Shown here piece after piece: positions 1 to 64,000 of a stretch of 64,000 bases of DNA. Numbering within the stretch: the stretch's first letter is position 1; the number at the start of each line of letters is the position of its first letter. The position numbers and the translations under genes are program-made. A model generated the notes under the pieces. That model was given only the letters and a program-made list of their open reading frames with translations, searched no databases and had not been told where the DNA came from. Source of the DNA: Rhodohalobacter sp. 614A (GTDB lineage Bacteria > Bacteroidota > Rhodothermia > Balneolales > Balneolaceae); NCBI RefSeq assembly GCF_021462415.1, contig NZ_JAKEDS010000001.1:1832273-1896272 (forward strand). Direction: 5' to 3'.

Positions 1-876
1 AATGTTCTGGACCTGTTCCCGAATTTTCTCGAGTTTCTCTTTTCCTAATACGATATGGTGTGCAATCGTAGAATCGTTCGATTTGGCGCCGATGGTATTC
101 AACTCACGGTTAATTTCCTGTGAAAGAAAGTTCAGTCTGCGGCCAACGGGTTCATCATTATCCAGCGCTTCAAGGAAAAACTTGAGGTGCGATTGGAGGC
201 GAATGATTTCTTCGTTGATGTCCATCTTGTCCACCAAAAGTGCCACTTCCATTTCAAGCCGGTCGGGATCGATATTTTCTTCGTTGATCATACTGCTGAT
301 TCGGTTTTGAAGTTTTTCCCGAACTTCCGGCGCACGTTTTTCAGATAGGCCTTTCACAGTTTCTACAATTTCAGCAATTCCTTCAATGAGCTCCGAGAGG
401 TCGTTTCTCAACTCTTCACCCTCTTTTTGGCGCATTTCATTCAACAGAACAATGGACTTTCCAAGAGCGTATTGAGTACATCGCCATATAACTTCAATAT
501 CTTCTTCATCTTCTTCCTGGCTTTCAAAAATATTGTCGAACCGAAGAAGATCTTTCATCTGAATGGGTTCTTCAATACCGGCCAGGTTTTTTACTTTGGT
601 CAGCATTTCTGTGTAGGCTTTGATCAACTCTTCGTTGTAAGTGATGTCCGGCGATAGCTGTTCCGTTTTGTCCACATTCACATTTACATGAACTTTTCCG
701 CGGGAAAGTTTTTTTTGAATTTCTTCTTTGATGTCGAACTCGTATTCCTGGATGCTTTGTGGAACCCGAATGGAAACATCGAGATAGCGGCTGTTGAGAG
801 TTTTAATCTCAACGGTAACCTGGAAGCCGTCGGATGAAGATTCCCCGCGGCCAAATCCTGTCATTGATTTGATCAT
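1..876 (-). CDS. yicC: YicC/YloC family endoribonuclease, nearly complete (stop just off the window)
   Basis: The frame opens with MIKSMTGFGRG, the hallmark start of YicC/YloC proteins, and reads 292 codons to the window edge, ending REQVQNI. Family members are about 290 residues and end in a similar EQ(I/V)QNIE motif, so only one or two residues are probably missing. The N-terminal half is the YicC-like domain and the C-terminal half the DUF1732 region, with an RRLNFLSQEINRE motif. The family is known as stress-linked endoribonucleases. The gene lies 86 bp downstream of the phosphohexomutase on the same strand and could be co-transcribed with it. The assignment is firm; its physiological role here is not shown by the sequence. 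Confidence 0.93.
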   Translation of the reverse strand, partial: MIKSMTGFGRGESSSDGFQVTVEIKTLNSRYLDVSIRVPQSIQEYEFDIKEEIQKKLSRGKVHVNVNVDKTEQLSPDITYNEELIKAYTEMLTKVKNLAGIEEPIQMKDLLRFDNIFESQEEDEEDIEVIWRCTQYALGKSIVLLNEMRQKEGEELRNDLSELIEGIAEIVETVKGLSEKRAPEVREKLQNRISSMINEENIDPDRLEMEVALLVDKMDINEEIIRLQSHLKFFLEALDNDEPVGRRLNFLSQEINRELNTIGAKSNDSTIAHHIVLGKEKLEKIREQVQNI

Positions 877-962
877 ACCGGATGGTTAAATGAAAATTTT
901 TGTTAAAATAATAAAGCTTGGTGACGAAAGCTTGTAATTATAGACCCCGGAAGTGCGCAAGT

Positions 963-2309
963 TTACCGGATGATTGAAAGTACGCTTGCGGCAAGTTTTT
1001 CAGCTTCGGCTTTTGTTTTTGCTTCGCTGTACACTCTTACTATAGGTTCCGTATTCGATTTCCGAAAATGAACCCAGCCCTCGTCGAAGTCTATTTTTAC
1101 TCCGTCTGTTCGATTGATTTTTTCGTTTTGATAGATATCGGCTACTTTATCGAGCAATTCGTCGGCATTCACGCCAAGAGAGTTTAGCTCAATTTTTTGT
1201 TTACTCATTTCGTAGTCAGGTAATTCACTTCGGTATTCTGAAGCACTGATTTCCCGTTCAGCCAAAAGCTGTAAGATCATGGTGGCGCCCACTAACGAAT
1301 CCCGCCCGGGATGCAGATCCGGGTTAATGACACCGCCATTCCCTTCGCCACTGATAACGGCGCCTTCTGCCTGCATTACTTTCACCACGTTGATTTCTCC
1401 CACGGCAGATCGATGACAGGTTTGGTCGTATTTTTTTGTGATGTCATCGGCAGCCCTTGAAGAAGAGAGATTGGTGGCCGTATCGCCTTTGTTTTTACTG
1501 AGCATAAAATCGAAGGCGGCTACTTGTGTGTATTCCTCACCGAAAAAATTTCCGTTTTCATCTACAAGTGCGAGGCGGTCACCATCAGGATCCGTCACAA
1601 TTCCCAAATCGCAATCATTTTGTTTCACATAGTCACAAATATCGCCAAGATTCTCGGGAAGAGGTTCGGGATTATGGGGAAATATTCCATTGGGTTCACA
1701 ATAAAGCTTATGAACATCACAACCGATGGCTTCCAGCATTTCGGGTAGTGCCAGTGAAGCTCCACCGTTCACAGCATCTACAGCTACTTTAAATGATTTC
1801 TTCCGGATCAGGTCGGCATCAATATAAGGTAATTCCAGAATTTTTTGGATGTGATAATCAACCGCTTCGTGATCTTCACTGATCGTTCCGATTTTATCAT
1901 ATTTTTGATATGTAAACGTTCCTTTTTCAGCCAGATCCAAAACTTCTCTTCCCTGGTCTGCATCTAAAAATTCACTTTTATTGTTGAGCAATTTTAGTGC
2001 ATTCCATTGAGCGGGGTTGTGGCTTGCTGTTAAAATAATGCCACCGGCGGCTTTATGTTTCAGAACGCCCATAGCCACGGTTGGAGTGGGGACGATCCCA
2101 ACTTTTACAACATCACAACCGGTACTTTGGAGCGTGGCACAAACAATGTCTTCACAAATTTGGCCTGTCACCCGGGAATCCCGGCCAACAACAACTGTTC
2201 CGCCTTCAAGCCAGGTGCCATAAGCGGCTGTAAATGTTACAAGATTTTCCGGGGTAAGATGCGATCCAAAAATGCCCCGAATTCCCGAGACAGAGATCAT
2301 TAAAGCCAT
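963..2309 (-). CDS. glmM: Phosphoglucosamine mutase / phosphohexomutase (GlmM-like)
   Basis: This 448-residue alpha-D-phosphohexomutase would interconvert glucosamine-6-P and glucosamine-1-P for UDP-GlcNAc and peptidoglycan synthesis. Visible motifs are the phosphoserine loop TASHNP (94-99, catalytic Ser96), the metal loop DPDGDR (240-245), the sugar loop GEGNGG (321-326) and the C-terminal phosphate-binding loop RKSNTEPIVRVYSEA. Length fits GlmM. The GEGNGG loop is the form I associate with Bacteroidetes GlmM, but phosphomannomutase or phosphoglucomutase activity cannot be excluded. The start may be the second Met (2300), because MISVSGIRG is the usual beginning. The 131-bp gap upstream contains the heptamer microsatellite. 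Confidence 0.88.
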   Translation of the reverse strand: MALMISVSGIRGIFGSHLTPENLVTFTAAYGTWLEGGTVVVGRDSRVTGQICEDIVCATLQSTGCDVVKVGIVPTPTVAMGVLKHKAAGGIILTASHNPAQWNALKLLNNKSEFLDADQGREVLDLAEKGTFTYQKYDKIGTISEDHEAVDYHIQKILELPYIDADLIRKKSFKVAVDAVNGGASLALPEMLEAIGCDVHKLYCEPNGIFPHNPEPLPENLGDICDYVKQNDCDLGIVTDPDGDRLALVDENGNFFGEEYTQVAAFDFMLSKNKGDTATNLSSSRAADDITKKYDQTCHRSAVGEINVVKVMQAEGAVISGEGNGGVINPDLHPGRDSLVGATMILQLLAEREISASEYRSELPDYEMSKQKIELNSLGVNADELLDKVADIYQNEKINRTDGVKIDFDEGWVHFRKSNTEPIVRVYSEAKTKAEAEKLAASVLSIIR

Positions 2310-2362
2310 AGTAAAATAAGTTTTAAAAAAATTGTTTAGCGTTTATTCTATTCAAATATTTT

Positions 2363-2443
2363 ATCAGCAATCAGCAATCAGCAATCAGCAATCAGCAATC
2401 AGCAATCAGCAATCAGCAATCAGCAATCAGCAATCAGCAATCA
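2363..2443. repeat. Microsatellite: about 11.5 tandem copies of a 7-bp unit (ATCAGCA)
   Basis: The unit ATCAGCA repeats without visible interruption for 81 bp. It begins about 54 bp upstream of the glmM start, and its last bases form the TGA stop of the upstream cobalamin adenosyltransferase gene (TCA on the plus strand at 2441-2443). A 7-bp period is not a multiple of three, and the array lies in the leader of glmM. Copy-number change would therefore alter leader length rather than protein sequence. Confidence 0.97.
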
Positions 2444-2983
2444 CCTACTCTTCCATTGTGTTTCCGGTTCCCCGGCATGTTTATTTTCGTAGCGAGCCAT
2501 TACAAAAAGAAGGTCTGAAAGGCGATTGAGGTAGATAATAACTTCCTCAGAAATAGGATTGTCTGTCTTCAGGGCAACCGCATGACGTTCTGCACGCCTG
2601 CATACGGTTCGCGCCTGGTGAAGCGTTGCTCCCGCCGGAGCGCCACCCGGTAAAATGAATGAGGTTAGAGCAGGCAATTGTTCATCTAACGTATCAATCC
2701 AGCTTTCCAGTTTTTGAATTTCTCTGCTTCCGATCCGATCAATTTTTGTTTTTTTGGATGGAAGTGTAGCTAAATCGGCACCCAGCACAAAAAGCTGATT
2801 TTGGAGCTCCTCCAGAATTTCTTTTCCATCATCACTCAACGAATATGTTAAGACAATGCCCAGGATGGAATTTAGTTCATCCACTGTTCCATATGCGTGA
2901 ATTCGCATACTGTTTTTTCCAATACTCGCACCACCAAATAAGGATGTGGTGCCTTTGTCACCTTTTTTGGTATAAATCTTCAT
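2441..2983 (-). CDS. Cob(I)alamin adenosyltransferase, PduO type
   Basis: This 180-residue protein opens with MKIYTKKGDKGTTSLFGG, the ATP-binding N-terminus of PduO/MMAB-type corrinoid adenosyltransferases. It also carries the signature FILPGGAPAGATLHQARTVCRRAER, with the ATP- and cobalamin-contacting Arg residues. It transfers the adenosyl group of ATP to cob(I)alamin to make adenosylcobalamin. No B12 riboswitch is possible in the short 50-bp gap to yigZ upstream, so it is probably transcribed with yigZ. The stop codon overlaps the first unit of the heptamer array. Confidence 0.93.
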   Translation of the reverse strand: MKIYTKKGDKGTTSLFGGASIGKNSMRIHAYGTVDELNSILGIVLTYSLSDDGKEILEELQNQLFVLGADLATLPSKKTKIDRIGSREIQKLESWIDTLDEQLPALTSFILPGGAPAGATLHQARTVCRRAERHAVALKTDNPISEEVIIYLNRLSDLLFVMARYENKHAGEPETQWKSR

Positions 2984-3033
2984 AAGCTCATTTTTTTATG
3001 AAGGTAAGAAGCTTGGCGGAGTTTGTCAGTTCT

Positions 3034-3651
3034 TTATTCTTCAATATGAAAAGATTCTCCTGCCTCCTCAAAGCCAATGAGTTGGTGCATTTGAGCAGAT
3101 ACAGTTTTCTCAAATAGATGAAATTGATTTTTGGGGCATCCGAGAGTCAGTTCAACGGTTTCAAGGTATGATGAATCCAGTTCCATAAGTTCAAAGCTGT
3201 TTCTCCATTTATCAACCAATGATTGAAGAGAGTAAGCGTATTTTAAAGTGTAAACTTTAATGGGAACCAGCTTTTTTAAAGTGGCAGATCGGATGGTTTG
3301 TTGAGCTGTTGTTTGATAGGCGTCAATAAGGCCGGCTTTTCCCAATTTAGTACCGCCATAATATCGAACGACAATCAGAATTACATTTATCAAATTTTGG
3401 GATTTGAGCGCATTGAGAATTGGCAATCCGGCAGTTCCGCCCGGTTCTCCGGCATCCGTAGAGAATTCAACCGGGCTGTTTGGGTTGAATTGATAGGCGT
3501 AGCAATGGTGTGTGGCGGTAGGATGTTCTTTCTTGATTTTTTCGAGATGGGTTTCAATTTCGGTGTCATCCCGGGAAGGACAAAGGAATCCCAAAAATTT
3601 TGAACTTTTGACCCGGTATTCGGATGTAAAAACAGAGGTTACAGTTACCAC
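3034..3651 (-). CDS. yigZ: YigZ/IMPACT family protein
   Basis: This 205-residue protein has the two-domain layout of bacterial YigZ. The N-terminal UPF0029/IMPACT domain shows DAGEPGGTAGLP and VVRYYGGTKLGKAGLIDAY, and the C-terminal part matches a DUF1949-like ferredoxin fold (about 135-200). The family is conserved, and eukaryotic IMPACT binds GCN1, but the bacterial function is not settled. It is the first gene of the minus-strand group yigZ, cobalamin adenosyltransferase, glmM, yicC, and is divergent from sdhCAB. Confidence 0.92.
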   Translation of the reverse strand: MVTVTSVFTSEYRVKSSKFLGFLCPSRDDTEIETHLEKIKKEHPTATHHCYAYQFNPNSPVEFSTDAGEPGGTAGLPILNALKSQNLINVILIVVRYYGGTKLGKAGLIDAYQTTAQQTIRSATLKKLVPIKVYTLKYAYSLQSLVDKWRNSFELMELDSSYLETVELTLGCPKNQFHLFEKTVSAQMHQLIGFEEAGESFHIEE

Positions 3652-3857
3652 AGGTGATTCATTTAAATATCAACAATAAGTAATAATTTAGACCTTTTCT
3701 TAATAAGCGTGAAATAAGTTTAGAAGTGCTCTAACCTTGCCTTTTATGGTAAAACAAACGAATTTATAAATAAGATTTTTTGAACTGAAATATCGTTCAT
3801 CTTGCTAGAATATCATTTTTTTAAAAAAATCTTCAGACAACAAACTAATTTAACCAT

Positions 3858-4562
3858 ATGCCATCTTTTACTGACGCGCTAAACTCGCAAGTTGGCCGAA
3901 AGTTTTTAACCGGAATTACCGGACTTTTGCTCGTCTTCTTCGTCATTTTTCACTTGCTTGGGAACCTGGCTATTTTTGGGGAACCGAATGCCATGAACAG
4001 TTATTCGCATTTTTTGCATGAACTGGGACCGCTTTTGTGGGTTGCCAGAATCGGGTTACTGGTTGCTTTCTTGCTCCACGCCTGGATTGGAATTTCAATC
4101 TGGTGGAATAAGAAGAAAGCCCGCCCTCAAAAATATAAAGTGTACAGCAGCAAAGGCGGCCCCAGCAAACAGAGCCTGAGTTCGAGAAGTATGGCCTTTA
4201 CGGGCGTCGTACTTTTTATATTTGTCATCGTTCATGTGAACACCTTTGCTCTTGGGGATCCCGGCTCCATAGCCGTGGATGGAGTGGAAATGCATGATCT
4301 GAAAACGTTAGTGCTGGAAACGTTCCAAAGTCCTGTGTATGCTTTTGGGTATACTATCGTGATGATACTTCTGGGTGTTCATCTTGGTCACGGGGTGTGG
4401 AGTGCATTTATTTCATTAACGATGCGCAGTAAAACAACATCGGCCGTTATTTATACGATCGGGGTTGGTTTAGCAATTCTTCTCGCCATTGGATTTTTGT
4501 TCATACCGCTGTACATCTATTTTGGCGGTGGCTGCGAGGCTGCACTCATCAATTGTAATTAA
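3858..4562 (+). CDS. sdhC: Succinate dehydrogenase cytochrome b subunit (b558 family)
   Basis: This 234-residue integral membrane protein has five hydrophobic segments and belongs to the single-subunit di-haem cytochrome b558 family of succinate dehydrogenase/fumarate reductase. Conserved His residues lie in the helices (FHLLGNL near residue 31, LHAWIG near 75, VIVHVN near 123, GVHLGHG near 172), as expected for two b haems. It anchors SdhA and SdhB and passes electrons to menaquinone. The start follows an AT-rich 206-bp leader, and the gene begins the sdhCAB operon; sdhA starts 30 bp downstream. Confidence 0.95.
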   Translation: MPSFTDALNSQVGRKFLTGITGLLLVFFVIFHLLGNLAIFGEPNAMNSYSHFLHELGPLLWVARIGLLVAFLLHAWIGISIWWNKKKARPQKYKVYSSKGGPSKQSLSSRSMAFTGVVLFIFVIVHVNTFALGDPGSIAVDGVEMHDLKTLVLETFQSPVYAFGYTIVMILLGVHLGHGVWSAFISLTMRSKTTSAVIYTIGVGLAILLAIGFLFIPLYIYFGGGCEAALINCN

Positions 4563-4592
4563 CAGTTTGAAAACTATCATACAGAACTCACT

Positions 4593-6512
4593 ATGAATTT
4601 AGATTCGAAAGTACCTCCTGGCCCGTTAGAAGAGAAATGGAACAGGCATTTAAAGGATATCAAACTTGTCTCTCCGAACAACAAACGCAAATATAAAGTC
4701 ATTGTAGTGGGGACAGGACTTGCCGGAGCCTCAGCGGCAGCAAGTCTCGCTGAACTCGGTTACAATGTTGTCTCATTTTGCATCCAGGATTCCGCCCGGA
4801 GAGCCCACAGTATTGCGGCGCAGGGTGGCATTAATGCTGCAAAAAACTATCCAAATGATGGAGACAGCGTCTGGAGACTTTTTTATGATACAATAAAAGG
4901 CGGTGATTACAGAAGCCGCGAAGCAAATGTGTATCGTCTGGCTCAAAATTCAAATGAAATTATTGATCAGGCCGTAGCGCAGGGTGTGCCTTTTGCCCGT
5001 GAATACGGCGGGCTTCTGGACAACCGTTCATTTGGTGGCGCCCAGGTTTCGCGAACATTTTATGCCCGTGGCCAAACAGGTCAACAGCTTCTTTTAGGAG
5101 CCTACCAAGCCATGATGAAAGAAGTCCATTCAGGAAAGATTGAATATCATGCGCGTCATGAAATGCTGGATCTTGTTGTTGTAGACGGCAAAGCCCGTGG
5201 CATTATAACCCGGGATTTGGTGAAGGGAACCATCAACCGATGGGATGCCGATGCCGTGGTACTTTGTACCGGCGGATACGGCAATGTTTTCTACCTCTCT
5301 ACCAATGCCAAAAACTCGAACGTTACGGCTGCCTGGAGATGCCATAAAAGAGGTGCTGCATTTGCAAATCCATGTTTTGTACAGATTCACCCAACCTGTA
5401 TTCCGGTTTCGGGCGATTATCAGTCCAAACTTACATTGATGAGTGAGAGTTTGCGGAATGACGGACGGGTATGGGTTCCCAGAAAGAAAGGGGATAGCCG
5501 GCAGCCAAATGAAATTCCTGAGGACGAACGGTACTACTATCTCGAAGAGAAATATCCAAGTTTTGGTAACCTGGTACCGCGGGATGTGGCTTCAAGAAAT
5601 GCCAAGATTGTAACGGATGAAGGACTCGGAGTTGGCGAAACAGGAAAAGCCGTTTATCTCGATTTCCGCGATGCCATCAAACGGGACGGTGAAGACACAA
5701 TTCGAGCCAAGTATGGAAACCTGTTTGATATGTATCAGAATATCACAGATGAAAATCCGTATAAAGTGCCGATGAAAATTTTCCCGGCCGTTCACTATAC
5801 CATGGGCGGGCTTTGGGTTGATTATAACCTGATGAGCAACATTCCAGGCCTGTTTGTAGCCGGTGAAGCCAATTTTTCGGATCACGGAGCGAATCGTCTT
5901 GGAGCCAGTGCTCTTATGCAGGGGCTTTCCGATGGATACTTTATCATCCCCTACACCATTGGAAATTACCTGGCCGATACCAAGTTTGAGAAAATCTCAG
6001 TTGATCATGAAGCTTTTGATGAAGCAGCGAAAGCATCCGAAGATCAGCTCAAAAAACTACTCTCTGTTAAAGGAGATAAGACCATTATTGAATTCCACAG
6101 AGAACTTGGAAAAATTATGTGGGATAAGGTTGGAATCTCCCGAAGCAAAGAAGGTCTTGAAGAAGCCATCAAAGAAATTCGCGCCCTTCGTGAAGAGTTC
6201 TGGACGAATGTTCGCGTGCCGGGCGAGATGAATTACTACAACAAATATCTTGAATTTGCTCTTCGCGTGGCAGACTATTTCGAACTTGCCGAACTGATGG
6301 CTATGGACGCCCTGGATCGGGATGAGTCGTGCGGATGCCACCTGCGTGATGAATATCAAAGCGAGGAAGGCGAAGCTATCCGAAATGACGAAGATTATTC
6401 ATTTGTTTCCGCTTGGGAATATTTGGGAGTCAACGGCAAACTCAATACCAAACTTCATAAAGAAAATCTTGAGTTTGAATTCGTGGAACTGAAACAAAGA
6501 AGTTATAAATAA
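4593..6512 (+). CDS. sdhA: Succinate dehydrogenase/fumarate reductase flavoprotein subunit
   Basis: This 639-residue flavoprotein oxidises succinate to fumarate. It shows the dinucleotide-binding GTGLAG motif (40-45), the [14 protein letters not shown] segment whose His (about 72) aligns with the covalent FAD attachment site, IHPTCIP in the substrate domain, the catalytic-region RDVASRNAK, and [10 protein letters not shown]. Length matches the non-proteobacterial SdhA paired with b558 anchors. It is the middle gene of sdhCAB; sdhB starts 9 bp after its stop. Confidence 0.97.
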
Positions 6513-6521
6513 CAGGTTTTT

Positions 6522-7271
6522 ATGAGCACAATGACAATTCACCTCAAAGTATGGCGACAGAAAAACGCAGATGATCCTGGTCGTTTTGAGGATTACACAT
6601 TGAATGAGGTTAACGAACACATGTCTTTTCTGGAGATGCTGGACGTTCTCAATGAAAACCTGATTAAAGAAGACAAAGATCCGGTTGAATTTGACTATGA
6701 CTGCCGCGAGGGAATTTGCGGTTCCTGTAACCTTGTAATCAACGGACGGGCTCACGGCCCCAAGCATCAAACAGCCGTTTGTCAGCTTCACATGAGAAAT
6801 TACAGCAATGGCGATACCATTGTTATTGAACCGCCGCGCGCTGCCGCTTTTCCGGTGATTAAGGATTTGGTTGTTGACCGATCTGCTTTCGACAGAATTA
6901 TTGAAGCAGGCGGATATGTTTCCGTGAAAACGGGGGCAGCTCCTGAAGCAAACTTAATTCCGATTGCACAAGAAACATCCAATATTTCATTCGATTATGC
7001 TACCTGCATTGGCTGCGGGGCATGTGTGGCTGCTTGTCCGAATTCTTCTGCATCGCTGTTCACAGGTGCGAAACTTGCACATCTGAACATGTTGCCTCAA
7101 GGCCAGCCAGAGAAGAAGCAGCGAACAATGGCAATGGTTGAACAGATGGAAAAGGAAGGATTTGGAGATTGTTCAAATCATGCCGAATGTGAAGCTGTGT
7201 GCCCGGTAGGTATCCCAATTTCTGCTATTGCAGAGATGCGTAAAGAGTATCTGAAGGCAACAATTTTTTAA
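6522..7271 (+). CDS. sdhB: Succinate dehydrogenase iron-sulfur subunit
   Basis: This 249-residue protein carries all three cluster sites. The [2Fe-2S] ligands lie in CREGICGSC (Cys61, 66, 69) plus Cys87. Ferredoxin-type ligands lie in [12 protein letters not shown] (162, 165, 168, 172) and in the later C217/C223/C227 group ([12 protein letters not shown]). It relays electrons from SdhA flavin to the cytochrome b subunit. It is the last gene of the operon, followed after about 100 bp by a repeat and a strong intrinsic terminator. Confidence 0.97.
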
Positions 7272-7286
7272 GCTATGTTGTGATTA

Positions 7287-7356
7287 GTCATTGCGAGTAG
7301 AGCGAAACAAGCCCACAGTGTACGCAAGTGAGTGACTTCACCTCGTTCGTAATGAC
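7287..7356. repeat. Dispersed intergenic repeat, GTCATTGCGAG...AATGAC type
   Basis: The segment begins GTCATTGCGAGTAGAGCGAA and closes with CGTTCGTAATGACA, so its ends are imperfectly inverted. The same end sequences recur at 8304-8409. This matches the short palindromic intergenic repeats widespread in Bacteroidetes-type genomes. It encodes nothing recognisable. Confidence 0.8.
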
Positions 7357-7371
7357 AAGACTTGACTTCTT

Positions 7372-7400
7372 AAAGCCCTGATAAATGTCAGGGCTTTTTT
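7372..7400 (+). terminator. Intrinsic terminator of sdhCAB
   Basis: A perfect 9-bp stem, AAAGCCCTG / CAGGGCTTT, encloses an 8-nt loop and is followed by a T-rich run (TTTTTTATTTTTT). It lies about 100 bp past the sdhB stop and before the divergently regulated outer-membrane protein gene. Confidence 0.9.
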
Positions 7401-7531
7401 ATTTTTTGAGCAACCCGGAATTCTCCACCAACGTATACAAGCGAAACAGGCGTTCTACGTAAAGTCGAATTCAATAGGGTAGGAAATGGCTTCTTCGTCT
7501 GGTTCAATATGAATGAAATAATTGAGTTAAT

Positions 7532-8257
7532 ATGAATTTCAAACAAATTACATTAACAGCACTTCTCTTCTGTTTTGGTTTGGCGGGTAACGTTTATTCA
7601 CAAGAACTTCAGGCAGCGTTAGATTTAGGAGTTGGTATTCCCCAGGGAGACTTCAGAGACCAATCTGATCATCTTGGTGGCGGAATTAATTTAATGGGAG
7701 GATACCGTTTTGCAAACTCACCGGTAATGCTTGGACTGGAATTTGGATTTATGAATTTTGGTACCGACACACGTGAAGAACCTTTGAGCACAACGATTCC
7801 GGATCTCACTGTGGAAGTTGAAAACAGCTATAATCTTGTTCATGGCGACTTTCTGGTTCGTCTGATCGCACCGCCATCAACATTTCGGCCTTATGTGGAC
7901 GGACTCCTCGGGTTCAACTACTTCTTCACAGAAACTGTAATTCGTGATCGGGATGATTTCTTTGATGAAGAGAAACTGAGTGATACCAATTATGAGGATA
8001 CAGCTTTAAGCTATGGGTTTGGTGCCGGAACTCAAATCAGGCTCTGGCAAAAGAAAGGGCCGATGACCAGCGATATGGATGATGTTGAGCCTTCTTCCGT
8101 TTACCTGAATTTAAGAGCACGATATATGTTTGGCCGTGAAGCCGAGTACCTGCAAAAAGGTTCTATTGAAATAGAGGATGGAGAAGTTTTTTATGATGTT
8201 AGCCAGTCTAAAACAGATTTACTTCATATCAAAATTGGTGTGGTTGTAAACTTTTAA
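7532..8257 (+). CDS. Outer-membrane beta-barrel protein
   Basis: This 241-residue protein begins with a Sec signal peptide (cleavage likely after NVYSQ, about residue 24). Alternating hydrophobic/polar strands follow, rich in aromatic residues (FRPYVDGLLGFNYFF, YLNLRARYMFG), and the chain ends VVNF with a C-terminal Phe, as outer-membrane barrels do. An N-terminal AALDLGVGIPQGDF strand resembles OmpA-like/PorT-type barrels. The specific function is not recognisable. It stands alone between two copies of the GTCATTGCGAG repeat family. Confidence 0.8.
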   Translation: MNFKQITLTALLFCFGLAGNVYSQELQAALDLGVGIPQGDFRDQSDHLGGGINLMGGYRFANSPVMLGLEFGFMNFGTDTREEPLSTTIPDLTVEVENSYNLVHGDFLVRLIAPPSTFRPYVDGLLGFNYFFTETVIRDRDDFFDEEKLSDTNYEDTALSYGFGAGTQIRLWQKKGPMTSDMDDVEPSSVYLNLRARYMFGREAEYLQKGSIEIEDGEVFYDVSQSKTDLLHIKIGVVVNF

Positions 8258-8303
8258 AATCAGGATGGGTTTTGTAATCTTGTAAAAGGTAAGGCATAAG
8301 ACA

Positions 8304-8409
8304 TGTCATTGCGAGTAATCCGTAATTAGACGGATTACGTAGCAATCTCAAACATCCAGTAGTTCTTAAACACTAAAAAGAGATTGTTTCGCTTAGTTTG
8401 CAATGACAG
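8304..8409. repeat. Dispersed intergenic repeat with inverted ends, just upstream of recQ
   Basis: The segment opens TGTCATTGCGAG and closes TTTGCAATGACA, giving inverted ends. Inside are a short hairpin (AATCCGT...ACGGATT) and AGCAATCTC/GAGATTGTTTCGC, which also pair. It is the same family as 7287-7356 and ends 33 bp before the recQ start codon, so it lies in the probable recQ leader. Confidence 0.85.
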
Positions 8410-8442
8410 GTGTCTCGTTTTTAAGACAATCAAATATCCGAC

Positions 8443-10377
8443 TTGACAGAAGACAATCCTTTCAAAAAAGCAGAACAAGCACTCCAAAAGTATTGGGGAT
8501 ATTCATCGTTCCGGCCGGGGCAAGGAGATGCCATTCGGTCTGTTCTGTCCGGTAAAGACACCCTTGTTCTTTTTCCAACCGGTGGTGGTAAATCTCTCTG
8601 TTACCAGGTGCCTGCTGTTGTCCAAGATGGTTTAACCGTAGTGATATCTCCACTAATTGCTTTGATGCAAGATCAAGTTGAACAGCTCAATCGTGTTGGT
8701 ATCCGGTCCACATTTATTAATAGCACGCTTCCGTCGTATGAGGTTGAGCAACGTTTGGTTAACGCCCGGAACGGCATGTATAAATTGTTGTATATAGCAC
8801 CTGAACGTCTTTCTACGGATCTTTGGAAAGTTGAACAACCCAACCTGAATATTGAGTTGGTTGCAATTGATGAAGCACATTGCATTTCTGAATGGGGACA
8901 CGATTTTCGTCCGTCATACCGCGAGATTCGGCATGAACTTGAAGATTTACCTTCTCAAACCAAATGGCTCGCCCTGACTGCAACTGCCACCCCCGAGGTG
9001 AAAAAAGATATACTGGAAAGTTTACAGTTTGAAGATCCGGTTGTGGTGACGGGTGGATTCAAGAGAGAAAACCTGCATTGGTGGGTTTCCAAGACCGAGA
9101 AGAAACGAGAGATGCTGAAGAAAACCGTAAAAAAGGCGTCCAGTCTTGGAAGTGGAATTATATATGCGTCCACGCGAAGAGATTGCGAAGAGTGGGCGGA
9201 CTATTTCACACGACAGGGAATCCCGGCAAAATCTTATCACGCGGGCTTAAAAAGTGAAACAAGGGAACAGGTCCAAAAAGAGTGGATTGACGGCACTATT
9301 CCACTTGTGGTGGCGACCAATGCTTTTGGCATGGGAATTGATAAGTCTGATTGCCGTTATGTGGTCCATTACACAATTCCTTTTTCGCTGGAAGCATATT
9401 ATCAGGAAGCCGGCCGTGCAGGTCGCGATGGAGAAATCAGTTATCCGATACTTCTTTTTAAGGAGAGTGATGTAGATTATTTGAAAAGCCGTGTAGAGCA
9501 AAACTATCCTGATTCCGAAACACTTCAAAAAGTGTACGACGGACTTTGTGATGAATTGGACCTCGCCGTGGGAACTCAGCAGGAATCACCGGAGGAAATT
9601 CACCTGGAAAATATTTCAAAACGAATTCAACTTCCGTCGTCTCAGATTTCAACGGCTGTCAATCTGTTACAAAGGTTGGACGTGCTTACCCAAATTGATC
9701 TTCACGAGCCGAGGGTTGGCATTCAATTCATTGTCAATACAGACTATTTGCTGGATTTTATTGATGAATCGGATCCGGAAAAAGGTCGTTTTTTAGATAC
9801 TCTTTTTCGGCAATTTGGTCCGCAGGTTTTTTCTGACGTTCAGTATTTGAATGTTTCCTATCTGGCAGAAAAGCTGGAAGTCACTTCCAATCAGTTGTTT
9901 AAGGCTCTTAAAGTTTTTGCTGAGCATGATCAGATTTTGACCTTCAAATGGCAGGAAGAGACCCGGCTGGTGCAGGTAAAAGACGCACGATTGGTTAAGC
10001 TTCGGGTTGATACAGATCGTGCATATCATTACCGGGACATCCTTTTGAAGAAAATTGACTACATGTCGAGATATGCTTCAACCAATGCTTGCAGGGAAGT
10101 TTTTTTGAGACGCTATTTTGGTGAAACAAACTGTGAACCGTGCGGAACATGCGACAATTGTGTTTCTGAGGAGAAGCTTATGATGTCCGTGACAAATAGT
10201 GATGTTCAAATTGTTCGGGATGTTGTGCAAAATGAAAAGAAATCTTTTAGGGAAATTTCAAAAAGCGCAAACTGGAACCGTAAAAAAACCCAGCAGGTTC
10301 TGTCTTATATGCTTCGGGAAAATTACCTGGAAAATGATGAGTCCGGAGATTTTTATTCCCTTCCCGGCAAAGTCTGA
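8443..10377 (+). CDS. recQ: ATP-dependent DNA helicase RecQ (TTG start)
   Basis: This 644-residue SF2 helicase unwinds DNA 3' to 5' in recombination and repair. It shows FRPGQ (motif 0, about 23-27), Walker A GGGKS (47-51), DEAH (143-146), QEAGRAGRDG (motif VI), a zinc-binding Cys cluster NCEPCGTCDNC (about 563-572) and a C-terminal winged-helix region. I see no full HRDC domain, so it is the shorter RecQ form. The start is TTG, since MTEDNPFKKAEQALQKYWGY gives the usual RecQ N-terminus and no ATG lies nearby in frame. Its 3' end overlaps the convergent lipoprotein gene by 25 bp. Confidence 0.95.
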   Translation: MTEDNPFKKAEQALQKYWGYSSFRPGQGDAIRSVLSGKDTLVLFPTGGGKSLCYQVPAVVQDGLTVVISPLIALMQDQVEQLNRVGIRSTFINSTLPSYEVEQRLVNARNGMYKLLYIAPERLSTDLWKVEQPNLNIELVAIDEAHCISEWGHDFRPSYREIRHELEDLPSQTKWLALTATATPEVKKDILESLQFEDPVVVTGGFKRENLHWWVSKTEKKREMLKKTVKKASSLGSGIIYASTRRDCEEWADYFTRQGIPAKSYHAGLKSETREQVQKEWIDGTIPLVVATNAFGMGIDKSDCRYVVHYTIPFSLEAYYQEAGRAGRDGEISYPILLFKESDVDYLKSRVEQNYPDSETLQKVYDGLCDELDLAVGTQQESPEEIHLENISKRIQLPSSQISTAVNLLQRLDVLTQIDLHEPRVGIQFIVNTDYLLDFIDESDPEKGRFLDTLFRQFGPQVFSDVQYLNVSYLAEKLEVTSNQLFKALKVFAEHDQILTFKWQEETRLVQVKDARLVKLRVDTDRAYHYRDILLKKIDYMSRYASTNACREVFLRRYFGETNCEPCGTCDNCVSEEKLMMSVTNSDVQIVRDVVQNEKKSFREISKSANWNRKKTQQVLSYMLRENYLENDESGDFYSLPGKV

Positions 10378-10751
10378 CGGAGGCTGTCAAGTTTTTCGCG
10401 TGGAGTGGTTTCGAATTTTCTTTGGATAACCTGAATCGAATCGCGTTCCTCTCGCAGTATTTTGTTGATTTCTTTGACCCGTTCAATTTGTTCCTCAATA
10501 TTTCGCTCATAATATTCATGAGAGATGCGAAATTCATCTTCAGAAACCCCATAAGATTCATACACTTTGGTGCGCAATTCTTCCTGGGAAATGTTGTTTA
10601 AAAGTTGCTGGTCCAGCTGATTAATGATCGCAAACTCAATGAACATGCGTTCGTAGGTTTCTTCATTAATGATTTCGTCAGGGGCAGATGATTCAGGTTC
10701 GCATCCCCAAAAAATGAGACCAGCAACTATGACAAAGAGAACTTTTCTCAC
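10353..10751 (-). CDS. DUF4296 domain lipoprotein
   Basis: This 132-residue protein has a lipoprotein signal (LIFWGC, Cys about 17) followed by a helical, acidic, Glu/Arg-rich domain. The YERMFIEFAIINQLD and YGVSEDEFRISHEYYERN patterns are those of DUF4296 proteins of Bacteroidetes. No biochemical function is known for the family. Its start overlaps the stop of the upstream SDR gene by 4 bp (ATGA), so the two are translationally coupled. Its 3' end runs into recQ on the other strand. Confidence 0.8.
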   Translation of the reverse strand: MRKVLFVIVAGLIFWGCEPESSAPDEIINEETYERMFIEFAIINQLDQQLLNNISQEELRTKVYESYGVSEDEFRISHEYYERNIEEQIERVKEINKILREERDSIQVIQRKFETTPREKLDSLRQTLPGRE

Positions 10752-11467
10752 TTCTCGTTCGGGTTTTTGGGATTTAACGGACGAAGCGTAATTTCATTGA
10801 CCAGGAAATTATCAGGGGTTTCCAAAAGATGAATGAGAGTATCGGCAACATCGTCCGGTTGAAGCATATTATCGTGTGTTTCACTGCCAACCTGATCAAA
10901 AAAGTGCGTGGAAATGGAGCCGGGAAACATGGCCGTTACTTTGATTTTGTCATACCGAAGCTCTTTAAAGAGCGCTTCGCTGAAACCCCGAAGTCCATAT
11001 TTTGTGGCATTATATCCTGAGAGCTGTGGGTTGCCAAGGAGTCCCGCAACTGATGAAATGTTGATAATATGGTGGTGCTCCTCAGACGCCTTCATAAAAG
11101 GAACCAGTTCATGAGTGAGGTAAAAAACACCATTCAGGTTCGTTTCAACCATTGTATTCCAATCAGCCACCGAAAGTTTTTCAACATTGCCAAAAATACC
11201 AAGACCGGCATTATTGATGAGGACATGGGGGAGATTTTTTTCTGAGAAAGTTTCCTGTACCCACTGGTGAATGTCGTTCGGCTTGGTGACATCCATTTTA
11301 ATGGGAATAAACTGGTTGCCAAGTTTTTCCTGAACTTCAGAAAGCTTATTCAGCCGGCGGGCAAGACCATAAACTTTGGCTCCTTTTTCGATCAGTTTTT
11401 TGCTGAATGAAATGCCAATTCCACTGCTTGCTCCGGTTACGATGGCGTTTTTATTTGATAAATCCAT
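10748..11467 (-). CDS. Short-chain dehydrogenase/reductase (SDR) family oxidoreductase
   Basis: This 239-residue classical SDR has a Rossmann glycine motif TGASSGIG (13-20), NNAG (about 87-90), a catalytic Ser in NISSVAG, and YNATKYG supplying the YxxxK pair. It should use NAD(P)(H), but the substrate cannot be read from the sequence. The ATGA overlap with the following DUF4296 gene indicates an operon of two. It is divergent from coaX across about 165 bp. Confidence 0.9.
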   Translation of the reverse strand: MDLSNKNAIVTGASSGIGISFSKKLIEKGAKVYGLARRLNKLSEVQEKLGNQFIPIKMDVTKPNDIHQWVQETFSEKNLPHVLINNAGLGIFGNVEKLSVADWNTMVETNLNGVFYLTHELVPFMKASEEHHHIINISSVAGLLGNPQLSGYNATKYGLRGFSEALFKELRYDKIKVTAMFPGSISTHFFDQVGSETHDNMLQPDDVADTLIHLLETPDNFLVNEITLRPLNPKNPNEK

Positions 11468-11634
11468 AGAATTCGTTCATTGTTCGTTGAGTGTGGATCA
11501 TTGTATATACTTTACTTTTTCGGGATTACAATGAATAACAAACCACAACCAACTGACTTTTATTTCAAAATACATTTAAGTAATAAACAAGTTACCTTCA
11601 CTTGATGAAAAATCGTCAGGCGAAAGCTAAGAAA

Positions 11635-12366
11635 ATGAAAGAACTTTATCTTGATATCGGGAACTCTTTTCTGAAGATGGCTACCCGTAAAAATTCGGAT
11701 TGGCAGAAAATTTTTGATGGGGAACATGAACGGCTGGATGAGCTGTGTCGTATCATTACATCTTATGGTGAATCTCCAGAAGTTCGGATTTCTTCGGTTC
11801 GGAAAGATATTACAAAGCGCCTGATGCAGAACCTTCCGGATATAAAAGTCAGCGAGTTTAAAACCGCAGATATTCCTCCCAAAATGCTCGATTACAAGAC
11901 TCCTGATACATTGGGTTTGGATCGGTTTTTGGTTTGCCTGGGAGCGATAAAGGAAGCCAGTGACAGAAATGTAGTTGTTATTGATGCCGGTAGCGCATGC
12001 ACCGTTGATTTGATGACAAAAGAAAACGTGTATTCCGGCGGTGTTATCATGCCGGGGCTTAAAATGATCCGTAACGCGATGGAACATCGCCTGCCGGAAT
12101 TACCAACCGCCCCTGAGTCCATTCCTGAAACCTGGCCGGGAAAGTCAACCATTGAGAGTATTGAATGGGGTGTGAATGGTAGTTTTGTACATGCAATTAA
12201 AGGATTTATTCATCAATACCGATCATCGGTGGGGGATATTGATATTTTTGTTACCGGTGGTGATGCCAGTCTGCTTTTAAAATGGATGGGGAAGGATGAG
12301 AAATTGATTCACCGAAAAAATTTGATTTGGACAGGAATGGAAGAATTCGGTTTCCTCATCAAGTGA
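11635..12366 (+). CDS. coaX: Type III pantothenate kinase
   Basis: Translation from ATG 11635 gives 243 residues starting MKELYLDIGNS, the phosphate-1 motif of the ASKHA-fold CoaX kinases. VVIDAGSACTVDLM and YSGGVIMPGL follow, then a late VTGGDA motif. It phosphorylates pantothenate as the first step of coenzyme A synthesis. An in-frame TTG at 11602 would add 11 residues (MMKNRQAKAKK), but the family starts at the DIGN strand, so I prefer 11635. The gene converges on udk with only 9 bp between stop codons and no visible terminator. Confidence 0.93.
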   Translation: MKELYLDIGNSFLKMATRKNSDWQKIFDGEHERLDELCRIITSYGESPEVRISSVRKDITKRLMQNLPDIKVSEFKTADIPPKMLDYKTPDTLGLDRFLVCLGAIKEASDRNVVVIDAGSACTVDLMTKENVYSGGVIMPGLKMIRNAMEHRLPELPTAPESIPETWPGKSTIESIEWGVNGSFVHAIKGFIHQYRSSVGDIDIFVTGGDASLLLKWMGKDEKLIHRKNLIWTGMEEFGFLIK

Positions 12367-12375
12367 GAAAATTTC

Positions 12376-13002
12376 TTAATTCTGATTTAATCTCTCATTA
12401 ATCAATGCAATCACCATTTGAAGGGCAACTTTGTTTTCGCCACCTCGGGGAATGATAATATCCGAATAGCGCTTGCTCGGTTCTACAAATTCCAGGTGCA
12501 TGGGGCGTACAAATTTTTCATATTGGTTTAGTACTCCATCCAAATCCCGGCCTCTTTCACAAATATCGCGTCTCAAACGCCGGAGGAGCCTCACGTCATC
12601 ATCGGTATCAACAAAAATTTTGATATCCATTTTATCTCTCAACTTTGGTTCACTAAAAATGAGGATACCATCCACAAGGATAATTCTCTTTGGTGAGACA
12701 GAAACAGTTTGATCTGATCGCGTATGAGCTACAAAATCATAAACGGGAATCTCAATTTTATAACCGTTTCTCAACGCATCAATATGGCGAATCATTAATT
12801 CGGTTTCGAGAGACGAAGGATGATCGAAATTCTGTTTTTTTCGCTTTTCCAAAGGCAGGTGACTGAGGTCGCGATAGTAGGAATCGTGTTCCATCAAAAG
12901 AACATTATCTCTTCCAATGCTCTTTACTATTTTGCTGACCACCGTCGTTTTTCCCGATCCGCTACCGCCGGCCACGCCAATAATTAAAGGCGTTTCACTC
13001 AT
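12376..13002 (-). CDS. udk: Uridine kinase
   Basis: This 208-residue P-loop kinase starts MSETPLIIGVAGGSGSGKTT (Walker A about 11-19), followed by MEHDSYYRDLSHLPLEKR, the Asp/Tyr substrate loop, NFDHPSSLE, and VDGILIFSEPKLRDKMDIKIFVDTDDDVRLLRRLRRD. These are the standard uridine/cytidine kinase motifs, and length matches Udk. It salvages uridine to UMP. Its start lies inside the 3' end of the amidase gene (8-bp overlap), so translation is probably coupled. Confidence 0.95.
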   Translation of the reverse strand: MSETPLIIGVAGGSGSGKTTVVSKIVKSIGRDNVLLMEHDSYYRDLSHLPLEKRKKQNFDHPSSLETELMIRHIDALRNGYKIEIPVYDFVAHTRSDQTVSVSPKRIILVDGILIFSEPKLRDKMDIKIFVDTDDDVRLLRRLRRDICERGRDLDGVLNQYEKFVRPMHLEFVEPSKRYSDIIIPRGGENKVALQMVIALINERLNQN

Positions 13003-14248
13003 TGCTGGCTGTATTGTTTTGATAAATACTTCGGTCGTATTCCTGTTTAAAGTCCCGGATTGCCCGGAAAATAGCAGACGCTAAAATTGTTTGGCCATAT
13101 TCGCTGTTCATGTAGCGCGCCTCATTAGGATTGGAAATAAATCCAAGTTCTACAAGAACGGCCGGGGTAGAGGCATGCCAAAGAACCATTAATCCGGCTT
13201 GTTTTACTCCCCTCGATCGCCGCATGGCTCTGTTTCGGAACTGGTGTTCGACCATTGCTGCAATTCTTTCGCTGACAGCAATATTTCCTGCATTGGCCAG
13301 CTCATAGATGAGAAGTTCATCTTCCCCAAGTTGGACAGGTCCGCCATTTTTTTCGAGATTTACCACGCTGTTTTCCCGTTTCATAATCTCAAGGGCCGAT
13401 TCACTTCGGTGCATTCCAAGAAAGAAGACTTCCGAACCGTACGCCCGCTCATCCCGAACGGCATTGAGATGGATTGAAAGAAAGAGATCTGCTTTTGCCC
13501 GAGTTGCGATCAATCCGCGTTCTTCCAGTTCAACAAAGGTGTCGTCATCTCTTGTATAAATGACTTCCATATCCGGTAGATGTTCTTTAATATAATCGCC
13601 GACCTGCAGAGCAACTTCAAGTGCAATATCTTTTTCTTTCAGCCCGAGTCGCCGATTCATAGAACCGGGATCATGTCCACCATGCCCCGCGTCAATTACA
13701 ATCGTATTGAACTCCTTTCCTTCTCTCAGAGGAACGAGGGCATTATCTTCAGAATAAACAAATTCCATTGAAGGGGGCTGTTCAAAATCAAACCAGTAGA
13801 TAAAATTCGTTTGATCGGCAATTTTGTTAATCTCTTCCTCCGAAGCGTATTCCAGTGCCAGGAGCATATCATTGCGATCACGATCCGGGTAGGCCGTAGC
13901 TTTCATAAAGGTATTTTCACTCAGAAAAATATCTACGCCAAAGCCATCAACATTTTTATGATAGTCGATGTGAGAGTAGATTTCAGAATCTTGCGGGTGT
14001 GTAAAATCAAGGGTATCCAGATATGGTGAGTAAAGCATAAACTGGATGAGATCCGGAGACGGTTGGGATACAGCAAACGAGTCTACTTTTTCAGTGAGAT
14101 GATATCGAAAAACATGGCCTTTGCCATCACTCCGTTCGTGGAGAGAAAGCCGATCCAGGGTAGCTTGTGCAGACAGATTTCCCGGTGCCCATAAAAATAG
14201 CAAGGCAAGAAGAGATAAAATGGTAAGAATCGGAGTTCTTTCCATCAT
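12995..14248 (-). CDS. N-acetylmuramoyl-L-alanine amidase (AmiC-type)
   Basis: This 417-residue secreted protein has a signal peptide (to about residue 28), an N-terminal beta-rich region of about 140 residues, and an Amidase_3 domain from about 180. Zinc-site and catalytic motifs are VIDAGHGGHDPG (His189), LKEKDI (Glu205), LFLSIHLNA and VLVELGFISNPNEA. It would cleave the amide between MurNAc and the stem peptide during daughter-cell separation. The N-terminal part may be an AMIN-like targeting domain, but similarity is too weak to claim. It is followed by udk in an overlapping pair. Confidence 0.92.
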   Translation of the reverse strand: MMERTPILTILSLLALLFLWAPGNLSAQATLDRLSLHERSDGKGHVFRYHLTEKVDSFAVSQPSPDLIQFMLYSPYLDTLDFTHPQDSEIYSHIDYHKNVDGFGVDIFLSENTFMKATAYPDRDRNDMLLALEYASEEEINKIADQTNFIYWFDFEQPPSMEFVYSEDNALVPLREGKEFNTIVIDAGHGGHDPGSMNRRLGLKEKDIALEVALQVGDYIKEHLPDMEVIYTRDDDTFVELEERGLIATRAKADLFLSIHLNAVRDERAYGSEVFFLGMHRSESALEIMKRENSVVNLEKNGGPVQLGEDELLIYELANAGNIAVSERIAAMVEHQFRNRAMRRSRGVKQAGLMVLWHASTPAVLVELGFISNPNEARYMNSEYGQTILASAIFRAIRDFKQEYDRSIYQNNTASNE

Positions 14249-14360
14249 ATTAGGCTTTTGAAGTCGAGAAAATTGTCTGGATGATATTGCTTAAATGTAC
14301 TGAATATTTTGAGATTAGGTAAATTTAATGTTGAAGGTATCTCAAAATTGTTTGGAGGTT

Positions 14361-14819
14361 TTAGTCCTCATCGGTAATTCCGTTTTGTTCTAAAATAAAA
14401 TGGGGATTCCACGCGTATGGTCCGCCACCGTTACAGCTACCATTTTCAAGAGTAAGGTTCGGCGGTTGGGCCATATCACAAGTAGAAAATCTTTCGTCTT
14501 CAGCATTTCTGATTTTGTCCAATTCGTCGTATCTCTCAATCAGATTTTTCAACCTGTCTTCATTAGTCTCTTGTGTGGAGTACACAAGATAGCCCCACGG
14601 ACCGCCACAAGGTTTTGCCCCGATCGGCAAAATGCTGCAGTAAGAAACCTGTTCGGCTTTTGCCTCACCCACTTCGTTGTTGATGGCAATAACAACTTCA
14701 TGTAAATCCATTTCTTCAATGTTTGAAGAAGAACCTGAATTTCCGAAAAAAAGAAAATCTGAACAGGAAATAAAGGATAGTAATCCAAAGATGGATAAAA
14801 GGAGAAAAGTATTTTTCAT
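14361..14819 (-). CDS. Small lipoprotein of unknown function
   Basis: From the ATG at 14819 the product is 152 residues beginning MKNTFLLLSIFGLLSFISC, a lipoprotein signal with Cys at about 19. A longer reading from 14843 adds eight basic residues and is less likely. The mature part holds a CSILPIGAKPCGGPWGYLVYS segment, a second Cys pair (CDMAQ and NGSCNGGGPYAW) and a helical stretch between. The paired Cys residues may form disulfides. I recognise no characterised family. It follows the desaturase gene by 45 bp on the same strand. Confidence 0.7.
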   Translation of the reverse strand: MKNTFLLLSIFGLLSFISCSDFLFFGNSGSSSNIEEMDLHEVVIAINNEVGEAKAEQVSYCSILPIGAKPCGGPWGYLVYSTQETNEDRLKNLIERYDELDKIRNAEDERFSTCDMAQPPNLTLENGSCNGGGPYAWNPHFILEQNGITDED

Positions 14820-14864
14820 GGATTTAACCTTTTTTCCTTTCAACGGGCAGGATTGGACAATCGT

Positions 14865-15974
14865 CTATACTTCCGCGGGAGCGTACTGAAAATTCGGATC
14901 GCCAAACTTTTTCAGCGTTCGGTAATGAGAAGCAATAGCCTCTCTAAATGTATCGTGGTGATTGTAGGGAATATTAAACTCCTGTGCTGTTTTTTCTACG
15001 ATCGGGCTGATGGCCGGATAATGAACGCTGCAAACTTTTGGAAACAGGTGATGCTCGATCTGGTAATTCAGACCTCCGATATACCATGAAAGAAGTTTGT
15101 TTTTACGGGCAAAGTTATTGGTTGTAACCATTTCATGGATGGCCCAGTGTTCGTCAATCATGTTGTTTTCATCAGGTTCCGGGTGATCGGTAGACTCCAC
15201 CACATGAGCAAGCTGGAATACAATGCCGAGAATCAGACCGGCGGTAAGATGCAGAGAAATGAAACCAATAATGAGTTGTATCAATGTGATGTCCAGCACC
15301 AGCATGGGAATCACAAGTGTATAGCCATAATAAACAAGTTTTGTAATAACCAGGGTAACCCATTCAGAAAGCGGGTGTTTTTTGTTTTCATAGGGCCCCA
15401 GCGGATTTTTAAAGAAGTACCAATAATCCTTTACAAACACCCAGAAAAGCGTCGCAAAGCTGTAGGCAAAGAAAGCAAGAATATGTTGAACCCGATGAAC
15501 CGGCTTGTATTCTGAATGAGGGGAGAGGCGAATGAATTCGGCAACTTCCAGGTCTTCATCATGCCCGTGAATATTTGTATAGGTATGATGGATGATGTTA
15601 TGCGTAATTTTCCAGATGTAGCCGTTGGCTCCCATCAAATCAAACGTATAGCCAATTAGTTTGTTGACGGTAGAATTGGATGAGTACGCGCCGTGCAGGG
15701 CATCGTGAGAGATCGAGAATCCTATTCCCGCCATTCCGATTCCCATCACAATACAGAGAAACCACATCCAGCCAAGAGAAAGTTGCCCCGATAAAATCAG
15801 AGCATAGGCCCCAAAATAGACTCCGAGTAGAATCACAGTTTTGGAAACCATCTCGAAATTTGCGTGCCTGGAGAGATGGTTCTCCTCAAAATATTCATTA
15901 ACACGTTTCTTAACCGTTTTACTGAAATCACGGCTAATTTTATTATTAAATGTAACCTTTGTTACTCCTCCCAT
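14865..15974 (-). CDS. Membrane fatty acid desaturase
   Basis: This 369-residue protein has several membrane segments and the three histidine boxes of acyl-lipid/acyl-CoA desaturases: HDALH (90-94), HNIIHH (125-130) and QIEHH (about 323-327). The Gln of the third box is typical of front-end (delta-5/delta-6-like) desaturases, although no cytochrome b5 domain is fused. It uses a di-iron centre and O2 to introduce a double bond into a fatty acyl chain; regiospecificity cannot be read. It may share a transcript with the small lipoprotein downstream. Confidence 0.92.
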   Translation of the reverse strand: MGGVTKVTFNNKISRDFSKTVKKRVNEYFEENHLSRHANFEMVSKTVILLGVYFGAYALILSGQLSLGWMWFLCIVMGIGMAGIGFSISHDALHGAYSSNSTVNKLIGYTFDLMGANGYIWKITHNIIHHTYTNIHGHDEDLEVAEFIRLSPHSEYKPVHRVQHILAFFAYSFATLFWVFVKDYWYFFKNPLGPYENKKHPLSEWVTLVITKLVYYGYTLVIPMLVLDITLIQLIIGFISLHLTAGLILGIVFQLAHVVESTDHPEPDENNMIDEHWAIHEMVTTNNFARKNKLLSWYIGGLNYQIEHHLFPKVCSVHYPAISPIVEKTAQEFNIPYNHHDTFREAIASHYRTLKKFGDPNFQYAPAEV

Positions 15975-16200
15975 AAGAACACACCAAACTATTTAAATAC
16001 AATTCTTTCAAAATTAACTGAAAAAGCCGACAATCAATAATAATTGTTTCTAATTGTATCTAAGAGCATAAATTGAGGTGCGGCACAACGTCCCTCTGCT
16101 ATGCCTGCAACAAAGATTATCACGTAAACAGACTCCCTCAAATCGAGTGAATTGCTTGCCTATTATAAATTTGGATGAAGCTCAAAAATTAAAGCTATCC

Positions 16201-17217
16201 TTATCTCGGCAACACAGGGTGTGGCACAGTTGCAAACTCTCCGGTCAGCGTTTTAAGGAATGCCACAATCTGGTTGACTTCTTGCTCATTGAACCGTCGG
16301 TCAAGTTGACTTGTACCCATTATAGACACCGCTTCCTCCAGCGTTTCGGCGGAACCGTCATGGAAATAGGGATACGTCATTTCTACATTTCTTAATGGAG
16401 CAACACGAAATACATATTTATCGGCTTCCTGTCCGGTTACATTGTAGCGTCCCATATCATCACCCTCCTGTTGTGCGGCGTGAGAAAAGAGCATAAATGT
16501 TTGTCCTCCTAACAGGGGGCCGTTGTGGCAGCTCATACATCCATTATCCATGAAGAGTTGCAGTCCGGCTACTTCATCTTCAGTCAGGGCTTCCCGGTCT
16601 CCCTGCAGGTAATCATCAAAAGGAGATCCGTGAGTAATGAGTGTTCTCTCAAAAGCTGCAATAGCTTTGGCAAGGTTGTCGAACGTAAAATAGTTGCTCT
16701 CCTCAGGGAAAGCTTCTCTGAAGTAGGGTCGATATCCTGTTTTTTCAAGACGTTCCATCGCCTCTTCGGGAGTGAGATCCATTTCAACATGTGTTTGGAT
16801 AGGGCCAACGGCCTGTTCTTCCAGTGTTGCTGCGCGGCCATCCAAGAATTGAGCTCTGAGGAAAGCGGCATTGTACACGGTAGGTGTATTTCGCGGGCCA
16901 AGGCGTCCGTGTTCGCCGATTGCCACATCACGGTGATCCACACCTGCGGCGCCAACTACGTGACAGGTGTTACACGAAATAATACCAGAACGGGAAAGCT
17001 TTGGTTCAAAAAAGAGCTTATGTCCCAAATCGATTTTTGCCGGTGTCATAGGATTGTCTTCAGGAACCGGTGCTTCAGGGGGAACAGGTTGGAAAATGGC
17101 CGCTGCTTCTGGTTGCCATTCCTCCGTTTCGCTGCATGCTGTGAAGTACACACTAAAACTAATGAATATGAATAGAGTTACAGTTAGAAGTAAGATAAAT
17201 CGAACAATCTTTGTCAT
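16201..17217 (-). CDS. Di-haem cytochrome c peroxidase / MauG family lipoprotein
   Basis: This 338-residue protein has a signal ending FTAC (Cys28, probable lipid anchor) and two c-type haem sites, CNTCH (82-86) and CMSCH (227-231). It also carries the family motifs LGHKLFFEPKLSRSG, RNTPTVYNAAF, FLDGRAATLEEQA and PYFHDGSAETLEEAV. Such proteins reduce periplasmic H2O2 or act as MauG-like oxidases. The start is supported by a GGGAG ribosome-binding site about 8 bp upstream. It appears monocistronic. Confidence 0.93.
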   Translation of the reverse strand: MTKIVRFILLLTVTLFIFISFSVYFTACSETEEWQPEAAAIFQPVPPEAPVPEDNPMTPAKIDLGHKLFFEPKLSRSGIISCNTCHVVGAAGVDHRDVAIGEHGRLGPRNTPTVYNAAFLRAQFLDGRAATLEEQAVGPIQTHVEMDLTPEEAMERLEKTGYRPYFREAFPEESNYFTFDNLAKAIAAFERTLITHGSPFDDYLQGDREALTEDEVAGLQLFMDNGCMSCHNGPLLGGQTFMLFSHAAQQEGDDMGRYNVTGQEADKYVFRVAPLRNVEMTYPYFHDGSAETLEEAVSIMGTSQLDRRFNEQEVNQIVAFLKTLTGEFATVPHPVLPR

Positions 17218-17591
17218 CTTGATTTCTCCCGAAATTTAAAGTCTTTGTTTTTATAGAATTGAGGTTTATGTGATTAGTAAACCCCGTTAAGATATTCCGG
17301 CTTAATTCTTGATTTTTTCAATCGCCGGAAGTGTGATCTCATCTTTTTCTTATACTTAAATGTACCCGAATGGTTAACGATTTGCAATAAAAGTGCGGTC
17401 TATTTGATTAAAAACCGTAAAAAATGCTGGCAATTCATTACCAATCTTTCAGCCGATCCATTCGCCGTGCTGTTGTAAATAAATCAGGACCTATTTTCGC
17501 CAATGCCCAAATTTGTGTCGGTACTATTCCTCCGGAAATTCTGGTGATGAGAGTTGGAAAAGGTTTTGAAAAAGTTGAATGATAAAGTGAT
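17218..17591. other. 374-bp intergenic stretch, no gene seen
   Basis: It lies between the membrane-protein gene stop and the peroxidase start, both on the minus strand. It should hold the peroxidase promoter. I see no convincing promoter match, hairpin terminator, RNA gene or repeat. Confidence 0.6.
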
Positions 17592-18074
17592 CTACTGATC
17601 CACCCCGTTCACTCCCGCAACTTTTAAACAAAGAGTAAGTGTAATGCCGTAACTGATGTGCATTACGATTCCGCCTATCAAAATTAAACCGGGAATCCAG
17701 GTGTCTGTATAAAAGATTCCAAACGACTCCCCGGCTGCTTTTGCAAAAAGAGGAGAAATCACCAAACCGGTTACAACCGAAATGATGATCCCGTAAATAA
17801 TTCCCTGGATAAACCAGTTGCCGGGAATTCGGTTTTGGAGAAATGCCACCCAAAAGAGCGCCATCAAAACACCGCCAACATTAAATGCTGCATTTCCCCA
17901 AATCAGGCTGTACACTTCATCTCCATGAACGTGATTGAATGTCTGTTTTAATATGTGTCCGATATCAATGGCGGGCAGCCCGATTCCGCCCTGGAGAAAG
18001 GACACCATTGTCATGGTAAAAGTAGCAATAAGACCGCAGATAACGGTTCGCCAAAAAGTAGTTGAACTGATCAT
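17592..18074 (-). CDS. Small polytopic membrane protein of unknown function
   Basis: This 160-residue protein has about four hydrophobic segments (roughly 8-30, 58-80, 88-110, 126-152). A loop between the first two holds GIGLPAIDIGHILKQTFNHV. The pattern resembles small membrane proteins of the DUF6789/YagU-like type, but I cannot assign it firmly. It precedes the peroxidase on the minus strand with a 374-bp gap, so it is probably independent. Confidence 0.65.
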   Translation of the reverse strand: MISSTTFWRTVICGLIATFTMTMVSFLQGGIGLPAIDIGHILKQTFNHVHGDEVYSLIWGNAAFNVGGVLMALFWVAFLQNRIPGNWFIQGIIYGIIISVVTGLVISPLFAKAAGESFGIFYTDTWIPGLILIGGIVMHISYGITLTLCLKVAGVNGVDQ

Positions 18075-18285
18075 AAAAAGCCTCCGAATAAAGTTGATGA
18101 GCCATGCCCAAAATTGAGGCCCAACGGTTTGGTTAGCAGTTGATAATTAATATGCTAAAGATGAATAAGATTTTAAAGTGAAGAAATTGAGCAAGTCAAT
18201 TTTACAATCCTTTAAACCTTGTTTCTTGTGAATTCTTCAATTTTCAAATAGATTCAACCATACTTTCAAATAAAAACAGGGATTT

Positions 18286-19446
18286 ATGAAAAACTTATTG
18301 ATTGCACTTTTTGCAGTATTTGTGATAGCTGCCTGCGAATCTACAACTAATGATGATAGACGCCAGGTTGGGTTTGTTACACTTCTGGGAAATGACACAC
18401 TCGCTGTCGAGCAGTTTGAAATGAGTGATTCAAGTATTACGGCACAGGTAATTTTGCGAACGCCGCAAACTACCTTTTCATCTTTTGAACTCTTATTGGA
18501 TGAAGCTGGTGGAATTCGTGAAATGACACGGACGGACTTTTCATTGGAATCCGGTTTTGAAAGTGAGGGTGAAGTCATCCAGACAATCCACCGCCAGGGA
18601 GACAGTCTTTGGGTTGAAACGCAAACAGATGAGGGACTGCAATCTCATTCAGCTCCTTATGAAGAGGGGGTACTGCCGTTTATCGACATGGTTCATTGGC
18701 CGTTTGAAGTTGCTTTTGTACATGCGGCGGATGTTGACGCTGATACAATTAACCAATCCATGCTGACCTGGAATAATATTTCGAATTTTGTGATTGCGCA
18801 AATTGAAGACGATTCGATGACGGTTCGTCACCCATTCCGTGGTGTAATGGGGGTAGATGTAGCTGACAACGGAGGTATTGAATTGCTGGACGCCGGGCTT
18901 ACCACACGCAAGTTAAAAGTGTACCGAACGTCCGGGCTTGATATGAACGCTATCGGGCAGAGATTCGCGGCATCCGATCAGCAGGGAAATTCTTTTGGTG
19001 AATTGTCGGGTGCAGAAACATCTGAATTTTCTTTCCACAATACGAATTTTAGGGTTGATTACGGATCACCTCAAAAACGAGGGCGCGAACTCTTCGGTGG
19101 AATTGTTCCATGGGGCGAACGATGGAGAACCGGCGCAAACCGTGCAACACATTTCTATATCTCGAATGATTTACAGTTTGGAGACCTTGAGGTCCCGGCA
19201 GGCGAATACACGCTTTATACAATTCCCGAACAAGATGGAGGTGCGTTAATCATCAACACGCAAACCGGACAAAACGGAACCAGCTATGATCAATCCATGG
19301 ATTTAGGGCGTATTCCAATGGAAATCTCCACTCAAAATGAAAGTACCGAAGCGTTTACAATTACGGTTGAAGAATCGGGTGATGGCGGCGTTTTGAAACT
19401 GATTTGGGGAAACACGGTTTTCTCTTCTCCATTTGAGATTCAGTAA
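18286..19446 (+). CDS. DUF2911 domain lipoprotein
   Basis: This 386-residue protein begins MKNLLIALFAVFVIAAC, a lipoprotein signal with Cys17. A beta-rich N-terminal region of about 220 residues is followed by a DUF2911 domain (about 240-385). That domain is marked by VDYGSPQKRGRELFGGIVPWGERWRTGANRATHF split into its usual parts, PAGEYTLYTIP, and the late LIWGNT strand. DUF2911 is common in Bacteroidetes and has no established function. The DinB gene follows in the same direction after 102 bp. Confidence 0.85.
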   Translation: MKNLLIALFAVFVIAACESTTNDDRRQVGFVTLLGNDTLAVEQFEMSDSSITAQVILRTPQTTFSSFELLLDEAGGIREMTRTDFSLESGFESEGEVIQTIHRQGDSLWVETQTDEGLQSHSAPYEEGVLPFIDMVHWPFEVAFVHAADVDADTINQSMLTWNNISNFVIAQIEDDSMTVRHPFRGVMGVDVADNGGIELLDAGLTTRKLKVYRTSGLDMNAIGQRFAASDQQGNSFGELSGAETSEFSFHNTNFRVDYGSPQKRGRELFGGIVPWGERWRTGANRATHFYISNDLQFGDLEVPAGEYTLYTIPEQDGGALIINTQTGQNGTSYDQSMDLGRIPMEISTQNESTEAFTITVEESGDGGVLKLIWGNTVFSSPFEIQ

Positions 19447-19548
19447 AAGTGGAGATAGATTTTGCGATGATGAATCTGCCTGGATATTGTAAGTGAACCG
19501 GCAGTTTACCATATTCCATAACCTATCAACCAATAAAATCAACCAATT

Positions 19549-20070
19549 ATGAAAAAATCTACCATCGTTCTTACGCTGTTACTGGCATTGCTAATGGTGA
19601 TACCGGTTCAGGCGCAGAATGAAGATCACAGCATTAAAAGTCTTTTTCAGCAACAGTTCAGCTATGCATCACGTGTACTTGACCTTGCCAAAGCCATGCC
19701 CGCCGATACCTATTCCTGGAGTCCGGAAGAGGGCGTTCGTTCCGTTGGAGAAGTCTACACACATATTGCACAGGCAAACTATATGATGATCGGCACATTT
19801 GGAGTTTCAGCTCCTGTTGATGTCCAAAGTTTGGGATCACTCACTGATAAGGATGAAATTGTCGCTGCTCTGGAACAGTCAAATGAGTTTGTTCTTTCTG
19901 CCGCTGCAGATTTGTCTGATGAGCAGCTTTCCAACACTTACGAGTTATTTGGACGTACTGTGAATGGGGAAGGGCTTTTGGTGTTTATCCTGAATCACAT
20001 GAGCGAGCATGTTGGCCAATCCATAGCTTATGCCAGATCAAATGGTGTTACGCCGCCGTGGAGCGAGTAA
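19549..20070 (+). CDS. Secreted DinB family protein
   Basis: This 173-residue protein has a signal peptide (MKKSTIVLTLLLALLMVIPVQAQ) and then a DinB/YfiT four-helix domain. The putative metal-binding histidines lie in VYTHIAQANYMM and in HMSEHVGQSIAYARSNG. DinB proteins are metal-dependent, often thiol S-transferase-like; the exported versions are of unknown role. It follows the DUF2911 gene and converges on valS across a 61-bp gap with a hairpin. Confidence 0.88.
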   Translation: MKKSTIVLTLLLALLMVIPVQAQNEDHSIKSLFQQQFSYASRVLDLAKAMPADTYSWSPEEGVRSVGEVYTHIAQANYMMIGTFGVSAPVDVQSLGSLTDKDEIVAALEQSNEFVLSAAADLSDEQLSNTYELFGRTVNGEGLLVFILNHMSEHVGQSIAYARSNGVTPPWSE

Positions 20071-20100
20071 GTTTTTACTTTTTGATACCATCAGACTTTC

Positions 20101-20128
20101 GTAAGGGCAATTTGTGAATTGCCCTTAC
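20101..20128. terminator. Hairpin between convergent DinB-family gene and valS
   Basis: A perfect 12-bp stem, GTAAGGGCAATT / AATTGCCCTTAC, surrounds a 4-nt loop between two convergent genes. There is no clear T-run on either side, so its function as a bidirectional terminator is inferred from position. Confidence 0.6.
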
Positions 20129-20131
20129 AAT

Positions 20132-22822
20132 CTATCCTTCGAATTCTGTTAATTGCTTTTGCAACTTTTCCAGGTTCGATTCTGCGTCCGATTTTTTCTT
20201 CCTCTCTTTCTCTACCACCGCATCCGGCGCATTTTTTACAAACTGTTCGTTGGCGAGTTTTTTCTCCACACTTTTCAGGAATCCTTCAACTCTGTCGATC
20301 TCTTTTTGAATGCGCTCACGTTCTTTTTCCAAATCAATCAACCCTTCAAGCGGAATGTAGATTTCGGATCCATCTACAACGGACGCTGCCGAAGCTTCGG
20401 GTTTTTCTGTGTCCACATCGAATGTGATGGAATCAATTGTCAAAAGCTTCCTGTAAATCCACTCCGCAGATGATAATTCATCAGAAAGGGATTTATTCTT
20501 TGGTTTGATGAAAATCTTTAGTTCCGCTTTGGGTGATACATTCATCTCTGCCTGGATATTTCGAATGGCGGAAATCTGGGATTGAACGGTGTTAAACAGA
20601 GATACAGATTCATCAAACGTTTGGCCAGAGATTTCGGGCCACGAACTAATGGTCAGGGCTTCATCTTCCGCACGATCCTGAATTTGCTGCCAGATTTCTT
20701 CAGTGATGAACGGCATAAACGGATGCAACATTTTCATCAAAATCTCAAAGAAACCGAGAGCACGTTCCAGGTTTTCTTTCGGGATATTCTGACCGGCCTG
20801 ATCCGCTTTGCAAACCTCGATATACCAATCACAAAAATCATCCCAAACCAGTGAATAGATTTTCTTTAAAGCATCGTTAAGCCTGAAGTTGTCGAAATCC
20901 TTATTCATCTCTGCCAGCGTCGTCTGAATGCGTCCCATCATCCATTTGTCAGCAAGGTTATCCGGATCGATTTCGGTTGTAGGTTGGTAATTTTCGTTCT
21001 CGTCCATATTCATGGTGAGAAAACGGAAGGCATTCCAGATTTTATTGGAGAAATTTCGTCCTTGTTCGCACAGGGCTACATCAAACAGCAAATCATTTCC
21101 GGCGGGAGAGGCAAAGAGCATACCCACGCGGGTTCCGTCTGCTCCGTACTTTTGCATCAATTTGATTGGGTCAGGCGAATTTCCCAGCGATTTCGACATT
21201 TTACGCCGTTTGTCATCCCGTACAATTCCTGTGAAATAGACATGGCTGAATGGTTTCTCGCCTGCAAATTCATATCCAGAGATAATCATTCTGGCCACCC
21301 AGAAAAAGATAATTTCGGGTGCGGTCACCAAAACATCGGTAGGGTAGTAATACGCAAGATCTTCATTAGCCTCTTTTGTTTTGATAAAATCGGGATCAAA
21401 AACAGACATCGGCCAAAGCCATGAAGAAAACCAAGTATCCAGCACATCTTCATCCTGGCGAAGATCACTTTCCGGGAGATTTTTATCACCGGATTTTTCC
21501 TTTGCTTTTTGAAGAGCTTCCTCTTTGTTTTTAGCAATTACATAATCATCGGCTCCCTCGCCATAATACCAGGCAGGAATTCGATGCCCCCACCACAACT
21601 GGCGTGAAATGCACCAGTCGCGAATGTTTTCCATCCAGTGCTTGTAGCTGTTTTTGAATTTCGATGGATGAAACTGAACATCATCATTCATCACGCTTTC
21701 GAGGGCCGGTTTACTCAGTTCATCCATCTTAAGAAACCACTGCAGTGAAAGCCGTGGTTCGATGACTACATCAGTTCGCTCGGAATAACCAACTTTATTG
21801 GCCATTTCATCAATTTTTACAAGAAAGCCCGCTTTTTCAAGATCGTGGGTGATCAGTTTTCGGACTTCAAACCGGTCTTTGCCAATGTAATGTTCAGCAT
21901 TTTCAGAAAGGGTTCCATCCGGGTTCAGCATATCAATGATTTCGAGCCCATGCTTTTGCCCGATCTCATAGTCATTCGCATCATGGGCCGGGGTAATTTT
22001 CAAACACCCCGTTCCGAATTCGGGATCTACATATTCGTCGGCAATTACTTTTACTTCACGATTTACAATCGGAATGATCACGGTTTTGCCGATCAGTTCC
22101 TGATAGCGTTCATCATCGGGATTTACACAAACCGCCGTGTCGGCAAGAATGGTCTCGGGCCGGGTGGTGGCGATGGTTACAAATTCATCCGAAGCCTTGA
22201 TAGGATACTTCACATAATAGAGTTTGGACTGAACCTCTTTGTGAATCACTTCTTCGTCACTCAAAGCAGTTTGAGCGGCTGGATCCCAGTTTACCATCCT
22301 GAGTCCGCGATAAATGTATCCGCGATCATAAAGTTCAATAAAACAGTCGATGACCATCTCATAGAGATCGTCTTCAAGGGTGAATCGTGTTCGTTGCCAG
22401 TCGCAGGAAGCTCCAAGTTTGCGCAGCTGTTTCAGGATGATTCCACCGTGTTCTTCGGTCCAATCCCATGCGTGGTTGAGGAATTCGTTTCGGCTCAGGT
22501 CCCGTTTGGTAATTCCCTTCTTTCGAAGCATTTGAACAACTTTTGCTTCGGTTGCAATAGACGCATGATCGGTTCCCGGAACCCAGCAAGTATTTTTGCC
22601 AAGCATTCGTGCCCGGCGGACCAAAACGTCCTGGATGGTATTGTTGAGCATGTGGCCCATATGCAGGACGCCGGTAACATTGGGAGGAGGAATGACAACC
22701 GTATACGATTCCCTTTCATCTGGCTCAGAATGAAAATAGCCATTCTTTTCCCAGTAATCGTACCACTTTTCTTCCGTTGTGGAGGGATCGTATTGCTTGG
22801 GGATATCCTGTGCTTTACTCAT
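20132..22822 (-). CDS. valS: Valyl-tRNA synthetase
   Basis: This class I synthetase is about 896 residues from the preferred ATG at 22822 (MSKAQDIPKQYDP). The longer reading from 22846 would add MPSVVIFF across an intergenic repeat and is unlikely. Visible are PPPNVTGVLHMGHMLNN (HIGH motif), WVPGTDHASIATE, editing-domain motifs TTRPETILADTAVCVNPDDERY, and KMSKSLGNSPDP (KMSKS). A C-terminal coiled-coil arm (LEKERERIQKEIDRVE onward) is the ValRS tRNA-binding domain. It charges tRNA-Val. Confidence 0.97.
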   Translation of the reverse strand: MSKAQDIPKQYDPSTTEEKWYDYWEKNGYFHSEPDERESYTVVIPPPNVTGVLHMGHMLNNTIQDVLVRRARMLGKNTCWVPGTDHASIATEAKVVQMLRKKGITKRDLSRNEFLNHAWDWTEEHGGIILKQLRKLGASCDWQRTRFTLEDDLYEMVIDCFIELYDRGYIYRGLRMVNWDPAAQTALSDEEVIHKEVQSKLYYVKYPIKASDEFVTIATTRPETILADTAVCVNPDDERYQELIGKTVIIPIVNREVKVIADEYVDPEFGTGCLKITPAHDANDYEIGQKHGLEIIDMLNPDGTLSENAEHYIGKDRFEVRKLITHDLEKAGFLVKIDEMANKVGYSERTDVVIEPRLSLQWFLKMDELSKPALESVMNDDVQFHPSKFKNSYKHWMENIRDWCISRQLWWGHRIPAWYYGEGADDYVIAKNKEEALQKAKEKSGDKNLPESDLRQDEDVLDTWFSSWLWPMSVFDPDFIKTKEANEDLAYYYPTDVLVTAPEIIFFWVARMIISGYEFAGEKPFSHVYFTGIVRDDKRRKMSKSLGNSPDPIKLMQKYGADGTRVGMLFASPAGNDLLFDVALCEQGRNFSNKIWNAFRFLTMNMDENENYQPTTEIDPDNLADKWMMGRIQTTLAEMNKDFDNFRLNDALKKIYSLVWDDFCDWYIEVCKADQAGQNIPKENLERALGFFEILMKMLHPFMPFITEEIWQQIQDRAEDEALTISSWPEISGQTFDESVSLFNTVQSQISAIRNIQAEMNVSPKAELKIFIKPKNKSLSDELSSAEWIYRKLLTIDSITFDVDTEKPEASAASVVDGSEIYIPLEGLIDLEKERERIQKEIDRVEGFLKSVEKKLANEQFVKNAPDAVVEKERKKKSDAESNLEKLQKQLTEFEG

Positions 22823-22833
22823 AAAGAATATTA

Positions 22834-22864
22834 CCACAGAGGGCACAGAGGTGCACTAAGTGGG
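22834..22864. repeat. Left imperfect inverted repeat flanking the GxxExxY gene
   Basis: The segment CCACAGAGGGCACAGAGG followed by TGCACTAAGTGGG belongs to the CACAGAG-type dispersed repeats. Read on the minus strand it resembles the plus-strand sequence at 23257-23285, so the two bracket the small gene as imperfect inverted repeats. Confidence 0.65.
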
Positions 22865-22870
22865 TTTTGT

Positions 22871-23245
22871 TTAATTAATAATTCGTTTTATACCTTTTTT
22901 CATCAAAGGTACATTGAAGTTTAAAAGTAGCCATAACTTAAAACCTCCCAATTTCAGGTAGGTTAGTACTTGGGCATAATGAACAGGGCTGAAATGTTCT
23001 ACAGATTTTATTTCCAGTATAAGTTTCTTTTCAACGAGCAGATCTATCCTATAACCGCAATCTAATTTTATATCTTCAAAAGATACTGGAATGGGTTTTT
23101 CCTTCTCAACAATTAACCCCTCTTTATTTAAAACATAGAAGAAAAGGTATTCTTGATATGCAGATTCTAATAAACCAGGGCCGGGTTCTTTATGAACCCG
23201 GATGGAAGCGCCAATTACTTTTTCCGTTATATCACTCAGAAGCAT
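22871..23245 (-). CDS. GxxExxY family protein
   Basis: This 124-residue protein has the family signature VIGASIRVHKEPGPGLLESAYQEYL (GLLESAY is the GxxExxY core), followed by the conserved PIPVSFEDIKLDCGYRIDLLVEKKLILEIKSVE segment. This resembles the D-ExK core of PD-(D/E)XK-like nucleases (D in YRIDLLV, EIK). No member has an established activity, and the nuclease link is inference. The gene sits between valS and rsmB, bracketed by imperfect inverted repeats, which suggests it arrived as a unit. Confidence 0.88.
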   Translation of the reverse strand: MLLSDITEKVIGASIRVHKEPGPGLLESAYQEYLFFYVLNKEGLIVEKEKPIPVSFEDIKLDCGYRIDLLVEKKLILEIKSVEHFSPVHYAQVLTYLKLGGFKLWLLLNFNVPLMKKGIKRIIN

Positions 23246-23256
23246 GTTTAAAAATA

Positions 23257-23290
23257 CTCAGTGAAACTCTCTGTCCTTAGTGGTTTCACC
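23257..23290. repeat. Right imperfect inverted repeat flanking the GxxExxY gene
   Basis: CTCAGTGAAACTCTCTGTCC then TTAGTGGTTTCACC matches the reverse complement of 22834-22864 at roughly two thirds of positions by eye. Its end coincides with the 3' end of rsmB. Confidence 0.6.
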
Positions 23291-24609
23291 TATTTCACTC
23301 TGACTAACCGTACTCCAAAATGTCCATCGCAATCATGGATGTGGGGGAGGGTTTGATAGGCTAATCCGTCCTCGGTCAGTACGCTCTCCGGCAGAAAATC
23401 CTCCAGCGGCTCAAGCTCAAAATTGTCGTATTTATCGAGGAATTTTTGAATTTGCTCCCAGTTTTCTTCTGGTTCGATAGAGCATGTACTGTAAATAAGA
23501 CGACCGCCACGTTTTACGTGATTGGCAGCTTCATCCAAAAGTTCTTCTTGGAGCTTGATGCAATCTTCAAGGTCTTGCTGGGTTCGTTTCCAGCGGAGGT
23601 CCGCCCGTTTGCTCAGAACTCCTGTTCCGGTACAGGGTGCGTCTAACAGTACTCCGTCTGCCAGTCTCAGGTCGAGTTCCCTGGCATCGGCGCGGCGGAT
23701 TTTTATATTTTCGGCATGATAATCCATTGCACTTCTGGCAAGAAGTTCCAGCCTGTCTGAGTTGATATCAACAGCGGTGATAGATCCTTCTCCTTCCATC
23801 ATATCCGCCATAACAATACTTTTCGTGCCGGGAGCTGCACAAATGTCAAAAATAGTTTCGCCCGGCATTGGCTCAACAATAGTAGGAGCAAATCCGGCTG
23901 CAATATCCTGTACCAGGCAAATGCCTTTTTTGATCAGATCCTTGGAAATAAACGGGGCTACAGAATCAACTTTAAAATAACCGGGCAACCAATCACTTTC
24001 TTTGTATTGAATGTCCAGCTTATCCATCCGCAATTTAAAGTTTTTGGTCTTTGTGCGAAGGTTATTCACGCGAACATAATAATGGGGACGTTGATTGTTC
24101 GCCTGCATCAACTGAAAAGCTTCGCGTTCCCCAAAGCGTTTTACCCATCGTTTTACCATCCATTCGGGATGAGAAAAGGTAGTGGCTACCAGTTTGGTCC
24201 GGTCTTCAAATGCCGGTTTTGGAAGCTTGTCAATATCACGCTGAATGTTTCTGAGAATGGCATTAACAAGGTCACCGGATTTCGATCCTAAATTATATTT
24301 AGCAATATTAACGGCTTCGTTGATAGAGGCGTAGTCAGGCGTACCGCCCATAAATACAAGTTCGTACAATCCAAGGCGCAAAATGTTTTTCAGAAGGGGT
24401 TTCATCTCCTCAACTGTAATACTGGAAAATTCATTGATAATAAAGTCGAGGTAACTCCGTCGTCTCAGAATATTTTGAACATATTCCCGAACCTGCGCAC
24501 GCTCCCTGGGTTCAAGGTCATTCGCCTCTGAATAGTCTAAGATACCCTCCTTGTCAAATATTAAAAGTAGATCAATACTTACCGATCGTGCAGTAGCTTC
24601 CGTTTCCAA
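23290..24609 (-). CDS. rsmB: 16S rRNA (cytosine-967-C5)-methyltransferase
   Basis: This 439-residue protein has a NusB-like N-terminal domain (about 1-135) and an RsmB/NOP2 methyltransferase domain. Motifs are FDICAAPGTKSIVMADMM (SAM-binding), VLLDAPCTGTGVLSKRADLRWK (motif IV Cys), and YSTCSIEPEENWEQI (motif VI catalytic Cys). It methylates C967 of 16S rRNA. Its length and both Cys residues are normal. It is divergent from atpDC across a 474-bp gap. Confidence 0.94.
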   Translation of the reverse strand: METEATARSVSIDLLLIFDKEGILDYSEANDLEPRERAQVREYVQNILRRRSYLDFIINEFSSITVEEMKPLLKNILRLGLYELVFMGGTPDYASINEAVNIAKYNLGSKSGDLVNAILRNIQRDIDKLPKPAFEDRTKLVATTFSHPEWMVKRWVKRFGEREAFQLMQANNQRPHYYVRVNNLRTKTKNFKLRMDKLDIQYKESDWLPGYFKVDSVAPFISKDLIKKGICLVQDIAAGFAPTIVEPMPGETIFDICAAPGTKSIVMADMMEGEGSITAVDINSDRLELLARSAMDYHAENIKIRRADARELDLRLADGVLLDAPCTGTGVLSKRADLRWKRTQQDLEDCIKLQEELLDEAANHVKRGGRLIYSTCSIEPEENWEQIQKFLDKYDNFELEPLEDFLPESVLTEDGLAYQTLPHIHDCDGHFGVRLVRVK

Positions 24610-25083
24610 TTATGTCCGTAAAGTTTAGAAGTTTGAATTCGCTTGAAAATCGGCCTTTTTGCAGCCAAATCCTATATAATAAAACAGTTGTAAATATAGA
24701 GGTTTGATCATCTTTTTGCTAATCGTCATAAAGAATATCTGAGTGGTGTTTTTGGAATTGTGGATGTTATTCTGAGGCTTGAGATTACAGGATGGGAGAG
24801 ATGGAATAGGAGCTAAATAGATGAATTATTCGCAGATTTATGCCGGGCAATTGTTTTTGTAAATTTTTCGAAGCTGAGTCAGCAGTTCGATTTATAAATT
24901 TCTAAAACGAAAAACATCATTTAAATAAACTTTGAACAGATAAAACCACCCCATATTTTTTGATTTTTGAAATAGAAAGAGCTAACTTTTGAAGCTGTCA
25001 TGATTAGTATAATCCATGACAAATAATTCAAGAAATTTTGAAAATTCTATCCTGGCTACAATTGCCATAAAACAACAAGTTGA
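24610..25083. other. 474-bp divergent intergenic region, rsmB / atpD
   Basis: It contains no gene I can support. It should hold the rsmB and atpD promoters. The only structured element I see is the imperfect palindrome at 24997-25020. Confidence 0.6.
24997..25020. promoter_or_regulatory. Imperfect palindrome upstream of atpDC
   Basis: GTCATGATTA and TAATCCATGAC are inverted around a short centre, 64 bp before the atpD start codon. It could be an operator or leader hairpin; only its symmetry and position support this. Confidence 0.3.
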
Positions 25084-26577
<1,494 letters not shown>

Positions 26578-26591
26578 AACAGACAGGAACC

Positions 26592-26990
26592 GTGGCAAAA
26601 ACCTATCAGGCACAACTTTTAACACCCGAAGGCTCACGATTTCAAGGAGAAGTAGTGAGCGTTCAGGTACCCGGCAGTGACGGCAATTTTCAAATGCTCT
26701 ATAATCATGCCCCGATTGTTTCTTCTTTAGGGATTGGAAAAATCACGATCAAACAAGAAGGCGCAGAAGAATTGAATTTTGCTGTCAGCGGTGGATTTGT
26801 TGAAATGAGTAAAAACGAATTGACGATCCTTGCCGAGAAAGCAGAGAAATCAACCGACATCGATATTGAAGAAGCCGAACGGTTGAGAGATGCAATCAAA
26901 GAAAGAATCGAAGCGCTAGATTATCGAACCAGGGAGATTGAGACCGAACTGGAAGTTGCAGAAAATCGGCTAAAGGTTGCCGAATCGTAA
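26592..26990 (+). CDS. atpC: F-type ATP synthase subunit epsilon (GTG start)
   Basis: This 132-residue protein starts at GTG 26592, five bases after an ACAGGA ribosome-binding site. It shows the beta-sandwich motifs TPEGSRFQGEVVSVQVPGSDGNFQMLYNHAPIVSSL and FAVSGGFVEMSKNELTILAE (split across strands), then a helical C-terminus rich in Glu/Arg. It is part of the F1 central stalk and may inhibit ATP hydrolysis. It is co-transcribed with atpD and followed by a strong hairpin. Confidence 0.96.
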   Translation: MAKTYQAQLLTPEGSRFQGEVVSVQVPGSDGNFQMLYNHAPIVSSLGIGKITIKQEGAEELNFAVSGGFVEMSKNELTILAEKAEKSTDIDIEEAERLRDAIKERIEALDYRTREIETELEVAENRLKVAES

Positions 26991-27009
26991 TCTCTGATTC
27001 ATGTTTTTT

Positions 27010-27043
27010 ATAAAATCCACATCTGTCCCGATGTGGATTTTAT
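27010..27043. terminator. Bidirectional hairpin terminator, atpC / ade
   Basis: A perfect 13-bp stem (ATAAAATCCACAT / ATGTGGATTTTAT) with an 8-nt loop lies between convergent atpC and ade. A T-run (TTTTTTTTT) follows on the plus strand at about 27054-27062, and the stem ends are A/T-rich on both sides. Confidence 0.8.
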
Positions 27044-27061
27044 GAATGAAATACTTTTTTT

Positions 27062-28678
27062 TTACTGCTTCACAAACTCAAACGTCTCACCATCAAAGAG
27101 TCCTTTATCACTTAGTTTGAGACTTGGAATCACAAGCAGAGCCATAAAAGAAATCAGCATAAATGGGGCGTTCAACGAACTTCCCATGGTTTTGGACATT
27201 TTACTGAGGCGTTCATAACCGGCAGCAACATCTTCTCCTTTTTCATCACTCATGATTCCTGCAATGGGAAGCGGAAGAATGTCTTCCTTCTCATCAGAAA
27301 CGGCGGAAATTCCACCTTTTTGTTCCATAATCATGTTGACGGCTTTGCAGATGAACTCATCAGAAGAACCCACGGCAATAATATTATGCGAATCATGGGC
27401 TACAGAGGAGGCTATAGCCCCGTTTTTTAAGCCGAAATTTTTGATGAATGCAATGGCCGGCGGTTTTTTTTCATAGCGGTTTACTACAGCAATTTTCAGG
27501 ATATCCCGGTCGGGATCCGGTTGAACAATTCCATTCTGAATGGAAAGTTTAGCAATCTCTTTTTTTGTTACTAACTGCCCGTCTTCGGCCACAATCAGGG
27601 GTTGATTTTCGTTGTCTGATTTCAGAATTACATCTTCCGGCGTGATTTTATGAGAGGTGAAATGATTAATCTTCCTGGCGTTAACTTTTGAGAAGAGAAC
27701 TTTGCCATCCTGGAATACCGGCTCTCCGTCAATCCAGGTTTCTTTTACCTTCATCGATTCAGGCTGATCAACAATAATGAAATCGGCCGAATCACCTTTC
27801 TGCAGCAGTCCGACCTTCAAGCCGTAATGACGAATTGGAAGAACGGATGAAGCGTGAAGAATATCAAAAAGATCATAACCATGAGAAAGGGTACGTACAA
27901 CAAGCTCATTAATATGTCCTTGAATTAAATCATCCGGATGTTTGTCGTCCGAACAGAACATCAACTTATCCGGATATGTATCAAATAGCTTAACGAGAGC
28001 ATTGTAGTTTTTTGCAGCACTTCCCTCACGAATGATAATCAACATACCGGCTTCAAGTTTATCAATCGCTTCTTCAATGGTAAAGCATTCGTGATCGGTA
28101 GATATTTCGGCGGCCGCGTATTTTTTTGCTTTTTCTCCTTTCAGTCCCGGCGCGTGTCCGTCAATTGGTTTTCCAAGCTTTAAAGCTGCATCAATCTTAG
28201 CCAGAACATCAGGATCATCATTTAAAACTCCCGGCCAGTTCATCATTTCGGAGAGGTAGTGAATGTCATCGCGTTGCAGAAGTTTCTCTACATCTTCTTT
28301 GTCAAGTTCTGCTCCGGCGGTTTCGAAAGTAGTTGCGGGAACGCAGGAAGGCACGCCAAAATAAAATTTCAAGGGGACTTTCTTTCCATTTTTGATCATA
28401 TACTCAACACCCTTTTTCCCACACACATTGGCAATTTCGTGGGGATCAGAAACGGTGGCTACGGTGCCATGTCGGACGGCAAGCCTGGCAAATTCAGACG
28501 GAATCAACATCGAGCTTTCAATGTGAATGTGCGAATCAATAAGGCCGGGCATAATATACTGGTCGGGCACACCGTCTGTCTCCCGAACATCTGATATTTT
28601 GCCATCTTTAATTTCAATTTCTCCGTTAAAGATTCTTCGCGAAACCGGATCAACTATTTTTCCCTGAACTGTTTTCAT
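27062..28678 (-). CDS. ade: Adenine deaminase
   Basis: From ATG 28678 the product is 538 residues starting MKTVQGKIVDP; an upstream Met at 28744 would overlap osmC and is unlikely. It is an amidohydrolase with the metal motif PGLIDSHIHIESSM, DPHEIANVCG, IDGHAPGL, DHECFTIEEA and FCSDDKHPDDL. The C-terminal domain, with SVAHDSHNIIAVGSSDEF, is typical of Ade rather than dihydroorotases. It converts adenine to hypoxanthine and ammonia for purine salvage. It follows the OsmC-family gene by 7 bp. Confidence 0.94.
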   Translation of the reverse strand: MKTVQGKIVDPVSRRIFNGEIEIKDGKISDVRETDGVPDQYIMPGLIDSHIHIESSMLIPSEFARLAVRHGTVATVSDPHEIANVCGKKGVEYMIKNGKKVPLKFYFGVPSCVPATTFETAGAELDKEDVEKLLQRDDIHYLSEMMNWPGVLNDDPDVLAKIDAALKLGKPIDGHAPGLKGEKAKKYAAAEISTDHECFTIEEAIDKLEAGMLIIIREGSAAKNYNALVKLFDTYPDKLMFCSDDKHPDDLIQGHINELVVRTLSHGYDLFDILHASSVLPIRHYGLKVGLLQKGDSADFIIVDQPESMKVKETWIDGEPVFQDGKVLFSKVNARKINHFTSHKITPEDVILKSDNENQPLIVAEDGQLVTKKEIAKLSIQNGIVQPDPDRDILKIAVVNRYEKKPPAIAFIKNFGLKNGAIASSVAHDSHNIIAVGSSDEFICKAVNMIMEQKGGISAVSDEKEDILPLPIAGIMSDEKGEDVAAGYERLSKMSKTMGSSLNAPFMLISFMALLVIPSLKLSDKGLFDGETFEFVKQ

Positions 28679-28685
28679 AATCTCT

Positions 28686-29189
28686 CTATTTACTGTGATT
28701 GATGGTAATTGACGGTTTTGAAACCAAGGTTTGATAAACAACACAATAGCGTTCGGTCAGTTTCAGGAGGGTTTCAATTTGGTCGTCGGAAGCCTCCGTT
28801 TTCAAATCAAAATGGAGCCGGATTTCTTTAAAACCAACCGGCGCTTCTTTGGAGACTCCCAAAGTGCCCCGAAAATCCAGGTCTCCCTCAGCCGAAATGG
28901 TGGCGTCTTTCAGCGGACAATCAATGGCTGTGGATACGGCATTTAGAGTAACGCCGGCACATGCAACAAGAGCTTCGAGCAGCATGTCTCCCGAACATAC
29001 CGCCATGCCGGAACCGCCGGTTGCAGGATGAAGGCCGGCTTTGACCATTGCCTGTCCCGTCTCAATTTTGCAGGAAACTCCTTCTTCCAATTTTCCGGAT
29101 GCCTTTAATGTGATGAGGGCCGATTCAGGGTCTTTTTTATATTTTTCTTTGAGGGGAGCCTGAAGATCACGTATTGCTTTTGAATCCAT
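28686..29189 (-). CDS. OsmC/Ohr family protein
   Basis: This 167-residue OsmC-fold protein carries the two redox cysteines of the family, in ALVACAGVTLNAV and AIDCPLKDATI. OsmC/Ohr proteins are thiol peroxidases reducing organic hydroperoxides, although many OsmC-like paralogues are uncharacterised. It precedes ade on the minus strand with a 7-bp gap, so the two are probably one transcript; no functional reason for the pairing is evident. Confidence 0.88.
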   Translation of the reverse strand: MDSKAIRDLQAPLKEKYKKDPESALITLKASGKLEEGVSCKIETGQAMVKAGLHPATGGSGMAVCSGDMLLEALVACAGVTLNAVSTAIDCPLKDATISAEGDLDFRGTLGVSKEAPVGFKEIRLHFDLKTEASDDQIETLLKLTERYCVVYQTLVSKPSITINHSK

Positions 29190-29272
29190 GGAGTCTGGTT
29201 AAATTCTTTTTCTAAAAGGTATGAGGAAAATGGGTGAAGGTCACCTCAAATCAAAGAAGAAGTGTAGCGGTG

Positions 29273-32200
29273 TTATTTGATTAAAACCATTTTTTTGGAC
29301 ACCACAAACTGTCCTGTCGTTAGCCTGTAAATGTAAACGCCACTCGACAAATTTGATCCGTCAAACGTAATGGTGTGATTTCCCGCATTTTGAGATTCGT
29401 TCACAAGCGTTGCTACTTTTTGTCCGTCAATGGTATAAATATCCAACTCCACACTGGAAGTTTCAGGCAGTGCGTAACGAATGACGGTTGAGGGATTAAA
29501 CGGATTCGGATAATTTTGTTCGAGATTAAATTCCGATGGAGTTTCCTGTGTTTGATTGATAGCCAGTGGTTCCGGGTAAATAGTCAGAGTAAACCGGGTG
29601 TCAGCTGTAGAAGTTTTATCCACCGTCTTCAATTTCATGGAATAGGGGAGCGATTTTACTTTGGCTTTCGATTCAGACAATGAGAAAAAATAGCGGTCTG
29701 ATTTTTTCATATCGATCACCGAACCGTTTTGATGGTCTGAAAGTGTTAGCGTCCAGGTGGACGGGATATTTTGAAATTCCGGCCAAACCAATTCTACAGA
29801 ACCGGCCAAAGGAATATATCCGTTGTTATCGGGCTGCCACGCATCCACAGAAATTGGAATTTTTAGAGGTTCCTCCAGGGAAACGGGTAAATTTTTAATC
29901 AGGTAACCGATATCATCCACTTCAGACCGAAGAGAAAGGAATGGCTTATAATCCAGAGGATAGAGGTAGGGAGCGTCATTCTCATTTTTTTCAAGAGAAC
30001 CTGAATCGGAAAAGCTGAACCAGGTATCGGCGGAGTATTTTCCATTTATCTGGGCGGCTATCTGGATAACAGGCGTCGGGCTCCCTTCTTTATGGAACGT
30101 AGAAGAAGCACTGGTTTTGGCAGTTGTTGGAATGGTAAGAGTGGGTGTGCTGCCGTGGGTTGAGACAAAAAATCCCTGGAAGGGAGCTATAAGCCCATTT
30201 GAAAGACTGCCGCCACTACCGTTCCATGCCCGAAAGCCACCGCCGGCATCGCCGCCGGATGCATCAGGATCTACAAATGGCTCCGGTTGAAAATCATGGT
30301 CGTACACATAAACGATGTTTCCGACCTCACTGTTTTTAACAAACTCATCAAAATCTATCGTTGTAGCAAACGGGTTGCCAAGCAGAGTAAACGAAGAATC
30401 CGAAGGAGTGCCGGAATATAAAAGATCACTCACGTCCACATCGTTAAGATTCTCTATCCCATTAACAGTAACCGTTTTTGACCAACCGTCTGGTGTGCCG
30501 TCATCATTATCATCTTCATAAACAAATACAGCAAAGCCGCTGCCGATACCCACAGAATTTTGAAGGTCGGATACGGCAGGATAACTGTCATTTGATCCGT
30601 CAAAAGTTCTGACATTTGAACTTGGGGCAGGTGGATAATCGGAATTCGTCGATCCTTGAGTCCAAAGGGGATCAAGGAATTCCTGGTAGGTTGTTGCCAA
30701 AGGAGAACTGAAAAATCTCCAACCTTCTTCCGTTCCGGTAATTTGCTGTTGATAATCTACGCCTTCGTTTCCGGTGATGATGAGAGATAAATTTTGGCTG
30801 CCATTTGTAAGCGAATTTTTATGAGTAATAGTAACGGTATAAATCTCATCCGCCGTGGGAGCACTGATATTCACCATCTCAATATTGTCGCGAATATTAT
30901 CACCTGTTGTGGCATCATCGCCGGGAATTGAAGGATTCAGCGTATAGGGTTGATGGGTTGTTGAACTCTGGTCCTCAAGTTGCAAGTCCAGGTCGTTTAC
31001 CAACATAAGGTTGGTTGGATTTAATGTTCCATAGGCTGCCGGAGTACCTGGCGGATCTGTCCATGCCATTGTGATTCTCAGGTCTTCAGAACCAGAAGCC
31101 TGAACTGTAAATGAAATCGTTTCACCGTCTTGCAGCGTTAATTCCTTGATGTGAAGTCCGCCCTCGGAATTATTCAAGCTCATTACTTCGGCTGCTTTTT
31201 GAGTATCCATCAACCCCCAGCCAAATGTATAATCGGGGCCGGGGTTTCCCAGGTCTTTTGCTGTATGAAGAACCAAAGCCTTCAGTGTGGACGAAAGAAG
31301 AGTTTCTCCCGGTTGCAGGTTCTCCTGATGTTCTAATAATAACCCGATTGACCCGCCGATCATTGGAGCGGAAAATGAAGTTCCCGAACCAGTACTATAA
31401 GCACTATTGCCAGAACCACTGGTAGAATATACATCCACACCTTTGGCTACGATATCGGGTTTAATTCTACCGTCATCAGTTGGGCCAAGTCCGGAATCAG
31501 AAGATAAATCTTCGTTTGTATCTACAGATCCCACGGTAATTACATTTTTTGCAAGGGCATTGTAGGTAATACTGTCAAATCCGTTAGTACCGCCATCATC
31601 TTCGTAATTATTGTTACAACCATTGCCGCTGTCATAATTGGAGCAGAGAACATAACCATCCGTTTCATAGACAAAATAATCTTGGTTGTCTTTAATGAGT
31701 GAGGGTGCTGTATCTCCCCGTTGATTTCCGGCAGGTGTAATAATGAGGTAATTGGGTGCATTAAAGGCAATTGTATCCCATACTTTCGCGAATGTCTCGT
31801 CATAAAACCCAAATGAAAAATCCTCAGTTGCGGTGGCGTCACCTTGCCAGTACCAATCACTTCCTATCATATTCCATCCGGCTTCATATCCATAAGGATG
31901 AACGGATAACAATAGCCCTCCTGCCGCTGCATCTACCATTTCTCCATGATCATCATTCCAGTCATAACTATTCAAGTTCGCTTCAAATGCCATGCCTTTG
32001 GCATCGGAATCCAGACCAGAAGCAATCATAGTTCCTGCAACTCGTGTTGCGTGATTATTGACAGAGGCAGTATTATCAATGACAGTTACTCTTCCTGAAA
32101 ACTCGGCATGTGTATCACGAACGATTCCAGCATCCCAAATCCCGAGTGTTTGTCCATTGCCGGAAAGACTTAATCCTGCGGCGCCACCGGAATAAACTTC

Positions 32201-32497
32201 GTCAGTATTAAGGAGATCGGCGCCATCCGCATTAAACGTGGTTGCATAAACCGGTCTTCCATTTACAAATCGTCTTAACTCAGTTACACGTCCGTTTTCA
32301 AATTCGTGGCGAATCGGGATGCCAAGCGAATCTGCCAGTTTCAGGGCTTGTTCTTTTTCTTGCTGAAATTGAACAGAATATGTTTTTGAGAGTTGGTTGA
32401 GCTTTACCTGGTGAGCTTTATTTTGTGCATTCAGCTCCGCAACCTGGATGAGAAGAAAAAGAGAAAGCAAAATTAAAAGTTGAAAAAACCGCCCCAT
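29273..32497 (-). CDS. Secreted subtilisin-like (S8) peptidase with T9SS C-terminal sorting domain
   Basis: This 1074-residue protein has a signal peptide (to about residue 25) and an S8 catalytic domain with Asp122 (GIWDAG), His149 (NNHATRVAG), oxyanion Asn258 (PAGN) and Ser374 (GTSFSAP). A P-domain-like beta region (about 440-590) follows. Next comes a module with EEGWRFFSSP, LWTQG, LGNPFATTIDF and YVYDHD, and the chain ends in a NYPNPFNPSTVIRYALP sorting tail (about 995-1074). The tail predicts export and surface attachment or release by T9SS. The middle module is shared with two other cargos in this window (51824-54046, 57195-59903). It stands alone. Confidence 0.93.
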   Translation of the reverse strand: MGRFFQLLILLSLFLLIQVAELNAQNKAHQVKLNQLSKTYSVQFQQEKEQALKLADSLGIPIRHEFENGRVTELRRFVNGRPVYATTFNADGADLLNTDEVYSGGAAGLSLSGNGQTLGIWDAGIVRDTHAEFSGRVTVIDNTASVNNHATRVAGTMIASGLDSDAKGMAFEANLNSYDWNDDHGEMVDAAAGGLLLSVHPYGYEAGWNMIGSDWYWQGDATATEDFSFGFYDETFAKVWDTIAFNAPNYLIITPAGNQRGDTAPSLIKDNQDYFVYETDGYVLCSNYDSGNGCNNNYEDDGGTNGFDSITYNALAKNVITVGSVDTNEDLSSDSGLGPTDDGRIKPDIVAKGVDVYSTSGSGNSAYSTGSGTSFSAPMIGGSIGLLLEHQENLQPGETLLSSTLKALVLHTAKDLGNPGPDYTFGWGLMDTQKAAEVMSLNNSEGGLHIKELTLQDGETISFTVQASGSEDLRITMAWTDPPGTPAAYGTLNPTNLMLVNDLDLQLEDQSSTTHQPYTLNPSIPGDDATTGDNIRDNIEMVNISAPTADEIYTVTITHKNSLTNGSQNLSLIITGNEGVDYQQQITGTEEGWRFFSSPLATTYQEFLDPLWTQGSTNSDYPPAPSSNVRTFDGSNDSYPAVSDLQNSVGIGSGFAVFVYEDDNDDGTPDGWSKTVTVNGIENLNDVDVSDLLYSGTPSDSSFTLLGNPFATTIDFDEFVKNSEVGNIVYVYDHDFQPEPFVDPDASGGDAGGGFRAWNGSGGSLSNGLIAPFQGFFVSTHGSTPTLTIPTTAKTSASSTFHKEGSPTPVIQIAAQINGKYSADTWFSFSDSGSLEKNENDAPYLYPLDYKPFLSLRSEVDDIGYLIKNLPVSLEEPLKIPISVDAWQPDNNGYIPLAGSVELVWPEFQNIPSTWTLTLSDHQNGSVIDMKKSDRYFFSLSESKAKVKSLPYSMKLKTVDKTSTADTRFTLTIYPEPLAINQTQETPSEFNLEQNYPNPFNPSTVIRYALPETSSVELDIYTIDGQKVATLVNESQNAGNHTITFDGSNLSSGVYIYRLTTGQFVVSKKMVLIK

Positions 32498-32651
32498 GTG
32501 TAGTGAAAGTAGATTTAGGAAATAATCAGCTCTTACTCAAAGAGTATAAACGATTTTAAGTTAATTAAAAATCATTAATAAAAAATAAGGGGAGTTCATC
32601 ATTACCCGGGTGAAGCCCAATCTCGATCAGAACTTATTTTAAAAATATAGA

Positions 32652-33293
32652 TTAGATGTCCCGTTTATGTAGAAGAATAACTCTGTCCCCAAGAATAGTC
32701 AGCCCAGCGGATAACTGATTTGCCAACCAACGAAATGTTTTCTCAGAATAAAGTGAAACATGAGTGTCTTCTTTTATATAGTACCATTCGCCAAAAGGTT
32801 CATCTTCAGGTCTCAGAAGGGTCATAATGCCGAGATTCCCACCCGGTTTTAATAACTTCCATAATCTCTCGAACTCCTTTCCGGGATCGTAGAAATGTTC
32901 TGCCGTTTCAGTTGACGTGATAAAGTCATAGCTGTTATTAAATACAGAAGGGGTATTAGCATAAAACGGATCAAACGTCTCCACCCGATGTCCAGCCTCT
33001 TCAAACATAATACTTAGTGTTGGCCCCGGGCCTGAACCAAAATCCAAGCCATAGCTGTTGGGTTCAATTCTATCTTTAAGCGGATCGAATATTTGGCTCA
33101 AAAAATCCCGGTAGTTTGGGTCGTTGGGATCATTTTCATGATTGTCGTACCGCTGTTTTTCATCGGCAGGAGGGAGCCTTTCTTCCGGGGTTACAAACAC
33201 CAAATCACAAACAGGGCAGTGTAAATAAGTATAAATGTCATTTCTATGATAATGAACGGCTGTGTTTTGATGGCAAAGCGTGCAAACCGGCAT
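32652..33293 (-). CDS. Class I SAM-dependent methyltransferase with N-terminal zinc ribbon
   Basis: This 213-residue protein has a CxxC...CxxC zinc ribbon (Cys4, 7, 26, 29) followed by a Rossmann methyltransferase fold. LDFGSGPGPT is motif I, TFDPFY motif II, and FITSTETAEHFYDPGKEFERLWKLLKPGG the post-I to motif IV region. The arrangement resembles Methyltransf_23-type proteins; the substrate is unknown. It is divergent from the minor-pilin-like operon across 329 bp. Confidence 0.85.
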   Translation of the reverse strand: MPVCTLCHQNTAVHYHRNDIYTYLHCPVCDLVFVTPEERLPPADEKQRYDNHENDPNDPNYRDFLSQIFDPLKDRIEPNSYGLDFGSGPGPTLSIMFEEAGHRVETFDPFYANTPSVFNNSYDFITSTETAEHFYDPGKEFERLWKLLKPGGNLGIMTLLRPEDEPFGEWYYIKEDTHVSLYSEKTFRWLANQLSAGLTILGDRVILLHKRDI

Positions 33294-33622
33294 GAATACA
33301 GGGAATAGTGGTTAAGCTTAAAAAGAATTTTGTAACTAACAATGGACGAAGATGTAAACTTAATCATGTTCTTTAGAGTGAAAAATGATCATGACTGAAG
33401 CAAATGTTAAAAAAGAAAAAAGTTTTGTGATCAAAAATATTGGTAAATTATGATTCAACTGGTCATTTATAATATTTTTTTATAATATAAAAAACTATTT
33501 TGGGGTAGTGTGCCGTTATAGTTGTTTCAATTAGAATTTTTGATGTTCTGGTAAAAAACGCGATTTATAATTGATCAGGAAGAATTTAATAGATTCATAC
33601 TCTTTTTAAATAAAGGCTTTGT
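33294..33622. other. 329-bp AT-rich divergent intergenic region
   Basis: It separates the methyltransferase (minus) from the pilin-like operon (plus). It is strongly AT-rich, with TATAAT-like stretches near 33470-33490. I see no repeat, RNA gene or clear operator. It should contain the promoter of the operon at 33623. Confidence 0.55.
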
Positions 33623-35146
33623 ATGGGTAAATACGCAATTTTTATAGTCTCTGCTCTCATTTTTTCTCTTCTTACGTACTCAAGTGCATTGAGAAATGCT
33701 CTTTTTATGTCTAACACACGGACCGTCGAAAGTCATGGTACGAATCAGGCGTATAATATTGCGCAAAGCGCGATGATGATTGCTGCGAAGGATCTTGTTA
33801 CGAATGGGGAGGGTAGTTCTTTTTATCCACCTGACAGTACATACGCTTATCCCTCAGTGAATGGGTTTCAGAATTGGGGAGGTATGCATGGATCCTATAA
33901 TATATTTACGAGAAACCAGGGAGACACATTATTCACAATCCAATCAACTGGTAGATTTGATGGCAGTACATATATTGTATCACTTGGAATAATAAAGACT
34001 ACTACAGGCGGCGGAGGTGGATTCCCATGGCCTGCTTTTGATGCCGCTATCTATACTGAAGAAGATTTTGACTATAAAAATGGTGTAATTACTGGTGATG
34101 TATATTCTGGGGGAAAATTTTCACTATTATCTAATGGAACTGTTAAAGGAGATGTTTTTGTTCCAAATTCTGATATCTCAGAAGCTGTTTATATGAACAG
34201 TGGCACAATAGAAGGTAGCCTCTATACTAATAACATACATGCTAACGCAGTAGAATATGATAATTGGGGTGCAACAATAATCGGAGACTTAATGGTTGGT
34301 CCAGGTGCTGACCCATCAGAGGTTGCCCCCCCGATTAGTCAATGGCATCCGGGGCATGTGCAGGGTACTCAAGGGGCATTAAGTGAACCTATACCTGAAA
34401 TAAATATGCCTCAACCCGAATTTCCTGAAACACCTTCTACTTCACTTAGCTTACCACCTATCTACGTAAGCGGTAATACAAATCAAACTTTAGATTTAAC
34501 TTCTGGAAGCGCCTCAATCTCTTCCATTGATATTCATAATGATACAAATTTGACAGTGTATGTTGGAGATCAGGACAGAACTCTTGTTGTGAATGATTTC
34601 AATGTAACACAAGGACATTTAAATGTAGTATCTGAGGGTGAAGGACGGTTACAGCTTTTTATTCAGGATAGCTTTACTCTTAATTCAGGAAGTACAATGA
34701 ATCATAATTTAAATCCAGGTGGAAATCAGCGTGATCCATTGAGTTTGTTAATTTCATACGCTGGTTCCGGGGGGATAGAATGGAGTGACAATCAAAGGGT
34801 CAATGCTAATTTATTCATTAAAGAGGCTGATTTTGCAATAGGAGGGAGTACAGATATGAAGGGAAATATTATAAGTACAGGTGAATTTTTAAAATTTTAT
34901 GGAGATTCTGATAATTTCTCTCGACTTATTTATGCTCCGAACGCTCATATTCAAATGGGTAGAGAAACATGGGGTGGAGGTTCACCGACAATCCTGGGAA
35001 GTATCGTTGCAAAAACAATGAATGCCCCGTCAAATATAACTGTTACATATTCTACTGATTTTGAAGATACATTACCGGATTTACCAGGTAGTGGCGGAGG
35101 TGGTGGTGCCGAAACCACAGAATTTGCAATTACCTATTGGAATTAA
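33623..35146 (+). CDS. Large minor-pilin-like (PilX-like) protein with beta-rich C-terminus
   Basis: This 507-residue protein starts MGKYAIFIVSALIFSLLTYSS, a hydrophobic N-terminal segment directly after MG. A helical region (ESHGTNQAYNIAQSAMMIAAKDL) follows, like the extended alpha-1 helix of PilX-type minor pilins. The rest is beta-rich with repeated GDVYSGG/KGDVFVPN/EGSLYTNN-type turns, a Pro-rich stretch (about 250-275), and an end (SRLIYAPNAHIQMG, TILGSIVAKTMN) that resembles DUF7305 of PilX-associated proteins. It is first in a three-gene operon (12 bp to the next). Codon use looks more AT-rich than in flanking genes. The pilin role is inferred from topology and the adjacent pilus genes. 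Confidence 0.7.
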   Translation: MGKYAIFIVSALIFSLLTYSSALRNALFMSNTRTVESHGTNQAYNIAQSAMMIAAKDLVTNGEGSSFYPPDSTYAYPSVNGFQNWGGMHGSYNIFTRNQGDTLFTIQSTGRFDGSTYIVSLGIIKTTTGGGGGFPWPAFDAAIYTEEDFDYKNGVITGDVYSGGKFSLLSNGTVKGDVFVPNSDISEAVYMNSGTIEGSLYTNNIHANAVEYDNWGATIIGDLMVGPGADPSEVAPPISQWHPGHVQGTQGALSEPIPEINMPQPEFPETPSTSLSLPPIYVSGNTNQTLDLTSGSASISSIDIHNDTNLTVYVGDQDRTLVVNDFNVTQGHLNVVSEGEGRLQLFIQDSFTLNSGSTMNHNLNPGGNQRDPLSLLISYAGSGGIEWSDNQRVNANLFIKEADFAIGGSTDMKGNIISTGEFLKFYGDSDNFSRLIYAPNAHIQMGRETWGGGSPTILGSIVAKTMNAPSNITVTYSTDFEDTLPDLPGSGGGGGAETTEFAITYWN

Positions 35147-35158
35147 TGGAGAGGTAAA

Positions 35159-35596
35159 ATGTCAACCGGACAAGTTTTTCTTACTTTAGCATCGCTGGTT
35201 CTTCTGGGATACATCGTGTTAAACATCCATCGAATGTATGCCGGATCTGTTGAAAGCACAGTGGATATGCAAATGACTTCCGATGCGGTAAATTTTGGTC
35301 GTGATTTGAGTGAGGAGATACAGTCTTATGCCTATAAGTATAGTCAGCTGGACGCCGATTTTGCGGATCTGGACGATCCCACGGATCCTAATGCGCGACG
35401 TTCCGATACCTCACAGGTGGGCCAGATTTTTCATGCAACAGTGAACCTTCTTGATAAAGCAGATCTTTTGCCAGATATGGCCGGTAATCAGCCAGGGAAA
35501 ATCGCAGAAATTCGGGTATATGAGGAAGTGGATGACACTCTCCAGTTTAAAGCTGAATTAGTAACTTCAGTCATAGATATGAATTCAGGATCATAA
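35159..35596 (+). CDS. Minor-pilin-like protein, MSTG|QVF start
   Basis: This 145-residue protein begins MSTGQVFLTLASLVLLGYIV, a four-residue leader ending in Gly and then a hydrophobic helix. An amphipathic helix (VESTVDMQMTSDAVNFGRDLSEEIQSYAY, about 31-60) and a small globular domain follow. A strong ribosome-binding site (GGAGAGGT) lies 5 bp before the start. This topology is that of a pseudopilin, with Gly at -1 and Gln at +1 of a possible prepilin-peptidase site. I know no characterised homologue. It is the middle gene of the operon, 1 bp before the next start. Confidence 0.7.
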   Translation: MSTGQVFLTLASLVLLGYIVLNIHRMYAGSVESTVDMQMTSDAVNFGRDLSEEIQSYAYKYSQLDADFADLDDPTDPNARRSDTSQVGQIFHATVNLLDKADLLPDMAGNQPGKIAEIRVYEEVDDTLQFKAELVTSVIDMNSGS

Positions 35597-35597
35597 T

Positions 35598-36152
35598 ATG
35601 GGAGTACAAATTGATTTAATAGTACCACCTATTATCATTGGATTGTTGATTATTCTAATCTTCAGGCTCAATGCTTTTATTATGGAAACATCGGTTGATA
35701 ACCGTCTCAATAATGATATGCAAACGTTTGCTGAAGTTACTTCACGGGTTATACAAGAAGAAGTTAAAAAAGCATCAGAAATCGACAGTCCTGGCGGTGC
35801 TGGTATTCCTGATACAGTACTTGAGTTTATAATAGCTGACCCTTGGGGAGTAAGTCTGGGTGAGAAAGTTACGATTCAAAGATCAGGAAGAAATCTTGAA
35901 GTAATTAAAGAGAACCTTGATACGGCTACTGCGGATACAGTCATTTATCCATCAAGCCTTTCTGTGCTTGAATTTAATATGGAAAGGAAACCTGACACAG
36001 CTCCGCAACCATATTATTTGAATGTAAAAATAGAAACTGAGAGTAATCCAAATCATCATGCCTCTATGAGAGACTTGGATAAAACTGTAAAAGGCTTTGC
36101 AGAAAATGAGATTTATTTGAGAAATGTTCATCGAATTTGTTGCATTCCTTAA
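35598..36152 (+). CDS. Minor-pilin-like protein, MG|VQI start
   Basis: This 184-residue protein begins MGVQIDLIVPPIIIGLLIIL, again MG and a hydrophobic N-terminal helix. An amphipathic helix with DNRLNNDMQTFAEVTSRVIQEEV follows, then a beta-rich globular domain, ending in CCIP. Together with the two preceding genes it has the shape of a minor pilin/pseudopilin cassette. It starts 1 bp after the previous stop, so translation is coupled. Function is inferred from topology and position facing the secretin gene. Confidence 0.7.
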   Translation: MGVQIDLIVPPIIIGLLIILIFRLNAFIMETSVDNRLNNDMQTFAEVTSRVIQEEVKKASEIDSPGGAGIPDTVLEFIIADPWGVSLGEKVTIQRSGRNLEVIKENLDTATADTVIYPSSLSVLEFNMERKPDTAPQPYYLNVKIETESNPNHHASMRDLDKTVKGFAENEIYLRNVHRICCIP

Positions 36153-36493
36153 TGAATGAATTTCATGTTTAGCCTGAAATAAGCGAGAGCCTTCTTTTAA
36201 CAACATCGCCAATTGCTTGCCAAATGGTTTGAAAACAGTGTAAAAGTACACTGGTAATTTGTCGAAGGTGTACCAAGGATGATACAAGGATGCCCCAACC
36301 TATCTCTATCCCCATCCGTTTCTTTATGAAAGGCGGCAAGCTTCGTGAGTCATCAATTGAGTATATGGAATTGAAGATATGTGTGAAGTTGGTTCACTTA
36401 TCCAACCAATGACTCCCTGATTAATTTATTACAGCGTGAAAGCGAAAACCACCGCCTGATGGATAGATAATCAGAATGTAGGATCTCTCTTGT
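36153..36493. other. 341-bp convergent intergenic region with one hairpin
   Basis: It separates the minor-pilin-like operon (plus) from the secretin gene (minus). A perfect 7-bp stem, CAGTGTA/TACACTG with loop AAAG, sits at 36236-36253 and could help end the plus-strand transcript, though no T-run follows. Otherwise I recognise no gene or repeat. Confidence 0.5.
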
Positions 36494-37738
36494 TTAATCG
36501 TTATCCGTTTTTCCTTCAAGGGATTGTTGGCTTTGCATCCGCTGAATTTCTTCCCTGAATTGCTGCCGGGTTTCATCCAGCAAATCGGGTCGCTCTCTGA
36601 AAGGCTGATTGAAACGTTCTTCAAGAGATGGCACCAATTCAACTTTCAGAAGTACAACCAATTCCTGTATGGTTTGCTGGGTAGAGTTAAATCCAAAAAG
36701 GTATCGCAATCCCAAGAACCACCACGGAAGATCCTTCAAAAAGGGAACGCCCCGACGAAGTGTCTCTACATTCGTTTCATATAAACCTGCTATGACTGTA
36801 CTCTCTCCGCTCAGCAAGAGTACTTCGGTCATTGCTTCCTGTTTGTTCACAATTGTACTGACAGGATCAGGTTGAGCGGTACTACGTTCCGTCTCAACAG
36901 TCATGTAGATGAATGGAGTTCCGTCTTCTGAATAGTAGACATTTGGAGTTACATTCAGAATGGTCCCGGTGCTAAAAAATTCATCGGTAATATTTCCTGC
37001 AAAGTCTCGCTGTTTGATTGAAAAATCCTGGCCAACCTGGATGTTACCGGTTCTGCCGTCTAATACCTTAATGGATGGGGATGAGAGTACTTCACCATTT
37101 CCACTCTCTTCAAATGCCCGGAAAAGCGAGGTAATATCCCATCTTCCGGTCGAAAAGATTTCACTCCAGTTTACTTCCACATCAAACATTTCACGCTGTA
37201 CGTCGATGGCAGATGCCGTTTGTACCCGAACTTCGCCGTTTTGAACGGCAGACCAATCGATACCTAACTGGCGAAGCATATCCCGATCTCCCTGGAAGAA
37301 TGTCGCCGAAATTTTTATTTCTCTCGATCTGAAATCAACGTCAATCTCTTCTTCGTCCTCTTCTTCTTCATCCGTTCCCTGTTCCCGATCCAGGGGGATA
37401 TTGCGTATTTCATAATACTTTTCGTACTCGGTAACATATAAATTATTGAACTCGGCAATTCTGCTTAAGGCATCTTCCCAGTGCATTTGCGGAATATCCA
37501 AACCAATTGCTCCCTCAAAACTAGACTGATTAACAAAAATCTTATTTCTGAATTCAATAGAGAGTTCTTCAAGAATACTTAACGCATCTTGAAAGGCGAT
37601 ATCTTTTGAGAGGACCACAAGTTCATCAGGGTTTGTGTATTCTCTGACAGGTAAGCGATCCTGGCCCAAAACCGTTTGAACCCCCATCAAAAGTATCAGT
37701 ATTGAAAAAATAATTGGCTTTTTCATGTTGTTATCCAT
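36494..37738 (-). CDS. Short secretin of the pilus-like system (PilQ/GspD family)
   Basis: This 414-residue protein has a signal peptide (to about 25) and one secretin N-domain of STN/N1 kind (about 40-115). An acidic linker (TDEEEEDEEEIDVD) and a secretin beta-domain (about 138-370) follow. The secretin core shows VLSSPSIKVLDGRTGNIQVG and the late GVPFLKDLPWWFLGLRYLFG, equivalent to the VPxLxxIPxxGxLF signature. It is much shorter than typical PilQ and has no AMIN domains. It would form the outer-membrane port for the pilus. Its ATG abuts the stop of the PilO-PilP-like gene (no gap), so it is coupled and last in the operon. Confidence 0.9.
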   Translation of the reverse strand: MDNNMKKPIIFSILILLMGVQTVLGQDRLPVREYTNPDELVVLSKDIAFQDALSILEELSIEFRNKIFVNQSSFEGAIGLDIPQMHWEDALSRIAEFNNLYVTEYEKYYEIRNIPLDREQGTDEEEEDEEEIDVDFRSREIKISATFFQGDRDMLRQLGIDWSAVQNGEVRVQTASAIDVQREMFDVEVNWSEIFSTGRWDITSLFRAFEESGNGEVLSSPSIKVLDGRTGNIQVGQDFSIKQRDFAGNITDEFFSTGTILNVTPNVYYSEDGTPFIYMTVETERSTAQPDPVSTIVNKQEAMTEVLLLSGESTVIAGLYETNVETLRRGVPFLKDLPWWFLGLRYLFGFNSTQQTIQELVVLLKVELVPSLEERFNQPFRERPDLLDETRQQFREEIQRMQSQQSLEGKTDND

Positions 37739-38611
37739 CTAAGGATTATCAGAATTTTCTTGTGAGAGTGAAAGGGTAACTCTGTCAATAATACCCCCTT
37801 TGTTTAGTTGAAATACAGCTTGTTGGTTTTCGAGATTAATGCTTATAAGTCTGCCCAGGTAAACCCTGTCGCCTACTCTGAGACGTTTTAATACACCGGT
37901 TTGGTCAATAATATGTGCAGTGTTACCGGTTAATGCAATCAGTCGGCTACTTTCAACATTAGTTAAATTTTCAATATTAGGCGGAATGGGGCGAATCAAT
38001 GGATAATAAGGATTGTGCAGGATACTACCCAGCGGAGAAGAGGTTGACAGATCTGCTCTGTAACTGCTCCAGTCTCCTCTTCGATAGTAAGCACTTAAGA
38101 CAACCTGGAATTGAACGATGTTTAATTTCTCCAATTCAGACATATTTGTAAGCTGAACGGAACGGATTTGAATGAGAGGTCGGCTATACTCAATCCTGTA
38201 TAAAAAGTTGGTTAAATTTTCGTAGTTGCCTTCTCCTTCTATATCTGCATTTACAATTCCATGGTCGTCATTTTGTATGGAGTCGGCAAAAGAATAATTT
38301 AGCTCTGTAAAAGAAAGCCCCTGGTTTAATTGTTGCAAATAATCATACAGCGCACTCGAACTGTGAGAGGGAAATAATTCTTTGGGATGATTGATTCGGC
38401 TGTAAATGGCGTCATTGTAGTTAGCCTGCGCCGTGGAGAACTGATTTGCGTAGTTCTGTACTTCCTGGAGTTCATTCTGTTTTTGATTCAGTGACTCCCG
38501 GGTGGTTATAATTTCATCATCAAATCTATTATGTATATACAGCCATCCGCCACCTACCATTATGACGAGGGTCAGTAATAAAATGATTGTATTTCGTATA
38601 CTATATTTCAT
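37739..38611 (-). CDS. PilO-PilP-like fusion, pilus alignment-complex protein
   Basis: This 290-residue protein has a single N-terminal membrane helix (9-25), a coiled coil (about 31-70) and an alpha/beta domain (about 85-175) in the manner of PilO. A C-terminal segment (about 205-285, IRPIPPNIENLTNVESSRLIALTGN then IIDRVTLSLSQ) has the beta-rich look of the PilP/GspC homology domain that contacts the secretin. PilO and PilP are normally separate proteins. Homology is judged by topology, order and pattern, not by alignment. It lies 3 bp after the PilM-PilN-SPOR gene and directly before the secretin. Confidence 0.7.
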   Translation of the reverse strand: MKYSIRNTIILLLTLVIMVGGGWLYIHNRFDDEIITTRESLNQKQNELQEVQNYANQFSTAQANYNDAIYSRINHPKELFPSHSSSALYDYLQQLNQGLSFTELNYSFADSIQNDDHGIVNADIEGEGNYENLTNFLYRIEYSRPLIQIRSVQLTNMSELEKLNIVQFQVVLSAYYRRGDWSSYRADLSTSSPLGSILHNPYYPLIRPIPPNIENLTNVESSRLIALTGNTAHIIDQTGVLKRLRVGDRVYLGRLISINLENQQAVFQLNKGGIIDRVTLSLSQENSDNP

Positions 38612-38614
38612 TGT

Positions 38615-40885
38615 CTATTGTCCCTCCCTGATGCGAATGATAAAATTACGCTCCCTGTACTCATCAGGTAGTTCTTGCACAGCTTCCAAAGCTGAAGAAA
38701 CCGTTTCAAATTGTCCAACACCGATTCGCCACCACGTTCGGTTATCTGCCAAAATTACATCCCATAAGGTAGCTTTATATCCTTCGTCTTTCAGAGTTTC
38801 TTCTTCCTTTTTCGCTCTTTCGCTATCGGTGATGGAGTGCAGGACAATAGTATAGGCTCCTTCTAAAAGCTGTTCTTCGGGCCCCATTAATCCGTAAGAA
38901 CTCGAAGAATTAGTTGGGGATACAATAGCCGGGACTGATATTTCGCGTTGCGGCTCATTTGTGGCTTCAGTATTTGCCTGTACCGGGTTGGAAGTTGGAG
39001 GTTGAGGGGTTTGTGAAGAGGTGTTTCCCTGGGAACCGCCAGACACCGGATCTGGTTGTTCAGCAGTGGCTGGGCTCTGAGTTACATTTCCACTCGATTC
39101 ATCATAAAATTCCTGCTCCGGACCCTCATCGGTTGATGAGTAATTAATCTCGATTTCAGAGCCTTGTTCTGCATCATAATTCCGTTGTGGCAAATCAATG
39201 AGAAACGGTTGCATATCCTGGCGAATATTATTTACCCGCATGGTAAAAGAATATACCGTTTGTCCTCTAATATCCGTTTCAGATACGCTTTGAATATTGC
39301 CATCCGTAAAAAGAGAAGCGAATTCAGGAATCTGTTCACGAGTCAGCGAGAATCCTTCAAATTGCAGACTATTATTATTTGAAGTGCTGAGAGAAGTCAG
39401 CCAGAGATTGGGTATCTCGAAGACGCCTTCGTTTAGCATCCGGATTGTTTCAGACCATTGCTGGCTGTACTGGGCCAGTGAATAAAGGCGTTCATTCTCA
39501 GTTTGTATTTCGGCTGTTTCAGCCATCAGGTCTTCCGTCATGGTGGCCACAGGCCGCAACTCATCAATCTGTGTGTTAAGAAGCCGTATTTCCTGCTGCA
39601 ATTCCGTTAGCTCATTAGAACGGGTTTGGTACAGGTAATTGAGAAAAAGCGGGGTTAATGCTATCAAAATGAGGATGAGAATACCGTGCCATTCCAGCTT
39701 CAGAACCCGTTGTTTTTCACGAATATATTCGGGAAGAAGTGAAAGCTGAGAGAACTCTTTTTCGTGCACACCACTTGCAGCCCATGCCGCGCCAATGGCT
39801 GTCATGTATGGCTGAAGGTAGACGGGAGAATTCAGGATTTCATCCGCATAACTTAAATGTTTGTGATGAGGTGTTAAAAAATCAACCTCAACATCCTCAA
39901 ATTGTGTTGAGAAATATTTCTTGGCTTTTTCACTCATTTTTGCGGAGCGAACCAACAGAAGCCTGTTGATTCTAGGGAGATCACCCTTGTCGATTTCAAA
40001 TAGTATTTTGCTAAATATCGTATTCAAAATATCATTTGAACTTTCCCCTTCGGTGATGATGGGTAAAACATTTACAATCTGTTTGCCCTTCATAAACAGA
40101 ACTCTGCTGGAGGAGGAGCCGATAGCAATCAAGCCCGTAATATCGTCTTTGGCCAGTGTGTAGTTTGTTCGTGCAAGACCCGCCCAAATAGCTTCATCAG
40201 GTAATAACTCGTGGATGAGTACTTTTTTCTTAAGATAAGTTTCAGAGAGCTCAAGAAGGTTGATGAAGTTATACTCATCAGCACTATAGGCAAGAAGGCA
40301 GTTGTTCTCGTCAATCTGTACCCACGAATACTGATCGGGATTGATCTCCTGATCGTACACCGGCTGTAATTTATCCCTGAAGAATTCGTGGCGTTCACTT
40401 TTCTTCATGGAACCCGGGTTCGCGTTTTTTAAAACCTGGAAAGTAGTTCTCCCAAATGGGATATGGGTACCGATTCGAATTTTGTTATTACCATATTGGG
40501 AGAGATAGTCTGCAAGAAGTTGTTCATTATCTCTTTCTGCTTCCGCCTCATCTTCAGTTTTGGTCATATCAAAACTGTCTTCCAGATCGGTAGATTCTTT
40601 TTTCTCAAGGGACGTACCTGATCCGGATCCATCAAAGTCATTGAAATCATCAAAGTCCGATCCACTCTTTGATGAAGGATTAGCAGGGTCTAATTCAAAA
40701 ATCTCTTCATAATCTTCAGAAAAATCGAGATCGCCAATACCGGGTTCATGGACTGTACTGATCGGGTGGGGGAGGTCAATGGTATCTACCTCAAGCAGTT
40801 CCAGCCCATTTTTGACAACTCGCAAACGTGCCATTCGAAGCCGGTTATCTTCGTATGTTAAGCCTATAAATTCTTTTTTAGCCAA
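38615..40885 (-). CDS. PilM-PilN-like fusion with C-terminal SPOR domain
   Basis: This 756-residue protein has a cytoplasmic actin-like region (1-380) with an N-terminal strand pattern (FIGLTYEDNRLRMARL) and the ITGLIAIGSSSSRVLF phosphate-loop-like segment, as in PilM. An acidic insert occupies about 50-120. One membrane helix (401-419) is followed by a coiled coil (421-470) and an alpha/beta domain to about 555, as in PilN. A disordered Ser/Pro/Gln-rich linker (560-670) leads to a SPOR domain (676-752, AYTIVLHSITDSERAKKEEE, WWRIGVGQFETVSSALEAV). SPOR domains bind denuded peptidoglycan. PilM, PilN and SPOR on one chain is unusual. It starts 12 bp after pilT ends. Confidence 0.8.
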   Translation of the reverse strand: MAKKEFIGLTYEDNRLRMARLRVVKNGLELLEVDTIDLPHPISTVHEPGIGDLDFSEDYEEIFELDPANPSSKSGSDFDDFNDFDGSGSGTSLEKKESTDLEDSFDMTKTEDEAEAERDNEQLLADYLSQYGNNKIRIGTHIPFGRTTFQVLKNANPGSMKKSERHEFFRDKLQPVYDQEINPDQYSWVQIDENNCLLAYSADEYNFINLLELSETYLKKKVLIHELLPDEAIWAGLARTNYTLAKDDITGLIAIGSSSSRVLFMKGKQIVNVLPIITEGESSNDILNTIFSKILFEIDKGDLPRINRLLLVRSAKMSEKAKKYFSTQFEDVEVDFLTPHHKHLSYADEILNSPVYLQPYMTAIGAAWAASGVHEKEFSQLSLLPEYIREKQRVLKLEWHGILILILIALTPLFLNYLYQTRSNELTELQQEIRLLNTQIDELRPVATMTEDLMAETAEIQTENERLYSLAQYSQQWSETIRMLNEGVFEIPNLWLTSLSTSNNNSLQFEGFSLTREQIPEFASLFTDGNIQSVSETDIRGQTVYSFTMRVNNIRQDMQPFLIDLPQRNYDAEQGSEIEINYSSTDEGPEQEFYDESSGNVTQSPATAEQPDPVSGGSQGNTSSQTPQPPTSNPVQANTEATNEPQREISVPAIVSPTNSSSSYGLMGPEEQLLEGAYTIVLHSITDSERAKKEEETLKDEGYKATLWDVILADNRTWWRIGVGQFETVSSALEAVQELPDEYRERNFIIRIREGQ

Positions 40886-40897
40886 AGCAGTTATCTT

Positions 40898-42121
40898 TTA
40901 TCTTAAAAGTTGTTTGATGCGAGTTTTATTGTTTGCTTGGTTAATTGCTTCTTCGGGACTAATTATTCGCTGATTTACCAATCGTACCAAATCCTGCTCT
41001 AACGTATGCATGCCGAACTGACCGCCTTCATTCAACATCTGGTAAATCTCTGAGACATTATTATTCTTAATAGCTGCCCGTACAGGCGGAGTGGCAAGAA
41101 GTACTTCTTTTGCTAACACACGAGTTCCTTCAAGAGTATTAATCAATTTCTGGCTAATTACACATGTCAAAACATCGGCAAGACGAACCCGAACCCGTTC
41201 CTGTTCATTTAAAGGAGTTTCACCAATAATTCTGTCAATACTCTCCATAGCCGAAGCCGTATGAAGGGTTGAAAATACTTTGTGTCCTGAGTCAGTCACC
41301 TCAAGTGCATTCCGAATGGCTACATCATCACGAAGTTCTCCAATAACTACAATATCCGGATCCTGTCGCATGGCCTGAACAATTCCATCCCGAAATGACG
41401 CAACATCCTTTCCAACTTCCCTGTGCCGAATGATACACTTTTGTGGTTTATGAACCAACTCTATCGGGGAGGCAACGATAACAATATGCCCTCTGACAGA
41501 TCGGTTATTTGCATCTATGATTGTATCCAGTGTGGTTGATTTACCGGACCCCGTAATACCGGTTACCAACGTTAAACCGTATTTTAAATATTTGAGGCTT
41601 AAATGCCGTGCAACTTCCGGGTGAAGATTCAACCCGGAAAATGGCCTGATTTCATTGTTAATCTGGCGCATGTTCATCGCAAGATTATCCATGTCGAAAT
41701 AGACGGTAGCACGATAACGGCGGTCTCTGTCGAATGAAAGCGAATATGAAAAGTCGATACTGCGATTCATCACAAGATGCTCCATCTGTTCATCACTGAG
41801 CAAATTGAGAATCAATAAATTTGTTTCAAGTAATGTATACTGCTGGCTTTTCTCCCAGGCTTTTTTCGTGCCATGAATACGATACCATACCTTCCCGTTA
41901 CAGCCATCTCCTCCAAGATCAACATCCGATGCTTCAACTTTTTGCATACGGTTTAAATACTCTTCTATATGATTTCTGAGCATTTTTCGCTCATCGGAGG
42001 GCAACTCATATACAAGATTGATCAGATATTGAACTACATCCATTCCCCTAAGCTCTTCGGGAACCACCGATAAGGTTTTGTCAAAATAGGATTTAATATC
42101 CTCTTGTACTGATGTAGCCAT
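40898..42121 (-). CDS. pilT: PilT-family pilus retraction ATPase
   Basis: This 407-residue protein has an N-terminal helical region of about 70 residues not typical of PilT, then the ATPase core. Walker A is GITGSGKST (188-196), Walker B-region RQDPDIVVIGELRD (252-265), and His box TDSGHKVFSTLHT (276-288). The C-terminal PVRAAIKNNNVSEIYQML...GMHTLEQDLVRLV is the PilT AIRNLIRE-type region. The Asp box reads VASPIELVH (217-225) where PilT usually has EDPIE, so the first acidic pair is missing. It would power pilus retraction. It lies 7 bp after the cyclic-nucleotide-binding gene. Confidence 0.88.
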   Translation of the reverse strand: MATSVQEDIKSYFDKTLSVVPEELRGMDVVQYLINLVYELPSDERKMLRNHIEEYLNRMQKVEASDVDLGGDGCNGKVWYRIHGTKKAWEKSQQYTLLETNLLILNLLSDEQMEHLVMNRSIDFSYSLSFDRDRRYRATVYFDMDNLAMNMRQINNEIRPFSGLNLHPEVARHLSLKYLKYGLTLVTGITGSGKSTTLDTIIDANNRSVRGHIVIVASPIELVHKPQKCIIRHREVGKDVASFRDGIVQAMRQDPDIVVIGELRDDVAIRNALEVTDSGHKVFSTLHTASAMESIDRIIGETPLNEQERVRVRLADVLTCVISQKLINTLEGTRVLAKEVLLATPPVRAAIKNNNVSEIYQMLNEGGQFGMHTLEQDLVRLVNQRIISPEEAINQANNKTRIKQLLR

Positions 42122-42128
42122 AACTCCC

Positions 42129-42635
42129 TTAGTTATCCTCGTTAGGTTGATGAATCAATTTCCGTTGAATATACAATAGTTTTTTTCCTGCGTAAATAAG
42201 CTTTTGATTTTGCAGGTCTATTAAATTCATGATAAAGATCTTAAATAAGCGATCAGGCCTTCCTTCAAAGAATTTTAGTACGGTTTCCCGCTCAAAACGT
42301 ATGACTGCTGCGGGCCTTGTAGCGATCAATGTACCTGAGGGAGCCCTGTTTTTAAATAAAAAAGTCTCACCGATAAAATCCCCAGCCTGAAGTTTAGCTA
42401 TATAAACATCTTCTTTAAAAAGAGAAACACTGCCATCTGTAACCAAAAAACCGTCATTTACAAAGAGGTCTTTTTCAGAAACTATGGTATCACCCGCATT
42501 GTATTCTTCAAGTTTTCCACATAATAAAAACTCTCTGAAATCTTCCGGCGGAAATTTACGAAGCAGGAGTGGAGTTACATCCAAAACCTGTTGTACTCGC
42601 TGATGATGTAACAAGTCATTTTTTTGACTATCCAT
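42129..42635 (-). CDS. Stand-alone cyclic-nucleotide-binding domain protein in the pilus operon
   Basis: This 168-residue protein is a cNMP/CRP-type beta-roll: an N-terminal helix, then LEEYNAGDTIVSEKD and a phosphate-binding cassette region GDFIGETFLFKNRAPSGTLIAT with the expected G-E and R-A residues. There is no helix-turn-helix, so it is not a transcription factor. It lies 7 bp upstream of pilT and 372 bp after pilB. I infer that it senses a cyclic nucleotide and adjusts the PilT/PilB motors; nothing in the sequence proves ligand binding. Confidence 0.82.
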   Translation of the reverse strand: MDSQKNDLLHHQRVQQVLDVTPLLLRKFPPEDFREFLLCGKLEEYNAGDTIVSEKDLFVNDGFLVTDGSVSLFKEDVYIAKLQAGDFIGETFLFKNRAPSGTLIATRPAAVIRFERETVLKFFEGRPDRLFKIFIMNLIDLQNQKLIYAGKKLLYIQRKLIHQPNEDN

Positions 42636-43007
42636 TATTCGCCAATCTTAGATTATCTTTTTTCATCAAAAAACATTTCATTTTTGATATCAAATTGCAC
42701 CCAAAATTTCAGATATCTTGAGCGTAAACAGTCTGATCATTTTTATGTAAGAGAGTTAGCAAGTAACTTCTTTTTTGCTTTTAGCATAAAAGCACGAATA
42801 GTCCCATTCGCGCCATTCATTAAATTGGCAGTAAACATATTACCGGCCAAGTCAATCACCCCCGCAAAAATCCAAAGTACTGTTTAGCGTAGTATTATCT
42901 TAATAATCAAATATTAGTAATATTAATAATTTTTAATAAATAAATCTTATATGCACTGAATCCTTTTGTTATTTCTTGCAAAGTTTTTCAAAAGGTTTGT
43001 TATTTCA
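42636..43007. other. 372-bp intergenic region between pilB and the cNMP-domain gene
   Basis: Both flanking genes are on the minus strand, so this gap may hold a second promoter for the cNMP-pilT-pilMN-pilOP-secretin group. It is AT-rich, with ATATTAGTAATATTAATAAT near 42908-42930. A 38-codon frame from GTG 42859 to the stop at 42743 (minus) encodes a hydrophobic then Lys-rich peptide; I do not consider it proven as a gene. Confidence 0.45.
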
Positions 43008-44792
43008 TTAATCTTCTAAAGTGATGGCCATCACTTCGTCGATCGTTGTAATACCATTTCTGATTCGTTGTCGCCCTGATGCTCTCAGGGTTAACATCCC
43101 CTTACTGGTGGCATGTTTGCGAAGTGCGTCTTCATCAATTTCGTCACCTGCATCGAATATCATTCGTTTTATTTCATTATCAAAAAACAAAGCTTCCATT
43201 ATGGCAATTCGCCCATCATAGCCATTGTTACATTTATCACAACCAACGGCCTTGTAAAAAGTGATTTTATCAATTTCGTCATCTGTAAATCCAAGATTTC
43301 GGGCAGGCTGCCTAATCGCATCTTTATCAAAAGGCTGTTTACAGCGAGTGCAGAGTTTTCGGACAAGCCGCTGAGCCATCACCAGGTTAATGGCATTGGC
43401 AATAAGGAAAGGTTCCACACCCATTTTAAACAAACGCGATACGGCACTGGGGGCGTCATTGGTGTGAAGTGTGGAGAAGGTAAGGTGACCGGTATTGGCA
43501 AGTTTAATGGCAATTTCTGCCGTTTTGAGATCCCGAATCTCACCTACGAGTACAATATCAGGGTCATGCCGCAAGATTCCGCGCATTGCCTGATCAAAGG
43601 ACATGTTTTCTGAAATTTTTAACTGGCGCGCTCCCTTAATCAGGTATTCTACGGGTTCCTCAATTGTCAAAACATTGAATTCAGAACTCATAACCGTATG
43701 TAACGCAGCAACCAAAGTGGTCGATTTACCAGATCCCGTCGGGCCAGTGATTATAACGATTCCGGAAGGCTGATGAATGGCCTTGTTAAAATCTTCATGA
43801 GCCTTTTCCTGCAAACCAAGCTTGTTAAGGTCCGTAATAACCTTTCTATCGTCCAATACCCGGATAACAACAGACTCGAACTTACGCTCAAACTCTTCGC
43901 CTACCATTGGCATGATCGATACGCGGAACCGAATATTTGTGGCATCAATTCTACGTTGTATGTAACCATCTTGTGTAGAATCTCTTTCGAAACGGTCCAC
44001 ATTCATTGTTTTGTCTTTTACGACAGCTGACAGGGCTTCAGGTTTTATATTTGGCTGTGTATGCCACACCCTGAGACGGCCGTCCAAACGGAAAAGGATG
44101 TCCGTCATATTTTTTTTACCGGGAATAATATGAATATCACTGGCGCCTTTTCGAACAGCCTCAACCAGCATACCCTCCACAAGGGAGTTAAGCATGCTTT
44201 TATTAATCTCGGCATCAAGTTCTTCCTCATCCAGCTCTTCTTCTGTGATTTCCGGCTCTTCGTATTCAATATCATCCAGAATTCTGAGAAACTCGTTTCT
44301 CTGCTCATAAACTTTATTGATAATGAATTCAACCGTTTCCTGTTTACAATAGGTTAATTCATAAAGTTTATAGGGCAGCTCAGAAGCAATGATGGAAAGC
44401 TGAGGGTCTGTTGGATCTGCAGCGGCAAGAATTATAAGATCTTTATCGGCTTTAAAGGGTACCGCTTTACGATAGATCATTTCATCCCCAACCTCTTCAG
44501 GAATTTCATCCATCATTTTTCGGATGTTCTCTATCAATTTTTTTGAAGGGGAACCATTTGGCAATACCTCCCGAAAAGCATAAAGACGGGAGATCGTCTT
44601 CATTACTTCATGGCGGTCTGCACCAAAATCTTCAACAATAATGGAACTGAGGCGCCGGCGAATAGAAGCTGGCTCTGATTGATGGGTTTTTATAGCCTTT
44701 TCCAGATTCTCACGGCTGATAATATCGCTTTCGATAAGAGCTTCTCCAAGCCGTTTTCGAACGAAGAAGTTATTTTTTTTAACGGTGTTCAT
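43008..44792 (-). CDS. pilB: PilB/GspE-family pilus assembly ATPase
   Basis: This 594-residue protein has an N-terminal MshEN-type domain (about 12-170, RLGEALIESDIISRENLEKAI) and an acidic linker (about 173-195). The secretion ATPase core has Walker A GPTGSGKST (350-358), Asp box TIEEPVEY (376-383), Walker B-region LRHDPDIVLVGEIRD (407-421) and His box ANTGHLTFSTLHTND (432-446). A zinc-binding CTRC (481-484) and CDKC (518-521) tetracysteine completes it. MshEN domains of this kind can bind cyclic di-GMP, and that remains a possibility here. It drives pilus extension. A repeat/TA island separates it from pilC. Confidence 0.94.
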   Translation of the reverse strand: MNTVKKNNFFVRKRLGEALIESDIISRENLEKAIKTHQSEPASIRRRLSSIIVEDFGADRHEVMKTISRLYAFREVLPNGSPSKKLIENIRKMMDEIPEEVGDEMIYRKAVPFKADKDLIILAAADPTDPQLSIIASELPYKLYELTYCKQETVEFIINKVYEQRNEFLRILDDIEYEEPEITEEELDEEELDAEINKSMLNSLVEGMLVEAVRKGASDIHIIPGKKNMTDILFRLDGRLRVWHTQPNIKPEALSAVVKDKTMNVDRFERDSTQDGYIQRRIDATNIRFRVSIMPMVGEEFERKFESVVIRVLDDRKVITDLNKLGLQEKAHEDFNKAIHQPSGIVIITGPTGSGKSTTLVAALHTVMSSEFNVLTIEEPVEYLIKGARQLKISENMSFDQAMRGILRHDPDIVLVGEIRDLKTAEIAIKLANTGHLTFSTLHTNDAPSAVSRLFKMGVEPFLIANAINLVMAQRLVRKLCTRCKQPFDKDAIRQPARNLGFTDDEIDKITFYKAVGCDKCNNGYDGRIAIMEALFFDNEIKRMIFDAGDEIDEDALRKHATSKGMLTLRASGRQRIRNGITTIDEVMAITLED

Positions 44793-45365
44793 GTTGCAAT
44801 GAAGTGTGCCTTACAGCCAATAATGTGAAGGGTGACCTGAATCCTGTAGACCTAATAATATACTTAATATTCAATTATTTACAATATAAGCGTTTTTTGA
44901 GTAATTAAGTATTGAGACCGATTGATATGGGAATGCAGTAAAGAAGAAGCGGTTTGCTTTTACACTTTACAAGTAAACGTTTATTCAGAGTTTAAAGTAT
45001 GAAATGAGGTTGATAAATTGAATAAACGCGTTTCCAGGGCGGGGGATATCTCATAAAATTAGCCTTTGTCTTTATAAAAGATCTTTCAACTCCATCCCGT
45101 CTCTCTACGTTTGTCTGCATTTCGCTTAATATTACAGATTTTAAACATAATGCATCACATAGCCTTGTATTGGTTTTGTCTTGTTATTTTTGGACCGCCA
45201 AAAGTAACCAAAAACTCTCAGCTGTGATTTCTCCGGCGCTTTGTTTCAAACCATAAATACACCAATCAAGGCTTAAGAATTGGAAGTCCAACAGCGTAAC
45301 GTAATATAAAAGCAGAACCTCCAGGGAAGGATTACGAAGGAGACCATTGTAACCAGAAAATACAT
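44793..45365. other. 573-bp intergenic stretch holding the left long direct repeat
   Basis: It lies between pilB and the toxin gene. Its main content is the direct repeat at 45101-45222. The part nearest pilB (44793-45000) is AT-rich and may contain its promoter. No additional gene is supported. Confidence 0.55.
45101..45222. repeat. Long direct repeat, left copy (flanks the TA pair)
   Basis: This aligns at a constant offset of 885 bp with 45986-46109 with about six mismatches over the first 114 bp by eye, then a 2-bp indel. It contains GCATCACATAG and GGACCGCCAAAAGTAACC. Weaker similarity continues past the end (CCAATCAAGGCTTA about 45262-45275; GATTACGAAGGAG about 45330), matching 46220-46234 and 46420-46430. 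Confidence 0.92.
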
Positions 45366-45665
45366 TCATGTCTCAATCCGATCTTTCCAATAGCCAGGCT
45401 TTCTGTGGAGGTGTGCAATAGCAACTATCAATATGAGATTTTCATCTATAATTTGATAGATTATTCCATAAGGAAAGCGGTTTGTCAGACATCGATGTGT
45501 TCGCTTTGAAAAGGGAGTCCATGCTGTGGGATTTGTTCGAATTCTTTTAAAGGCAGCGAGAATGTCATCGATAAATTCAGAACCCAATCCACGAATCTGT
45601 TTTTCATAAAAATCGAATGCATCTTCCAGTTCTTTCTCTGCTGGAGTTAACAATCGTATTTCCAA
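45366..45665 (-). CDS. RelE/ParE-superfamily toxin
   Basis: This 99-residue protein shows the RelE/ParE pattern: MEIRLLTPAEKELEDAFDFYE at the N-terminus, GLGSEFIDDILAAFKRIRTNPTAWTPF, and a C-terminal FPYGIIYQIIDENLILIVAIAH strand pair. Such toxins cleave mRNA or act on gyrase depending on subfamily; the ParE-like ending YxIxxxxIxIxAIxH does not decide this. It starts 2 bp after the antitoxin gene. The pair lies between long direct repeats inside the pilus locus. Confidence 0.9.
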   Translation of the reverse strand: MEIRLLTPAEKELEDAFDFYEKQIRGLGSEFIDDILAAFKRIRTNPTAWTPFSKRTHRCLTNRFPYGIIYQIIDENLILIVAIAHLHRKPGYWKDRIET

Positions 45666-45667
45666 AA

Positions 45668-45886
45668 TTACCGATTTTTAAACTTCAAGATCGCTTCTTC
45701 AACCGATACGGATGAAATCTTTCCTTCCTGATAAGCATTTATCCGGCTTTCGGCTTCCTTTTTCCAAAGACGATCAATAGCCTCATCAGGCACGTGTAGG
45801 CTCTTAATGAGAAGATCAATTATCTCTGCTTTATCTTTAACAGGAAGAGCTATAACCTCATTGATAAGTTTCTCTTTATCTCTCAT
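45668..45886 (-). CDS. Addiction-module antitoxin component
   Basis: This 72-residue protein (starting MRDKEKLINEVIALPVKDKAEI) fits the small putative addiction module component family. It is helical with a conserved LPVKDKAEIIDLLIKSL motif and a C-terminal AYQEGKISSVSVEEAI segment, usually the toxin-binding part. It precedes the RelE/ParE toxin with a 2-bp gap, the usual antitoxin-first order. It should neutralise the toxin and perhaps repress the operon. Confidence 0.88.
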   Translation of the reverse strand: MRDKEKLINEVIALPVKDKAEIIDLLIKSLHVPDEAIDRLWKKEAESRINAYQEGKISSVSVEEAILKFKNR

Positions 45887-45985
45887 ACAAACTAAAATAA
45901 AATTCAGGGTTCACAGATCAACTTTACGCTAAACGTACAAATACAACACAAAAGATGATACCCTCGGTATGGGATATATTCGTGG

Positions 45986-46109
45986 CTCTCTGTATTTGTC
46001 TGCATTCCGCTTAATATTACAGATTTTAAACATAATGCATCACATAGACTTGTATTGGTTTTGTCTTGTTACTTTTGGACCGCCAAAAGTAACCAAAAAA
46101 ACTCTCAAC
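45986..46109. repeat. Long direct repeat, right copy (flanks the TA pair)
   Basis: This is the second copy of the repeat at 45101-45222, in the same orientation. Relative to the left copy, its downstream tail carries about 65-70 extra bases (roughly 46117-46187) before similarity resumes (TTCTCCCGTGCTGTGTTCAA). Confidence 0.92.
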
Positions 46110-46302
46110 TGTGATTACTTCCGGAGGCACGATTTGCACACAGATTCACAACATGATGACTCCCAAGTGAGCCGATACTGCGATTTCTCCCGTGCTGTGT
46201 TCAAAACGTTATACCTCTGCCAATCAAGGTTTACTTTTCATGTTGAACAGAAGTTCTTTGCTTTTACTTCGAAATAGCTTGTCCCAAACAGCCGGGGAAG
46301 TT

Positions 46303-46360
46303 GAAATGTGTTTTCGACTCCGTTCCGACTAAAAAAAGTAGAAACGACGCTCAACCTGAC
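46303..46360 (+). repeat. Dispersed repeat, TCGACTCCGTTCCGAC type, copy 1
   Basis: The segment TTTTCGACTCCGTTCCGAC...GCTCAACCTGAC reappears in inverted orientation at 51225-51284 with a handful of differences. It belongs to the intergenic repeats common in this bacterial group. Confidence 0.85.
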
Positions 46361-46524
46361 GATGTACAATAAATTTTATATCGAACTCACATTAAAGAAT
46401 GGTAGAACCGAACCGAGGGATACGAAGGAGGTCTTCGTATCCAGACAAACGATAAAAGCGGAATTTCCGGTGGGATTACAAGATCCCCGAAGCATGGCCG
46501 TACTTATACTCACTCAAGAGAGAA

Positions 46525-47877
46525 TTATACTCCATATCCGCCGCTACCGTAATTCGGTTTAATGATAGCCGCTTCAGAAGACACAATCGTGATGTAAATA
46601 AGAGCAAGGAAAATAATTAAATTAATGAAAAGATTAATCCAATTAATCACCGATTCCATTTTATAGGTTGTCTGCTTTTCGTAATAATCGGCTAGCTGGC
46701 CCGAATTTTCTTTCAGAGAACCGGATTCGGCGCCAAGGCGATAACGGCTAAGTGCACTTTTTGGGAATACTCTTGTTTCTTCGAGGGCTTCAATTAGCCC
46801 GGCTCCGTCTTCAAGCATTCTGCGAATGGCTACTTCTTTAATTTGCTTTTCGATATAGGTATTCCGGCAGGCTTCTGCGGCGATTCGTATTACTTCAATA
46901 TTTTGCCCCGAACCACTATAAAGAGTATGAAATACTCGAGAAAAAATTTCAATACTTGTTTTATGTAGCAATTCTCCGATAACAGGGATTTTTAAGAGAA
47001 GACGATCAAGAAGCAAACGCCCCCTTTGGTTTTTCCACATAACGTATAAAACTACAAAAGGAAGGATATGTGCCAGGGTAACAAGAAACCAGTTGTCCTG
47101 AAGCCAGTAGCTGATGGCCAGCGCCTGGGCTGTAAGGGGCGGCAGTTCGATGTCAAATTCAAGAAACATTTCAGCGGTAATAGGAAATACGTATCCAACA
47201 AAAAACAGCAATGTGGCAATCACGGCCAGAAGTGTAAATGTTGGCATAAACAGTGCCCGCCTCAGATTTTTTTTGAAGTCGGCATCCCGCTCCACAAATT
47301 TTGCCGTACTTTCAAATACGCTTGCCATATTACCGCTTGTAGAAGCAACACCCAGCATATAGGCCGCAAACTTTCCAAAGATGTCTTTGTGTTTGCCATA
47401 TACTTCTGCACCTTCCTTACCATCCCGGAGGTCTTTTTGAATGGCCCGTATAACCTCCTTCATAGAACGGTTGGTGGTGTCTTCATAAAGAAGGGTTAAA
47501 ATCTGGTCGTAGGGCAGTTTTTGCCGCAAAAGGTCAGCCGAAAGGCGAATAAAAGTAACTACCTCGTCTTTGGGCACCAAACCCTTAAAATCAAACCATT
47601 TTTTGCGCACGTAGTCTACGCGATAGCCCATTTTTACAAGGGCGCGTTCTACATCTTCAGAGGAATAGGCCTCCTGTTCTCCGTCTATCGGTTTGCTGCC
47701 ATTTCTGCGGACCCGGTACAGAAATAATTTTTTTTCGTCGATGGAGTCTACTTTTAAAGACCGGGTTTGGGCTAATTTATATACTCTCTCTTTTGCGGCC
47801 TTTTTGGTCGGCGCATCAAACTCACGTAAAACGGTTTTACCCTGGGGTGTTTTTCCTAAGAAACGGAATTGAGGCAT
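46525..47877 (-). CDS. pilC: PilC/GspF-family inner-membrane platform protein
   Basis: This 450-residue protein has an N-terminal region (about 1-95) with two short beta-rich repeats (FDAPTKKAAKERVYKLA; SSEDVERALVKMGYRVDYV). Two GspF domains follow (about 105-230 and 305-435). Membrane helices are predicted at 208-233, 263-281 and 413-434. Typical motifs are FIRLSADLLRQKLPYDQIL and GAESGSLKENSGQLADYYE. It would couple PilB/PilT to pilin insertion. It follows the second pilin gene by 48 bp; the TA island lies downstream. Confidence 0.93.
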   Translation of the reverse strand: MPQFRFLGKTPQGKTVLREFDAPTKKAAKERVYKLAQTRSLKVDSIDEKKLFLYRVRRNGSKPIDGEQEAYSSEDVERALVKMGYRVDYVRKKWFDFKGLVPKDEVVTFIRLSADLLRQKLPYDQILTLLYEDTTNRSMKEVIRAIQKDLRDGKEGAEVYGKHKDIFGKFAAYMLGVASTSGNMASVFESTAKFVERDADFKKNLRRALFMPTFTLLAVIATLLFFVGYVFPITAEMFLEFDIELPPLTAQALAISYWLQDNWFLVTLAHILPFVVLYVMWKNQRGRLLLDRLLLKIPVIGELLHKTSIEIFSRVFHTLYSGSGQNIEVIRIAAEACRNTYIEKQIKEVAIRRMLEDGAGLIEALEETRVFPKSALSRYRLGAESGSLKENSGQLADYYEKQTTYKMESVINWINLFINLIIFLALIYITIVSSEAAIIKPNYGSGGYGV

Positions 47878-47925
47878 TTTGTTTCTATGAGTTCTTATTT
47901 AAAACTGCCAATGAATGAATATTTA

Positions 47926-48366
47926 TTAGTTACTTGCACTCTGCTCTGAAATGCTATACATCCACTGATTTGTCTCCGAGTCTCTGGAGACAGTAATTTC
48001 TATATTACCTCCACCTGATCTGGGTTCTCCAGTAATACTTAGACTTGTAGAACTTTCAATATTGACTCTGTATAGTCCGTTTTCATTCTCAACAGATGTG
48101 CTATCAATAGCTAATTCGCCAGGTATATTTAAGCGGTATAATATTGAACCAATTGTTAGATTATTAAAATCACGCCCGGCTCCACTCATCATCAATGGAC
48201 GCTCCCAAAGGGGTTGAATGTTGCTGGCAGCGGTAACCAAGTCTTGACGCATTGCGTCTCTGTTTGCATTATCAGCTCCTATCCCAAGGACGTTAACAGC
48301 AACAATCGTTGATATACCAACGACGATGACTACTAATATCACCAACAATAATTGTTGTTGTCCCAT
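47926..48366 (-). CDS. Pilin-like protein, second paralogue (MG|QQQLLL)
   Basis: This 146-residue protein begins MGQQQLLLVILVVIVVGIST, a hydrophobic helix right after MG. It is followed by NANRDAMRQDLVTAASNIQPLW and a globular domain. It is a clear paralogue of the upstream gene: shared are the N-terminal helix, N(R/I)DAxRQDL, W(E/T)RPxxM, GAxRDFxNxT, RLNIPGxLAxDS and VENEN. The likely mature start is Gln after a two-residue leader. It lies 48 bp before pilC and after the intrinsic terminator that follows the first pilin. I infer a pilus subunit expressed at a lower level than its neighbour. Confidence 0.8.
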   Translation of the reverse strand: MGQQQLLLVILVVIVVGISTIVAVNVLGIGADNANRDAMRQDLVTAASNIQPLWERPLMMSGAGRDFNNLTIGSILYRLNIPGELAIDSTSVENENGLYRVNIESSTSLSITGEPRSGGGNIEITVSRDSETNQWMYSISEQSASN

Positions 48367-48385
48367 GTGATTAAGTTATATGCTT

Positions 48386-48424
48386 AAAAAAAAAAGAATT
48401 GAGGCAATAATATTATTGCCTCAA
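48386..48424 (-). terminator. Intrinsic terminator between the two pilin paralogues
   Basis: A perfect 13-bp inverted repeat (TTGAGGCAATAAT / ATTATTGCCTCAA, 48399-48424) is followed on the minus strand by TTC and a run of ten T residues (48386-48395). It is placed to stop most transcripts after the first pilin gene and allow partial read-through into the second pilin and pilC. Confidence 0.92.
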
Positions 48425-48452
48425 TTAAATTAAACAAATTATTTAAACTCTG

Positions 48453-48884
48453 CTATTGCTCTGTTATAGTAACTTCCCATTCACCTGTAGTTGCATTTCG
48501 TTGAACAGTTGCTGTTAAGGTAATGTTTGGGTTACTCTCAGGAATTCCATCGATTTCTATTGCATCTGCTGCTGTAGCCTCAGCAGTGTATGTTGCATTT
48601 TCATTTTCAACATTTGAGCTATCTGCTGCTAAAACTCCAGGAATGTTAAGTCGAGCCAAAATTGTATTGTCAGTAACATTCTGAAAATCTCTATTTGCAC
48701 CATTCATTAATGTTGGTCTTGTCCAAATAGCTTGTGCTTGAACTGAAGCAGCCATTAGATCCTGTCGAACAGCGTCAATATTCGCTTGGTCGGCAGCTGT
48801 TCCGAAGATATTGATAGCAACCACAGTGGCGATACCCACAATAATGGTTACCAGAATTACGAGTAAGAGTTGTTGTTGACCCAT
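48453..48884 (-). CDS. Pilin-like protein, probable major subunit (MG|QQQLLL)
   Basis: This 143-residue protein begins MGQQQLLLVILVTIIVGIAT, followed by ADQANIDAVRQDLMAASVQAQ (extended alpha-1 helix) and a small globular domain ending WEVTITEQ. It has Gly at a possible -1 position, Gln at +1 and no Glu5, unlike classical FTLIE pilins. A strong AAAGGTGA ribosome-binding site lies 7 bp before the ATG, and an intrinsic terminator follows. This suggests abundant separate expression, as expected for a major pilin. I recall similar MGQQQLLL hypotheticals in other FCB bacteria but cannot check. Confidence 0.82.
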   Translation of the reverse strand: MGQQQLLLVILVTIIVGIATVVAINIFGTAADQANIDAVRQDLMAASVQAQAIWTRPTLMNGANRDFQNVTDNTILARLNIPGVLAADSSNVENENATYTAEATAADAIEIDGIPESNPNITLTATVQRNATTGEWEVTITEQ

Positions 48885-48957
48885 TTTAATTCACCTTTTG
48901 GTTATTTATGGTTTAGATCGTTATTTGTTAAAATTTAAAAATGTTTCGAAGAAGTGA

Positions 48958-48965
48958 CAATATTA
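48958..48965 (-). promoter_or_regulatory. Possible -7 element (TAATATTG) of the major pilin gene
   Basis: On the minus strand TAATATTG differs by one base from the Bacteroidetes -7 consensus TAnnTTTG and lies 73 bp before the ATG. A TTG-containing -33 candidate is present at a wide spacing of about 23 bp. Support is weak. Confidence 0.25.
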
Positions 48966-49529
48966 TCTGAATTTGAGCAAATGAATCGCAAGATACGAAT
49001 CCATTTGGTTTGAAGAATCTAAACTCGGTATCTCTCTGTTTAGTCTGTCAAATATTATAGATAATAGAGCCAACTTTCTAAGAACTAATTTATTAAAAAA
49101 AATTAATATTAAAAATTCTTGCTGAAAATCCGCTTACATCCTTATTTCCAGGCTGTAAATAACAGCTGAACTAACAAATATCAGTAATTAATTTTTAAAA
49201 CATCAACAATATTAATATTAATTAATGCTGGCATAGAATGCTCTAATTTGCAAATTCTTCTAACCATTTAATAAGCAATGGTTTAGCCTAAAAAAGAAAT
49301 AATATTATTAGCGAATTTTAATATTAATGTGTTTTAAGGAGGCTTGTCTTCGTGATTTGTTACAGAAAAGGTTGATGTTTAACGTGAATTTGAATTTAAA
49401 AATGGTAAAAATGTATAGAATGAATTCGTCCTTCCTTATTGAACATCCCAAAGGGATCCCTTCGAGACACTTTATAAATATCTGCTTTTATAAATGGTAG
49501 AAGCACGATTTTGTCGGGCAAGGGAAGCA

Positions 49530-49706
49530 TCAGGAGATCCCTCACATTCGTTCGGGATGACAGTGTATTTGGGGTGTATGAAAGCGGCATATCAGGAATG
49601 GATATAAGGTAGGATTCTGCCTGTCGCTGCTTTGACAGAATTTTCAGTGATCTTGTCATTCAGAGTGAAGCCAACCGTGAGGAAGGCAGAACGAAGAATC
49701 TCTTAG
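49530..49706. repeat. Pair of dispersed repeats (GAGATCCC...GGGATGACA / TGTCATTCAGAG...GAATCTC)
   Basis: GAGATCCCTCACATTCGTTC then GGGATGACA (49533-49562) and TTGTCATTCAGAGTGAAGCC ... AACGAAGAATCTC (49656-49703) are in opposite orientation. They match short intergenic repeats typical of Bacteroidetes-type genomes. They lie upstream of the M16 peptidase gene. Confidence 0.75.
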
Positions 49707-49861
49707 GAGAAGACCTTTCATATCATAGTTGAGTTGTCTTTTTCACCTGCTAATTAAGAAGCATATGGCTCGAATTCAATGCGTTTATTTGCCGATTTAT
49801 TATTAACCTTGCTTCTTCGTATTTTTTGCTCAAATAAATGATTGAGATTTAAACCCATTTT

Positions 49862-51121
49862 ATGACACAGACGATTACTGACACCAAACAAAGTGTTCAA
49901 AAAACCATTCTGCCAAACGGCCTTAAAATAGTTACCGAACATATAGATAGTATTAAAAGTATTTCTGCCGGTATCTGGGTAAAAACCGGGAGCCGTAATG
50001 AACCGGACGCCAAAGCGGGCATCACTCACTTTTTGGAGCATATGCTTTTTAAAGGCACCGAAAACCGTTCAGCGTTTGAAATTGCCCAAAGTATGGAGTC
50101 GGTGGGTGGTTATCTTAACGCTTTTACTTCCACAGAGTACACATGTTATTATGCGCGGTGCCTGGACAGCAAACTGGAAGATGCGATAGACGTACTGAGT
50201 GATATGGTTCGCCACTCCACATTTCCGGAAGAGGAAATGCAGAAGGAGAAGAACGTTGTGCTGGAAGAGATGAAAATGTATAAGGACAGCCCTGACGACG
50301 TCATCCTTGAAGAATTCAGTAATCAGATTTTTCCGGATCATCCTATTGGCAGACCGGTTTTAGGGTTTGAGGATACGGTAGTGTCGTTTACCAGTGAGAG
50401 TTTATTTGATTATATAGAAGAGAGATATCAGCCGGATAATTTGCTGGTAGCTGTGGCCGGAAATGTAGATCATCAGGAAGTAGTGCATGCAGTTACCCGG
50501 TTGCTGGATCACGAGATGTCTAAGCCTACCGTGAATGAAGAACAGCCGTTACCTCCGTATGAAGTTACCCAAAAAGAAATTACCAAGCCGATTGAACAGG
50601 CTCATATGATTCTGGGCCGGCGCGCCCTGAATTACGATCATCCCGATAAATACCTATTGCTGCTGGCCAATACGCTTTTAGGAGGAGGGATGAGTTCCCG
50701 GCTTCATCAAAACATTCGCGAAAAATACGGGTACTGCTATTCTATTGGACCATTCAACCAGTCTTATCTCGATTCCGGGCTTTTTGGAGTGTATATCGGC
50801 ACCGATAAAGATTATGTGCCCCATGTGCGTGAACTGATCAATAAAGAATTTGAACGGATGCAGAACGAAAAAGTGGGTGATAAAGAATTACAGGAAGCGA
50901 AAGCACATCTAAAAGGTAAGCTTCTTCTGTCACAGGAAAATACCAGTAACCGGATGACCCGGATGGCAAAAAGTGAAATCTACTTTAATCGTTATGTAAC
51001 ACTCGATGAACTTGTAGAGAATATCGATGAAGTGAATTCCGGTGATCTGCAAAACTTTTCGAAAGACTTTTTTGATCCTTCGATGTATTCAGAAATTTTG
51101 CTTGTACCTGAGAAAAAATAA
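49862..51121 (+). CDS. M16 family zinc metallopeptidase (processing-peptidase-like)
   Basis: This 419-residue protein has the inverted zinc motif HFLEH (56-60) followed by the distal Glu region in EEMQKEKNVVLEEMKMYKDSPDD. It also has the C-terminal-domain motif GGGMSSRLHQNIREKYGYCYSIGPF. Size and motifs match the short bacterial M16B peptidases related to mitochondrial processing peptidase. No signal peptide is seen, so it is probably cytoplasmic. It stands alone. Confidence 0.94.
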   Translation: MTQTITDTKQSVQKTILPNGLKIVTEHIDSIKSISAGIWVKTGSRNEPDAKAGITHFLEHMLFKGTENRSAFEIAQSMESVGGYLNAFTSTEYTCYYARCLDSKLEDAIDVLSDMVRHSTFPEEEMQKEKNVVLEEMKMYKDSPDDVILEEFSNQIFPDHPIGRPVLGFEDTVVSFTSESLFDYIEERYQPDNLLVAVAGNVDHQEVVHAVTRLLDHEMSKPTVNEEQPLPPYEVTQKEITKPIEQAHMILGRRALNYDHPDKYLLLLANTLLGGGMSSRLHQNIREKYGYCYSIGPFNQSYLDSGLFGVYIGTDKDYVPHVRELINKEFERMQNEKVGDKELQEAKAHLKGKLLLSQENTSNRMTRMAKSEIYFNRYVTLDELVENIDEVNSGDLQNFSKDFFDPSMYSEILLVPEKK

Positions 51122-51613
51122 TGGCCTCGGATCGAGTGGAAGTAGATCTTTTTGCTTGATGTTCGAAAGTAGATTTTCAGTACAAGCAAAATAATATGGA
51201 CTCAATAGAAATCTATTGAGAATTGTCAGTTTGAGCGTAGTTTCGGCCTCTTTTTTGGGTCGGAACGGAGTCGAAAATACACTTAGAACTTACATCAGAT
51301 AAAAGAAAGATTAGTCAGTGTATCTAATTTGAAAAGCAGAATTCAACTGCTTTCAGGGAAATGCCTCATAAAGTAAAAAGAGTACGGGATAAATGTAATC
51401 AACAACGTCAATGAAGTCGAACATCATATTTCGACTTCATTCCGGTGGAAAAATACCATCGCGGAATTGTTCCGAAGGGATTCCTTCGGGGCGCTCAAGA
51501 TGACGAAGTGATTTTAATGCTTCTACCTTATCCCGAACTCAAGTGATGATAAGGGGATCAATATCTGGCTTACCGGCAATGAGAGATATCTATTGCCGGC
51601 TTCACCTTTTCTG
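51122..51613. other. 492-bp convergent intergenic region rich in hairpins and repeats
   Basis: Hairpins with perfect stems lie at 51201-51220 (CTCAATAG/CTATTGAG), 51410-51441 (AATGAAGTCGAA/TTCGACTTCATT) and 51573-51599 (CCGGCAAT/ATTGCCGG). The dispersed repeat copy at 51225-51284 and a GGATTCCTTCGGGGCGCTC repeat fragment near 51479 fill the rest. No gene is supported. The 51573-51599 hairpin may end the minus-strand PID-CTERM transcript, but no T-run follows. Confidence 0.65.
51225..51284 (-). repeat. Dispersed repeat, TCGACTCCGTTCCGAC type, copy 2 (inverted)
   Basis: The reverse complement of this segment matches 46303-46360: TTTTCGACTCCGTTCCGAC, an A-run, then CTACGCTCAAACTGAC against CGACGCTCAACCTGAC. 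Confidence 0.85.
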
Positions 51614-51811
51614 TTAAGCTTTCTTGTCCCGAAGCTTTTTAATAGCATATCCACCGCCAGCTGCTGCAAGAAGAAACAAACCGCCATCAATAGGGGTCTG
51701 TTCGGGTTTGCTTGGTGGTGGTGGTGGCTGGGCTGATGCCAGTTCCGGAAGTATAAATACTGCCGCTACAATAATGACTAAAACCAAAAGTGCAATGTGT
51801 AATTTCTTCAT
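51614..51811 (-). CDS. Small PID-CTERM sorting-signal protein
   Basis: This 65-residue protein has a signal peptide (to ASAQ, about residue 28), a Pro-rich spacer (PPPPPSKPEQ) and the C-terminal TPIDGGLFLLAAAGGGYAIKKLRDKKA. The PIDGG motif, hydrophobic helix and basic tail form the PID-CTERM type tripartite sorting signal seen in Bacteroidetes. Almost nothing lies between the two signals, so the mature protein would be tiny. It lies 12 bp after a T9SS cargo gene and is probably co-transcribed with it. Function is unknown. Confidence 0.8.
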   Translation of the reverse strand: MKKLHIALLVLVIIVAAVFILPELASAQPPPPPSKPEQTPIDGGLFLLAAAGGGYAIKKLRDKKA

Positions 51812-51823
51812 TTTATTGATCTC

Positions 51824-54046
51824 TTATTTAATCAGTGTCAGTTTACGGGTAAGTACAGTTGATCCGGCGTGCAAGCGGTACATGTAAACACCACTGGAGA
51901 GGCGAGACCCATCGAAGTCCACCGTGTGGGTTCCCGCGTTTACACTTTCATTAACAAGTGTGGATACATGACGACCTGCCATATCATAAACTGAAAGGGT
52001 AACCTCCGATTGTTGTGGAAGCTGGTAGGTTATCTGTGTAGTTGGGTTGAACGGGTTTGGATAGTTCTGTTGCAGATCATAGGCCGATGGCTGTTCCGAT
52101 CCGCTGTTGATGCTTGCCTGAGTATTAATTAAAAAGCGGGGACCCGTATTTTTGTTCACACCTGCAGGCCTGGTTAAGCCTGTGGGGGCAGTCAAACAGC
52201 CCACAATAGCTTTGGCCGGAGCACCATTTGGGGTGAAGGTATACTCAGCTCCCTCGGTCAGCTCTATGCTTTCTCCGGTAACGGTGTCATGCAAGTAGAG
52301 TGGTGCCGTTACCCCAATCTTCAAATCGGTAAGGCTCAGAGTCATCGGTTTGTTAGAAGTGGTTTCAATTGAAAGGGGAATGCTTACCTGTTCGCTGGGA
52401 TAAGGGAAATGCCCGATATCCATCATTTCTCCTTGTTTTACAGTAGAAAGCACAGCATAATCTTCTTCAAAGGGATAAAACTGTACAACGTCACTACTGG
52501 TAATTTCAGCGATGCTACCGTTATTGGAAAGCTGTACCCAAGCTGAGTTATAAACATTTTCTCCGCGAACTTCTATGCGCAAGTGGTCCGGCTTATCAGC
52601 CTTTTTCCCATAAAATGTTCCGGTTTTGGGAATTTTAACAGGGTCCTGAAAGTCAACACTGGGTGTGCCAGGAATCGCTGTATTTTGCACAACAAATCCC
52701 TGGCCGGCAGCGATAATGCCATCCGTTAAGTCTCCGAGTCCCGCATCGTTGGTGGAGACCCATCCGCCACTACCGCCATCAGCGTTGCGATCGTATACCC
52801 AAGCGGCCTGCTGGATACCTGTGGCATTCTCATATAAAAGGTTGAAGTCAATGGCAGTGTTAAATGGATTTCCTAACATGCTAAACCCGGCGCCTGCACT
52901 GGTAGTGCCATTGGGGGTTCCCAATGTGAGATTGGTGGGGCTGCTAATATCACCGAAATCGGCTACTTTTGGAAATCCGGCTGAGCTTGCGTTTTCAAAC
53001 TCATCCTGCTCAAATACAGAGATAAGCACTCCGGTACCGGCCGGCATGGTTGCGTTCAAGTTGGTAACAGGGGTCCAATCAGTTCCGTCACTGTTTAATG
53101 TAAATACATTTGCACCTCCGGTAGAAGAACGAGCACCGGTGATACCACTTCCTTGTGTCCAAAGGCCGCCGTAGTTTGTGCCACCTGTTTCAAAAGCGCC
53201 AAAAAAGTCTGCGTAGCTTTGTTCTTCAGGTGAGGAGATAGTACGCCAGCAAGGGCCTTCAGTGATGGTGATGTTTGTAGGACTAGGTAAGTAGGTATAC
53301 GTAATTTCCATCCCGCAACCGGCACTGGTCACTTGATCTGATTCGTTATTACCACCAGTAAGAGCAGTATTTAGATAAGTACCAGAAAAGCAGGTGACCT
53401 CGAATGTTCCTCCGCCAGCATTCTGGAAGGCACCGAAATCACCGGAAGAGGGGCTGAAGGATTCTGTATTATCCTCTACATTTTGTGTTAATGTACCAGA
53501 ACTCACTGATTCACCTGGTTCAAGATTAGAAATGGGATAAGAGAATGTTATCTCCAAAGGGGCCTCCCAATCATAATAGCTAGTAGGGGCAGTGTTTACG
53601 TTTGGAGTTGTTAGAATTACCTCGTCGATATCAGGATTGGTAGACGTATAAAACATATTTAATGAGGTTGCGACACTTCCATTAGCACTTGAACCAGATC
53701 CTGCGAGATTAGAAACATTTATCACCGTTTCGCCGAAACCTGAATAAGTGATTTCAATACCGGTCAGTATTCCCAAATCCGAATCGAAGAGCTGTAACGT
53801 TCCAGTCTGATCATCGAAATCTGTGGATTGTAAATCACCCAGAAAACTCCCGCCAGAAACGGTTTCAAGCTGTGCATGGGCTTGGGGCACAACCGTCACC
53901 ATCGAGGCGAGAACCATCAACAACGAAGCCACGCTGAAAAAAGATGTGCGCCTAATCTTGTGAAGCCTCTCGGGCCGGTCATATACTGTCAAACCAGTAA
54001 AAATCTGAATATATTCTTTATTTAATCTCTTCATTAGACTATCCAT
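51824..54046 (-). CDS. Secreted T9SS-sorted surface protein, unknown function
   Basis: This 740-residue protein has an unusually long N-region before the signal helix (FFSVASLLMVLASMVTVVPQAHAQ, about 36-59). A beta-rich N-terminal domain follows (about 60-250). The shared module comes next, with GPCWRTISSP, LWTQGSG, LGNPFNTAIDF, AAWVYDRNADG and GQGFVVQN. The tail NYPNPFNPTTQITYQLP...LSSGVYMYRL...LTLIK (about 660-740) is a T9SS type A sorting domain. An inner Met (residue 5) is an alternative start. No enzymatic motif is seen. The PID-CTERM gene follows 12 bp downstream, and the sensor kinase is divergent upstream. Confidence 0.88.
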   Translation of the reverse strand: MDSLMKRLNKEYIQIFTGLTVYDRPERLHKIRRTSFFSVASLLMVLASMVTVVPQAHAQLETVSGGSFLGDLQSTDFDDQTGTLQLFDSDLGILTGIEITYSGFGETVINVSNLAGSGSSANGSVATSLNMFYTSTNPDIDEVILTTPNVNTAPTSYYDWEAPLEITFSYPISNLEPGESVSSGTLTQNVEDNTESFSPSSGDFGAFQNAGGGTFEVTCFSGTYLNTALTGGNNESDQVTSAGCGMEITYTYLPSPTNITITEGPCWRTISSPEEQSYADFFGAFETGGTNYGGLWTQGSGITGARSSTGGANVFTLNSDGTDWTPVTNLNATMPAGTGVLISVFEQDEFENASSAGFPKVADFGDISSPTNLTLGTPNGTTSAGAGFSMLGNPFNTAIDFNLLYENATGIQQAAWVYDRNADGGSGGWVSTNDAGLGDLTDGIIAAGQGFVVQNTAIPGTPSVDFQDPVKIPKTGTFYGKKADKPDHLRIEVRGENVYNSAWVQLSNNGSIAEITSSDVVQFYPFEEDYAVLSTVKQGEMMDIGHFPYPSEQVSIPLSIETTSNKPMTLSLTDLKIGVTAPLYLHDTVTGESIELTEGAEYTFTPNGAPAKAIVGCLTAPTGLTRPAGVNKNTGPRFLINTQASINSGSEQPSAYDLQQNYPNPFNPTTQITYQLPQQSEVTLSVYDMAGRHVSTLVNESVNAGTHTVDFDGSRLSSGVYMYRLHAGSTVLTRKLTLIK

Positions 54047-54360
54047 GTCGAAATATTGAATTTTGAAAACTATTGATCTTGAAATATCAAAGTTGAAGTC
54101 TATCTTTTGATCGTGCAGTTTAACTGAGATGAAAAGACATTTTTTATGAGTTGATACTTTCGATAAATGTTAACTTTTTCTAAGCCGAACATATGACATA
54201 GTAATTCTGAAATTGAGTGTCATAAAATTTATTACATAAGATTTTATTTCTTTGGGGTATGATGTAGTTCAGTTTGAAAAAAAGAATGTCAAAAAATGTT
54301 AGGGGATTCGTAGAGTTGCCTGGCTTCTTATTACATTGGGCAGAATGACTTAGAGGCGCT
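54047..54360. other. 314-bp divergent intergenic region
   Basis: It lies between the T9SS cargo (minus) and the sensor kinase (plus) and should carry both promoters. It is AT-rich; I see no clear operator, repeat or RNA. Confidence 0.55.
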
Positions 54361-56529
54361 ATGCAGATACCCTTATTTAAAGCTTTTAAAACCGATTATC
54401 ATTTTAGGACTTCTACCGGTCTTGCGGGGATCCTGGTTGTATTGGTTTTGTTTGGAACGGCTTGCCAATCTCCTCAAAATCAAGTGCCATCCGATGCCTT
54501 GGTGATGCAAGAAGTTGAACAAATAAACGCTTTGGTAGATAGTCTTGTAATCAACGAAAACCCGGATCCTGTCGGCTTTATCTTAAGGATGAAACCGAAG
54601 AGGGAAGAAGCACGTTTTTCGGACGAGTATAGAAAATATATGGCGGCGATGTATTACCATATATACAGAAGAAATTTTGATGTGGCACTCCGATATGCCG
54701 ACCGTACACTTCAGCTTTTTGAAAATAAAAGTGATGATCCGGCCGTACAGAGGCATTATCTCTATGCAATTCTTGGAAAGGTGGATGTATTAAGAAGGAA
54801 AAAACTTTATGGTACATCCATACAATATTTGCTCCAGGGCTGGCAAATGATCAATGTGGATGAGACGCCATGCCTTGCTTCTCTATATTTGGGAAGATTG
54901 GCTACGGTAAGCTACATGCAGGAGAATTATCATAATGCAATTGATTACCGGAATAAGGCCTGGAATGCCACAGAAGTATGTGAAGATTCATCCAACTTTT
55001 CGTATTCAGAAAAGAAATTCCAGTATTTCCAAAATATTGCATCCGCTTATTCGGAAGTAAGCCAGTCAGACAGTGCTCTGTCTTATATAAACCTCTCTTT
55101 AGATGTTATTGATACTGAACTGGAGGAAAAGGCTAAAACGGAGGCGAATCGCCATTTTATAGAAATGGCAAAAGGAGTTGCCCTGGGTAACTATGCAAAT
55201 GAGCTTTACAAAGTAGGTGAACAACAAAAAGCTGAAGAATTCTGGAAAGAGAGTATCCGCATAAATCTGCAACCGGGCTTTGCCGATGAACACGCACAGT
55301 TTATGAGAATTTACCTGGCAGAATTTTACATTAACGCTGGGCGAATGATTGAAGCCGACACATTACTCAACAATGTGAAAACGTGGCTGGATTCCAATAC
55401 GAGTGAGACCGGGAAAAGAAGATGGCTAAAAGCTTCCTGGCAATGGTTGGAAAATAATGGAGATTACAGGCAGGCTTATGAGGTTTACCATCAATATGTG
55501 GAGTTACAAACCTCTGTGTATGAATCCAGAAGAGAACTTGTCACACTCGATTTAAACAGTCAAATACAATTGCTTGAGAATCAACATCACCTTGAGCAGA
55601 TGGAAGCAGATAGCCAACTACGCAACGCCTATTTCATTTTTATACTTGTAATATCAATGATGGCATTGGCTATTCTTTTTCTGGTGTGGAGAAGCTGGAA
55701 AAATTCCCAAAAAAGCGTCTTGCGGTTAAAAGATCTGAATTATGCCATTCGTAAAAAAAATCTGCAGCTTGAGGAACAAAATAGGGCGATATCAAAAATA
55801 ATGAGTATTGTCAGTCACGATCTTCGAAGCCCGTTATCGGGTGTTCGGGAAATTTCTGCAGTTATGAAAGGTGATGAAACATTAGGAAAAGAACATCGAA
55901 AATGGGCGGGTCTTATTCATAGTACCACCAACCAATCCCTCAAACTTATGAAGGAAATCTTGAATTTTAACCTTCATAAAACCGGAAATAATGGCTTTAA
56001 GCGAATCCCCGTATTAAAAAAATCAGTCTCGGTACGCTCATTTTTGCAAAACTGTGTTGATCTTCTTCAGTTGAAGGCAAACGAAAAAAATCAAACCATT
56101 CATCTTGAATGCCCAGCCAAACTTAACGCTTATATGGATAAGGATAAGATGACAAGGGTGATAAATAACGTAATTGACAATGCTATAAAATTTAGCCCGA
56201 GAAATACCTCCATTGAGGTGAAAGCTGAAAAAAAGCCTTCATCAATGCTCATTTCGATTACTGATTACGGTATAGGTATTCCAGAACAAAAGATAGATGA
56301 AATATTCGACATTCATTCCCATTCATCAAAAAGGCGTGGCACAGATAATGAAGAATCCCATGGCCTCGGTCTGTCGATTTCAAAGGAAATTGTTGAAGCT
56401 CATGGAGGAGCTATCTGGTTGGAAAGCCAGGAATTGGCAGGAACCACTTTTTTTATTGAACTCCCCACTAATTCGTCAAAAAATGTTAAAGCGCTGACCC
56501 CGAGATATGATAAAGATAGTAGTAGCTGA
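54361..56529 (+). CDS. Sensor histidine kinase with extracytoplasmic TPR-like sensor region
   Basis: This 722-residue protein has an N-terminal signal segment (20-35, ending GTAC, possibly a lipoprotein-like signal). A large helical TPR-like region (about 85-400) is followed by a membrane helix (423-444) and a coiled coil. The HisKA domain has His486 (SIVSHDLRSPLSG), and the HATPase domain has N-box NNVIDNAIKF (602-611), G1 DYGIGIP (635-641) and G2 GLGLSI. Its layout resembles two-component kinases of Bacteroidetes with TPR sensors. It overlaps the response regulator gene by 23 bp. The stimulus is unknown. Confidence 0.92.
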   Translation: MQIPLFKAFKTDYHFRTSTGLAGILVVLVLFGTACQSPQNQVPSDALVMQEVEQINALVDSLVINENPDPVGFILRMKPKREEARFSDEYRKYMAAMYYHIYRRNFDVALRYADRTLQLFENKSDDPAVQRHYLYAILGKVDVLRRKKLYGTSIQYLLQGWQMINVDETPCLASLYLGRLATVSYMQENYHNAIDYRNKAWNATEVCEDSSNFSYSEKKFQYFQNIASAYSEVSQSDSALSYINLSLDVIDTELEEKAKTEANRHFIEMAKGVALGNYANELYKVGEQQKAEEFWKESIRINLQPGFADEHAQFMRIYLAEFYINAGRMIEADTLLNNVKTWLDSNTSETGKRRWLKASWQWLENNGDYRQAYEVYHQYVELQTSVYESRRELVTLDLNSQIQLLENQHHLEQMEADSQLRNAYFIFILVISMMALAILFLVWRSWKNSQKSVLRLKDLNYAIRKKNLQLEEQNRAISKIMSIVSHDLRSPLSGVREISAVMKGDETLGKEHRKWAGLIHSTTNQSLKLMKEILNFNLHKTGNNGFKRIPVLKKSVSVRSFLQNCVDLLQLKANEKNQTIHLECPAKLNAYMDKDKMTRVINNVIDNAIKFSPRNTSIEVKAEKKPSSMLISITDYGIGIPEQKIDEIFDIHSHSSKRRGTDNEESHGLGLSISKEIVEAHGGAIWLESQELAGTTFFIELPTNSSKNVKALTPRYDKDSSS

Positions 56530-57148
56530 CGATCATGTACTCACTCGTGAAGGACTAAAAAACCGTATTCAAAAAGAAGCTATCGACATGAAAATTGTTG
56601 ATGAAGCTTCTAATGCTTCGGAACTCTTGAAAAAGATCCATGCAGAGCAACCCGATGTGGTTATTCTTGATATTACCCTTCCGGATAAAAACGGCCTGGA
56701 TGTATTGAAGGATATAAAAATCAATTATCCCAAAATAAAGGTTATTGTGCTGAGTATGCATCCCGAGGAGAGGTATGCTGTTCGGGCATATAAGGCTGGA
56801 GCGTCAGGATATCTTTCAAAAGACAGAGAAAATCTTACCAGCGAATTGATTAGAGCCATTCGGGTCATTATATCCCAAAACCGGAGGTATGTCACAAAGG
56901 AAGTAGCTTCCCAGCTTGCCGAGTACATCCAGAGTTCGGGCTTTAAAAAACATCTGGAGCTGTCTGATCGTGAGTTTCAGGTATTTTGCTTGATTGCTAT
57001 GGGAAAAACCATCAAAGAAATTGCGAAGCAACTTTCAATTACCATTCAAACCGTTTATACCTATCGGAATCGGGCAAAAGAAAAGCTGGATCTTGAGACA
57101 GATGCTGATTTTACCCGATACGCTATTCAGCACAATTTGATTGACTGA
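56507..57148 (+). CDS. NarL/LuxR-family response regulator
   Basis: This 213-residue protein has a receiver domain with acidic pocket Asp8/Asp9, phosphoacceptor Asp55 (VVILDITLPD) and Lys105 (YLSKD). A LuxR-type HTH follows (about 148-207, LSDREFQVFCLIAMGKTIKEIAKQLSI then TVYTYRNRAKEKL). Its start lies within the kinase gene, so translation is coupled and the kinase is its likely partner. The flanking T9SS cargo genes are possible targets by position only. Confidence 0.95.
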   Translation: MIKIVVADDHVLTREGLKNRIQKEAIDMKIVDEASNASELLKKIHAEQPDVVILDITLPDKNGLDVLKDIKINYPKIKVIVLSMHPEERYAVRAYKAGASGYLSKDRENLTSELIRAIRVIISQNRRYVTKEVASQLAEYIQSSGFKKHLELSDREFQVFCLIAMGKTIKEIAKQLSITIQTVYTYRNRAKEKLDLETDADFTRYAIQHNLID

Positions 57149-57161
57149 AGTGAAGCTTTTG

Positions 57162-57197
57162 GGCGTTCTCATTTGATACGAAAACGCCTTTTATTTA
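57162..57197 (+). terminator. Probable terminator after the two-component pair
   Basis: A GGCGTT/AACGCC stem with a 15-nt loop is followed by TTTTATTTATTT. It lies just past the response regulator stop and before the convergent T9SS gene 3' end. Confidence 0.6.
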
Positions 57198-59903
57198 TTT
57201 AACGACTGTCAATTTCCTGGTGAAAACCTGTTGGCTGCCATTAGATCCGATAGCAGTCAGCCTGTATAGATAAATTCCGCTGGTCAGGTGGGAAGCGTCA
57301 AAATTAACCTGATGTTCTCCGGCTTCTATCATTCCATCAACAAGTGTAGCAACCTGTCGCCCAATCATATCAAAAATTTCCAGGCGTACGGTGCTACTCT
57401 GTGGCAATTCATAACTAATAATGGTAGAAGGATTGAACGGATTTGGGAAGTTTTGTTTGAGACGAATGTCTTCTGGCAATTCGCTTGTACTATTATTCTG
57501 AAGAGTCGTAATCAAAAACCGATCAGCCGCCACGGTGGTTTTAGCCTGTTGTGGAGTAGCCGTACAGGGAACGATTCCCTCCGTATCAGGTGAAGTTTTC
57601 TCCTGTTGCAAAAGGGTAAAGGAATAGTCAAGAGAGGAAGTAATCGGAACCGATTCTCCCGTGTGTTGATCGTACAGGTAAAGTTCTGTGCCAACAGGAA
57701 TATCCAGGTCTGTTGCGGAAATGGAGTAAGTTCCGGGTTGTGTAGCCTGAACGGAAACAGGAATATTTATTTCTTCAGTCGGCATGGGAAAATGACCGAT
57801 ATCAGAGAGAGTGCCATCCACTTTTCGAGAGGCAAATAAAGCATATTCTTCAGAAAGCGGTTGAAGCTCAATTGCATCTCCATACACGCGCTCTTCAGAG
57901 CCACGGTCAGAGAATCGAATCCAAAGGGAGTTGACACCGGATGGCCCTCGTACTTCTAATCGTACAAAATCTCGCAATTCGTTCTTTTTGCCATAAAACT
58001 GTCCACCGGTTGTTTGGGTGGCTTCTGTGAAGGTGAGGGATCCGTCTCCGTTATTTTGGACAAAAAAGCCTTGTCCCGAAGCAATAGCTCCATCAATCAG
58101 ATCTCCATAATTTTCCGTGTCCGTACTTCGCCATCCACCGGTTCCATTATAATTACGGTCATAAACGTAGGCAGCGCCTGTGAGTTGGTCGGTCGTTAAG
58201 GCAGAAAAACTAATGGGGTTGGCATAAGGATTTCCAACAAGAGTCCACCCGCCGTTGGTGTCGTTCATCGGAGGAGTGACATCTCCTTGATGAGCCGCTC
58301 CTAACAGAGAGATGGTTTTGGCAAATGGATCTTCAGGCTTCTCGGGACCATCATAGTCGTCATCGGCAAACACACTGATGAGAAATCCGGTGCCGGGAGT
58401 AATCTCCTGGTTGAGTGTGGTGGGGGCAATCCATCCGCTTTCATTATCAGAAACGGTGTTATTCCAGACAAATACATTGGAATCCCCCTGTTCATACTCA
58501 GCCCCGGCGACCCCTTGCGTCCAAAGTCCATCCAGCATTTCAGCATAGGTCAAACCATCAACGGGAGAAGAAAGCATCCGCCAGCAAGGGCCACCGGTTA
58601 ATTCTAGGGAAACACTTGCCAAAGAAGCTGTATCTGTATTATTTAGTTGGTTAGGGTCAGATTCATCTCCCGTAACAGTAGCTGAATTTTCGTAATTGCC
58701 AGAGGCATTAACTACAGCCACAATTTCTAATGTCTCACTTGCTCCATTTGCAAGAGAGCCGATATTCCATTCACCTGTCAAAGAATTATAGGATCCCCCG
58801 GAATTATCACTTTGATAGGTATATCCACTGGGCAACTGATCTTCTACGACAACATTTGTGGCATCTGAAGGACCATTGTTGGTCACTTCCACGATAAACG
58901 TAATCGTATTCCCGGAACTTACCGGTCCTGTTGGAGAAATTTCTTTCGTGATTTCCAAATCGGATAAGACGAACGTAATGGTATTTTCATTGTAGGATCC
59001 TACAAAAGCAACATCAGATTGCCCGCCGAGAATATGAACAAAAGTAGTTACGTCATCGACATTCGAAGCATTTAATCCAAAATCGGCCAGATCAAAAACA
59101 CGCAGCCGAATGGCACGCGTATTCTCTGCAGGATTACTATTGCCCGGCTGACTTGCCGTATACTGGAAGGTGCCGGGATCAAAAAATGCCCAAATGGATT
59201 CTCCCACAGGATCAATATCTCCTAACGCGACCTGAACTTCATTCCCAACGGTTGTTCCGTTAGTATCCACAAACCTGAAGGTGTCGGTCGCACCGGGATC
59301 ACCCATTTGCGTAACAATAATATCCGGCGATGTTTCAGTGCCAATCTCATTTGCATCAATTGATTCAACAGGATATTCTGAGTTAAAGCCTTGTGCTATA
59401 TTAAATACAGCGGTTCCCAGCTCCAATCCCTGATCGCCATCTGTTAAGTAGTAGATATAATTTTGATAGGGTAATGTTTGATATCCGCTATTCGATCCGC
59501 CTCCTTCCTGAACAACACCCTGCCATCTGTATGGAATTCCGATAAAGGTACTTCCACCTGTTTGTATCTCTTCTACAGGCAAGGCTCTGAATTCGGTATT
59601 TTCATAAGAGCTGGCACCCAGTAAATTTTCCAGGATAGTATTATTAACCCCGGTTGAATAGGTTGTACCACCTACAGTAAATCCCAGCAGGATACTTGAG
59701 TCATCCGTTGGAGTTGGGTTTAAAGCTCCTACACCGGAACTCCATCCGCCGTTGTAATTCGTATAGATGTGCGTAATATCCGAATTTTGCGACTGTGCCT
59801 GGAAGGGGATAAAGCACAAGATCAGTATCACCCAAAAGTATTTGCCATTTATTTTCTTGTGCCCTGCAAAAGGGGTTTTTTTATCAACTGGAGAACAAGC
59901 CAC
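57195..59903 (-). CDS. Secreted T9SS-sorted surface protein with DUF11 repeat
   Basis: This 902-residue protein has a long N-region and a signal helix (about 22-38, ending QAQSQ). A beta-rich N-terminal domain (about 40-315) and one DUF11 domain (about 317-428: ITFIVEVTNNGPSDATNVVVED, NNTDTASL) follow. The shared module has GPCWRMLSSP, LWTQGVAG, LVGNPYANPISF, AAYVYDRNYNG and GQGFFVQN. A T9SS sorting tail (about 820-902, NFPNPFNPSTIISYELP) ends the chain. It looks like a surface or adhesin-type protein with no catalytic motif. It converges on the response regulator gene and is divergent from asnS. Confidence 0.88.
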   Translation of the reverse strand: MACSPVDKKTPFAGHKKINGKYFWVILILCFIPFQAQSQNSDITHIYTNYNGGWSSGVGALNPTPTDDSSILLGFTVGGTTYSTGVNNTILENLLGASSYENTEFRALPVEEIQTGGSTFIGIPYRWQGVVQEGGGSNSGYQTLPYQNYIYYLTDGDQGLELGTAVFNIAQGFNSEYPVESIDANEIGTETSPDIIVTQMGDPGATDTFRFVDTNGTTVGNEVQVALGDIDPVGESIWAFFDPGTFQYTASQPGNSNPAENTRAIRLRVFDLADFGLNASNVDDVTTFVHILGGQSDVAFVGSYNENTITFVLSDLEITKEISPTGPVSSGNTITFIVEVTNNGPSDATNVVVEDQLPSGYTYQSDNSGGSYNSLTGEWNIGSLANGASETLEIVAVVNASGNYENSATVTGDESDPNQLNNTDTASLASVSLELTGGPCWRMLSSPVDGLTYAEMLDGLWTQGVAGAEYEQGDSNVFVWNNTVSDNESGWIAPTTLNQEITPGTGFLISVFADDDYDGPEKPEDPFAKTISLLGAAHQGDVTPPMNDTNGGWTLVGNPYANPISFSALTTDQLTGAAYVYDRNYNGTGGWRSTDTENYGDLIDGAIASGQGFFVQNNGDGSLTFTEATQTTGGQFYGKKNELRDFVRLEVRGPSGVNSLWIRFSDRGSEERVYGDAIELQPLSEEYALFASRKVDGTLSDIGHFPMPTEEINIPVSVQATQPGTYSISATDLDIPVGTELYLYDQHTGESVPITSSLDYSFTLLQQEKTSPDTEGIVPCTATPQQAKTTVAADRFLITTLQNNSTSELPEDIRLKQNFPNPFNPSTIISYELPQSSTVRLEIFDMIGRQVATLVDGMIEAGEHQVNFDASHLTSGIYLYRLTAIGSNGSQQVFTRKLTVVK

Positions 59904-60231
59904 TACTCAATTTTTTTTAATGAAAAGATGCTTTCAGATATATTTGTGGGGGTATTTACCTTGATGAATTTGTCAAGGAAACTAAAAAATAAGACTTCTG
60001 ATACCGTTTTATAATTAGATATTACTAATGAAATGCTTGCCTGATAATGGTTGCTACTACCAAACTTTTATAGCTGGATCTCTCTATTATTTATAAAAAG
60101 AGGAAATGGATTCCAGTGAATTGAGATCATCAAAAAGACTTTGTTAGCCCATCAGGAAATTTTCCGGCGTATCTTGTATTTTTACATCAGATCATCCATC
60201 TACAATTCTAAAGATATTTAAGAAGGTATTT
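59904..60231. other. 328-bp divergent intergenic region
   Basis: It lies between the T9SS cargo (minus) and asnS (plus). I see no gene, repeat or clear promoter match. An AAGAAGG ribosome-binding site precedes the asnS ATG. Confidence 0.55.
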
Positions 60232-61731
60232 ATGAGTATAACTTACATTAAGAGTCTGGCCAACCATCAGGATCAAAGCGTAACTCTAAAAGGTTGGATT
60301 TATAATATCAGAAGCAGCAAGGCGATCCACTTTTTGGAAGTTCGGGATGGCACCGGGCTTTGCCAATGTATTGTAGCGGCAGATGATGTTTCTGAAGAAG
60401 TATTTGAAGCGGCCGGTCATCTAAAACAGGAGAGTTCACTGGAGATCACCGGAAAGGTGATAAAAGATGATCGAAGTATTGGCGGATATGAATTGCATGC
60501 AACCGATGTAAAAGTGATTCAAATTGCCGAGAATTACCCGATCACTCCCAAAGAACACGGTGTGGAATTTTTGATGGAAAACCGCCATCTGTGGCTTCGC
60601 AGTCAGCGGCAATGGGCAGCTATGAGGGTTCGAAACGAAATTATTTTCGCTATTCATACTTTCTTCCAGGGACGCGGATTTGTGCAGATGGATTCGCCCA
60701 TTTTTACCGGAAATGCCGCCGAGGGAAGTACCACTCTTTTTGAAACCGATTATTTTGATGAAAAAGCTTACCTGGCCCAAACCGGTCAGCTATATGGAGA
60801 AGCTCTTGCCATGGCCCATGGATTGATTTATACATTCGGGCCGACTTTTCGTGCCGAGAAATCCAAAACCCGGCGCCATTTGACGGAATTTTGGATGATG
60901 GAGCCGGAAATGGCTTTTTATGATCTGGAAATGAATATGGATCTGGCGGAAGATATGATTAAGGCGGTTGTCTCCACGGTTCTGGAAAAACGGCAGGAAG
61001 AGCTGAAAATACTGGAAAGAGATACTTCTGTGTTGGAAAAAACAGCATCAGATGCGTTTAAGCGAATGACATACACCGAAGCGGTGGATAAATTGAAAAG
61101 TGATCAAACTGCTGCTTTATTGGATGAGATGGCCGAATCCCGCGAAACAGAAAAAGATGAAATCACAAAAGAGCGCGAAGAGATTAAAAAAGAGCACGGC
61201 TCGGCCAAAAAATGGAGAAAAGCCCAGATTGATCAGCGGATCAAAGACATTGGCGCGCGATTGGACCAGATCGAAGAAGACCTCAGAAATATTCCGGGAT
61301 GGAAAGAGTCGGCCCGAAATTTTGAATGGGGAAATGATTTTGGCGGCAGCGACGAAACCGTTTTAATGATGCAATATGATGTTCCGGTTATTGTAACTCA
61401 CTGGCCGGCTGAAATCAAAGCCTTTTACATGAAGCGCGACGAAACGGATAAACTGGCTTTGGGCATGGATATTCTTGCACCTGAGGGATATGGAGAGATT
61501 GTAGGAGGGAGTCAACGGGAAGACAGTCTGGAAGTTCTTGAAGAACGAATAGCAGAGGAAGACCTGGATAAAAGTGTATTTGAGTGGTATCTCGATCTCA
61601 GGAGATTTGGGTCGGTTCCACATTCTGGTTACGGGCTTGGATTGGAACGAACCGTGGCATGGATTTGCGGTTTGCAGCACGTACGGGAGACGATTCCTTT
61701 TCCACGAATGCTTGGAAGACTTCGGCCTTAG
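60232..61731 (+). CDS. asnS: Asparaginyl-tRNA synthetase with charged insertion
   Basis: This 499-residue class IIb synthetase has an OB-fold anticodon-binding domain (about 1-115, VTLKGWIYNIRSSKAIHFLEVRDG). The catalytic core has motif 2 FRAEKSKTRRHLTEFWMMEPEM and motif 3 GYGLGLERTVAW. GNAAEGSTTLF and the late HSGYGLG point to AsnRS rather than AspRS. A highly charged, helical insert (about 285-350, SRETEKDEITKEREEIKKEHG and following) makes it longer than the roughly 430-465 residues usual for AsnRS. It charges tRNA-Asn. A GACCCG/CGGGTC stem lies just after the stop (61740-61769). Confidence 0.95.
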   Translation: MSITYIKSLANHQDQSVTLKGWIYNIRSSKAIHFLEVRDGTGLCQCIVAADDVSEEVFEAAGHLKQESSLEITGKVIKDDRSIGGYELHATDVKVIQIAENYPITPKEHGVEFLMENRHLWLRSQRQWAAMRVRNEIIFAIHTFFQGRGFVQMDSPIFTGNAAEGSTTLFETDYFDEKAYLAQTGQLYGEALAMAHGLIYTFGPTFRAEKSKTRRHLTEFWMMEPEMAFYDLEMNMDLAEDMIKAVVSTVLEKRQEELKILERDTSVLEKTASDAFKRMTYTEAVDKLKSDQTAALLDEMAESRETEKDEITKEREEIKKEHGSAKKWRKAQIDQRIKDIGARLDQIEEDLRNIPGWKESARNFEWGNDFGGSDETVLMMQYDVPVIVTHWPAEIKAFYMKRDETDKLALGMDILAPEGYGEIVGGSQREDSLEVLEERIAEEDLDKSVFEWYLDLRRFGSVPHSGYGLGLERTVAWICGLQHVRETIPFPRMLGRLRP

Positions 61732-61739
61732 TCTTTATG

Positions 61740-61769
61740 GACCCGTGAATTTTAAAAAGTTTGCGGGTC
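61740..61769. terminator. Weak hairpin between asnS and the convergent kinase gene
   Basis: GACCCG and CGGGTC form a 6-bp G/C-rich stem around an 18-nt A/T-rich loop. No T-run follows on the plus strand, so terminator function is inferred only from position. Confidence 0.4.
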
Positions 61770-61861
61770 TGATTCAGTGCTGTTTTTCGTATACAATTTA
61801 TTTCCAAAACAGAAACAGATATCACCTGTTGTTGAAAAGCATTTCAAAAAAATCTGCTTTA

Positions 61862-64000
61862 TTAGTCGTTGCGGCTGGCAATCAAAGCACGATATTCGGC
61901 CGCTTTTTCAGGTTTGTTCCAAGTATCATATAATTCAGCTAAATATCGGAAGCTTGTCTGCGTGTCAGGATGATCATTTCCAAGAAGTTCAACACGCTGT
62001 TCTAAAGCTTCTAAGAATAAACGCTCTGACTCGGCAAATAAATGTTGTTTGACTTTAATCTTCGCAAGATTGTGGATACTTCGGGCTAATCGGGGGTGTG
62101 GTTTCGTAAAAGCTCTTTGATGAATTGAAACAGCACGTTCCTGTAATTGGGATGCTTCTGTAAGTTGCCCCAAATTAAATAGAGTTTGAGCCAGATTATT
62201 CAGGTTTGAGCCAACATCAGGATGATTCTTATCCAGTATGGCCTCGCTCATTACTACCGCTTCGCGCAGATAAGGTTCGGCACTGGCATAATCTCCATTA
62301 AAATAGAAAGACATACCCAGGTTGTTAAGAGTCAACGCAATTCTTGGGTGTTGTTCTCCCAACAATTTTCGCTGAATCTCAAGTACTTTGTGATAGGTTT
62401 CTTGTGCTTCTTTCATCTTACCCTGATTTGCCATTGTAACGGCAAGATTATTCATCGTTAAGGCGACATATGGATGCACATCTCCATAAAGTGCGGTCTG
62501 AATTTGTAGCGCTTCAAGGTAGAGAGATTCTGCAGCCTCATAGTCTGCTTTGGAATCGAGCAATGCCCCTAAATCGTTTAGTGTTGTAGCAATCCTGGAA
62601 TGATTTTCAGGTAATGTATTTCGTTGGATCTGCAACGCCTCACGGTAATAGTTTTCAGAGGTTTCATAATCTCCAAGAAAATAACGTGTACTTGCGAGGC
62701 CACTTAAACTTTCAGATACAAGAGGGTGTGAAGTTCCTAATGATGTTTTTCGTATTGTCAGAGCTTTATTATAGAGGGAGTCGGCCGTCTCGTATTCTCC
62801 CATATGGCGCAATGTTATAGCAAGACTGTTTAGAGTTTGAGCAATTTCCGGACTATCCTTCCCAAACAGATTTTCTTGCATGACTAATACCTCAGAATAA
62901 AGTGAGTCAGCTATGTTGAAAACTCCTTGCGCCCGGTAGAGATCAGCTATGTTTCGTTGACTTTTCGCTACTTCGGGGTGCACTTCACCGTAGGTTTGTC
63001 GATTGATTTGAAGCGCCTGAGTAAATAGCGTATCGGCATTTTCGTAGAGAGCAAGGCTGTAATAAGCACGACCAATCACACCAAGCATCTGGGCTTGTAC
63101 CTCTGGTTGCCTGTTTAGTGCTCTGGCTTGTTCTGTGCCGAGTCTCAGAAGGTGACGAGCTGTGAGTGTATCACCCATCGCCTCATTTGGGTTTCCGGCT
63201 TCAAACAGACCCAGCATAAATTCTGTTACTTCTGTGGCTTTTTCGGCTTCCAGTTGTGCCTGTGTACGTTCGGCCGTAATGCGGTAGGAATAAAAAACAG
63301 CAAAGCCAATGGCCAGAATCAGAAAAACAGCGGCAACAGAAATCCCCATTTTATGACGCCGAAATAGTTTTCCGATGCGATATTTTATGGTGTCGTTACG
63401 GGCAACAAGAGGTAATTTTTTTTGATAATTGTCGAGATCGTCGAGGAGTTGCCCTACCGAGTGGTACCGGTATTCAGGTTCTTTCCGGATGGCTTTGAGG
63501 GTTAATGCATCAAGATCGCCGGAGAGTGTTTTTACCAATTCTGACGAAGAGATTCTCCGCAGGTATGCACACGTTTTTAAATCTTCTTGCTGTATTTTTT
63601 TGCTTGGAGGAACAGCAGCTTCTTCCTGGACTGCCCTGCTAATCTCCATTAAATTTTTTTCCTTCAAATCCAGTGGATAGGCATCAGCCAGCAATTTGTA
63701 GAGCAAAATTCCCAGAGTATAGATATCCGTTGCGGTGGTGATGGCTGCCCCTTTTACCTGTTCGGGGGCGGCATATTGAGGAGTCCAAAATCGTTGTCCG
63801 GGCTGCGTTTCAACAAGGGTTGTTCCGTCAAGCGGATCGGCGAGGAGCTTTGCCACACCAAAGTCCAGTATTTTCACAACACCATTCTGATTCACAAAAA
63901 TATTCTGGTTTTTTAAATCCCGGTGAATCACAAGGTTGTTGTGAGCATATTGTACAGCAGCACAAACCTTTTTGAACAGGTTGAGCCGTTCGTCAATGGT
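61862..64000 (-). CDS. Serine/threonine protein kinase with C-terminal TPR array, N-terminus off the window
   Basis: 712 residues are visible. The frame enters from the window edge (TIDERLNLFKKVCAAVQYAH) and continues with the catalytic loop VIHRDLKNQN, DFG motif ILDFGVAKL and the APE-type YAAPEQVKG. GTDIYTLGILLYKLL-type helix F and the C-lobe follow. After a membrane helix (about 215-237, SVAAVFLILAIGFAVFYSY) come roughly ten TPR units of the TPR_10/TPR_12 kind (repeated HPxVAxxLNNLAxxxxxxGxYxxAExLYxEALxI). The ATP-binding N-lobe is missing only because of the window edge. A kinase-TM-TPR layout is known in bacterial Ser/Thr kinases; substrates are unknown. Confidence 0.93.
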   Translation of the reverse strand, partial: TIDERLNLFKKVCAAVQYAHNNLVIHRDLKNQNIFVNQNGVVKILDFGVAKLLADPLDGTTLVETQPGQRFWTPQYAAPEQVKGAAITTATDIYTLGILLYKLLADAYPLDLKEKNLMEISRAVQEEAAVPPSKKIQQEDLKTCAYLRRISSSELVKTLSGDLDALTLKAIRKEPEYRYHSVGQLLDDLDNYQKKLPLVARNDTIKYRIGKLFRRHKMGISVAAVFLILAIGFAVFYSYRITAERTQAQLEAEKATEVTEFMLGLFEAGNPNEAMGDTLTARHLLRLGTEQARALNRQPEVQAQMLGVIGRAYYSLALYENADTLFTQALQINRQTYGEVHPEVAKSQRNIADLYRAQGVFNIADSLYSEVLVMQENLFGKDSPEIAQTLNSLAITLRHMGEYETADSLYNKALTIRKTSLGTSHPLVSESLSGLASTRYFLGDYETSENYYREALQIQRNTLPENHSRIATTLNDLGALLDSKADYEAAESLYLEALQIQTALYGDVHPYVALTMNNLAVTMANQGKMKEAQETYHKVLEIQRKLLGEQHPRIALTLNNLGMSFYFNGDYASAEPYLREAVVMSEAILDKNHPDVGSNLNNLAQTLFNLGQLTEASQLQERAVSIHQRAFTKPHPRLARSIHNLAKIKVKQHLFAESERLFLEALEQRVELLGNDHPDTQTSFRYLAELYDTWNKPEKAAEYRALIASRND

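Follow-up and report, generated by a model that had tools for sequence, protein, structure and literature searches.

Two adjacent genes of Rhodohalobacter sp. 614A very likely encode subunits of a type IV pilus-type filament that is made without a cleavable leader, probably the major pilin and a close paralogue. These pilins probably need no prepilin peptidase and lose only their initial Met. Read from sequence, translation starts only three residues before the mature +1 position, the genome has no detectable prepilin peptidase, and the locus combines a set of pilus machinery, three candidate minor pilins with short N-termini and an arrangement of genes that is conserved in several FCB phyla. 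Removal of the leader by a prepilin peptidase is regarded as one of the steps that define type IV pili, type II secretion systems and archaella, and to our knowledge the other well-characterised forms of the type IV pilus machine all use this enzyme. A 2014 census recorded it in every phylum with such machines except the Nanoarchaeota (PMC4471445). We found no precedent for leaderless pilins, peptidase-free pili or the peptide MGQQQLLL in the open-access literature searched. A step that was thought to be obligatory, the trimming of the leader, may be dispensable.

Pilin genes and their start sites

All coordinates of the Rhodohalobacter genes are positions within the window, the whole 64,000-nt stretch of DNA that was analysed (first letter = 1). 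The pilin genes and the signals ahead of them are:

48453..48884, minus strand: pilin subunit 1, probable major pilin, 143 aa, MGQQQLLLVILVTIIVG; N-terminal helix 3-55 and four-stranded sheet
47926..48366, minus strand: pilin subunit 2, 146 aa, paralogue of subunit 1 (52% identity over its length)
48891..48896, minus strand: Shine-Dalgarno-like AGGTGA ahead of the subunit 1 gene, 7-12 nt before the ATG
48376..48378, minus strand: in-frame TAA, 3 codons 5' of the subunit 2 ATG, which closes the frame and bars a longer leader

The original prediction described two paralogues with an identical start, and both are real minus-strand ORFs that share the N-terminus MGQQQLLLVILV. The TGA within the AGGTGA (48891-48893) doubles as an in-frame stop 2 codons 5' of the subunit 1 ATG. 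Since in-frame stops lie 2 and 3 codons upstream, there is no room for a classical leader on either pilin, and a longer true N-terminus, which had been named beforehand as a finding that would speak against the prediction, is excluded for both. The upstream stops, the Shine-Dalgarno signal and conservation together fix the start codon, and both proteins lack the hydrophilic, Gly-terminated leader of 6-26 residues that is expected of a type IV pilin (PMC4471445). Their hydrophobic stretch occupies residues 6-24, within the predicted helix 3-55, and thus resembles the approximately 21 hydrophobic residues that run into a long helix in type IV pilins. The Glu at mature position 5 is missing, as had been claimed; Leu8 stands at the equivalent aligned place, or Gln5 if residues are numbered from the start.

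The type IV pilus gene cluster

The two pilin genes come first in a complete cluster for a type IV pilus, with PilC, PilB, a PilT-family ATPase, PilM/N, PilO and PilQ. The expectation that their products are pilin-like is borne out. The window thus encodes the assembly ATPase, platform, secretin and PilT-family retraction ATPase of a type IV filament. The remaining genes of the cluster are:

46525..47877, minus strand: PilC/GspF inner-membrane platform, 450 aa; the sole T2SSF protein found in the genome
43008..44792, minus strand: PilB/GspE extension ATPase, 594 aa; scores higher as PilB than as GspE
42129..42635, minus strand: small cyclic-nucleotide-binding-domain protein; a conserved cluster member in Neomarinimicrobiota and most Balneolota
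40898..42121, minus strand: PilT/PilU-family ATPase, probable retraction motor; TIGR01420, 308.8 bits, just below the curated cut-off of 319
38615..40885, minus strand: PilM/PilN-like protein with a C-terminal SPOR domain
37739..38611, minus strand: PilO/GspM-like protein
36494..37738, minus strand: PilQ-family secretin, outer-membrane pore; best score as PilQ
33623..35146, plus strand: PilX-like minor-pilin candidate, MGKYAIFIV..., without leader; DUF7305 C-terminal domain
35159..35596, plus strand: minor-pilin candidate (V-like), MSTGQVFLTLASL..., without leader
35598..36152, plus strand: minor-pilin candidate (W-like), MGVQIDLIVPPIII..., without leader

The genome yielded two T2SSF matches, which are the two halves of one PilC (46525-47877), and no second PilC-type protein was found by this search. 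The cyclic-nucleotide-binding protein is encoded beside the PilT gene and may contribute to motor control. A ParE toxin and addiction-module antitoxin pair (PF05016 and PF09720; 45366-45886, minus strand) splits pilC from pilB. These two genes are adjacent in relatives, and nothing in the loci of the relatives matches the toxin-antitoxin pair.

The order pilin(s)-PilC-PilB-(cNMP)-PilT-PilM/N-PilO-PilQ recurs across phyla, in most contigs of sufficient length; contigs of Balneolota/Rhodothermota, KSB1, Neomarinimicrobiota, Calditrichota and Ignavibacteria all carry relatives in the same gene order. The DUF7305 domain recurs in the PilX-like gene of relatives. Minor-pilin-like genes also lie between PilB and PilT in several phyla, and their hydrophobic stretch begins within about the first five residues. 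One lineage, represented by L142 and L143, has two different minor-pilin-like gene sets near the cluster.

Some components are shared with type II secretion systems (T2SS), which are close relatives of type IV pili. This kinship, and the fact that the PilO/GspM-like and secretin genes match T2SS and pilus families alike, would fit a filament that is likewise peptidase-independent but forms a short periplasmic pseudopilus, acting as a secretion piston rather than a surface filament. We consider this unlikely: a GspM-like match was obtained, but the secretin is nearest to PilQ, the extension ATPase scores above GspE as PilB, and the cluster includes a PilT-family ATPase of the kind typical of retractile pili.

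Conservation of the family across relatives

Relatives were collected from one genome per species, and 360 related stretches were found. Because the scan was partly seeded with MGQQQLLL, the N-terminus was then re-checked with a profile. The best 80 of these 360 stretches belong to Balneolota and to records labelled KSB1, Neomarinimicrobiota, Ignavibacteria and Calditrichota, along with a few oddly labelled contigs that are probably mis-binned. The cultured Gracilimonas mengyeensis DSM 21985 (L024) and Fodinibius roseus DSM 21986 (L056) are among the carriers of such loci. A search of 72,556 plasmid records returned no match.

The MGQQQ start occurs in 128 of the 138 family ORFs recovered, and the remaining ORFs include MAQQQ, MANKE, MGSQQ and MGIQQ starts as well as over-extended reading frames. 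MANKE and MAQQQ are rare variants of the second pilin (L126:2011-2376 and L156:2852-3286), and Gly2 is therefore not strictly needed in the paralogues. Upstream of the 128 MGQQQ relatives an in-frame stop is found at a median of 4 codons before the start, and Shine-Dalgarno-like words precede 76 of them, compared with 7.7 expected from shuffles. The Gly codons (GGA, GGT, GGC and GGG) and Gln codons (CAA and CAG) vary synonymously while the residues stay constant. On this record of sequences, the MGQQQ start of the family is not due to chance.

In a 65-row alignment Gly2, Gln4, Gln5, Leu6, Leu7, Gly17 and Gly62 are invariant, and Gln3 is nearly so. The conserved downstream words proposed earlier stand in part: N35-x-D37-A38, D42, P57, G62, F67 and N94-x-N96 are conserved family-wide, but RLNIPGxLAxDS is confined to the closest relatives. 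No curated Pfam or NCBIfam model covers the MGQQQ pilins, in agreement with the suggestion that they define a family of their own.

Predicted fold and homology to classical pilins

Homology of the family to known pilins appears modest at the sequence level and restricted to helix 1. The Pfam N_methyl model gave no match to the window pilins and nothing over the cut-off in the genome as a whole, and no classical pilin was seen elsewhere in it. A profile of the family matched Geobacter PilA among the PDB sequences (E = 0.0039), and hhalign matched it to classical pilins that occur in the same class (P = 1.1e-5, Prob 82), both in helix 1 only. The two alignments agree on an offset of 3, with residue 9 of the family aligned to mature residue 6, and the ORF therefore starts three residues ahead of the mature pilin N-terminus. 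In this register Gln4 corresponds to +1, Gln3 to -1, Leu8 to Glu5, Gly17 to Gly14 and Asn25 to Pro22.

The AlphaFold2 model of the window pilin consists of a single helix (residues 3-55) and four strands (mean pLDDT 96.9), and that of a KSB1 relative has a pLDDT of 92.9. Foldseek returned no pilin among the matches to the window model. For the KSB1 relative, searched against 350,542 PDB chains, the top match was the Neisseria minor pilin PilV (5v23; probability 0.97, TMt 0.57, E 0.04); a competence pilin from Thermus ranked 17th. The models thus suggest that the family matches the helix plus beta-sheet headgroup fold of type IV pilins. The long hydrophobic N-terminal helix, the equivalent of Gly14, the small C-terminal beta sheet and the adjoining PilC/PilB/PilT/PilMNO/PilQ genes are all shared with type IVa pilins such as Geobacter PilA and those of Neisseria and Thermus. 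In contrast to these, the Rhodohalobacter proteins have no 6-26-residue leader, no Phe1 and no Glu5, Asn replaces Pro22, and no prepilin peptidase was detected in the genome.

Two readings in which the proteins have no place in a filament were weighed against these observations. Weak MacB_PCD matches occur in 40 of the 65 members (best E = 7e-6, the first member scoring below the curated cut-off) and could indicate membrane-anchored, MacB-like periplasmic proteins without a pilus role. This identity was rejected as highly improbable, since the matches are weak and no neighbour fits: conserved neighbours include neither an ABC ATPase nor a MacA partner, the genes are tightly linked to PilC/PilB, and the predicted long helix with a small sheet and the profile matches to pilins also speak against it. 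It is just as hard to credit that signal peptidase I removes the hydrophobic stretch as a class I signal peptide and leaves a soluble periplasmic protein. The proteins do begin with a hydrophobic stretch followed by small residues, but they lack a positive n-region, and the stretch is their most conserved part and belongs to one modelled helix that continues to residue 55. Such conservation of individual residues from phylum to phylum is unusual for a signal peptide.

Distribution of the prepilin peptidase

Peptidase_A24 gave no match over the cut-off in the Rhodohalobacter genome, which was also negative with a profile whose seed peptidases came from this class and from related phyla. As a positive control for this search, 12 of 14 control genomes were positive. 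Across the 165 genomes of the class, the pilin family was matched in 117 and Peptidase_A24 exceeded the cut-off in 16. The peptidase was missing over the cut-off from 104 of the 117 pilin-bearing genomes; the other 13 do encode one, but together with a system of its own. Its presence is unrelated to that of the MGQQQ pilin (13 of 117 genomes with the pilin and 3 of 48 without; p = 0.40).

What the peptidase does follow is a second, classical type of PilC. The two types were separated by score, at approximately 87-120 bits for classical PilC and 60-78 bits for that of the MGQQQ system. Of the 17 class genomes with a classical PilC, 14 have the peptidase, compared with 2 of the 148 without (Fisher p = 1.1e-15), and none was found in the 102 genomes that have MGQQQ pilins and lack the classical PilC, six of these 102 being single-contig assemblies (G150, G229, G115, G072, G217 and G045). 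The same pattern is seen in 21 genomes from other phyla, where the peptidase occurs in 13 of 14 with classical PilC and 2 of 7 without (p = 0.006); one exception, G033, encodes it beside a Flp-type pilin. In most of the peptidase loci that we read in the class, the gene directly alongside encodes a classical prepilin (DGFSLTELLIVLAIIGIL), and in some there is a PilX-like gene whose product bears a leader. A minority of class genomes, in a scattered pattern, carry this second pilin/PilD system of classical type, which has a separate PilC (L130-L138, e.g. L132:1378-2445). These systems share with the MGQQQ pilins the helix 1 match and a PilX-like partner, but differ in their normal leaders, adjoining Peptidase_A24 gene and own PilC.

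The original prediction considered processing after Gly2, which would remove a two-residue leader and leave Gln3 at +1. By extension, the prepilin peptidase or another protease could make this cut, and Gln3 could cyclise to pyroglutamate, removing the charge that Glu5 normally neutralises. A two-residue leader with Gln at +1 is an interpretation and not an observation. It draws on the near invariance of Gly2 and Gln3 and on the classical rule of cleavage after Gly (PMC4471445). However, the peptidase tracks the second, classical PilC and not the MGQQQ pilins, and cleavage after Gly with Gln at +1 is therefore unsupported. The profile alignment sets the classical cut between Gln3 and Gln4, the shortest classical leader has 6 residues (PMC4471445), and the MANKE and MAQQQ members have no Gly to cut after. 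Moreover, only pilus genes recur widely around the pilins in our survey of conserved neighbours, and no protease does. The earlier reading was right about unusual pilins of a family of their own but is probably wrong about the cut, which we regard as quite unlikely. The apparent absence of the peptidase comes from homology searches, and cleavage behind Gly2 could be the work of a protease unrelated to it. Since Gly2 and Gln3 still precede the classical +1, the chain may also be trimmed by one or two residues. An M16 peptidase encoded in the window (49862-51121) was weighed as a candidate for the processing step but discarded, as it is found near the pilins in only two other loci.

The resemblance to archaeal pilins that was drawn from Gln at +1 looks superficial. 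Many archaeal pilins lack a bacterial-type Glu5 (PMC4471445), as do the proteins described here, and EppA substrates such as Methanococcus EpdE also have Gln near the N-terminus. Those pilins are made with a signal peptide, 12 residues long in EpdE, and depend on the dedicated prepilin peptidase EppA (PMC4390842), whereas the Rhodohalobacter proteins have no leader or signal peptide to be cut before Gln+1 and the genome no detected Peptidase_A24. The MSHA (MSH) pilus cluster also has no prepilin peptidase gene, but genomes with MSH invariably encode a peptidase that belongs to a different system (PMC6668835). MSH can borrow that enzyme; the Rhodohalobacter genome has none to borrow.

Proposed assembly of leaderless pilins

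We hypothesize that these leaderless pilins enter the filament directly. Under the established rules of methionine aminopeptidase, Met would be removed before Gly2, and the chain would then begin GQQQ. The hydrophobic helix would act as a signal anchor and insert with its N-terminus on the cytoplasmic side, an orientation we predict because the N-terminus is uncharged and acidic residues follow the hydrophobic stretch. PilC and PilB could then pull the helix straight into the filament with no cleavage step, after which the filament would exit via the secretin, with the PilT-family ATPase as its retraction motor. Classical pilins mutated at Glu5 form no homopolymers (PMC4471445). The MGQQQ system must therefore set the register of its subunits otherwise, and the invariant, uncharged QQQ is the obvious candidate to substitute for the classical Phe1/Glu5 contact. 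The filament might serve in adhesion, surface movement or DNA uptake. The genome also encodes ComEC, which says little about function.

Looking beyond this locus, we think it probable that these genes mark an FCB-wide branch within the type IV filament superfamily in which all pilins, major and minor, are leaderless and neither prepilin peptidase nor N-methylation is used. In such a branch the mature N-terminus would be given by the start codon, and an invariant, uncharged GQQQ would take over from the Phe1/Glu5 chemistry. A natural system of this kind would make the purpose of the leader directly testable, whether this is membrane insertion, the blocking of early assembly or merely the exposure of +1 for Glu5. 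The findings suggest that surveys requiring a classical pilin signature could miss leaderless systems, for which MGQQQLLL beside PilC offers an annotation signature.

The PilC of this cluster is itself unusual, at approximately 450 aa compared with 375-430 aa in classical systems, and the sequence of its N-terminal region looks like a cytoplasmic segment that has been duplicated. These features could be an adaptation to leaderless pilins.
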